Origin: Myxococcales bacterium
GTDB taxonomy: Bacteria; Myxococcota; Myxococcia; Myxococcales; JAJYLH01
Direction of reading: 5' to 3'
Assembly: GCA_021787845.1 (NCBI GenBank)
Contig: JAJYLH010000054.1
Location: forward strand, 1 to 37,480
Length of the DNA: 37,480 nucleotides
Shown piece after piece: positions 1-37,480 of the stretch. The number at the start of each line of letters is the position of its first letter. The first letter of the stretch is position 1. Below the pieces are notes generated by a model. The model was not told the origin of the DNA, searched no databases, and was given only the letters and a program-made list of their open reading frames with translations. The translations under genes were made by a program, and so were the position numbers.

Positions 1-1
1 G

Positions 2-94
2 ACCGTCGCCGGCGCCGACGCGATCATCGCCCTGCGCTGCTGCATCCTCAGCGGCCGCTTCGAGGGCTTCTGGGAACGCCGGGCGGCCGGATGA
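2..94 (+). pseudogene. 3' end of an ISKra4-type transposase (cut by window edge)
   Basis: Only the last 30 codons and the TGA stop (92-94) lie in the window. The reading frame ends with the segment DAIIALRCCILSGRFEGFWE, which I recognise as the typical C-terminal tail of ISKra4-family transposases (ALRC...SGRFE..W). The start is beyond the left edge, so it cannot be said whether the element is intact. It runs towards the ceramidase-like gene on the opposite strand. Typed as pseudogene only because it is partial here. An alternative is a stand-alone hypothetical protein, but the match to the tail motif is strong. Confidence 0.7.
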
Positions 95-135
95 CCGGGC
101 GGCTCCTCATTTTTCTGACGCACGCCCGACCCGAA
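95..135. mobile_element. probable right end of the ISKra4-type element
   Basis: Directly after the transposase stop comes a CTCATTTTTCTGACGC tract, which is AT-rich compared with its surroundings, followed by GC-rich sequence. The position, a few tens of bases after the transposase, is where the terminal inverted repeat of such an element is expected. The other end lies outside the window, so the repeat cannot be confirmed and the boundary is a guess. Confidence 0.3.
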
Positions 136-170
136 GGGGCGCGCGGGTACCCGGGGCGCCAGCTCGCCTC

Positions 171-201
171 GATCGGACCGATCGGTCGGATCGGTCCGAT
201 C
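171..201. terminator. 13-bp perfect hairpin, GATCGGACCGATC arms
   Basis: GATCGGACCGATC (171-183) is the exact reverse complement of GATCGGTCCGATC (189-201), with a five-base loop. It overlaps the TGA stop (200-202) of the minus-strand ceramidase-like gene. There is no T-run, so intrinsic termination is not assured. It belongs to a set of similar palindromes at 1687, 11941 and 27192. Confidence 0.55.
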
Positions 202-1519
202 ACGGTGTCCCCAGCGCCGCAGCCCGGGCGCGGGCGAGCGCGCCAAACAAGAGTCCCGGCAGCGCTGCCCCGAAGTACATGCGCTTCGCCTCGCCTTCGC
301 GGGCGCGGAACCGTTCGGGCGTTTCCACGTACCCGAGGTAGGCATCGGTCAGGCCGAGCAGCGTCGCGTGCAGCTTCCGCTGCCAGGGAAGGCCGAGCTC
401 CGCCACCACTTCGCCCGGGACCGCGGCGACCGAAAGCGGCCCGAGCTCCGTGTACGTCACCTCCCCGGTGCCGGGAAACGCCTCCCATTCGAGGAGGTTC
501 GAGGCGAGGCGGTTGAGCGGCCAGGGCACCGACCCCGACGCGTCGCACGGCGGCAGGTGGAACCGCACCCGCGCGTGGGCGAGCTCCACGACAGCGGTCC
601 CGTTCCCTCCCGCGGCGACGGCGCCTCGCGCATCGGAGGCGACCGCCTGGCCGAACAGCACCATCCGCTGGTCGGGCGGCATCGAGCCGGCGCGCTTGCC
701 CCAGGTGGTGTCTCCGACGTCGCCCTGGAAGAACAGAGCGACACCGCCGCCGTCCTGTTCCAAGGCGTCCGACATCGCGCCCGGCCACTCCGCCGACAGC
801 TTCATCGAGTACATCGGCAGAATCGTGGGATGGACGGAGAAGACGATCACTTGCGCCAGGGTCTCGCCGCCGGTCGACACGAAGCGCACACCGGTCAGGG
901 TGCGGTCGACCGGCCCGCCGGGAACGTCGCGGTTGGCGCCGTAGTTCGACGCTTCGATGCGCCCCACGGAAACGCTGGCGGGGACCAGGTGCGCTACCGC
1001 CTGGCGAATGGCCGCGGCGATCCGATCGACCAGGAACGTCTCGATCCGCGCCTGGTACGAACCGAGGCCGAGCCAGGAGGCGAGCGTCGAGTTCCAATAG
1101 CCGCCGACGCTCGCGTGAGAGTGGGTCGCGCCGACCACCACGTCGTCGAGCTTCAGGTCGGCGACCTTTGCGGCGACCTTGTCGCGGAGGGCGCGGTCGA
1201 CGACCACCAGCTCGACGGAGACGAACGCCATCCGTCGCCCGCCGACCTGGACCACCAGCGCCCGGGCCTGTGGCGGCACCAGGACGCCCCGGAAGGGGTC
1301 GTTCCCCCGGACCGAAAAGCCGCCGATCGGCGTCGGGAACGGTGGCACGAGGCTCGTCTTCGCCGCGCCCGCCAGGAGCGCTCCCTTGGTGCGAAAGGCC
1401 TCCACCACTTCAGGAGGGCCGGCGACCTGCTTGGGCCGCCAGTCGATGGAGAGGCCGACCAGGACGGCGAGGACGAAGAGGATGAGTCGAGCGGACCAAT
1501 TCAGTGGGCGCAGCTTCAT
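200..1519 (-). CDS. neutral/alkaline ceramidase N-terminal domain-like protein
   Basis: The protein has 439 residues (440 if the GTG at 1522 is used). A hydrophobic N-terminal segment near residues 13-27 suggests a signal anchor or signal peptide. The rest resembles the N-terminal catalytic domain of neutral ceramidases, zinc amidohydrolases that cleave the amide of ceramide. Visible landmarks (440-aa numbering) are ATHSH at 132-136 and SVHPT at 229-233, which fit the zinc histidines. Where the family has its nucleophile region (G-N/D-x-S) this protein reads GDVGD (267-271), so the serine appears to be glycine. At about 440 residues it is shorter than typical ceramidases (about 650) and lacks the C-terminal immunoglobulin-like domain. 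Substrate is therefore uncertain. No clear ribosome binding site is seen before either start. Confidence 0.75.
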   Translation of the reverse strand: MKLRPLNWSARLILFVLAVLVGLSIDWRPKQVAGPPEVVEAFRTKGALLAGAAKTSLVPPFPTPIGGFSVRGNDPFRGVLVPPQARALVVQVGGRRMAFVSVELVVVDRALRDKVAAKVADLKLDDVVVGATHSHASVGGYWNSTLASWLGLGSYQARIETFLVDRIAAAIRQAVAHLVPASVSVGRIEASNYGANRDVPGGPVDRTLTGVRFVSTGGETLAQVIVFSVHPTILPMYSMKLSAEWPGAMSDALEQDGGGVALFFQGDVGDTTWGKRAGSMPPDQRMVLFGQAVASDARGAVAAGGNGTAVVELAHARVRFHLPPCDASGSVPWPLNRLASNLLEWEAFPGTGEVTYTELGPLSVAAVPGEVVAELGLPWQRKLHATLLGLTDAYLGYVETPERFRAREGEAKRMYFGAALPGLLFGALARARAAALGTP

Positions 1520-1686
1520 CACCGTCTGGACGGTAGCCGACGACGGCCCCCCAGGCGAAGCGCCGGACGCCCTTTCGGCGGCGGGCGTTCTAAGTCGCTC
1601 GACCGCAGGCGATTGGACGCGACCGCCCAGGCGGCGCCTCTCGCTGGGGCCGCGCCGAGCACGCGGGACCGCGCCCCTCGTCTGGA

Positions 1687-1728
1687 CGCTCGGACCGATC
1701 GGACGGACCCGACCGATCGGTCCGAGCG
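1687..1728. terminator. 16-bp perfect hairpin after the DUF2339-like gene
   Basis: CGCTCGGACCGATCGG (1687-1702) pairs exactly with CCGATCGGTCCGAGCG (1713-1728) around a ten-base loop. It lies 20 bases past the stop of the minus-strand gene ending at 1749, where a terminator would sit. It shares the GGACCGATCGG core with the hairpin at 171-201. There is no T-tract. Confidence 0.6.
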
Positions 1729-1748
1729 CGGGTTCCTGCCGGTTGCCG

Positions 1749-3539
1749 CTATCCCGGAGCGCCGGCGCTCGGCGGCGCTTCCGCGGTCCGCCGCAAGAGG
1801 CGCGGCGCGACGATCAGCGCGCCGCCGAAGAGGGCGAGGGTGACGAACAGCGTCGCCGGCCGGCCGCGAGGGAGGTCCTCGAAGAGGATCTTCGCGCCGG
1901 TGAGCACCAGCGTCGTGTAGGTCGCCCAGACCAGCTCCCTTCGGGCCCGGCCCGGTCCGAGCGCGGCGCAGGCGAGCGCGGTCAGCACGAGCACCGCCGT
2001 GCGCAGCGCCGCGAGCGCGCCCCAGTCGGTGGCGCCGCCCGAGATCGCGGTCACGTGCGGCGCGACGAGGCGAACGAGCAGCGCGCCCAGGCCCCAGGCG
2101 CCGACCACGACCATGAGGTAGGCGGGAACGGTCCAGCTCAGCGCCGCAACGCCGGCAGCGTCGGACCCGGCCCGCCAGCGCAGCACCAGGTAGCAACCGA
2201 GCACCAGGCCGAGAACGATCATCGCGGGGGCGGTGACGCTCTCGGTCTGCGTGCCGGCGAGGGAGCCGAAGGTGAAGGGAGCGACGCCGGACCCGAACGC
2301 CGCGAGCAACAGGAGGAAGGCAGCGTCCGCACGCAGCGCCCGGCGCGTCTTGCGGCTCGCGAAGAACGCGGTGGCGAGGGCGAGCGCGGCCCAGGCGACG
2401 GAACAAGTGCCCGCCGCGGTCAAGAGGCGCGAGCCCTCGACCGAGAGCAGAATCCCGAGCGACCAGAAGTAGGCGGTCTCGAAGGCGGCGCCTTCGGCCG
2501 GGTCGCGCCGGGCGAGGACGTGAGCGAAGGCGGCGAGGCCGAGGACGAGCGCCGCCGCGGCCAGCGCGTGGCTAGCGGCACCGGTCTCGCCGAGCGTGTG
2601 GACGGCGCCGTCGAGCCCGACGACCAGCGCGGCGAGCCCCTGAATCACCGAGAACGCTCCGGCCGGGCGGTGCCAGACCGCCAGGCGCCAGGTGAACGCG
2701 CCGAGGAAGAAGGCGAAGACGACCAGTTGGCCGACGGCGACGGGGACCGCCGGCAGCCAGGGATGGTGCGGGGTGCCGACGAGCAAGCCGCAGACGAGGA
2801 GCGCGCCGTCGGCCAGGAGCGCTGTCGTCCAGCGTAGCTCCGGCCATCCGCGCGCATCGGAGACGAGGAACGCCGCCGCCGTGGTCAGGACGAGGACGGT
2901 TCCGGCGGGCGCCGCGCGGTGCGTCAGCCACACGAGCGAGATGGCGGTCACCATCGAGGCGAGCGAGGCGAGGAGCGCGAGCGCCCTGAGGCCATGGCGC
3001 CAGGCGATGGCGAGGAGCAGGGCGGTCAGCCCGGCGAGGACCAAGGCGCCCGAGCTCGGGCCCAGCGCCCCGAACCGGTCGGAGCCCTCCCACAGAATCG
3101 GGAAGCCGACGACGCCGGCCGTCGCCGCGTGGAAGGAGGCGTCGAGCCGCCAGCGCCGAAGCCCGACGCGATGGGCGGGCCAGAGCCAGAGAGCGGCGTA
3201 GGCGAGGCCGAGGGCGACCCCGAGCGGGCGGGAGAAGGTTCCCGCCTCGGTCAGGGCGCGCAGGAGAAAGGCGCCCGCGAGGACCAGCAGGGCCCGGCCG
3301 CAGAGCGTCGCGAGCCCGGGACCGGTGCCGGCATGCGGGAGCGGTGCCGCATTCTCGCTCCCCTCCGGCGCCTCCCCGGCGGTCTGGGTGGGAGGCGGCG
3401 GTGCCGGGAGGCTTGGGGCCTGCGGGATGTCGGGACCGGTCTTGCCCTTCTCGACGGCGTGGAGGCGGCGCATCGCGTCGTCGAGCGTTCGCGCGAGGTC
3501 CTCGAGTCGTTCCTCGAGGCGGTCCAAGCGGTCGGGCAT
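1749..3539 (-). CDS. DUF2339-like polytopic membrane protein
   Basis: This 596-residue protein starts with a charged, probably coiled-coil segment (residues 1-35: DRLDRLEERLEDLARTLDDA), followed by a proline-rich linker (about 40-75). Then comes a long series of about 14-16 hydrophobic segments to near the C-terminus. This layout matches DUF2339-type membrane proteins of unknown function. The ATG at 3539 is preceded by GGGGGAG about five bases upstream. No catalytic motif is visible. The gene is downstream of, and on the same strand as, the NrfD operon, with a 123-base gap, so read-through is possible but a functional link is not shown. Confidence 0.7.
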   Translation of the reverse strand: MPDRLDRLEERLEDLARTLDDAMRRLHAVEKGKTGPDIPQAPSLPAPPPPTQTAGEAPEGSENAAPLPHAGTGPGLATLCGRALLVLAGAFLLRALTEAGTFSRPLGVALGLAYAALWLWPAHRVGLRRWRLDASFHAATAGVVGFPILWEGSDRFGALGPSSGALVLAGLTALLLAIAWRHGLRALALLASLASMVTAISLVWLTHRAAPAGTVLVLTTAAAFLVSDARGWPELRWTTALLADGALLVCGLLVGTPHHPWLPAVPVAVGQLVVFAFFLGAFTWRLAVWHRPAGAFSVIQGLAALVVGLDGAVHTLGETGAASHALAAAALVLGLAAFAHVLARRDPAEGAAFETAYFWSLGILLSVEGSRLLTAAGTCSVAWAALALATAFFASRKTRRALRADAAFLLLLAAFGSGVAPFTFGSLAGTQTESVTAPAMIVLGLVLGCYLVLRWRAGSDAAGVAALSWTVPAYLMVVVGAWGLGALLVRLVAPHVTAISGGATDWGALAALRTAVLVLTALACAALGPGRARRELVWATYTTLVLTGAKILFEDLPRGRPATLFVTLALFGGALIVAPRLLRRTAEAPPSAGAPG

Positions 3540-3662
3540 GGCGCTCCCCCTTTGGCGCGGTCGGGAAATGGTCCCGCCACCGGCGCCGCCGTGGGTCCAG
3601 CACGTCCCCCTAGAGGCCGATCCCGCCGCGCGACGAGCCGTCGAGCGCGGCGGCCTTTGCGG

Positions 3663-4895
3663 TCAGGTCCCGAACGGCGCTGGCACGGCCGGCGTCTTCC
3701 CCGCCGCCCGCCGCGCCCACCAGGCGCCGAGCGGGGTGTCCGCCGGGAAGAGCGAGATGACGCCGTCGACGAATCGCAACAGGATGAAAGGCACGATGAA
3801 CACCACCGCGGCGACCACCAGCCCTTCCTTGTTCCAGAGTCCCGGGACGTAGGTCGTGTAGCCGCGGAAGCTCTTCGAAAGGAGCTGCCCGCCGATGACC
3901 ACGTTCCACCGCATCGAGATCACCTGGACGAGCAGGAGCACCGCCGACGAGAAGACGAGGACGTTCGACAGCTTCTCGCGCGGCTTGGCGATGGCGTTGA
4001 AAGCGAGGAACAAGAAGGGCACGAGCGAGCACAAGAGGAGCTGGACGACGACGTAGGTGAAGAAGAGCTTGTGCAGGATGAGGAACTGGAGCGGCTCCCA
4101 TTCCCGGGTCTGCTGGTAGGCGATGGAGAGCACTTCCAACAGCTCAAGGGTGACGTCGACGATCATGAAGCCCCAGAGGAAGCTCGCGAGGGTGCCGACG
4201 CAGGCCCGGTCGATGGGCACCTTGCGCAGCCAGGAGACGAAGTAGAAGAGGAAGACCAGCACCGCGATGCCGCTGACGATCGCCGACAAGAGGAAGATGA
4301 CGAACATGAGCGGGGTCGACCACCAGGGGTTCGCCTTGATCGAGCCGAAGAGGAAGCCCACGTAGCCGTGGAGGAAGCAGGCCACCGGGATGCCGAGGGC
4401 GGCCAGGAACTTCGCGACCTTGTGATCGAACGCCTTGGTCTTCTCGTCGATGGTCGTGTCGAAGAGGGTCAGCGTCCGGTAGAAGAGGCGGGCGAAACCG
4501 GTCCTGCTCTCCGCGAGGTGGACCATGTCCTCGCGCAGGGTCAGCCACACCTCGATGACGACGATGACGAGGTAGGTGAGGTAGATGATGCCGAACCCGG
4601 CCATCGCCGAGGTCTTGCTGGGCGTGATGAGGATGTTGAACGCCCGCTCCGGACGGCCCAGGTGCAAGAGGAGCGGCAGCGGGGCGAAGAGGAGGAACGC
4701 CAGCGACGACACCAGGGCGAAGCGGGCGATGGGCCGCAGGCTCTCCCGCCCGAAGATGTGATAGAGCGACGAAACGATGAACGCGCCCGCCACCAGACCG
4801 GTGATATACGGATAGAGCACGATCATCACGGTCCAGGTGACGTGGAGCTCGTTGGGAAAGACGTAGCCGATGACGGACGGGACCACGGGCAGCAT
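3663..4895 (-). CDS. NrfD/PsrC-type quinone-interacting membrane subunit
   Basis: The protein has 410 residues and about ten membrane spans, typical of NrfD/PsrC/DmsC-like subunits that exchange electrons with the quinone pool. The N-terminal part has an LHLGRPERAF motif, the classic helix-loop signature near the quinone site, and a later span carries RWNVVIGGQ, as in other NrfD-like proteins. I chose the ATG at 4895, not the upstream one at 4931. It has a strong GAGGAGGT ribosome site six bases upstream and overlaps the stop of the ferredoxin gene as TGATG, so the two are translationally coupled. It is the last gene of a three-gene operon with a nine-haem cytochrome and a ferredoxin, and probably anchors both to the inner membrane. 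Confidence 0.88.
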   Translation of the reverse strand: MLPVVPSVIGYVFPNELHVTWTVMIVLYPYITGLVAGAFIVSSLYHIFGRESLRPIARFALVSSLAFLLFAPLPLLLHLGRPERAFNILITPSKTSAMAGFGIIYLTYLVIVVIEVWLTLREDMVHLAESRTGFARLFYRTLTLFDTTIDEKTKAFDHKVAKFLAALGIPVACFLHGYVGFLFGSIKANPWWSTPLMFVIFLLSAIVSGIAVLVFLFYFVSWLRKVPIDRACVGTLASFLWGFMIVDVTLELLEVLSIAYQQTREWEPLQFLILHKLFFTYVVVQLLLCSLVPFLFLAFNAIAKPREKLSNVLVFSSAVLLLVQVISMRWNVVIGGQLLSKSFRGYTTYVPGLWNKEGLVVAAVVFIVPFILLRFVDGVISLFPADTPLGAWWARRAAGKTPAVPAPFGT

Positions 4896-5719
4896 CAGAC
4901 GACCTCCTCGTCGAGCCCGATGTAGAAGCACTTGGGATGGGTACCGAGGTCGGGCTTGAGCACCCCGTAGCGGCTGGTGTTCAGGAGCCGGCGCACTTCG
5001 CTGTTCGGATCTTTCAAGTCACCGTAGTGGCGCGCGCCGTGCGGGCAGGCTTCGACGCAGGCGGTCTTTAGTCCCTTGCTGATGCGGTGGTAGCACATCG
5101 TGCACTTGTCGGCGGTCCCGGTGACCGGGTTCAGGTAGCGGCAGCCGTAGGGGCAGGCCTGGACGCAGTAGCCGCAGCCGATGCAGTGGGTCTTGTCGAT
5201 GAGGACGAGCCCGTCCGGCGACTGGTAGGAGGCGCCCACCGGGCAGACCTGGACGCAGGGGCTCTGCTCGCAGTGGTTGCAGAGCTTGGGGACGAAGAAG
5301 CTCTTCGTCACCTCTTCCGGCTTGACGTCGGCGCGCGGCTCGAACCCCTCGAGGGCGCCGTCGGGGGAATCGACCAGGACCCGGCCGTCCTTCAAGAACG
5401 TGTAGCGCTCGACCCAGGTCCGGAAGAAGCCGTCGGGAACCGAGTTCTCTTCCTTGCAGGCCCGGACGCAGGCGCCGCAGCCGATGCACTTGCGCAGGTC
5501 GACGACGAACCCCCACCAGTGCTCGTCGGGGTGGTAGCTCCCACCGATGGTGGGATAGCTCTCGGCGAGCAGGTCGTCGATCTTCCCGAGGGTGACGAGC
5601 CCCGCGAGACCGGCCGCGCTATACTTCAAGAGGTCGCGCCGGGCGAGCGACCCGCCGGGCTTCTTCTCGCTAGGCTCGGGAAGCGAGAGCGTTCCGCCCT
5701 TCTTCTCCTCCTCGCTCAT
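4895..5719 (-). CDS. Tat-exported ferredoxin subunit with four [4Fe-4S] clusters (PsrB/NrfC-like)
   Basis: The protein has 274 residues. A twin-arginine signal is visible (ARRDLLK, R27-R28, then a hydrophobic stretch 33-45), so the folded protein should reach the periplasm. Four cysteine groups fit four cubane clusters: C78/81/84/88, C147/150/155/159, C179/182/185/189 and C206/209/221/225. This is the electron-wire subunit pattern of the DMSO reductase/polysulfide reductase families. It would pass electrons between the NrfD membrane protein and the multihaem cytochrome. The ATG at 5719 overlaps the cytochrome stop as ATGA, and its stop overlaps the NrfD start, which shows tight coupling. A much longer in-frame upstream extension exists but runs antiparallel to nothing protein-like and overlaps the cytochrome gene, so I rejected it. 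Confidence 0.9.
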   Translation of the reverse strand: MSEEEKKGGTLSLPEPSEKKPGGSLARRDLLKYSAAGLAGLVTLGKIDDLLAESYPTIGGSYHPDEHWWGFVVDLRKCIGCGACVRACKEENSVPDGFFRTWVERYTFLKDGRVLVDSPDGALEGFEPRADVKPEEVTKSFFVPKLCNHCEQSPCVQVCPVGASYQSPDGLVLIDKTHCIGCGYCVQACPYGCRYLNPVTGTADKCTMCYHRISKGLKTACVEACPHGARHYGDLKDPNSEVRRLLNTSRYGVLKPDLGTHPKCFYIGLDEEVV

Positions 5720-6672
5720 GGCTTGGCTCCGCTGCCGCCCTTCGCTCCCGCGGCCTCTGCTGGCGTTTCGACGATGGATAGTCCCTGGGTCTGATGGATG
5801 GCGTCTTGCAGGTGGCAATCGACGCAGCGCTTGGTCATGTCCTCCGGAGGGGCCCCCAGGTCGTTCAGGTGTCCCTGCAACGAGACGATCAGTGGAATCT
5901 TCGCGTCGGTCTTGAACGGATGGCTCTCGTGGCACATCAGGCAGAACTTCGGGTTCCCGGTCTTGAGAATCACCCCCGAGAACTGGGACTCCCGACGGAA
6001 CGGATGGCACGAGGTGCAGTCGAGGCTCGCGTGCGCCTTCTGGGCGAAGTCCGCGACGATGGCCGCATGGCAGTCCTTGCACTGGAAGGTGACGACGTGC
6101 CCCGGCGGCATCGGCCTCGTGCGGATGGACTTGTCGAAATGGCAGTCGGTGCACGGGTGGATCAATGGATGCTTGCGGGCCTCCGCCACCGGATGGTCGA
6201 GGAAGAGCGGATTGTGCGGGTTGTGGCACTCCTGGCAGCGGGTCTTCGGGTCCTTGACCCCGACCTCGGCGAAATGTTGCTTGACGTCGATGGTCGGGAA
6301 CAGCTTCGGCCGGGCGAGGAGCTGTCCGTGGCAGGCGAGGCAATTCGCCTGCTTGAGGTGCCGGAACATCGCGACTTTCGCCCCGGACCCGCGCTCGCTC
6401 GCGACATGCTTGGCGCCCGACCCGTGGCAGTCCTCGCACTGGACGGTGACGTGGGGCCCGAGCTCGTGCGCCGCGAACTCCGCCCGATGGCACTGCGCGC
6501 AGACCTTCTTTCCCTGGAGCGTCGGGGTGCGGGCGGCTTCCTCGGCCAGCGCGCCCGCCCGCCAGTGGCCGAACTCGCCGAACCCCTTGGGCACCGCCAG
6601 GGTCCGGACCGTCAGGCCGATTGCGAAGAGGATGACCAGCAGGACGAACAGCCGTCGAGCGTAGGTCGGCAT
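5716..6672 (-). CDS. nine-haem periplasmic cytochrome c
   Basis: The protein has 318 residues with one N-terminal hydrophobic helix (about 8-22), serving as membrane anchor or uncleaved signal. Nine CxxCH haem sites follow, with cysteines starting at 58, 79, 111, 146, 174, 198, 219, 244 and 283. The C-terminus is an Ala/Gly-rich tail without haem. Extra histidines (for example H74, H89, H105, H160, H168) can serve as distal ligands. I chose the ATG at 6672 because the hydrophobic helix begins right after it. The ATG at 6762 would add 30 residues ahead of the export signal. It is first in an operon with the ferredoxin and NrfD subunits. No molybdopterin or other catalytic subunit is encoded beside it, so it may act as quinol:cytochrome c oxidoreductase, like the Cbc-type complexes of Geobacter, or feed a distant reductase. 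Confidence 0.88.
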   Translation of the reverse strand: MPTYARRLFVLLVILFAIGLTVRTLAVPKGFGEFGHWRAGALAEEAARTPTLQGKKVCAQCHRAEFAAHELGPHVTVQCEDCHGSGAKHVASERGSGAKVAMFRHLKQANCLACHGQLLARPKLFPTIDVKQHFAEVGVKDPKTRCQECHNPHNPLFLDHPVAEARKHPLIHPCTDCHFDKSIRTRPMPPGHVVTFQCKDCHAAIVADFAQKAHASLDCTSCHPFRRESQFSGVILKTGNPKFCLMCHESHPFKTDAKIPLIVSLQGHLNDLGAPPEDMTKRCVDCHLQDAIHQTQGLSIVETPAEAAGAKGGSGAKP

Positions 6673-6706
6673 GATGAGAGGCTCCCAGAAGCGGTGCGGT
6701 GGCGAC

Positions 6707-6726
6707 CTTGTTCGTACGCGAGCAAG
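6707..6726. promoter_or_regulatory. 20-bp near-palindrome upstream of the cytochrome operon
   Basis: CTTGTTCG (6707-6714) and CGAGCAAG (6719-6726) form an inverted repeat with one mismatch or wobble, centred about 45 bases before the cytochrome start. Its size and position fit an operator for a dimeric regulator. It does not match the FNR or CRP consensus. Which regulator binds is unknown; a TetR gene lies 680 bases away. Confidence 0.35.
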
Positions 6727-6752
6727 AACGTCGAACAGACAACTGAGGACCC

Positions 6753-6781
6753 CCAGTAGCACGCCCGCTCGGGGGCGTCAA
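6753..6781 (-). promoter_or_regulatory. possible sigma-70-type promoter for the cytochrome operon
   Basis: On the minus strand a TTGACG box (6781-6776) is followed after 17 bases by TACTGG (6758-6753), with a TGC extended -10 element. The -35 box is good and the -10 box is poor. The spacing and position, about 80-110 bases before the start codon with the palindrome at 6707-6726 just downstream, make it plausible but unproven. Confidence 0.25.
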
Positions 6782-6913
6782 CTGCCGACCAGAAGCACGA
6801 AAATTCGCGATGTTGGCCGCTCGATGCGTCCGCCGCCCCAGCGGGTCCGTCTCGACCATCGATTGGGTGCGCGATCGTGAGTTTCGCCGCGCGGCGGCGT
6901 CTGCCCGGGGCCT

Positions 6914-7264
6914 TTAGCCGAACGTCGAGCCGTCGAAACCCCAGTGCGACGCCGGCACGTCGGTGAAGTTCAGATAGACCCGCTCGCCGGCGATGCCGCT
7001 CTCGGCGAGCAGCGCGCAGACGCGCTCGGCGATTTCCCGGTTCACCTTCGGCGTCAGGCCGCCGACGCTGCGCACCTCGACGAACGCGGCAGGGCCAGCG
7101 CTCCCGGAGAAGCGCACCGCCGCCGCTGGGCGCTGGACGATGGCCTCGACGTACTGTTCGGGCTTGCCGGTCGCCTCCGCGGCGATGCGCGAGAGCTTCT
7201 CGCACAGCGAAGAGGCCTGCTCCTCCGAGAACGCCTCCGTCGTCTCCAGCCTGATGAGCGGCAT
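6914..7264 (-). CDS. MIF/phenylpyruvate tautomerase family protein
   Basis: The protein has 116 residues, the usual size for macrophage migration inhibitory factor (MIF)-type tautomerases, which form trimers and use the N-terminal proline as catalytic base. The sequence begins MPLIRLETT, so Pro2 becomes the free N-terminus after methionine removal. The C-terminal part reads YLNFTDVPASHWGFDGSTFG, which aligns with the conserved Y-x-N-...-GW-x-x-STFG end of the family. A strong ribosome site (GGAGAGGAG) precedes the ATG. It lies 88 bases downstream of a TetR gene on the same strand, which may regulate it. The physiological substrate in bacteria is generally unknown. Confidence 0.88.
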   Translation of the reverse strand: MPLIRLETTEAFSEEQASSLCEKLSRIAAEATGKPEQYVEAIVQRPAAAVRFSGSAGPAAFVEVRSVGGLTPKVNREIAERVCALLAESGIAGERVYLNFTDVPASHWGFDGSTFG

Positions 7265-7312
7265 GGCGAAATCTCCTCTCCTTCGCCCGGACCGTCGCGC
7301 GTCCGGCTCCTC

Positions 7313-7329
7313 CTCGGCTCCCCGCCGAG
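7313..7329. terminator. small GC hairpin between tetR and tautomerase genes
   Basis: CTCGGC (7313-7318) and GCCGAG (7324-7329) form a six-base stem with a five-base loop. A second stem, CCGGAC (7287-7292)/GTCCGG (7301-7306), lies nearby. Both are in the 88-base gap between the TetR stop and the tautomerase start. They could attenuate read-through or be incidental in this GC-rich DNA. Confidence 0.25.
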
Positions 7330-7352
7330 AAGCTAGCGCGCGGCGGCTCGAA

Positions 7353-7946
7353 TCACACCTCGCCGCTCCCGACCCCGTGGAGGAGCGTCGCCAACAGCTC
7401 CCGCGGGAACGCCTCGATCTGCGCCCGCGAGCGCAGGCCGGTCAGGTGCTGGTAGACGACCTCCTTCACCGCGCCGATGAGGCAGGCGGCCATCACCCGC
7501 ACGTCGCCGGCGCGCACCATCTGGAGCTCCTGCCCGAGCCGCAGCGTCTCTTCCGCGTACTCGACGAGGCGCGCCTGGAGGCGCCGGATCTTCTCGCGCG
7601 ACTCGTCGTCGGGGCCGAACCCTTCCAAGAGCAGGATGCGCGCGAGGTCCCCATCCTCGATCAGCGCCGCCAACACCCGCTCCACGTTGCGCAGCGCCTG
7701 CGGCCCCACCTCCTCGGTCGGCACGATCGGCGGCAGCGAGTGGTAGACGAGCGCGATCAGCTCCTCGAGCGCGGCCTCGAAGACGTCGCGTTTGCCCTTG
7801 AAATGGAAGTAGAAGGTCGCGCGCGCCACTTCGGCCCGCTCGATGATCGCGTCGATGCTGGTGCCGTGGTAGCCCTTCTGGGCGAACTCGGCGCGGGCGG
7901 CGGCGACGATGCGAGCGCGCTTATTCTCCCGCGGCGGACGATCCAT
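7353..7946 (-). CDS. TetR/AcrR family transcriptional regulator
   Basis: The protein has 197 residues. The N-terminal helix-turn-helix region (about 10-57) carries the family pattern: ARIVAAARAEFAQKGYHGTS, then IDAIIERAEVARATFYFHFK. The C-terminal part is a typical all-helical ligand-binding and dimerisation domain. Such proteins repress nearby genes until a small hydrophobic ligand binds. It is encoded between a glycosyltransferase (46 bases upstream) and the tautomerase (88 bases downstream), all on the minus strand, so the tautomerase is the most likely linked target. No clear palindrome operator is visible in the 46-base gap upstream. Confidence 0.92.
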   Translation of the reverse strand: MDRPPRENKRARIVAAARAEFAQKGYHGTSIDAIIERAEVARATFYFHFKGKRDVFEAALEELIALVYHSLPPIVPTEEVGPQALRNVERVLAALIEDGDLARILLLEGFGPDDESREKIRRLQARLVEYAEETLRLGQELQMVRAGDVRVMAACLIGAVKEVVYQHLTGLRSRAQIEAFPRELLATLLHGVGSGEV

Positions 7947-7992
7947 CGGCGCCGCAGTCTACGACGAACGCCCGGCCCCACGGCCCGAAGAA

Positions 7993-9156
7993 TCATCCGA
8001 CCGCCGGCAAGGTCTCGAGGAGCGCGCGCCAGACCCGAATCGTCGCGGAGCGGTTCTCGAAGTCGAGCGCGCGGCGGCGGCCCCGGGCGACGAGCCGTTC
8101 ACGCAGGACAGCATCGCTCAAGACCCGCGAGAGCGCCGCCGCCAGGCAACGCGCGTCGCCGGCCGGCACCACCAGCCCGCCCTCCTCGTCGCGAAGGATC
8201 TCGGGAGCGCCGCCGGAGCCCGACGCGACCACCGGCACCCCTGCCGCCAGGGCTTCGAGCACCACCGTCGGCAGCGCGTCGGGCTTCACCGACGGATGGG
8301 CGAGCACGTCGGCCGCGCGAAAGAGCGGCCCCAGGTCGGCCCGGAACCCGGCGAAGACCACCCGCCCGCCGAGCGGCGCCGCCGCTCGCTCGAGCGCCGC
8401 GCGGTAATCCTCCTCCTCGCTGTAGGTCGCGTCGCCGGCGACCAGCGCGACCGCTTGGGGAAGCGACTCGAGCGCCTCGAAGAGGACCTCGGCGCCCTTC
8501 ATCCGGGTCAGCCGGCCGAGCAGGAGCACCACCTTCGCGTCGGGCGCGATGCCCAGCTCGCGGCGAACGCTCGCGCCCTCGTCGGGCCGGGCGGCGAGAG
8601 GGACCTCGACCCCGTTGGCCGCGACGAGGACCTCTTTCGCTCCCGCCGACCGGATGGGCAGGGCGGCCGCCTCGGAGACGGCGACGACCCGGTCGGGCAG
8701 CCAGCGCGACGCCTGGCGGTAGAGCTGCTGCACGGCAGGAGCGAAGCCGTTATGGTCGATGATGTCGTGGAGCCGCCAGGCGCAGCGGACTCCCGCGACT
8801 CTCGCCGCCAGCGCTCCGTACAGGTGCGCTTTCGTCGAGTTCGTCACCACCAGGTCGTGCCGCCGCGCTTCGAGGGCGACCGCGGCGATCGCGGGAGGGA
8901 GCTCAGAGAGGGCGCGCAGGAAGGCGGCCGGCGAGCGGGTCGGCTGGCCGCGCCGGTAGCCGAGAACGCCCGCTCCGGGACCGACGATTCTCACCGGCAC
9001 GTGGAGCGCGCGGGCGCGCACCGACAACGGGCCCTCGTGCGGCACCGCGAGCGACGCGCGCACCGATTGCGGCGCTTGACCGAGAAGGCGCAGGAGCATC
9101 AGCTCCGCGCCGCCCAACTCGACCGCGTGGCTGACGAACAGAACGCGAACCAGCAC
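7993..9156 (-). CDS. GT4 family glycosyltransferase
   Basis: The protein has 387 residues with the two-Rossmann GT-B layout of family 4 retaining glycosyltransferases. The N-terminal part starts VRVLFVSHAVELGGAE, with the GGAE acceptor-side motif. The C-terminal donor domain has KVVLLLGRLTRMKGAE, then HPSVKPDALPTVVLEALAAG. In the usual E-x7-E motif the first glutamate is an aspartate here (D-x7-E). I chose the GTG at 9156 (with GAGGGG about five bases upstream) because the in-frame extension further upstream is not protein-like. It probably adds a sugar to an envelope or lipid-linked glycan. A deacetylase-like gene lies divergently across a 393-base gap. Confidence 0.85.
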   Translation of the reverse strand: MLVRVLFVSHAVELGGAELMLLRLLGQAPQSVRASLAVPHEGPLSVRARALHVPVRIVGPGAGVLGYRRGQPTRSPAAFLRALSELPPAIAAVALEARRHDLVVTNSTKAHLYGALAARVAGVRCAWRLHDIIDHNGFAPAVQQLYRQASRWLPDRVVAVSEAAALPIRSAGAKEVLVAANGVEVPLAARPDEGASVRRELGIAPDAKVVLLLGRLTRMKGAEVLFEALESLPQAVALVAGDATYSEEEDYRAALERAAAPLGGRVVFAGFRADLGPLFRAADVLAHPSVKPDALPTVVLEALAAGVPVVASGSGGAPEILRDEEGGLVVPAGDARCLAAALSRVLSDAVLRERLVARGRRRALDFENRSATIRVWRALLETLPAVG

Positions 9157-9549
9157 CGGTGCCCCTCGACCGTCCGCGCGGCTTGGCGAACGCCAGTTCG
9201 ACCGCGCTGGGAGCCTTCGACCGACCTCGTCCACGAGCCGACTCTGGCCGGGAACCCGGCTGGCGGCGGGCGGGAACATGGCACCGGTGCCGCTCAGCGC
9301 GCAACCGGCGAATCGCCGCGAGGAGCTGGGGCGCGACGGACGACAAGAGCGATGTCGCGTAGCGGGCGAGCGCGACTCGTCCCGCTTCACGAGACGACGC
9401 CCGAGGTGGCCTTGGATTTCGAGGGCGAGCCGTTGGCGCAGGATAGCCGCAGCCCGCCAAGGCAAGACGTCCGGCGGTCGTTCGGCGCCGAAAGCGTCGA
9501 TTCCCCGGCGCTTGCCCGGACGACGCCCCGCCGACACAATGCGCCGCCG
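9157..9549. other. 393-base divergent intergenic region
   Basis: No convincing gene is seen between the glycosyltransferase and the deacetylase-like gene. The palindrome GCACCGGTGC occurs twice, at 9153-9162 (overlapping the GTG start) and 9281-9290. A weak inverted repeat GCCTTGG/CCAAGGC is at 9409-9415 and 9457-9463. The region should hold two divergent promoters, but no clear -35/-10 pair stood out. Confidence 0.4.
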
Positions 9550-10530
9550 ATGCCGGTTCGGATCGACGTTCGCGACGGGGAGCTCGAGGCGACGCTGCGC
9601 TGGCATCTGCGCGACCTCGTTGACCTGCCGGGGCCGCCGGTCATCGTCGGCGAAGAAGCCGACGTCGTGGTCCGGCAGGGCTACCTGCGGCCGAGAGCGC
9701 TGCCGTATCCCGTTTCGCGAGCGCTGGCGCGGCTCGGGCGCGAGCCGCCGCTGCACGCGAAGCTCGTGGAGCGGACGGCCGCTGTGCGGCGGCGGGTGCG
9801 GGCGCGCCTCGGCCTTTGCGGGGGAAGCGGGCCCCGGTTTCTCTTGCGCGTCGACGATTTCAACCGCTGGGACCGGCCGCTGTCGGAGTTTCTCGCCTTC
9901 CATCGGACGCTCGGGGGGCAGCCGTATCTGCTCGCGGTGACGCCGCGGCTGGCGCTCGACCCGCTCGATCCGGACGATCGCCGGACGCGACCGCTCTCGG
10001 AGGACGAGCGGGCGGCGCTGGCGGAAGCGCGGGCTTCGGGGGCGCGGATGGCGCTGCACGGGCTGACGCACCGCACGCTTCGGCGCCGACCGCACAGCGA
10101 GCTCGCCGGGCTGGGCGAGACCGCTGTCGGGGAGCTTTGCGACGAGGCGCTGGCGCTCCTCGAGGGCCCGGTCGACGCGTTCGTTCCACCCTTCAACCAT
10201 TTCGACCCGGCAGCGTTTCGAGCGCTCTCGCGGCGGTTTTCCGTGATCTGCGGCGGCCCGGAATCGATCCGCCCGTTCGGCTTCTTCACCTCGCCGGCCG
10301 TTCTCGGGGGAGCGCTGTATGTCCCGAGCTACTCGCCCGCCTACGGCCGTGCCGCCGAGCTGGAGCGCTTCGCCCGGACGCTCGTGCGCCGGGTCGACGA
10401 GGAGGTGTGGGTGCCGCTGACGTTGCACTGGGCCTGGGAGACTCGGGACCGCTTTCGCGGCGTTCAGGGGCTGCTCGAGACGATCGCGGGACGGGTCCAC
10501 CCCTGGGATGATCTCATGCCGCCGGTTTGA
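9550..10530 (+). CDS. DUF2334/polysaccharide deacetylase-like protein
   Basis: The protein has 326 residues. The central part resembles the NodB-like deacetylase fold of DUF2334 proteins: FLLRVDDF (D102-D103) corresponds to the metal-binding TFDD motif, MALHGLTH (H170, H174) to the HxxxH metal site, and FVPPFNHFD to the R/F-x-P-P motif. There is no signal peptide, so it acts in the cytoplasm or is membrane-associated by other means. The N-terminal 95 residues are not assigned. The ATG at 9550 is the first start after non-coding-like sequence. It probably modifies a sugar polymer or precursor, and the divergent GT4 gene supports a glycan role. Confidence 0.72.
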   Translation: MPVRIDVRDGELEATLRWHLRDLVDLPGPPVIVGEEADVVVRQGYLRPRALPYPVSRALARLGREPPLHAKLVERTAAVRRRVRARLGLCGGSGPRFLLRVDDFNRWDRPLSEFLAFHRTLGGQPYLLAVTPRLALDPLDPDDRRTRPLSEDERAALAEARASGARMALHGLTHRTLRRRPHSELAGLGETAVGELCDEALALLEGPVDAFVPPFNHFDPAAFRALSRRFSVICGGPESIRPFGFFTSPAVLGGALYVPSYSPAYGRAAELERFARTLVRRVDEEVWVPLTLHWAWETRDRFRGVQGLLETIAGRVHPWDDLMPPV

Positions 10531-10614
10531 GACCTTGCCGCTCTTCCGCGTGAGACCCGTCGAGTCGCTTGAACGACACCGAGATCGGATGGATGATCGT
10601 GCCCGGAGGACGTC

Positions 10615-11916
10615 GTGAGCCAAACGCGGTTGCCGCAAGCCTACCGACAGAAGGTGCTCGACCGCTTCGCACGCTACGTGCAGGTCGGGACCAGCTCGCG
10701 CGAGGCCGCGCCGGCGGACCGGTGCCCGTCGACCCCGGGTCAGCTCGACCTCGCCCGCCTCCTGCACGAAGAGCTGGTCGCGTTGGGCGCGTCGGACGTC
10801 GTCACTTCAGAAGGCGGATATGTCTACGCGACGATTCCATCGCTGCCGGCGGCGGGCGTGCCGGTGAAGCTACCGATCATCGGCCTCATGGCGCATCTGG
10901 ACACCTCGGAGGCCGCCCCCGGAGCGGGGGTTCGTCCACGCGTCATCGAGAGCTACGATGGGAGCGACATCGCTTACCCCGACGACCCGGCGCTCAGGCT
11001 GACGGTGGCGGAGAATCCGGTGCTCAAAGAGTGCGTCGGCCACACCCTCGTCACGGCCAGCGGGCGGACGCTCCTCGGCGCCGATGACAAGGCCGGACTC
11101 GCGGAGACGATGACGCTCGTCGAGTACCTCCTGCACGAGGGCGTGCCGCACGGGGAGCTGCGCCTCTGCTTCAACCCCGACGAGGAGATCGGTCGCGGCA
11201 TGGACCGGATCGACTTGAGCCGGTTCCATCCGGACTTCGCAGTCACCCTCGACGGTGGGAAGCTCGGCGAGATCGAGGGTGAGTGCTTCAACGCGGCGAC
11301 GGCGACGGTGGTGATCAAGGGCACCAACGTGCATCCGGGCGAGGCCAAGGACAAGCTCGTCGACGCGGCTCTGATCATGTCCCAGGTCGTCGCTGGTCTC
11401 CCGGCGGCGACGCGGCCGGAGCACACCGAGGGGCGCGAGCCCTACCTCTTTCCCTACCGTTTCGACCGCGTCGACACCGAGGAGTGCCGGTTCCAAGTGC
11501 TGCTGCGCGCGTTCGACCTCCAAGGGCTCGCCTGGATGGAAGAGGAGCTGCGGACACGCTGCACGCTGGTCCAACAGAAGTATCCCGGCGCGACTCTGGA
11601 GATCGGAGTCGAGCAGAAGTATCGCAACATGAAGGCGGTGCTCGACCAGCACCCCGAGGTGATGCGCCGCCTGAGAGAGGCTTGCGAGATTCAAGGGGTC
11701 AAGATCATCGACAAGCCCATCCGTGGCGGCACGGACGGCGCCACGCTCTCGATTCGCCACGGCATCCCCACCCCCAACGTCTGGGCGGGCGGAGTCAACA
11801 TGCACAGCCGCCTGGAGTGGATTTCCCTGGAGTGGATGGTCAGCGCCATCGAGACCATGGTCACCATGATCGGACTGTACGCCGGCCGCACCCGTGGAGA
11901 GGCCGCGGCCGCGTGA
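10615..11916 (+). CDS. pepT: peptidase T (tripeptide aminopeptidase), M20 family
   Basis: The protein has 433 residues and is cytoplasmic. It removes the N-terminal residue of tripeptides using two zinc ions. Visible signatures are MAHLDTS (H94, D96), GADDKAG (D157 region), NPDEEIG (E190, E191), TLDGG (D213) and NMHSRLEW near the C-terminus, all in the order of M20 peptidase T. The start is the GTG at 10615, preceded by GGAGGA at good spacing; no ATG fits better. It follows the deacetylase-like gene by 84 bases and converges with the isocitrate dehydrogenase gene, with a hairpin between the two stops. Confidence 0.93.
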   Translation: MSQTRLPQAYRQKVLDRFARYVQVGTSSREAAPADRCPSTPGQLDLARLLHEELVALGASDVVTSEGGYVYATIPSLPAAGVPVKLPIIGLMAHLDTSEAAPGAGVRPRVIESYDGSDIAYPDDPALRLTVAENPVLKECVGHTLVTASGRTLLGADDKAGLAETMTLVEYLLHEGVPHGELRLCFNPDEEIGRGMDRIDLSRFHPDFAVTLDGGKLGEIEGECFNAATATVVIKGTNVHPGEAKDKLVDAALIMSQVVAGLPAATRPEHTEGREPYLFPYRFDRVDTEECRFQVLLRAFDLQGLAWMEEELRTRCTLVQQKYPGATLEIGVEQKYRNMKAVLDQHPEVMRRLREACEIQGVKIIDKPIRGGTDGATLSIRHGIPTPNVWAGGVNMHSRLEWISLEWMVSAIETMVTMIGLYAGRTRGEAAAA

Positions 11917-11940
11917 GCGGACGGTTCCAAGCAACAAGAC

Positions 11941-11962
11941 CGATCGGGTGACAGCCTGATCG
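11941..11962. terminator. hairpin between convergent pepT and isocitrate dehydrogenase genes
   Basis: CGATCGGG (11941-11948) pairs with CCTGATCG (11955-11962) with one G-T wobble and a six-base loop. It lies 24 bases after the pepT stop and 10 bases after the stop of the opposing gene, so it can serve both strands. It carries the GACCGATCGG core seen in other gene-end palindromes of the window. Confidence 0.55.
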
Positions 11963-11972
11963 CACCACCTGC

Positions 11973-12983
11973 CTACTCGAGGCTACGGATCACCGCGTCG
12001 GTGTACTCGACCGTGGTCGCCGCGCCGCCGAGGTCGCCGGTGTGGTTCGTCGGGTCTGCGAGCGCCCCGCGAATGGCCCGGTTCAGGCGTTCGGCGACGT
12101 CCGTCTGGCCGACATGCCGCAACAGGTCGACCGCCGCCAGCATCACCGCGGTCGGGTTCGCGATGCCCTTCCCGGCGATGTCTGGCGCCGTCCCGTGAAC
12201 CGCTTCGAAGAGCGCCGCCTTCTCCCCGATGTTCGCGCCCGCCGTCAGGCCCAAGCCCCCGACGAGGCCGCTCGTCAGGTCGCTGATGATGTCGCCAAAC
12301 ATGTTGGTGGTCACCAGCACGTCGAACTTCTCCGGCCGGAGCACGAGCTGCATGCAGCAGTTGTCAATGATCAAATCCCGGAACGCGATGTCCGGATAGT
12401 CCCGCGCGAGGTGGCGGCCCACCTCGAGAAACAGCCCTTGCGACAGCTTCAGGATGTTGGCCTTGTGCACGAGCGTCACCAGCTTGCGCTCGTGCCGGCG
12501 CGCGTATTCGAAAGCGTAGCGCACGATACGCTCGGCCGCCTTGCGGGTGACGATGGCAATCGACTCCGCCGCGGTGCGCTCCTCGTCGACGTAGTGCTCG
12601 ACGCCGGAGTAGAGCCCCTGGGTGTTCTCTCGCACGACCACCAGGTCGACCGCGGGGAAACGCGTCTTCACCCCGTCGAAGGTCTTGCACGGACGGACGT
12701 TCGCGTAGAGGTCGAACGCCTTGCGCAAGGCCACGTTCACCGAACGGAACCCCTCGCCGATGGGCGTCGCGAGCGGCCCTTTGAGCGCGAGGCCGGTGCG
12801 CTTGATGGAGGCCAGCGTCGCATCCGGAATGGGGGTGCCGTACCGGGCCAGAGCACCGGTGCCGGCCTCCTGGCGGTCGTAGACGAGCTGAGCGCCAGCG
12901 GCGTCGAGGAGCCGAAGCGTTTGTGCCATCACCTCGGGCCCGATGCCGTCGCCGGGGATCAGCGTCACTTCGATTCCGGGCAT
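11973..12983 (-). CDS. NAD-dependent isocitrate dehydrogenase (IDH3-like)
   Basis: The protein has 336 residues and belongs to the isocitrate/isopropylmalate dehydrogenase family. It converts isocitrate to 2-oxoglutarate and CO2 in the citric acid cycle. The substrate helix reads GFRSVNVALRK (S81, N83), followed by DLYANVRP and VRENTQGLYSG, which point to isocitrate. Other catalytic residues are Y125, K174, D207, D231 and D235. The cofactor loop reads HGTAPDIAGKGIANPTA; Asp268-Ile269 replaces the Lys-Tyr of the E. coli NADP enzyme, which indicates NAD. The short length resembles the NAD enzymes of mitochondria. GAGGT precedes the ATG at 12983. Homoisocitrate or isopropylmalate dehydrogenase is a less likely alternative. 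Confidence 0.85.
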   Translation of the reverse strand: MPGIEVTLIPGDGIGPEVMAQTLRLLDAAGAQLVYDRQEAGTGALARYGTPIPDATLASIKRTGLALKGPLATPIGEGFRSVNVALRKAFDLYANVRPCKTFDGVKTRFPAVDLVVVRENTQGLYSGVEHYVDEERTAAESIAIVTRKAAERIVRYAFEYARRHERKLVTLVHKANILKLSQGLFLEVGRHLARDYPDIAFRDLIIDNCCMQLVLRPEKFDVLVTTNMFGDIISDLTSGLVGGLGLTAGANIGEKAALFEAVHGTAPDIAGKGIANPTAVMLAAVDLLRHVGQTDVAERLNRAIRGALADPTNHTGDLGGAATTVEYTDAVIRSLE

Positions 12984-13098
12984 GCGTCAGACCTCGTTTC
13001 TCGCGTCGCGCCTCGTTGCGCGGGACCGTACCCGAAGCCGCCGCGTTCCAGAAAGTAGGTACGACCGAAAGTCGGGCATGATGCGTTCGAGGTGAAGC

Positions 13099-13704
13099 GT
13101 GCGCCACGCCGGCCAGGTGCCGTTCCTCTACGAAACCGCGCTGTCGCTGATGGAGAGCTGGGCGGGCGGCGGCCTGAAGCGCTGGCGCCGGGCGCTCGTG
13201 CGAGACGCCCGCGGGCGCACCCTCGACCTGGGCTGCGGCACCGGCCGGAACTTTCCGCTCTTTCGCGACGCCTGCCCGGTCGGCCTCGACCCCGAGCTCG
13301 CGTCGCTCCGATGGGCGAGACGGCGCCGTCGCCAGGTGCCGCTCGTCCGCGCGAGGGCGGAAGCGCTCCCGTTCAGGGACGGCGCTTTCGACACCGTCGT
13401 CTGCGGGCTCGTCCTCTGCAGCGTGCAGGACCCGCCGCGGGCGGTCGCGGAAATCCACCGGGTGCTTCGGGACGACGGCGAGCTGCGCTGCCTGGAGCAC
13501 GTCCGCGGCGATGGCGGCTGGGGACGATTCCAGGACGCGGTGCAGCCGCTCTGGACGTGGCTCGACGGCGCGTGCCGCCCGAACCGTTCGACCGAACGGA
13601 CGGTCGAGGCGGGCGGCTTCCGAATCGCCGATGATCGGCGGGCTCAGGGAATCATGCGGCTCTTTCGGGCCCGCAAGGCCCAGCGTGGCAGTCCGAGAGA
13701 ATAG
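13099..13704 (+). CDS. class I SAM-dependent methyltransferase
   Basis: The protein has 201 residues. The S-adenosylmethionine (SAM) binding motif I is TLDLGCGTGRN (41-51), followed by GLDPE (motif II acid), AEALPFRDGAFDTV (motif III-like) and the LRDDGELRCLEHV strand, as in small UbiE/Methyltransf_11-type enzymes. The substrate cannot be told. The start is the GTG at 13099 with GAGGTGAA just upstream. It is divergent from the isocitrate dehydrogenase gene (115-base gap) and convergent with the Uma2 gene. Confidence 0.87.
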   Translation: MRHAGQVPFLYETALSLMESWAGGGLKRWRRALVRDARGRTLDLGCGTGRNFPLFRDACPVGLDPELASLRWARRRRRQVPLVRARAEALPFRDGAFDTVVCGLVLCSVQDPPRAVAEIHRVLRDDGELRCLEHVRGDGGWGRFQDAVQPLWTWLDGACRPNRSTERTVEAGGFRIADDRRAQGIMRLFRARKAQRGSPRE

Positions 13705-13805
13705 ACAGCCGCCTCACGCGGAAACCTGAACCGCTCTCCTGGGGCATACACCCGAGGTCGCGAGGACGAGGAACGGACCCGGACGACCGCCGACGTCCAG
13801 GCTCG

Positions 13806-14681
13806 TCAACGCTTCTTGAGCCGTTCGATCTCGGCCTGCGCCTCGGCGAGTCGCCGCTCGAGATCGCTCGCGCGTTGCTCTTCGGCGCGGGCGTGCTCCT
13901 CTTCAGCGCGGGCGCGTTCCGCTTCGGCGCGGGCGCGTTCCGCTTCGGCGGCGGCTTGCTGCTCGCGCTGGTCGACAAGCGTCTCGAGATGGGAAATCCA
14001 CTCGATCGAATCGGAGAGGAAGGCGCCGCGATACGAGAAACGCAGTTGCTCGTCGAGGATGACGAGCTCCATCTCGAGCACCTCGGAGCGGAGGAACCCG
14101 CGCTGCCCGAGGATGGGCTGGTAGGCGCGCGCGGTGGGGCTCGGCAACCGAAAACCGTGCAGCTTCAGGCGCGCCCGGTCGAAGACGAAGTACTCGGGGA
14201 TGCCGAGGCTCGCATAGAAGGCCACGTTGCGCTCGGCGTCCTTCTTTCGGTCGCCGCCGTAGTGGACCTCCATCGCGAGGTCGAGCCCCTTGCCCTCGGC
14301 GCTGACGACCCACTTGTCGCGGATGTGCCGGCCGGTGTCGCGCACGGCGAGCAGGTCGGGCGCGAAGCGCCGGGTCGCCGGGTAGTAGACGGGCAGCTCG
14401 CACGCGAGGTACATCCCGCGCCCGCTGCGGCCGAAGAACCGTTCCAGCATGTCGAGCGATTCGATCTTCGCGCGGAAGTGATGCTCGCCCTCCGGCGGCG
14501 ACATCTCCTCGTACGTCACCTCGTTCGGCAACGCTTCGATCACGCGCCGGCGTTCCTCTTCGCTCATCGCATCCCAGTCGTCCTGGCTGGGCGCGCGGGG
14601 AAAGCGAGCGCGAGCGGGCAAGCCCTCCGGCGGTGGCTCGAACATGGAGGCGAGCATGATGCTCGCGGCAGCGATCGTCAA
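13806..14681 (-). CDS. Uma2 family (DUF820) endonuclease-like protein with coiled-coil tail
   Basis: The protein has 291 residues. The first about 220 resemble Uma2/DUF820 restriction-endonuclease-fold proteins: PDLLAV (the catalytic Asp of the PD-x-K fold), then LDLAMEVHYGGDRKKD (E-x-H/K region), followed by YASLGIPEYFVFD, the usual conserved strand. The C-terminal 60 residues are a charged coiled coil made of seven-residue units (RAEAERA type). Uma2 proteins are common in cyanobacteria and myxobacteria, and their biological role is unclear. It is downstream of the histidine kinase by 105 bases on the same strand. Other ATG starts lie at residues 9 and 13, so the start is uncertain. Confidence 0.85.
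   Translation of the reverse strand: MTIAAASIMLASMFEPPPEGLPARARFPRAPSQDDWDAMSEEERRRVIEALPNEVTYEEMSPPEGEHHFRAKIESLDMLERFFGRSGRGMYLACELPVYYPATRRFAPDLLAVRDTGRHIRDKWVVSAEGKGLDLAMEVHYGGDRKKDAERNVAFYASLGIPEYFVFDRARLKLHGFRLPSPTARAYQPILGQRGFLRSEVLEMELVILDEQLRFSYRGAFLSDSIEWISHLETLVDQREQQAAAEAERARAEAERARAEEEHARAEEQRASDLERRLAEAQAEIERLKKR
13881..13964 (-). repeat. four 21-bp tandem repeats coding for heptads
   Basis: Four units of 21 bases begin at 13881, 13902, 13923 and 13944. The two middle units differ by one base; the outer ones are more diverged. Each encodes seven residues of the Uma2 protein's coiled-coil tail (RAEAERA-like). This shows growth of the coiled coil by unit duplication. Confidence 0.8.
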
Positions 14682-14786
14682 GCGCGGGTCTAAGGTCGGC
14701 GCTCCCGATTTCGGACCCGATGGCCCCCCCGCTCTCCCGCCGGGCTGGTCGCACCCGTTTCCTGTCGATGACCAGGAGCCCTTCAG

Positions 14787-17300
14787 CTAAGCATCGGCGG
14801 GCAGCGCGACGAAGAAGGTGGTCCTCTTCCCGCGCTCGCTTTCGGCCCAGAGGCGGCCGCGGTGCGCCTCGACCAGGCCCTTGGCGATGTACAACCCGAG
14901 TCCGAGACCCTCCTGGGTGCTGTTCTTCGCCCGCTCGGTCCGCGCGAAGCGACCGAAGAGATTGGTGATTTCTTCGCTCGACAACCCCTCGCCGCGGTTC
15001 GTCACCGAGATGACGACCTCGCCCCCGCCCCCGCGCGCGCCGAGGACCAGCTCCGCTCCTGCCAAGCCGTACTTGACGCCGTTCGAGACCAGGTTCGACA
15101 GCACCTGCTCCAGCCGCTCGGTGTCGACCTCCACCTCCGGCAGCTCCGAACCGAGCTCGCAGCGCAGCGGGTTCTGCGCCAGCTCCGGCCCATGGCGCTC
15201 GGCGAAGTCCTGCAGCCACGCCGCGAGGTCGATTCGCGTCGGGCGCACCTCCAGCCGCTTCGCCTCGATGCAGGCGAAGTCGCGCAGGTCGTCGATCATC
15301 CGGCTGAGCTGGGCCAGGCTCTGGCGCATGAACTCCAGGTTCTTCTGGTCCAAATCGCTCAAGCTCCGCCGCCCGAAGAGGCCGAGGTAGAGGCTCAAGG
15401 TGTTGATCGGCTGGCGCAGGTCGTGCGCGATGAGGCTCGTCCACTCCTCCCGCAGCCGGTCGAGCTCCTTGAGCGGCGTGACGTCCATGAACGCGACCAC
15501 CGCCCCGGCGATGGTCTTGTCGGGGCCGAACATCGGGACCGCGCTGACCATCACCGGCACTCGGCCGCCGCCGGGCTGCACCACGAGCCGCTCGACCGCG
15601 TCCACCGGCGCGCCGTGCAGCGCGCGCCAACCCGGGACCTCGTCGGGCGGGAGCGCTTCCCCTCTCACCCCGCGGATTTGCGAGAGGTATTGACGGATGC
15701 CCCCCTCGGGGTCGAGCCGCCGCCCGAGCATCGCCTCCGCCCGAAGGTTCGGCTCGATGCGCTCGCCGTCCTGCCCCTCGACCAGGATGAGCCCGATCGG
15801 CGAATGGTGGAGGACCGCCCGCAGCCACTGCCGCTCGGCCTGGAGCTGCTCGAACAGCTCTTCCCGCTCGCGCGCCAGCCGCCGCCGCTCGGTGACGTCG
15901 CGAATCAGCATCGCGAACCCCCGCGGGCGGCCATCGGACTGGGCGAGAGCGGTCAAGAGCACCTGGGCGAAGAAGGTCGAGCCGTCCTGCCGCCGGCGCA
16001 GGCCCTCCTCCTCGTGGCTGCCGCGGTCGGCGGCGATTTCGAGCTGCCGCCAGGGCTCGTTCGCGCGCCGGAGCGGGTCCGGATGGAAGTCCGAGAAGTG
16101 GCGGCCGATGATCTCCTCCGCCCGATAGCCGAGAATCCGTTCTGCCCCCGCGTTCCAGGTGGTGACGTTGCCGCCCGGGTCGAGCATGAAGATCGCGTAA
16201 TCGGTGACGCCCTGGACCAGGAGGCGAAACCGCTCCTCGCTCTGACGCAGCTCCTCCTCGGCCTGGCGCTCGGCCGTGACGTCGCGCAAGACCAGCACCG
16301 CTCCCGTCACCTTCGCCTCGCCGCTCAAGATCGGCGCGCAGCTGTCGGCGACCGACCACCGGCGGCCGTCGCGGGCGACGAGCGCGGTGTGGGGCGGGAG
16401 CCCGTGTGTGCCCCAGCCGTCGAGCGCGCGACGCACCGGATCCTCGACCGGGCGACCGTCCACCTCGTCGGTCAGCCGGAGCACTTTCGCCACCGGCTGG
16501 CCCTTCGCCTCTTCGAGAGCCCAGCCGGTCAGCCGCTGCGCTACCGGGTTCATGCGGGCCACCCGCCCCTCGGCATCGGTGACGAGGACCGCGTCGCCGA
16601 TGGAGTTCAAGGTCACCTCCAGGTTCTCCTCGCTCTGCCGGCGCTTCTCCACCTCGGCGACGAGCGCCCCGTGAATCCGGGCGTGCTCGACCGCGAGCCC
16701 CGCGTGGCGCGCCAACAGCTCGATCGCCCGGGCATCGTCGTCGCTGAAGTCCGAAGCGCCTTCCTTCTCGGCGAGATAGAGGTTCCCGAGCGCCCGGCCG
16801 CCGTAGGTGATCGGCACCCCGAGAAAGCTCTTCATCGGCGGATGGCCCTCGGGAAACCCTCGAGAGCGCGGGCTCTCGCGCAGGTCCGCCTCCCTGAGCA
16901 CCCGGCCTTCCCTCGCGACCTTGCCCCAGAGGCCCGCTGGGCGCGGAAGGCGGCCGATGCGCCGCACGGTCTCCTCGTCGACCCCGCTGAACGCGCACAG
17001 CGCGAAGGTCTCGGTGGAATCGGAAAGTATGCCGAGCGCGGCATACTTCGCGCGTGCCACCGCGCGCGCCTCGTCGACGATGGCTTGGAGGACCACGTTC
17101 AGGTCGAGGGAAGAGCCGATGGAGAGCGCCGCGCGGCTGCACGCCTCCAAGTCGTGCCGGAGGTCGACCTCGCGATGTCCTGGAGCGCTTTCGCCGGGCG
17201 CTTGCGAGCTCGGCGGGCGGGAGCCCTTCCTGTCGGCGGCTCCCCAGGAGAGGGCCTCGATGAGCTGCTGGAGCGCGGTCGACGACTCCCTGGCGGGCAT
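14787..17300 (-). CDS. cytosolic GAF-PAS-PAS-PAS sensor histidine kinase
   Basis: The protein has 837 residues and no membrane span, so it senses in the cytoplasm. Domains in order: GAF (about 60-207), PAS1 (225-343), PAS2 (355-472), PAS3 (490-608), the HisKA phosphoacceptor helix with AHDLRQP (H626), and the HATPase domain with N-box NLVSNGVKYG (about 736-745) and G2 box GLGLGLYIAKG. The usual D-x-G-x-G box reads NRGEG, a variant seen in some kinase subgroups. I chose the ATG at 17300 (AGGGGA four bases upstream), because the 62-residue in-frame extension is Arg-rich and not protein-like. A papain-like protease and an NtrC-type regulator lie upstream on the same strand, and the latter is a plausible partner. 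Confidence 0.9.
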   Translation of the reverse strand: MPARESSTALQQLIEALSWGAADRKGSRPPSSQAPGESAPGHREVDLRHDLEACSRAALSIGSSLDLNVVLQAIVDEARAVARAKYAALGILSDSTETFALCAFSGVDEETVRRIGRLPRPAGLWGKVAREGRVLREADLRESPRSRGFPEGHPPMKSFLGVPITYGGRALGNLYLAEKEGASDFSDDDARAIELLARHAGLAVEHARIHGALVAEVEKRRQSEENLEVTLNSIGDAVLVTDAEGRVARMNPVAQRLTGWALEEAKGQPVAKVLRLTDEVDGRPVEDPVRRALDGWGTHGLPPHTALVARDGRRWSVADSCAPILSGEAKVTGAVLVLRDVTAERQAEEELRQSEERFRLLVQGVTDYAIFMLDPGGNVTTWNAGAERILGYRAEEIIGRHFSDFHPDPLRRANEPWRQLEIAADRGSHEEEGLRRRQDGSTFFAQVLLTALAQSDGRPRGFAMLIRDVTERRRLAREREELFEQLQAERQWLRAVLHHSPIGLILVEGQDGERIEPNLRAEAMLGRRLDPEGGIRQYLSQIRGVRGEALPPDEVPGWRALHGAPVDAVERLVVQPGGGRVPVMVSAVPMFGPDKTIAGAVVAFMDVTPLKELDRLREEWTSLIAHDLRQPINTLSLYLGLFGRRSLSDLDQKNLEFMRQSLAQLSRMIDDLRDFACIEAKRLEVRPTRIDLAAWLQDFAERHGPELAQNPLRCELGSELPEVEVDTERLEQVLSNLVSNGVKYGLAGAELVLGARGGGGEVVISVTNRGEGLSSEEITNLFGRFARTERAKNSTQEGLGLGLYIAKGLVEAHRGRLWAESERGKRTTFFVALPADA

Positions 17301-17466
17301 GCTTCCCCTGGCGCAGCAACGCGCGCGGCTTCGAGCCGGCCTGGCTCGGCGCGGTCGTTTCCGTAGCTCAGATCGGTCGGGCGCGCACCTTTTTCGCCGC
17401 CGGACGCGCGTCCCAAGACGCCCCGGTCTGACCGGGCAGACACGCGCGCGCCCGCGCGACGCGCGA

Positions 17467-17478
17467 CCGACCGGTCGG
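17467..17478. repeat. 12-base perfect palindrome CCGACCGGTCGG
   Basis: It lies between the protease stop and the kinase start, in the 219-base gap. It could be an operator for kinase expression or part of the terminator zone. No further evidence. Confidence 0.3.
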
Positions 17479-17505
17479 CACCGCACCGGCGCCCCGGCTG
17501 GAGAC

Positions 17506-17519
17506 CGGGAGCGCTCCCG
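17506..17519. terminator. 14-base palindrome CGGGAGCGCTCCCG directly after the protease stop
   Basis: The perfect palindrome abuts the TGA stop (17520-17522) of the minus-strand papain-like protease gene. It has no loop of its own, so a hairpin would lose its central bases. There is no T-tract. The location suggests a 3'-end structure. Confidence 0.35.
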
Positions 17520-18266
17520 TCAGTCGGCGACGTCCTTCAAGTCCGCCTCGAGCTGCTTCAGGTCGAAGCCCGGCGCGAAGTCCGGCTGGCGCGCCTGCGG
17601 CGGCACGATCGCGTAGGCCTCGTCGACGCACTCGTCCCACCAGCCCCAGGTGCCCTTCTGGGTGTTGCCCCAGGTCAGCACCGTCACGCCCCCGGCGTCG
17701 TAACCGACCGCGTAGACCGCGTGCCCGTCGTGGGAGAGCCGGCCCGGGGTCCAGACCTTGCGGGCGTTGAAGTCCTCGACCGCATTCTCCTGCACCTGGA
17801 AGCCCAGGTAGACGCCGCCGAAGAGGTGAATCGCCTGCTTCACGTGCGCGTGGTTCTTCGGGTCGACGCTCGCGTAGGCGAGGATCTCGTCGCCGAACGC
17901 CCGGTGGTGGCGCCAGTAGTTCAAGACGTCGAGCTCGTTCAAGCCGGTGTCGGCTCCGCCGGTCAGGTGCCGGTAGAGCTTCAGGACCGCTTTCGTGGTG
18001 GCGATCCGCTCCCGCCCAACGAGACCGGAGTAGGCGGTGATCGCGTGCGCCATCCCGGCGATGGTGCAATCGCCGACCCGGTCGTTGCCGTCGATCGGGA
18101 ACAGCTTGGTCGGGTCGGCCGGGACCCCGAGCTTCTGGTAGACGCGCTGGAGCACGTCGTCCTCGGTCGGCGCCGGCTTGAGGGCGGCGGTCAGGTAGCT
18201 CTTCAAGCGCAGCGTGCGGTAGTCGAGCTTGGGCGGGTGCTTGCCGAAGCGATACGACTCGGCCAT
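17520..18266 (-). CDS. papain-like (C1-type) cysteine protease without signal peptide
   Basis: The protein has 248 residues. The papain triad is recognisable: GNDRVGDCT (C67), SHDGHAVYAVGYD (H182) and TWGNTQKGTWGWW (N201), with the typical spacing and the W-G-N-x-x-G-x-x-W pattern. Asn61, six residues before the cysteine, takes the place of the papain oxyanion glutamine. No signal peptide or prodomain is seen, so it is probably cytosolic. Substrates are unknown. The ATG at 18266 has an excellent GGAGGAGGT site six bases upstream, and the longer frame to 18407 is rejected. It sits between an NtrC-type regulator and a histidine kinase on the same strand. A peptidase-fold protein with non-proteolytic function is possible. 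Confidence 0.8.
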   Translation of the reverse strand: MAESYRFGKHPPKLDYRTLRLKSYLTAALKPAPTEDDVLQRVYQKLGVPADPTKLFPIDGNDRVGDCTIAGMAHAITAYSGLVGRERIATTKAVLKLYRHLTGGADTGLNELDVLNYWRHHRAFGDEILAYASVDPKNHAHVKQAIHLFGGVYLGFQVQENAVEDFNARKVWTPGRLSHDGHAVYAVGYDAGGVTVLTWGNTQKGTWGWWDECVDEAYAIVPPQARQPDFAPGFDLKQLEADLKDVAD

Positions 18267-18593
18267 CGATGGACCTCCTCCCGCAGGGATGGGATGGTTT
18301 TCTGCGGGCTCGAGAACGGTCCATAGCACCGCCCGCGCGCTTGGGGAAGCCCAAGGGGCCGGGCGATGGAAACTGCGGGAATGGCCGCGCGGCTTGCCCG
18401 GCAGCACAAAAGCGGATCCCGTCTGCGGGAGCGGTTGCGCTCACCGGCCCGACGGACGCGGCGCTCTCTCGCTAGACCCTCGCCGACGAGCGTTTGGAAC
18501 CGCCAAGACGCCACGCCGACCTCGCTGACCGCAAATTCTTGGCGCTTTGGCGTCTTGGCGGTTCATCCGAGACGGCTTTCGGCGAGGGTCTCG
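18267..18593. other. 327-base intergenic region with nested palindrome
   Basis: No gene is convincing here. The left part (18267-18470) should hold the protease promoter, but no clear boxes were found. The right part is occupied by the nested palindrome at 18474-18591. Confidence 0.4.
18474..18591. repeat. nested long palindrome after the sigma-54 regulator gene
   Basis: Outer arms AGACCCTCGCCG (18474-18485) and CGGCGAGGGTCT (18580-18591) are perfect inverted repeats of 12 bases. Inside them, GAACCGCCAAGACGCCA (18497-18513) and TGGCGTCTTGGCGGTTC (18548-18564) form a perfect 17-base stem with a 34-base loop. The right outer arm ends two bases from the regulator's TAG stop (18594-18596). It may work as a terminator on the minus strand or be a dispersed repeat unit; the inner arm resembles repeats I recall from other GC-rich genomes. 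Confidence 0.7.
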
Positions 18594-19958
18594 CTAGCCT
18601 TTGCCCTTGATTCCGTGCTTCTTGAGCAGCCGCCACAGGCCCTTGCGGTCGATGCCGGCGCTGACCGCCGCGTCGCTCATCCGCGGGCTCCCGTCGAGGA
18701 GCGACCCCAGGTACCGCCGCTCGAAGGCGTCGACGGCCGCCCGCTTCGCCTCCTGGAAGGGCAGCACCGGCGCCGGGGAACGCTCCGCCTGGGAGGGAAG
18801 CTGCAGGTGCTCGAGCCCGATCACCGGACCCTCGCAGGCGACGAGCGCGCGCTGGACGACGTTCTCCAGCTCCCGCACGTTTCCCGGCCAGTCGCGGCGC
18901 ACGAGCGCTTCCCCCGCCTCCTTGGAGAACGCCTGCGCGGGCGACCCGTAGGCCGGCGCGTGGCGGAGGAGGAAGTGGTTCGCCAGCACCGGGATGTCCT
19001 CCCGCCGCTCGCCCAGGCCCGGAAGCTGCAAGCCGAGCACGTTCAGCCGGTAGTAGAGGTCCTCCCGAAACCGCTTCTGGCCGATGGCCGCCGTCAGGTC
19101 GACCTTGGTGGTCGCGAGCACCCGCACGTCCACCGGCGCCGGCCGGGTGTCGCCGAGGGGCGTCACCTCTTTCGTCTCGAGGAAGCGCAGCAGCTTGACT
19201 TGAGCGGCGCTGGAGAGGTCGGCGACCTCGTCGAAGAGGAGGGTCCCGCCCTGGGCGCTGCGGGCGACCCCGGGCGCGTCCCGGTCGGCGCCGGTGAAGG
19301 CCCCCTTCTTGTGCCCGAAGAGGGTGCTCTCGAAGAGCGGGTCCGGGATGGCGCCGCAGCTCACGGAGACCAGAGGCGCTTCCGCCCGGCGGGAGAGCCG
19401 GTGGATGGCGCGCGCGACCAGCTCCTTGCCGCTGCCGGACGGCCCGCTGACCAGCACCGCCGCCTCTCCCCGGGCGATCGCCGGCAGCCGCCGGAGCAGC
19501 TCGAGCAAGGCGGGCGAGCGGGTGATGATCGCCTCGCCGGCCAGGTGGTCGCCGGCGCCCTGGACGAACCGCCGAAACAGCCGCGCTTCCTCGAAGACCC
19601 GCGCTTTCTCGGCCACCGCTCGCAGCCGCTCGGCCAGCACCCGGCGCCGGATCGGCTTGGTCAGGAAGTCGTCGGCCCCGAGCCGGAGCAGCTCCACCGC
19701 CTCGTCGGTGGTGGCGACCGCGCTCATCACCACGACGGGCATCAGCTCGAAGCGAGCGCGCACCTTCTGCAGGAGCTCCTTGCCGTTCATCCCGGGCATC
19801 ATGAAGTCGGTGAGGAGGAACCCGACCTCGTGCTCGCCGAGAACCTTCAGCGCCTCTTCGCCCGACCGCGCGGTCAGCGGCGAGAAGCCGAGGCTGCGCA
19901 CGCTCTGGCTCAGCCATGCCAGGATGTCCGGCTCGTCATCGACGATGAGGACGACCAT
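18594..19958 (-). CDS. NtrC-family sigma-54-dependent response regulator
   Basis: The protein has 454 residues. The receiver domain (1-115) has D7-D8, phospho-acceptor D51 (LLTDFMMPGMNG) and K101. The AAA+ domain has Walker A GPSGSGK (172-178), GAFTGA (219-224, the sigma-54 contact loop), Walker B LLFDE and an RRDWPGNVRELEN motif. The C-terminal Fis-type helix-turn-helix reads SDAAVSAGIDRKGLWRLLKK. Phosphorylated, it would open sigma-54 promoters. The ATG at 19958 (GAGGGG upstream) starts exactly at the receiver domain, so the longer frame is rejected. The histidine kinase 1.3 kb downstream on the same strand is a likely partner. No sigma-54 site (GG-N10-GC box) was identified with confidence nearby. 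Confidence 0.93.
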   Translation of the reverse strand: MVVLIVDDEPDILAWLSQSVRSLGFSPLTARSGEEALKVLGEHEVGFLLTDFMMPGMNGKELLQKVRARFELMPVVVMSAVATTDEAVELLRLGADDFLTKPIRRRVLAERLRAVAEKARVFEEARLFRRFVQGAGDHLAGEAIITRSPALLELLRRLPAIARGEAAVLVSGPSGSGKELVARAIHRLSRRAEAPLVSVSCGAIPDPLFESTLFGHKKGAFTGADRDAPGVARSAQGGTLLFDEVADLSSAAQVKLLRFLETKEVTPLGDTRPAPVDVRVLATTKVDLTAAIGQKRFREDLYYRLNVLGLQLPGLGERREDIPVLANHFLLRHAPAYGSPAQAFSKEAGEALVRRDWPGNVRELENVVQRALVACEGPVIGLEHLQLPSQAERSPAPVLPFQEAKRAAVDAFERRYLGSLLDGSPRMSDAAVSAGIDRKGLWRLLKKHGIKGKG

Positions 19959-20279
19959 TGGCCCCTCGGCGGCCCACGCCGCTTCCTGATATCGGCGGCC
20001 CGCGTTCGGGTTTAGCCTGTTTTCCTGCTTCTGGGGCGCGGCTTCGGCGCGACCGTCCGCGGCATTCGTGCCGCAGGCGAGCCGCTCGTCGAATTCATGG
20101 TTTTCGGCAACCGCAGCCGATGTTTCGCCGCGCCGGCGCGGCATCCGTGCCACGGCCGGCGGCCTGGTCCCTCGAGGCTTGGGCTCGGGGAGGCCCTCGA
20201 GCCTTCGACCGGACGCGCGCACCTCGCGGAGGGCTCTGCCATGGCCTAGAATTCCGGATCGGCGAGGACCAGGTGCCCG
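19959..20279. other. 321-base divergent region between regulator and clpS
   Basis: No gene is supported. CCCTCGAG occurs twice within about 40 bases near 20168-20205. The two divergent promoters must lie here, but I cannot pinpoint them. A few short frames have no ribosome site or protein-like composition. Confidence 0.35.
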
Positions 20280-20609
20280 ATGGCGAAGCCCAAGCCCGGC
20301 GAGGAGCCCGACAGCGGGGTGGCGACCGCCACCCGTGCCGGCCGGAAGGTCCGGCGGCCGCCCCTCTACAAGGTGCTGATCCACAACGACGACTATACGA
20401 CGCGGGAGTTCGTGGTCTTCGTCCTGGAGGCGGTGTTCCACCACGACCAGACGGAGGCGACCCGGATCATGTGGCACGTGCACACGACGGGGGTCGGGGT
20501 CGCCGGGGTGTTCACCTACGAGGTGGCGGAAACGAAGGCGCACAAGGTGGAAGCGCTCGCGCGGGCGAACGGGTTTCCGCTCAAGCTTTCGGTCGAGCCG
20601 GAGGAGTGA
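20280..20609 (+). CDS. clpS: ATP-dependent Clp protease adaptor ClpS
   Basis: The protein has 109 residues, a normal ClpS length. ClpS binds N-degron substrates and hands them to ClpA for degradation by ClpP. The core begins PPLYKVLIHNDDYTTREFVV, which contains the ND-D-x-T/Y-T substrate pocket motif, and continues with VFHHDQTEATRIMWHVHTTG and an AHKVEALARANGFPL helix. The first about 27 residues are a flexible tail that, in the family, regulates ClpA. It lies 116 bases before clpA on the same strand, the common clpS-clpA arrangement. Confidence 0.95.
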   Translation: MAKPKPGEEPDSGVATATRAGRKVRRPPLYKVLIHNDDYTTREFVVFVLEAVFHHDQTEATRIMWHVHTTGVGVAGVFTYEVAETKAHKVEALARANGFPLKLSVEPEE

Positions 20610-20725
20610 GGTTGAAGCGACATCGACGTGCCACGGGGCCCGAATCCGGCTAGTGAGAAGAACGAGCCCGTGTCCGACGGGGCCCAAGAGCCTCGAGCGC
20701 CGTCCAGGACCTTTTCGAGAGCGCG

Positions 20726-23026
<2,301 letters not shown>

Positions 23027-23068
23027 GGTCAGCGCGGTCCGCTCCCCCCCGGTTCGGCGGCCCGAGCT

Positions 23069-26000
23069 TCACAAGTACGCGTACTGCAGCGAGATGTTCG
23101 GCACCCATTCTGCGGGCTGTTGCACTCCGCCGATGTCGATCGGCCGGGCGAATTCGAACCGGAGCACGAACGGCCCCAGGCCCAGGTCGACGCCCACAAC
23201 CCACGCGAGCGACCGGTCCGGCCACAGGTCGTGCACGCTCATCGCGACGCCGCCGAAGTCCATTCCGAGAATGCCGTCGATGTTCGAGAAGAGCGGGAGG
23301 TGCAGCACCGAATCGAGCGGGACCTGGAGGTTCAGGTTGGAGACCGCGTAGGCGGTGCCGAGCAGGTGCTCGGTGTCGTCGATCTGGTAGTTGCGCAGGT
23401 TGTCGTAGCTCGAGAGGTAGAACTGCCGCCCGAAGACGCTCCCGTCCGACGCGCCGCCGGCGAGGCGCAGGTGCAGCACCGCGAGGTCGAACAGGTTCAG
23501 GTGGGCCTGCGCGTCGAAGGTGACGTAGTCGTCCGGAACGTTTCTCAGCGGCAGGTACCCGCCTCCGATTTCGGCCACGAGCGACCCGCCGCCGACCGCG
23601 CCCAACGGAAACCGGTAGCGGGTCGTGTCGTAGCCGTAGGTCAAGCTCGCGAGCCCCTCGAGGTCGTATCCGCCGTGCGCCGCGTTCCAGGCCCGCAGGC
23701 CGTCGACGTTGACCGCCTCGGTCAGGTAGGGGCCGACCGACGGGAACTGGAATTCACGGTCGACGCCCTGCACGGTGACCTGCGCCTGGATGCTCGAATA
23801 GGTGTCGAACGGATGGCTCCACATCGCGGTGACTCCGAACTCGCGCTCCAGGTAGAAGACGTCGGAGCCGAACCCGGGCGCATTCGGATCCCGCCGTTCG
23901 GTGAAGGTGTGGAACGGCCCGAAGCCCCAGGCGTCGCGGCCGGAGCGGTCGACGTAGAACGCCACCGCGTCGGTCAGCTCGGGCGCCCCGAACATCGCGA
24001 GCTGGAGCACCAGATTGCGGTCGTTCATCACGTCGCCGAACAGGAGCGCTCCCTCTCCCACCGTCGCGGTGCCGACCGCCGCCATCCCGCTCTTGAGCCG
24101 CCAGTTCTTCGGGCTCAGCGGGTCATAGCGCGGCGCCGGCGCCGGAATCGGCTCCCGCGGAATCGGCCTGGGGGGCGGCAGCGGTCCCGGTTGGCTTTTC
24201 GCCGGATGCTCGTCCAGGTCGAGGAGCGCCTTCTGCGGGACCTCGAAGAGGTGGAAACGCCCGCCGAAGAAGCCGAGCGCCGTGAGGCCGCCGCCGGGCG
24301 CCGGCGCGGGCGCGGACAAGCCGGTGACGAAATCGGTCAGCCGGCGAATGCGCCCGGTCTTCGCGTCGAAGAGGTGCAGGTCCTCCTTGCCCTCGGCGTC
24401 GGATGCGAAGACCAGCTTCCCTCCCCCTAAGCCGCAGGGCATCCGCTCATCGGCAGGCTCGTCGGTGAGCCTCACGCTCCGGCCGGTCACCGGGTCCATC
24501 GCGAAGAGGTTCAGCCGGCCGGTTTCGGTGCGGTCGGAGGCGTAAAGAATGGTGCCTTGCGTCCTCTCGCCGGCCTCGAGGGGAACCCCGAAGACGTCGG
24601 GCGAGTCGATGGTCCAGTCGAGGTCGCGCTCGAAGTAATCGTCGTCGGTCAGCCGCGTCAGGCGGCCGGTCCCGACGTCGGCGATCCACAGATCGCTGCG
24701 GCCGGCGGAGTCGAGCCCGAAGAAGGCGAGGCGCTTTTCGTCGGGGCTCAGGGCCGGGTCGCCGGCTTCCACGACGCCGCGCGGCGAAAGGTCGATCCGC
24801 TCGCGGCGGCCGAAGTCGAACGAGACCTCGTGGCCGTGCCCCCGGCGCTCGAACGGGACGAAGTAGAGGGAGTCGGCCGGACCGTCGCGGGCGATGAACG
24901 CGAGCGCGTGGGCCGACAGCGTGGTCACCCGGCGCTGGGCCGGATGCAGGCTCTCGATGCCGGGATGGCCGTCGACGGCGATTTCGACGGCGTCCTGGGG
25001 GGCGCGGCGGTCGGCGAGGTAGAGCCGGCTGCGCCCGCTCTGACGCGAAACCGACCGGTAGAGGAGCAGCTCGCCGTCGGGCGAAGCGGAGAACGAATCC
25101 GGCTCGCCGGGGAGCTCGCCCATCGGCTCGACGAGCGGCGGCTCCTGGGTCGCGGCGAGGTACTGGCGCTCGTACCGCCGTTTCATCCAGGCGTCGAAGC
25201 GCTCCGCGATCTGCTCGGGCGTCTGCCGCGCGAGGCGCGCGACGAACTTGCGAAAGGCGTGGCTGTCCTGCCCTCCGAGAGCGCTGCCCTGGGCCGACAG
25301 CTTCGGGCTCTCGTCGAGGAGGGCCTGGAGAAACCGCGGGCCGTACGTCTTCGCTAGGAATGCTACTCGAAGCTGCCCGAGCTTATAGGTGTCCAAATAG
25401 CTTTGCTTGGTGTCGCTCCAGAACGACGGGAGCACGTAATGTCGCTTCGGCCGCGGGTTCGAGACGAGGTCGCGGGCGTACAGGTCGGTCTTCCGGTCGA
25501 TGCCGCCGTTCGAATAGAACTCCGCGAGCCCCTCGACGAACCAGCGCGGGAAGGCGGAAAGGGCGCTGTCCTGGCCGGCGGCGGCCGCGCGGTCCGCCAT
25601 CTCCTGAATCTGGAACTCGTGCGCCATCTCGTGCTTGGAAACTAGCCGGAAGCGCTCCAGGTCTCCCCAATAGGGCAGCGCCATCTTCAGGTCGACCGGG
25701 CTCGTCACGCCCAGGACCGACTCGTTGACGAAGAAGACGTTGGTGTTCTCGAACGCCCGGTGGGAGGCGTAGAGGATGTACGGCACCCGTTCTGTCGGGC
25801 GGTAGCGGAACTGCCGGGCGAGGTCCTGGTATTCCTGCCGCACGACCGCCGCGGCGATGCGCGCGGCGCCCGCTTCTCGCTGGTAGTAGTAGAAGCGCAC
25901 CCCCCCGACGCCGTGGTCGCTCAAGAAGTCGTAGTGGCGCCAGCGGAAGCGCGAGTAGCGGACGTTCGTCTGCCCCGGCCGCTGGGGAACGACCAGCACC

Positions 26001-26176
26001 TGGTCGAGGTCACCATCAGCGCTCCTGTGCTTCGCCTGCGCTTCCGTCCTCTGCAGGAGCTGGACGGTCGACAGCGACGGCTTGAGGCCCCCGGCCGGGT
26101 TTCCGAAGGGCAACGCGCCGTCGGCCACCGCCAGCGCGGGCCAAGAGAGGAGCACCAGCGTCCAGAACCGCTTCAG
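23069..26176 (-). CDS. secreted HExxH peptidase with TolB-like propeller and C-terminal beta-barrel
   Basis: The protein has about 1035 residues. A signal peptide (1-18, RFWTLVLLSWPALAVADG) is followed by a peptidase MA-like zinc domain with KHEMAHEFQ (H182, E183, H186) and RWFVEGLAEFYS (E215). The middle (about 340-650) has repeated LYFVPF-, DEKRLAFFG- and DLWIAD-type segments typical of TolB/PD40 propeller blades. The C-terminal third (about 690-1035) has alternating beta-strand and aromatic composition and ends ISLQYAYL, like an outer-membrane barrel. The start is uncertain: the signal peptide begins at a CTG codon (26176), and no ATG, GTG or TTG fits. The in-frame ATG at 26725 gives an unlikely extension. 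Role unknown, probably cell-surface proteolysis or assembly. Confidence 0.75.
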   Translation of the reverse strand: MKRFWTLVLLSWPALAVADGALPFGNPAGGLKPSLSTVQLLQRTEAQAKHRSADGDLDQVLVVPQRPGQTNVRYSRFRWRHYDFLSDHGVGGVRFYYYQREAGAARIAAAVVRQEYQDLARQFRYRPTERVPYILYASHRAFENTNVFFVNESVLGVTSPVDLKMALPYWGDLERFRLVSKHEMAHEFQIQEMADRAAAAGQDSALSAFPRWFVEGLAEFYSNGGIDRKTDLYARDLVSNPRPKRHYVLPSFWSDTKQSYLDTYKLGQLRVAFLAKTYGPRFLQALLDESPKLSAQGSALGGQDSHAFRKFVARLARQTPEQIAERFDAWMKRRYERQYLAATQEPPLVEPMGELPGEPDSFSASPDGELLLYRSVSRQSGRSRLYLADRRAPQDAVEIAVDGHPGIESLHPAQRRVTTLSAHALAFIARDGPADSLYFVPFERRGHGHEVSFDFGRRERIDLSPRGVVEAGDPALSPDEKRLAFFGLDSAGRSDLWIADVGTGRLTRLTDDDYFERDLDWTIDSPDVFGVPLEAGERTQGTILYASDRTETGRLNLFAMDPVTGRSVRLTDEPADERMPCGLGGGKLVFASDAEGKEDLHLFDAKTGRIRRLTDFVTGLSAPAPAPGGGLTALGFFGGRFHLFEVPQKALLDLDEHPAKSQPGPLPPPRPIPREPIPAPAPRYDPLSPKNWRLKSGMAAVGTATVGEGALLFGDVMNDRNLVLQLAMFGAPELTDAVAFYVDRSGRDAWGFGPFHTFTERRDPNAPGFGSDVFYLEREFGVTAMWSHPFDTYSSIQAQVTVQGVDREFQFPSVGPYLTEAVNVDGLRAWNAAHGGYDLEGLASLTYGYDTTRYRFPLGAVGGGSLVAEIGGGYLPLRNVPDDYVTFDAQAHLNLFDLAVLHLRLAGGASDGSVFGRQFYLSSYDNLRNYQIDDTEHLLGTAYAVSNLNLQVPLDSVLHLPLFSNIDGILGMDFGGVAMSVHDLWPDRSLAWVVGVDLGLGPFVLRFEFARPIDIGGVQQPAEWVPNISLQYAYL

Positions 26177-26531
26177 GGGACCTTGGTCCTTCCCGGCCCA
26201 CCCGCCTCGACGGCGCCTAAAGCCCGCCCGCCGGGATCGGGTCGAGGCCGGCTGGCGCCCGAAGCGAGAATCGTCGAGATCGCCCGCGCGCCGGCCACCA
26301 ATGTAGCGTTCGCCGCGCAAGCGTCGCAAATCCCGGCCGGCGAGCGGTCTTCTCGCCCACCGGCGGCGGCGACGCTCGGGACGGCGCGGCGGCGGTGGCC
26401 AGGCCCACGCTCCTGCGGCCGCCTGCCGGACCCCGAACAGAGCGCGCAATAGAGCTTGCGGCGGGCGCCGTTTTCGTCTTTGGTGCGCGGCGCGCGCCGC
26501 GGATGGCGCGTCCTTCTTTCGGGAGCCGCCC
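26177..26531. other. 355-base divergent intergenic region
   Basis: No gene is supported. A GGACC-TT-GGTCC hairpin at 26178-26189 lies directly before the proposed CTG start of the peptidase gene and could hide its ribosome site. The remainder is GC-rich and I see no clear promoter boxes. Confidence 0.35.
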
Positions 26532-27008
26532 ATGAACAAGAGCCTCTTCGTCCTCGTGTCCGTCGTTGCCTCGGGAGCCCTGCTGTCGGCCTGTCCGTCG
26601 AAGACCCCGCCGCCGGAATCGACGGTGCCGTCGGCCTCGGCGAAGAAGGCGCCCGCGGCCGCCCCGGCGCCGACCGCGAAGGCGGCTCCGGTGCCGGTCG
26701 CGACGACCGTCTCCCCGGCCGCCAAAGCCGAGGCGCATCAGATTTTCGAGCAGCGCTGCGTCGCCTGCCACGGCGCCGACGGCAAGGGCGACGGGCCGGC
26801 GGCGGCGGCCCTGAATCCGAAGCCGCAGAATTACACCGACCCGACCTTCCAGAAGACGGTGAGCGACCAGACCATCGAGAAGGCCATCGTCCAGGGCGGA
26901 GCGGCGGTGGGCAAGAGCCCCTTGATGCCGCCCAACCCGGACCTCAAGAACCAGCCGGAGGTGGTTGCGGCCTTGAAGGACGTCGTCCGCACCTTCGGGA
27001 CGAAGTAA
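26532..27008 (+). CDS. lipoprotein mono-haem cytochrome c
   Basis: The protein has 158 residues. A lipoprotein signal ends in ALLSAC (C21), so it is anchored to a membrane by lipid. A proline/alanine-rich linker (22-62) leads to a class I cytochrome c domain with CVACH (C76, C79, H80) and a likely axial Met132 in SPLMPPNP. It should shuttle electrons in the periplasm. GGGAG precedes the ATG. The gene is divergent from the peptidase and is followed, after 376 bases, by the macroglobulin gene. A direct partner is not evident, though the nine-haem module elsewhere in the window is a possible source of electrons. Confidence 0.9.
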   Translation: MNKSLFVLVSVVASGALLSACPSKTPPPESTVPSASAKKAPAAAPAPTAKAAPVPVATTVSPAAKAEAHQIFEQRCVACHGADGKGDGPAAAALNPKPQNYTDPTFQKTVSDQTIEKAIVQGGAAVGKSPLMPPNPDLKNQPEVVAALKDVVRTFGTK

Positions 27009-27384
27009 CAGCCGCACCGCTGCCGCAAGGCGGATTCGCTTCCGGTATCCATCACGTTCGCCTGGCGCGACCCGCGGGGAGGTCCCAGGGGGGCGGCCGG
27101 CGTCAGGCGACGGGCGTGAGAGGCTCGGTTCTGGTCGAGGGCCGGGCCGACGGTTCGCTTGCGCTCTTCGTGGGGGCCTCGTTCGGCTTCACCGCCGATT
27201 CGGACCGATCGGTTCGATCCGACCGATCGGTCTGATCGATCGGCGGCGGGAACCGCGCTTGCCGAGCGAGCCGGAAGCCCGCCAGAACTTTTTCGCCGCC
27301 GAAACGTCCAGAATGGGCGCCGAGCGGACGGACCGTGAGGGCTTCGACTCCACGCCGGGCCGCCCGTTCTGCCTGGAGGCTCCG
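27009..27384. other. 376-base intergenic region before the macroglobulin gene
   Basis: No gene is supported. It holds the GACCGATCGG-type palindrome (27192-27246) and, downstream of it, about 140 bases that should carry the macroglobulin promoter. The frame open from 27259 is a 42-codon in-frame extension of that gene without a signal sequence. Confidence 0.4.
27192..27246. terminator. two-level hairpin with GACCGATCGG core
   Basis: The inner stem GACCGATCGG (27203-27212)/CCGATCGGTC (27223-27232) has a ten-base loop. The outer stem CCGCCGAT (27192-27199)/ATCGGCGG (27239-27246) extends it with a small asymmetric bulge. It lies 183 bases after the cytochrome stop. Same family as the hairpins at 171, 1687 and 11941. 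Confidence 0.5.
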
Positions 27385-30300
27385 ATGCGGCGTGGGAAAC
27401 GGTTCGAGGGCCTGGCCCATGCGGCAGCGCTGGTGCTCGGCGTCACGAGCTGTCAGCCACCGGCGCCGGTGCCGGCCCCCCAGGGCTCCGGCGTCGCGGC
27501 GGTGACGGCTCATCCGCCTGGCCACTATTCTGCCGCCACCATGAAACCGCGAACGCTCGGCCCGCCGGGGCTCACGATGACGCTGAGCGAGGGCCATCCC
27601 AGGCCCTCGATGCCCTACAGCCCACCGAAAGCGCAGGCGGCCTCCTTGCCGGCGCAGGCGACCGAGGCGCTGCTCGAGCGGGTGGCGCCGCTGCACGCCG
27701 CCGAGGGGGAGCGCAAGAGCTTCGCGCTGCCGCCAGCGCCGCTGCCGCCGCCGCGGGCGGGGAAGACCATCCACGAGCTGTTTCCGCCGCCCGGCGCCCA
27801 GGTCGCCCCTCCGGGCAAGGAGACGCACGCCGCCCGGACCGCGCTCCACGTCCTGCGCTTCGAGCCGACCGGCGAGGTGCCCATCGCGCCGCGTCTGACG
27901 ATCACCTTCGACCAGCCGATGGTCCCGATTTCGTCGTTCGGCGCGCTCGCGAAGGGCAAGGTTCCCGCGCAGCTCGTGCCGACGCCGCCCGGCCACTGGG
28001 AATGGCTGGGAACCCGCACGCTCCAGTTCGTCCCCCGGCAGCGCTTTCCCATGGCGACGCGGTACCGGGTGGTGGTCCCGGCGGGGACGCGGTCGGCGAA
28101 CGGCGACCGCCTCGGTGAGGAGGTGCGCTTCTCCTTTTCGACACCGCCACCGAAGCTCGTGAGCGAATGGCCCGAGGAGGGACCGCAGCGGCTCGACGTG
28201 CCGATCTTCCTCGCCTTCGACCAGGCGATCGATCCGGCGGCGGTCGCGGCTCTGGTCGAGGTCCGGAACGGCAGCAGCCAACCGGTAGCGGTGAAGCTCC
28301 TTTCCGAGGCCGAGGCGAAGAAAGACGAACGCCTCGCGCCGCTGATCGCGAGCGCCCAACCGAAGCGGTGGCTCGCGCTCGAACCGAAGTCGAAGCTGAA
28401 GCCGGGCACCACCTACTCGGTCGTTGTGCCCGCCGGGACGCCGTCAGCCGAAGGGCCCCGCAAGACCGCGGCCGAGCAGAGCTTCTCCTTCCGCACCTTC
28501 GACCCGCTCGTGCTCACCGACCATCGCTGCGGCTGGTGGAACGGCGTTTGCCGGCCCGGCGTCGAATGGACGGTCACCTTCAACAACCCGCTCGACGAGA
28601 AGGCCTTCGACGCGAGCTGGATCGGCATCACGCCGGCGCTGCCCGACCAACTCGTTTCCGTCCAAGGCGATGGGCTCGTCATTCAAGGCCGGTCGAGGGC
28701 GCGCACGACCTACAAGGTCCGCGTCTCCGAGAAGCTGCGCGACACCTTCGGCCAGACGCTCGGCCAGGCGGCGACCGTCGAATTCGCCGTCGGCCGGCCG
28801 GAGCCGCTGCTTTCGGTCCCCGGCAACGTGCTCGTGGTCCTCGACCCGGCGTCGCACGGTCAGCTCACGGTTTCGTCGCGCGACATCGAGCACTTCCGCT
28901 TCCGCGCCTGGAAGGTCCAGACCAAGAACTGGACGCGCGGGCTCAAGTGGATCAGCAACGCCTACTACTCGAACCCGCCGCCGCCGCCGGGGACGCTGGT
29001 GATCGACCGCACCGTCCACGTTGCGCCCCCCCGCGGCGACCTCGACGCTCTCGCCAACACCGCCATCGACCTCGCTCCCGCGCTTTCCGGAGGTCATGGC
29101 CACGTCCTCGTCGAGGTGACGCCGCCCGAGTCGCTCTGGAAGCGGGTCTTCGGTTCGCGGCCGGAACACCTGCGCCGCTGGGTCGAGGTGACCGACCTCG
29201 GCGTCGACGCGTTCGTGGACGCGACCAGCGTCATCGCCTGGGTGAGTCGGCTTTCCGACGGCAAGGCCGTGGCGGGCGCGCAGGTCGTGATCGAGCCGGA
29301 CGGGAAGCCGAGCGAGACCGGTCCCGATGGGCTGGCGCGCCTCCAGCTCCCGAGCTCCTCCGGCAAAGCGATGCAGCCGTTCCTCCTCGCCCGGACGCAG
29401 AGCGGCAGCGGTGTCGACGAGGCCATCCTCCCGGCGAACCTTTGGGGCTGGAGCAACAGCGACGCCTTCCACCAGAGCTTCCGCCCGGACACGCTGCTCT
29501 GGTACGTCATCGACGACCGCGGGCTCTACAAGCCGGGCGAGACCGCGCGCTTCAAGGGCTTCGTGCGCACGAGCGGCGGGGGCCCCCAGGGTGACGTCAA
29601 GCTGCCGCCGGCCGGGCTCGACAAGGTGACCTACGTCGTTCACGACGCGCGCTATCACGAAATCGCCAGAGGGGAAGCGCGGGTGGACCCGCTCGGCGGA
29701 TTCGACTTCGCGGTCAAGCTGCCGCCAGACGCGGACCTCGGCACGGCGAACGTGGTGATCGAGACGAACGTCGCGCCGTCAGGGTTCCAAATCTCCCCGG
29801 CCTACCATTCGTTCCTGATCGAGGCCTATCGCCGGCCGGAATACGAGGTGACCGCGAAGGCCAGCGACGGTCCCTACGTGCTCGATTCGACGGCGACGGT
29901 GACCGTGAGCGCTCGCTACTATGCGGGAGGGCCGCTGGGGGGCGCGCCAGTGGGCTGGACCGCTTCCGCACAGCCTGGCCACTTCACGCCGCCGGGGCAG
30001 AGCGACTACGTCTTCGGCGTCTGGTCGCCCTGGTGGGAGCCCGACGGCGATGACCAATCCTCGAAGGTGCAGGCGTTCAGCGGCAAGACCGACGGCGCCG
30101 GCGAGCACACGCTGGCGATTCGCTTCGACAGCGCGAACCCGCCGCGGCCGTTCGTGGTGGACGCGGAAGCGACCGTCCACGACGTGAACCAGCAAGCCTG
30201 GACCGCGAAGAGCGAGCTGCTCGTCCACCCGTCGAGCTTGTACGTCGGCATCAAGACCCCGAAGTGGCTGGTGCGCGAGGGCCATCGCATCCACGTCGAC

Positions 30301-33300
30301 GCGCTCGTGGTCGGCATCGACGGCAAGCCGGTGCCGGGAAACGTCGTCACGATCGAAGCCGCGCGGCGGGAGTGGACGTACGAAAACGGCAAGTGGCAGG
30401 AGAAGAGCCGCGACCAGACCGCGTGCGAGACGCGCCCGGGCGAGAAGGCGACGAGCTGCGACTTCACCGCGACCGCCGGCGGCACATGGCGCATCCGGGC
30501 GACGGTGGTCGACGACCGCGGTCGCCCGAACGAGAGCGAGCTGACCGTCTGGGTGCCCGGCGGCGCTTACCCCAAGCAGCGGCGCTTGGGCCAGGAGAAG
30601 GTCCGCCTCATCCCGGACCAGCAGCACTACGAGCCCGGCGAGGTCGCGCACCTGCTCGTCGAGTCGCCGTTCGCGCCGGCCGAGGGGCTTCTCACGTTGC
30701 GTCGATCCGGCTTGCTCGATTCCCGGCGGTTCCACCTGTCGACGAGCTCGACGACGCTCGACGTGCCGATCACCGCGGGCGAGATTCCCAACGTCTGGGC
30801 GCAGGTCGACGTCGTCGGCTCCGCGCCGGTGACCGATGCGACCGGCCGCCCGGTGAGTCCGCCGGCGCAGCGGCCGGCGTTCGCGAGCGGTGAAATCGAC
30901 CTCAGCATTCCGCCGAAGGGGCGGACCTTGACCGTGACGCCGCACCCGGTGCGCACGCCGCTCGAGCCCGGCGCGAAGACCTCCATCGACGTCGACGTGC
31001 ACGACGCGTCGGGCAACCCGGTCGCCGGCGCCGAGGTCGCGCTGATCGTCGTCGACGACGCGGTGCTCGCGCTGACCAACTACAAGCTGACCGATCCGCT
31101 GGCGCTGTTCTATCGAAATCGGTCGCCCGACGTCACCGATTACCATAACCGGAGCTGGGTAGAGCTAGCGCTCCAGCCCCCGAGAGCGCAGGCCGAGGGT
31201 GGCGGGGGGTTCGGCCAAGGAGCCCTCGGCGGACTGGGCACGCGGCGCGGCGCCCAGATGATGTTCGAAGAAAGAGGAAGAGCCACGATGATGGACCTCG
31301 CGACGGCGGCTCCGGCCGCGGCGCCGCGGATGATGGAGAAGAAATCGCTGGCTCATTTCGGCGGACCGGCCGCTCCCACCACGCCCATCGCCGTCCGCAC
31401 GAACTTCAACGCGCTCGCGCTCTTCAGCCCCCACGTGACGACCGACGCGCGGGGGCACGCCTCGGTGCCGGTCTCGCTCCCCGACAGCCTGACCCGCTAC
31501 CGGGTGATGGCGGTCGCGGTCGCCGGGCAGAATCGGTTCGGCTCGGGTGAATCGGCGCTGGTTGCCAGACTGCCGCTGATGGTCCGGCCGTCGCCGCCGC
31601 GCTTCCTCCGGTTCGGCGACGTCTTCGACCTGCCGATCGTGGTGCAGAACCAGACCGGCCAGCCGATGCACGTCGAGCTCGCCGCCCGGGTGACAAACCT
31701 GAAGCTGACCGAGGGCGCGGGGCGACAGCTCGACGTGCCGGCGAACGACCGGGTGGAGGTGCTCCTTCCTGCCGAGGCGGAAGATGCCGGAACCGCGCGC
31801 ATCCAGGTCGCGGTCGCCTCGGGAAAATACAGCGACGCCGCGGACGAGAAGCTCCCCGTGTGGACGCCGGCGACGACCGAAGCGTTCGCCACCTACGGCG
31901 AGGTCGACGCGAAGGGCGGCAGCGCAGCCGTCATCCGCCAGCCCATCCGGGTCCCTCCCGACGCGATCCCGAGCTTCGGGCAGCTCGAGGTCACCACCTC
32001 CTCGACCCAGCTCCAGGCGCTGACCGACGCCTTCCTCTATCTCCAGCATTATCCGTTCGAGTGCTCGGAGCAGGTCAGCTCGCGGGTGCTCTCGGTCGCG
32101 GCGCTGCGCGACGTGCTCCAAGCGTTCAAGGCCCGCGGAATGCCTTCGCAAGCCGCGATCGCCCAGTCGATGAAGACCGACATCGAGCACCTCGCCAAGC
32201 TCCAGAACTACGACGGCGGCTTCGGCTTCTGGCGGCAGGGCGACAGCTCCTGGCCGTTCCTCACCGTTCACGTCATGCACGCGCTGATCGTCGCGAAAGC
32301 CAAGGGTTACGACGTGCCGACCGACACGGTCGCCCGCGGCCTGGAGTACCTGCGGCACATCGACCAGCACTTCCCCTCCTGGTATCCGGAAGAGATTCGC
32401 CGGGCCATCACCGCTTATGCCCTCGCCGTGCGCACGCGGGCTGGCGACCGCGACGACGCCTGGGCCGAGCGGCTCGTCGAGGAGGCAGGAGGGCTCTCGC
32501 ACCTTTCGCTGGAGGCGGTCGGGTGGCTCTACCAGGTCGTCGCGGGGACCGAGAGCCCACTCGCTCCCCGGATTCGCCGCGACCTGAACAACCGCGTCAC
32601 CGAGACCGCCGGCGAAGCGCATTTCGTCACCCACTACAGCGACGGCGAATACCTGCTTCTTCACTCGAGCCGCCGCGCGGACGGTGCCATCCTCGACGCG
32701 CTGATCACCGACCAGCCGTCGAACGACCTGATTCCGAAGATCGTCCGCGGCCTCTTGGCGCACCGGCAGGCCGGCCGCTGGTCGAACACCGAGGACAACG
32801 TCTTCGTCCTCCTGGCGCTCGACCACTACTTCCACGCGTTCGAGAGCGTGACGCCGGACTTCGTCGTCAAGATGTGGCTCGGCAGCGCTTGGGCCGGGCA
32901 GCAGAGCTTCCGGGGCCGCTCGACCGACTTCGACCAGCTCGAGGTGCCGATGCCCTACCTCGCGAGCCACGGCCAGCGGCAGGACCTCGTGCTCGCCAAG
33001 AGCGGCGCCGGAAGGCTGTACTACCGCGTCGGGATGAGCTACGCGCCGAAGAGCCTCTTCCTCGCGCCGGCCGATCACGGCTTCGTCGTGCAGCGAAAGT
33101 ACGAGGCCGTCGACCATCCGAAGGACGTGACCCGCGACGAGCACGGCGTCTGGCACATCAAGGACGGCGCCCGGGTGCGCGTCCGCCTGACGATGGTGGT
33201 GCCGACCCGCCGGTATCACGTGGCGCTCGTCGACCCGCTCCCCGCCGGCCTCGAGCCGCTCAATCCCGTCCTCGCGACGACCGGGACGCTCCCGGCCGAC

Positions 33301-33552
33301 CCGAAGGACGAAAGCGGCCGGCGTCCGAGCTGGTGGTGGTGGTACGAGCCCTGGTACGAGCACGACGCGCTGAAGGATGAGGAGGCAGAAGCGTTCTCGT
33401 CCCTCGTCTGGGCGGGCGTCTACAACTACAGCTACGTCGCGCGGGCGACCACGCCGGGGACCTTCGTCGTCCCGCCGCCCACGGCCGAGGAGATGTACAT
33501 GCCCGAGACCTTCGGCCGCGGCGCGAGCTGCCGGGTGGTGGTCGAGCGGTAG
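27385..33552 (+). CDS. bacterial alpha-2-macroglobulin family lipoprotein
   Basis: The protein has 2055 residues. A lipoprotein signal ends LGVTSC (C23), placing it in the periplasm, anchored to a membrane. It is followed by a series of MG beta-sandwich domains. A Gly/Ala/Met-rich region (about 1261-1332, between KLTDPLALFYRN and VRTNFNALALFSPHV) fits the bait region that proteases cut. The thioester site reads ECSEQ (C1560-Q1563), keeping the reactive Cys and Gln with Ser in place of Gly. The alpha-helical thioester domain follows (YDGGFGFWRQGD), then a receptor-like C-terminal part with a four-Trp run (1983-1986). Such proteins trap foreign proteases. The start is the ATG at 27385 with GGAGG six bases upstream. 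The usual partner pbpC is not adjacent. Confidence 0.92.
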   Translation: MRRGKRFEGLAHAAALVLGVTSCQPPAPVPAPQGSGVAAVTAHPPGHYSAATMKPRTLGPPGLTMTLSEGHPRPSMPYSPPKAQAASLPAQATEALLERVAPLHAAEGERKSFALPPAPLPPPRAGKTIHELFPPPGAQVAPPGKETHAARTALHVLRFEPTGEVPIAPRLTITFDQPMVPISSFGALAKGKVPAQLVPTPPGHWEWLGTRTLQFVPRQRFPMATRYRVVVPAGTRSANGDRLGEEVRFSFSTPPPKLVSEWPEEGPQRLDVPIFLAFDQAIDPAAVAALVEVRNGSSQPVAVKLLSEAEAKKDERLAPLIASAQPKRWLALEPKSKLKPGTTYSVVVPAGTPSAEGPRKTAAEQSFSFRTFDPLVLTDHRCGWWNGVCRPGVEWTVTFNNPLDEKAFDASWIGITPALPDQLVSVQGDGLVIQGRSRARTTYKVRVSEKLRDTFGQTLGQAATVEFAVGRPEPLLSVPGNVLVVLDPASHGQLTVSSRDIEHFRFRAWKVQTKNWTRGLKWISNAYYSNPPPPPGTLVIDRTVHVAPPRGDLDALANTAIDLAPALSGGHGHVLVEVTPPESLWKRVFGSRPEHLRRWVEVTDLGVDAFVDATSVIAWVSRLSDGKAVAGAQVVIEPDGKPSETGPDGLARLQLPSSSGKAMQPFLLARTQSGSGVDEAILPANLWGWSNSDAFHQSFRPDTLLWYVIDDRGLYKPGETARFKGFVRTSGGGPQGDVKLPPAGLDKVTYVVHDARYHEIARGEARVDPLGGFDFAVKLPPDADLGTANVVIETNVAPSGFQISPAYHSFLIEAYRRPEYEVTAKASDGPYVLDSTATVTVSARYYAGGPLGGAPVGWTASAQPGHFTPPGQSDYVFGVWSPWWEPDGDDQSSKVQAFSGKTDGAGEHTLAIRFDSANPPRPFVVDAEATVHDVNQQAWTAKSELLVHPSSLYVGIKTPKWLVREGHRIHVDALVVGIDGKPVPGNVVTIEAARREWTYENGKWQEKSRDQTACETRPGEKATSCDFTATAGGTWRIRATVVDDRGRPNESELTVWVPGGAYPKQRRLGQEKVRLIPDQQHYEPGEVAHLLVESPFAPAEGLLTLRRSGLLDSRRFHLSTSSTTLDVPITAGEIPNVWAQVDVVGSAPVTDATGRPVSPPAQRPAFASGEIDLSIPPKGRTLTVTPHPVRTPLEPGAKTSIDVDVHDASGNPVAGAEVALIVVDDAVLALTNYKLTDPLALFYRNRSPDVTDYHNRSWVELALQPPRAQAEGGGGFGQGALGGLGTRRGAQMMFEERGRATMMDLATAAPAAAPRMMEKKSLAHFGGPAAPTTPIAVRTNFNALALFSPHVTTDARGHASVPVSLPDSLTRYRVMAVAVAGQNRFGSGESALVARLPLMVRPSPPRFLRFGDVFDLPIVVQNQTGQPMHVELAARVTNLKLTEGAGRQLDVPANDRVEVLLPAEAEDAGTARIQVAVASGKYSDAADEKLPVWTPATTEAFATYGEVDAKGGSAAVIRQPIRVPPDAIPSFGQLEVTTSSTQLQALTDAFLYLQHYPFECSEQVSSRVLSVAALRDVLQAFKARGMPSQAAIAQSMKTDIEHLAKLQNYDGGFGFWRQGDSSWPFLTVHVMHALIVAKAKGYDVPTDTVARGLEYLRHIDQHFPSWYPEEIRRAITAYALAVRTRAGDRDDAWAERLVEEAGGLSHLSLEAVGWLYQVVAGTESPLAPRIRRDLNNRVTETAGEAHFVTHYSDGEYLLLHSSRRADGAILDALITDQPSNDLIPKIVRGLLAHRQAGRWSNTEDNVFVLLALDHYFHAFESVTPDFVVKMWLGSAWAGQQSFRGRSTDFDQLEVPMPYLASHGQRQDLVLAKSGAGRLYYRVGMSYAPKSLFLAPADHGFVVQRKYEAVDHPKDVTRDEHGVWHIKDGARVRVRLTMVVPTRRYHVALVDPLPAGLEPLNPVLATTGTLPADPKDESGRRPSWWWWYEPWYEHDALKDEEAEAFSSLVWAGVYNYSYVARATTPGTFVVPPPTAEEMYMPETFGRGASCRVVVER

Positions 33553-33590
33553 AGCCCCCGAGGCGCCCTCGCGCGCTCTCCGGCTCCGCT

Positions 33591-35573
33591 TCAGGAGGAG
33601 AATAGCGGCGACGGTTTCCCTCGGGAGCGGATCGCGGCGGCGGCCGCTCCGGCCGCGTGGCGCACGGATGGCCTCGCGTGGCTCGCCAGGGCGTCGAGGA
33701 GCGCGAGCCCTTCGGGCGAGCCGCTCTCGAGGAGGGCGCGGCAGGTGGCGACGTGGAGCTCGTCCATCGCGCGCGCCGACGACATCAGGTGCGAAGCGAG
33801 GCCGCGCGGAGCCCGGGTGAGCGATTCCAGGAGCACGGTCTCGGCGGTACGACCGCCGCCGATCGGGACTTGCGCGAGCCGCGCGAGCGCCGCAATCGAC
33901 TCCAGCCGCGGCGCGAGGGGCAGGTCATCCTTGTCGAGCAACGTCGCCGCGTAGGCCGCGAGCACCTCCGCCCGCTGGCACCGGGAAGCCGACAGCGAGG
34001 CGATGGCGAATCGCCGGACCTCGCCGTCCGGGTCGGAAAGCGCGTTCGCGAGGTCGTTCTCGGCGTCAGCGTTGCCCAGCGGCGCGAGCGCTCCCAGGGC
34101 GAGGCGCCTGACGTGCGGGTCGGCGTGTCCCGCCAGCCGGTGGAGCGCGGGCGCGAGGGCGGGCATCGGCCGCTCGGCCGCCGTGGGCAAGAGCGCCTGG
34201 GCGAACGCGGGCGAGAGATCGTCCCGGCCGAGCGTCGCGAGCAGCACCTGCTCCGCTTCCCGCTTCCCGAGGGCCGCCACCAGGCCGGCGAGATCCCGCT
34301 CCACGGTCGCCAGGAGCTCCGCGGCCGCGACGAGCCCCGGCCGGCCCGCGGCGCAGAGAATGGTGATTTGAGCCGCCCGCTGGTGCGCGTCCCCGGCCTC
34401 TTGAAAAGCGGCGGAGACCTCCTGCAGGAGCTTCGGGCCGACGAGCTCGCCGAGGTCGCGCGCGGCGCCGGAGGTCTCGCATGCCAGGCGCTGAATCAAC
34501 GCCGCCGCTTGCGGCCATAGCCGCCGCCGGATGATTTCCGCGAGCACCCGCGCCGCGTCCGGATTCGTGCCTTCGTTCGCCACGAGCTCCACCGCCGCGA
34601 GGTTCTGGAGCCAGGCGTCGGCCAGCCGCCGGGTGGCGAGACGTTCCAGGATGGCAGACGCGAGCCGGCTCTCCTCGACCGCGGCCTCGACGCGCGTCGC
34701 GAGGTCGGCCGCCTCCTCCACGACCGCGGGGTCGTCCAGCGTCGCGAGCAGCTCGGCCAGCACTTCGGTCGCCCTCTCGGGGCCAGCCGCCGCCAGCGTC
34801 GGCCGCGCCCGTTCCCGCTCGATGAGGAGCGCGGTTTCCAGGCGCGTCCGGGAGGGCACCACCGCGATGGACTCCGGCCCGAGCGCCTTCATCTCCGGCG
34901 CGAGGTCCAGGTTCAAGAGGATCTCCGCGAGGAGGCGGGGTTGCTTGAGGGGCCGGAAGATCTCGTGGAGCAGCGCCTGGCGCAGGTCGTGGACCGCCTC
35001 CGGCCGGACGCCCTGGAACATCGGCAGCCGGGTGAAGTCCTTGCGCATGCGGGAGAGCGCGAGGGACACCTGCCAGGAGAGCTTTCGCTGCGTCGTGATG
35101 AGGTCCGACCGAAAGAGGAGCGTGACGCCGCGGACGCCCCGGTCCAAGAGCTCCTGGTCCAACCGTTTCGCCTCTTCCGCGGCGCGCACCGAGGGAAGGC
35201 GGCTCGCCAGATCCAAGAACGCGAGGAGCTCCTCGTCCTGGATCGACCGGGCGAAGGAGAGCGCCACCAGCTTCCACCGCTCCAGGATGTCCAGGAGCCT
35301 TCGCTTGAAGAGCGCGACCCGCTCGGCCGACATGATCTTGCCAATCGGCACGTCGTCGAGGTCCTGGGTCGCCACGATCAGGTCGTTGGTCTCTCCGGCC
35401 CGAATCGAGGACAGGCGAAGCTCGGCGTCGTAAATGGCGTCGTGATACCGGGCGACAAAGACTTGCGAGCCCTTCTGCGCCTCCGGGTGGTCAGCCGAAT
35501 AATAGCCCGTGCGCGAGAGCGCCTTCGCCAGCTCGATGAGAAGCTCCGCCAGCGGTTCTTGCTTTTCGGCCAT
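33591..35573 (-). CDS. HEAT-repeat protein of unknown function
   Basis: The protein has 660 residues and no signal peptide or membrane span. The N-terminal 200 residues, starting MAEKQEPLAELLIELAKALS, are mixed helical and include YYSADHPEAQKG and the strand-rich IYDAELRLSS-IRAGETNDLIVA. From about residue 250 the chain is almost all helical. It contains HEAT-like units, most clearly HADPHVRRLALGALAPLG and LSDPDGEVRRFAIASLSAS near the C-terminus and HARPSVRHAAGAAAAAI at the end. HEAT arrays are usually protein-binding scaffolds. I chose the ATG at 35573 (GGGGAG upstream); the longer frame is Arg/Pro-rich non-coding DNA. It converges with the macroglobulin gene with a 38-base gap. Function is not known. 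Confidence 0.75.
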   Translation of the reverse strand: MAEKQEPLAELLIELAKALSRTGYYSADHPEAQKGSQVFVARYHDAIYDAELRLSSIRAGETNDLIVATQDLDDVPIGKIMSAERVALFKRRLLDILERWKLVALSFARSIQDEELLAFLDLASRLPSVRAAEEAKRLDQELLDRGVRGVTLLFRSDLITTQRKLSWQVSLALSRMRKDFTRLPMFQGVRPEAVHDLRQALLHEIFRPLKQPRLLAEILLNLDLAPEMKALGPESIAVVPSRTRLETALLIERERARPTLAAAGPERATEVLAELLATLDDPAVVEEAADLATRVEAAVEESRLASAILERLATRRLADAWLQNLAAVELVANEGTNPDAARVLAEIIRRRLWPQAAALIQRLACETSGAARDLGELVGPKLLQEVSAAFQEAGDAHQRAAQITILCAAGRPGLVAAAELLATVERDLAGLVAALGKREAEQVLLATLGRDDLSPAFAQALLPTAAERPMPALAPALHRLAGHADPHVRRLALGALAPLGNADAENDLANALSDPDGEVRRFAIASLSASRCQRAEVLAAYAATLLDKDDLPLAPRLESIAALARLAQVPIGGGRTAETVLLESLTRAPRGLASHLMSSARAMDELHVATCRALLESGSPEGLALLDALASHARPSVRHAAGAAAAAIRSRGKPSPLFSS

Positions 35574-35720
35574 GGGGCGCTCCCCGACGCATTCTATCAC
35601 CGTTCGTTCCCGAGGTTCGGTTCGAGCGACAGGGGCTACCTGCTTCACCTGGCGCGGGCGTCGGGGGTCTGCGCGCGGAGCGAGAGTTTCGTGGCCCGGT
35701 CGATCGGGTCTTTCCGGTTG

Positions 35721-35750
35721 CCGGACTCGGAGCCGGACACACGCAGGTGA
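35721..35750 (+). repeat. REP-like unit 1 (right arm decayed)
   Basis: GGACTCGGAGCCGGACAC followed by ACGC and AGGTG. The left arm matches the unit at 37247 (GGAGCCGGACAC), while the right arm has lost most complementarity. Confidence 0.4.
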
Positions 35751-35798
35751 AGCAGCGCAGAACCTATCTCGGCGCTTCGTCGAATCCAGGGAGCCAAA

Positions 35799-35820
35799 GG
35801 AGCCGGGCACGGGTGTGCCC
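35799..35820 (+). repeat. REP-like unit 2
   Basis: GGAGCC is followed by the stem GGGCAC (35805-35810), loop GGGT and GTGCCC (35815-35820). Perfect six-base stem with the shared GGAGCC leader. Confidence 0.5.
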
Positions 35821-35899
35821 TGATGAAAGCACGGCGCCCACCATCCGCGACGCAATGTCAGGGCTCCGTCCCGCGGATGTCCATCGGGCAGCGCCTTGT

Positions 35900-35930
35900 C
35901 CGGGCACCTCCGTGCACGGCTCCGACTCCA
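35900..35930 (-). repeat. REP-like unit 3 (inverted)
   Basis: Read on the minus strand it is TGGAGTCGGAGCC, then GTGCAC, loop GGAG and GTGCCCGG. The stem has one mismatch. The TGGAGT-GGAGCC leader matches the unit at 37247. Confidence 0.5.
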
Positions 35931-36067
35931 GCTCCCGGCTTACGATCCTTCTGTTCGCCCACACCCCACACGATGCAGCGCAGAACCGCCTATCGCCGTT
36001 TTTCCGAGATTCGGATCGAGTGACGGCATGGAGACAACTGGGTATCCGGCGTTCGGCGAGGTACGAG

Positions 36068-37126
36068 TCAGGTCCGTCCGAGCGCGCGCCTCAAGAGCCT
36101 GAGCCGCCGGAGGAAGACGACGCCCAGGACGAGCGGAAGCCAGTAGCTCAGCCCGCGAAAGGCGAGGACCGCCGCGGCGACCTTGCCCCCCGGGAGCCCG
36201 AGCGAGGTCAGAACGTAGGCCATCGCGCCTTCGACCACCGCGAGCCCCTGCGGGACGACGCCGACGACGAACACCACGACCGCCATCGTCCGGCCGGCGA
36301 CCACCGCGCCGAGCGACACCGGCTGCGCGAACGCGAGGAAGAGTGTGCCCAGGCAGAGCTGGTTGAGCGCGTGCAGGACGATCCCGAGCCCGGCGAGCTC
36401 ACCCATCTCGTGCCGGCGCGACCTCGCCGTCGTGGCCGCGTCGGCGAGCTGGCGGGCAATGCGTTCGGCCCAGGCGGACGACGACCAGTCGCCATGATGG
36501 AAGCGCGCGGCGACGGCGTGCGCCACACGAGCCACGATCCCGAGAAGGCGCTCGAGATGCCCGACATGCCCGCGCGCCCAGAGGGAGGCCCCCAGGATCA
36601 GCGCGACGAAGGCAGTGAACATCCCGGCCGCGGCGAGCTCCCAGGCATCGAGCCGATGCGCGGATGCAAGGTAGCTGAGCGACCCGGCGAGAAAGGGCAG
36701 CAGCGTCGAGAGCTCGGCGACGAAGACGAGCAGGGTCCCCACGGCGGCACGCGCCGGCGACTGCCCTCGCTCGGCCGCGTCCTCGACGAAGAGCGCCGCC
36801 GCCGCGGCGCCTCCCGCGGGCGCAAGCGCGTTCGCCAGCGTCGAGGCGAAATACACGGGCAACAGCTCGCTCATCCGGCTCTCGACGCCGACCGCGCGAA
36901 AGCCGACCTGGTACATCGCGGCGTAGACGACAAAGTAGGCGGCGTGGACCAGCACCGCCGCGACGAGCCATCCCGGGTGCGCCCGCGCGAGCGCCCGCGC
37001 GAGCTCGGCCGGGCTCGCGAAGCGGGTCATCACGAAGAACGTCAGCCCGACGAGCCCGAGCCAGACGGCCACCCGCCCGACGTTCCGCCTGCGCTGGCTC
37101 TCTCGCGAGCGCGCCATCGTGGTCAT
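36068..37126 (-). CDS. flippase-like / lysylphosphatidylglycerol synthase TM-type membrane protein
   Basis: The protein has 352 residues with about eight membrane spans. The layout resembles the flippase-like domain family related to the transmembrane part of MprF and AglD2: a basic N-terminus, first helix VAVWLGLVGLTFFVM, the ALARAHPGWLVAAVLVHAAYF segment, a small-residue ALAPAGGAAAAALFVEDA motif (the family's conserved P-x-G-x-G-like loop), and GVVPQGLAVVEGAMAY near the C-terminus. Members are thought to move or modify lipids. No synthase domain is attached. The start is uncertain, with ATG at 37126 or 37117 and no good ribosome site for either. No partner gene is visible in the window. Confidence 0.8.
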   Translation of the reverse strand: MTTMARSRESQRRRNVGRVAVWLGLVGLTFFVMTRFASPAELARALARAHPGWLVAAVLVHAAYFVVYAAMYQVGFRAVGVESRMSELLPVYFASTLANALAPAGGAAAAALFVEDAAERGQSPARAAVGTLLVFVAELSTLLPFLAGSLSYLASAHRLDAWELAAAGMFTAFVALILGASLWARGHVGHLERLLGIVARVAHAVAARFHHGDWSSSAWAERIARQLADAATTARSRRHEMGELAGLGIVLHALNQLCLGTLFLAFAQPVSLGAVVAGRTMAVVVFVVGVVPQGLAVVEGAMAYVLTSLGLPGGKVAAAVLAFRGLSYWLPLVLGVVFLRRLRLLRRALGRT

Positions 37127-37480
37127 GCTGGGGACGAGCGCAGCGCTTTCCCACCCGGCATGCGACTCTCTCGAGCCTCGATCGCGTCACCGACGGGCAC
37201 CTCCCGACCATTTGGGGCTCCGCGCTGTTTCAAATGGGAATCGAAATTGGAGTTGGAGCCGGACACGCCAGTGTCCGGGTGCAGGCAGGGACTTCAAGAA
37301 CCGTTGGGCGGGGGCTTGCCCTCCCCGCCGCACGCTGACGCCGCCCCCAACGGCTGTCGATTCTCAAAACCTTTCCCCCCGTACTTCCAAAACTTTCCCC
37401 CCCTGCGTGACGCGGACGTGATGATCGTCAGTTGGCTCCCTTTTGTCCAGCGGCGAGTCTGGGTTTGAGCCTGGGGCGGT
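37127..37480. other. 354-base gene-free right edge with repeats
   Basis: No gene is supported. It contains a REP-like hairpin (37247-37278), a GGCGGGG/CCCCGCC hairpin (37307-37313 with 37323-37329) inside a wider CCGTTGGG/CCCAACGG pair (37301-37308 with 37346-37353), and two copies of a CAAAAC(C)TTTCCCCCC motif near 37366 and 37388. Confidence 0.45.
37247..37278 (+). repeat. REP-like unit 4 (best preserved)
   Basis: The leader TTGGAGTTGGAG runs into the perfect eight-base stem CCGGACAC (37259-37266)/GTGTCCGG (37271-37278), with loop GCCA. It serves as the reference for the three units at 35721-35930. Confidence 0.6.

Follow-up and report, generated by a model that had tools for sequence, protein, structure and literature searches.

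A conserved cytochrome, ferredoxin and NrfD gene trio without a molybdopterin subunit, a candidate menaquinol:cytochrome c oxidoreductase of Myxococcales and other bacteria

We analysed a stretch of 37,480 nucleotides (the window; contig C22, bases 1-37480) from a Myxococcales bacterium whose 6.24 Mb genome is 98% complete. Three consecutive genes on the minus strand encode a nine-haem c-type cytochrome of 318 amino acids (5716..6672), a Tat-exported four-cluster [4Fe-4S] ferredoxin of 274 amino acids resembling NrfC, DsrO and TtrB (4895..5719), and a polytopic, quinone-interacting subunit of the NrfD/PsrC type with 410 amino acids (3663..4895). The cytochrome and ferredoxin genes share the four bases ATGA at 5716-5719, and the ferredoxin and NrfD genes overlap in TGATG at 4893-4897. 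Both overlaps were read from the sequence and agree with the three-gene operon proposed in an initial annotation of this DNA, and the nine CxxCH sites, 16 cluster cysteines with a Tat signal and NrfD-type subunit listed there were recovered as well, the last with a PF03916 score of 119 bits (cut-off 25.8). The genes adjoining the trio within this stretch are of DUF2339-like, ceramidase-like, tautomerase and TetR type.

The CxxCH motifs of the cytochrome lie at residues 58, 79, 111, 146, 174, 198, 219, 244 and 283, leaving only about 35 residues per haem. The protein begins with a transmembrane helix, which probably acts as a membrane anchor since it carries no conserved signal-peptidase motif, and continues with a juxtamembrane P..(F/Y)G..G..R motif, a four-haem core and five further haems. 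Pfam gave generic multihaem matches only (Cytochrome_C7, 38.7 bits; MtrC/F domain, 37.4 bits), a class III c3 match was weak and below its cut-off (22.2 against 22.9 bits), and the DmsE decahaem family TIGR03508 scored 33.8 bits against a cut-off of 192.2. A search for the tight-spacing haem pattern matched solely a DsrJ-like gene, and the predicted structure of the cytochrome was poor (pLDDT 50.7, pTM 0.30) and was discarded. The initial annotation had named end-to-end alignment with a known enzyme as a result that would count against its reading. No such alignment was seen: single-sequence comparison with the PDB gave no significant match, and the family profile matched octahaem nitrite reductases only in a stretch of about 78 positions, and E. 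coli NrfB weakly.

In an alignment of 11 nine-haem members, the histidines of the nine CxxCH motifs are invariant, as are ten others. With two 15-haem members added, His69 is no longer invariant, whereas His74, 89, 133, 153, 168, 192, 214, 268 and 293 still are. Nine invariant distal candidates for nine haems fit a bis-histidine wire rather than a catalytic site, and we infer from the alignment that all nine haems are bis-His ligated. These candidates, together with the partial alignment, set the protein apart from octahaem reductases of the ONR/MccA type. Four-haem proteins from ten Myxococcota loci share the transmembrane helix, the P..(F/Y)G..G..R motif and the first four haem sites with their distal histidines. 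The trio cytochromes carry 4, 8, 9 or 15 haems, some of these counts being minimums because the proteins end at locus edges. The cytochrome is thus modular, with an anchored four-haem core that is constant across the four forms.

The ferredoxin has 16 invariant cluster cysteines in four groups, a 17th conserved cysteine (Cys264) and the twin-arginine signal ARRDLLK, as found in four-cluster ferredoxins of the NrfC/DsrO/PsrB type. Its closest NCBIfam models, TtrB, DsrO and NrfC, all scored under their equivalog cut-offs (DsrO, 195.2 against 200), and we therefore place it in the NrfC/DsrO/PsrB family without assigning it to a named member. Tyr184 lies in the sequence CGYC between two cluster cysteines, the position of Tyr113 of QrcC, which is required in QrcABCD together with Ser138 of QrcD (PMC13059093).

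A structural model of the NrfD subunit (pLDDT 76) was helical, and its best structural match was ActC of alternative complex III (Z 30.6, rmsd 3.3, 357 residues), with PsrC also matching (Z 17.1, rmsd 3.2, 238 residues). The fold matches although a sequence profile of the subunit found no match among PDB sequences. Quinone-site residues of the family are an acid or histidine in TMH2 and a serine in TMH3 (PMC8076601). His79 and Ser97 align with His74 and Ser92 of E. coli NrfD and with Asp109 and Ser129 of HybB, and Arg330 aligns with Arg329 of HybB (numbers refer to translation P0003, which has one extra codon, and are one higher than the protein's own). Together with the PF03916 match and the helical model, the retention of the quinone-site and channel residues places the subunit in the NrfD/PsrC family.

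A scan of public genomes with the NrfD sequence yielded eleven loci at 56-75% identity, whose record titles named Deltaproteobacteria, Myxococcales, Phycisphaerales, Planctomycetota, Ignavibacteria or no lineage. All eleven carry the trio in one and the same order, save that in L030 a gene of cytochrome b type separates the cytochrome from the ferredoxin. The trio was present in all 42 other loci with flanks read (NrfD identity at least 43%, several phyla), contiguously in 41, with genes in the relatives called by a simple script that is weak for low-GC loci. In whole-genome searches at an E-value of 1e-20, 27 of the 195 genomes of the host phylum had relatives, a few of them weaker matches whose membership is uncertain, as did 3 of 14 genomes of a small phylum; two further phyla, searched at 1e-60, had relatives in 9 of 395 and in 9 of 392 genomes. 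The recurrence of the trio in 42 other loci, and the nine haem motifs in register in eleven nine-haem proteins, argue that the arrangement is not due to chance. The trio is a conserved unit and a genuine cross-phylum family.

In a maximum-likelihood tree, all 27 sampled trio NrfDs fell in one clade (bootstrap 97), outside which lay E. coli NrfD, HybB, the host's ActC, ActF, DsrP and haloarchaeal proteins. Of the subunits that the initial annotation had proposed for comparison, the tree covered ActC and ActF, both from the host. Within the clade, members with 9 or 15 haems formed one group (96) and four-haem members another (98), with an eight-haem member basal, in keeping with the earlier suggestion that the nine-haem cytochrome is a subtype of its own. 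Two Ignavibacteria loci with 15 haems each (L032 and L039) fell inside the trio clade. Its sister is a paralogue from G011, where the next gene encodes a molybdopterin-domain protein of 1011 residues, and haloarchaeal plasmid relatives of about 32-33% identity had a molybdopterin gene in both loci opened. In place of the molybdopterin subunit of these tree neighbours, the trio clade has a cytochrome.

The absence of a catalytic subunit from the operon, on which the initial annotation had built, was examined in the relatives as well. Molybdopterin-subunit probes found no match in the window or the 42 trio loci (about 1.5 kb per side being covered for 18 loci), and recovered the positive control, L083. 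Large flanking genes in several trio loci were housekeeping or unrelated genes, and Pfam annotation together with the probes found no catalytic gene adjoining the trio in the window. Homologues beside a catalytic gene, which the initial annotation had named as a refuting result, were not seen among these loci, and neither the window nor the relatives' loci showed the molybdenum subunit gene that marks the operon of a complex iron-sulfur molybdoenzyme. A profile search of the whole host genome gave only two PF00384 matches, neither of them a free molybdopterin subunit: the first falls in an alternative complex III (ACIII) locus on C40 that also holds two genes of NrfD type, the second in a complex I-like cluster of C12. 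A molybdenum partner acting in trans was considered and dropped.

Several relatives have candidate porin-cytochrome genes, or genes resembling those of ImcH and CbcL, near the trio. Downstream of the L080 trio, on its strand, lie genes for an 11-haem protein, an 11-haem lipoprotein, a porin-like protein and a 13-haem protein. Similar genes occur in L071, which has a 12-haem and a porin-like kind along with two large cytochromes that contain transmembrane helices. A NapC/NirT or ImcH-like multihaem gene lies near the trio in L033, L034, L035, L036, L038 and L071. The porin-like proteins, named for their gene position and mutual similarity, had no Pfam or NCBIfam match. Homologues of these genes form a cluster on contig C83 of the host: a 12-haem cytochrome (46%/32% identity), a porin-like protein (31%/28%), a lipoprotein cytochrome (35%), an ImcH-like protein (39-49%) whose gene adjoins the conduit, and a CbcL-like protein (31-39%). 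Further candidate porin-plus-cytochrome sets are present on C95 and C153. MtrC/F-type haem domains occurred in all 17 trio genomes checked, this being a broad family that also has matches in E. coli. The trio is on C22 and is not adjacent to the conduit genes in the host.

We consider it likely, at a probability of roughly 0.7, that the trio is a self-sufficient inner-membrane menaquinol:cytochrome c oxidoreductase that feeds extracellular electron transfer; the link to extracellular acceptors is the best reading of the gene neighbourhoods, by guilt by association. NrfD would oxidise menaquinol near the periplasmic face, possibly contributing to proton movement, and electrons would pass singly through the four ferredoxin clusters to the membrane-proximal four-haem core. 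From there they would follow the five additional haems out into the periplasm and reach porin-cytochrome conduits of the outer membrane, homologues of which are encoded elsewhere in the host genome. The cytochrome would occupy the position held by the molybdopterin subunit in the sister group. A minimal quinol:cytochrome c oxidoreductase or export gate had been proposed in the initial annotation; the lack of a catalytic subunit at trio loci and of an end-to-end match to a known enzyme supports the proposal, in which the function and the direction of flow are inferred. ImcH-like and CbcL-like proteins are further candidates in the host, and the trio may therefore be redundant or serve another acceptor.

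Electrons could instead run the other way, from periplasmic or extracellular donors such as Fe(II) through the nine-haem cytochrome to the quinone, much as QrcABCD, with its NrfD-type QrcD, acts as a cytochrome c3:menaquinone reductase (PMC13059093). The conserved NrfD residues give no direction, and CbcL-type complexes occur in iron reducers and iron oxidisers alike (PMC6295460). However, the ImcH-like gene lies beside the host conduit and ImcH has been reported solely from iron reducers (PMC6295460), and the other named trios without a molybdenum subunit have been proposed as quinol oxidases, which makes reverse flow improbable. We give similarly little weight to donation to soluble periplasmic partners (an oxidase, a peroxidase or a soluble reductase) in place of extracellular acceptors. 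In Shewanella, SirCD can stand in for CymA with fumarate, DMSO and ferric citrate (PMC11434368), and no conduit gene lies beside the host trio, but the trios of relatives are co-located with porin-cytochrome and ImcH-/CbcL-like genes, and adjacent ACIII operons already serve the cytochrome oxidases. With three ACIII-type loci, two of which adjoin cytochrome oxidase genes, the host is already provided with aerobic complex III activity, and a complex III role of the trio in oxygen respiration was dropped. That the nine-haem cytochrome is a terminal reductase for a soluble substrate, like MccA or NrfA, and is served by ferredoxin and NrfD as quinol dehydrogenase, is very unlikely: MccACD has the same layout, with an eight-haem reductase (PMC8076601), and octahaem nitrite reductases are matched in part by the family profile, yet this match is short, PDB matches are non-significant, no haem is obviously open given the distal histidines, the haems are densely packed and their number varies around a constant core.

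Among known systems, Geobacter Cbc4 (CbcSTU), which has been proposed to act as a menaquinol oxidoreductase in extracellular electron transfer (PMC11434368, PMC10989804), is close to the trio by layout, on which alone the two were compared, with a cytochrome, a 4Fe-4S protein and an NrfD-like subunit in that order and no molybdenum subunit (PMC11434368). CbcS-2 of G. metallireducens is, however, listed with four haems (PMC10989804), against nine here; we read gsu0068 as cbcS. The passages that describe related modules report NrfCD without a molybdenum subunit as a proposed donor to multihaem cytochromes in Melioribacter roseus (PMC3534657), and a similar NrfCD with multihaem cytochromes, its role proposed from annotation, in MBNT15 (PMC9386147). 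These modules resemble the trio in having a ferredoxin and NrfD without a molybdenum subunit, but in those passages the role is given by annotation, without a family definition, core motif or haem-number series. Alternative complex III (ActABC...) likewise combines a multihaem cytochrome, a four-cluster ferredoxin and an NrfD-type subunit. The trio differs in lacking the molybdopterin-like domain of ActB as well as ActD, ActE and ActF, none of which is among its neighbours in the window, and ActC falls outside the trio clade; the ACIII-type loci of the host lie elsewhere. E. coli NrfBCD and MccACD share the combination of a cytochrome with NrfC-type and NrfD-type proteins, and E. coli NrfD the quinone-site positions, but the trio locus has no catalytic cytochrome of the NrfA/MccA type. 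Desulfovibrio NhcABCD also has nine haems, a four-cluster ferredoxin and an NrfD-type subunit (PMC8076601, table). It has a fourth subunit, NhcD, and was compared with the trio by its description. NhcA is a cytochrome c3-type protein, whereas the trio cytochrome shows the sub-cut-off class III c3 match given above and shares its four-haem core with short homologues.

Since the molybdenum-free modules of Cbc4, Melioribacter and MBNT15 are on record, this kind of complex was already known from annotation. What is new is that the clade is defined, that its members are seen to share a four-haem core extended in a series of forms, that their distal histidines are listed, that a molybdopterin-bearing complex is placed as sister, and that the DUF2339-like neighbour is recognised. 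The main known routes by which electrons leave the quinone pool for acceptors outside the cell are CymA, CbcL and ImcH, and the trio clade is a further, cross-phylum candidate for this step. Its signature of anchor, FG..G..R motif and four-haem core is searchable, the four-haem version is present in Myxococcota with complete genomes, and the haem-number series makes the role of wire length testable. Speculatively, lineages may have added haem segments (to 8, 9 and 15 haems) to the anchored core, so that longer forms would pass electrons directly to outer-membrane conduits, without a soluble carrier, though we think this unlikely.

The DUF2339-like gene (1749..3539), overlooked by the initial annotation, encodes a many-helix membrane protein and lies on the same minus strand, 123 bases downstream of nrfD. 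A homologue is found near nrfD in nine other loci by a strong profile match, with two weak matches in addition, and the gene is possibly a fourth member of the operon.

The window carries, on the minus strand at 1749-3539, a gene for a DUF2339-like membrane protein with many helices, which is a conserved neighbour of nrfD. Homologues with a strong profile match were found near nrfD at nine other loci (L029, L035, L038, L074, L076, L077, L078, L079 and L084), and the profile match was weak at L037 and L071. At L074, the DUF2339-like gene is placed past the cytochrome gene.

At locus L030 (2889-9149), the cytochrome and ferredoxin genes of the trio are separated by a cytochrome b-type gene that has four CxxCH sites of its own, and the trio cytochrome lacks its first CxxCH, perhaps as a result of a frameshift. 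The ferredoxin signal peptides of L071 (9973-10731) and L072 (10395-11135) contain RREF/RREL followed by VACG or IHCG and look like Tat lipoprotein signals, unlike the signal of the window ferredoxin. Locus L081 (6176-11859) contains a tandem pair of cytochrome-ferredoxin-NrfD sets. The cytochrome of the first has eight haems, and this set is basal to the trio clade in the NrfD tree; that of the second has four.

The NrfD of this second set is 44% identical to that of a set in the host genome itself (L122, contig C146, 6126-10081), the second there, besides the window trio, that lacks a molybdopterin subunit gene; it comprises a four-haem cytochrome, ferredoxin, NrfD and a further four-haem cytochrome. 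This host NrfD falls outside the trio clade.

On host contig C153, locus L125 (5153-10105) has an Hme/Tmc-like set in which a single open frame encodes an NrfD-type protein together with six CxxCH sites. Next to this frame lie a ferredoxin gene and genes for a membrane protein of five helices and a protein with 19 Cys. The same contig, from a genome of the order Myxococcales, also has genes in a DsrMKJOP-like arrangement that includes a three-haem protein (L126, 5034-10255). Finally, a gene cluster on host contig C83 (L128, 4356-15466), with genes for CbcL-like, ImcH-like, 12-haem and porin-like proteins and for 11-haem and 10-haem lipoproteins, likely encodes an outer-membrane electron conduit.
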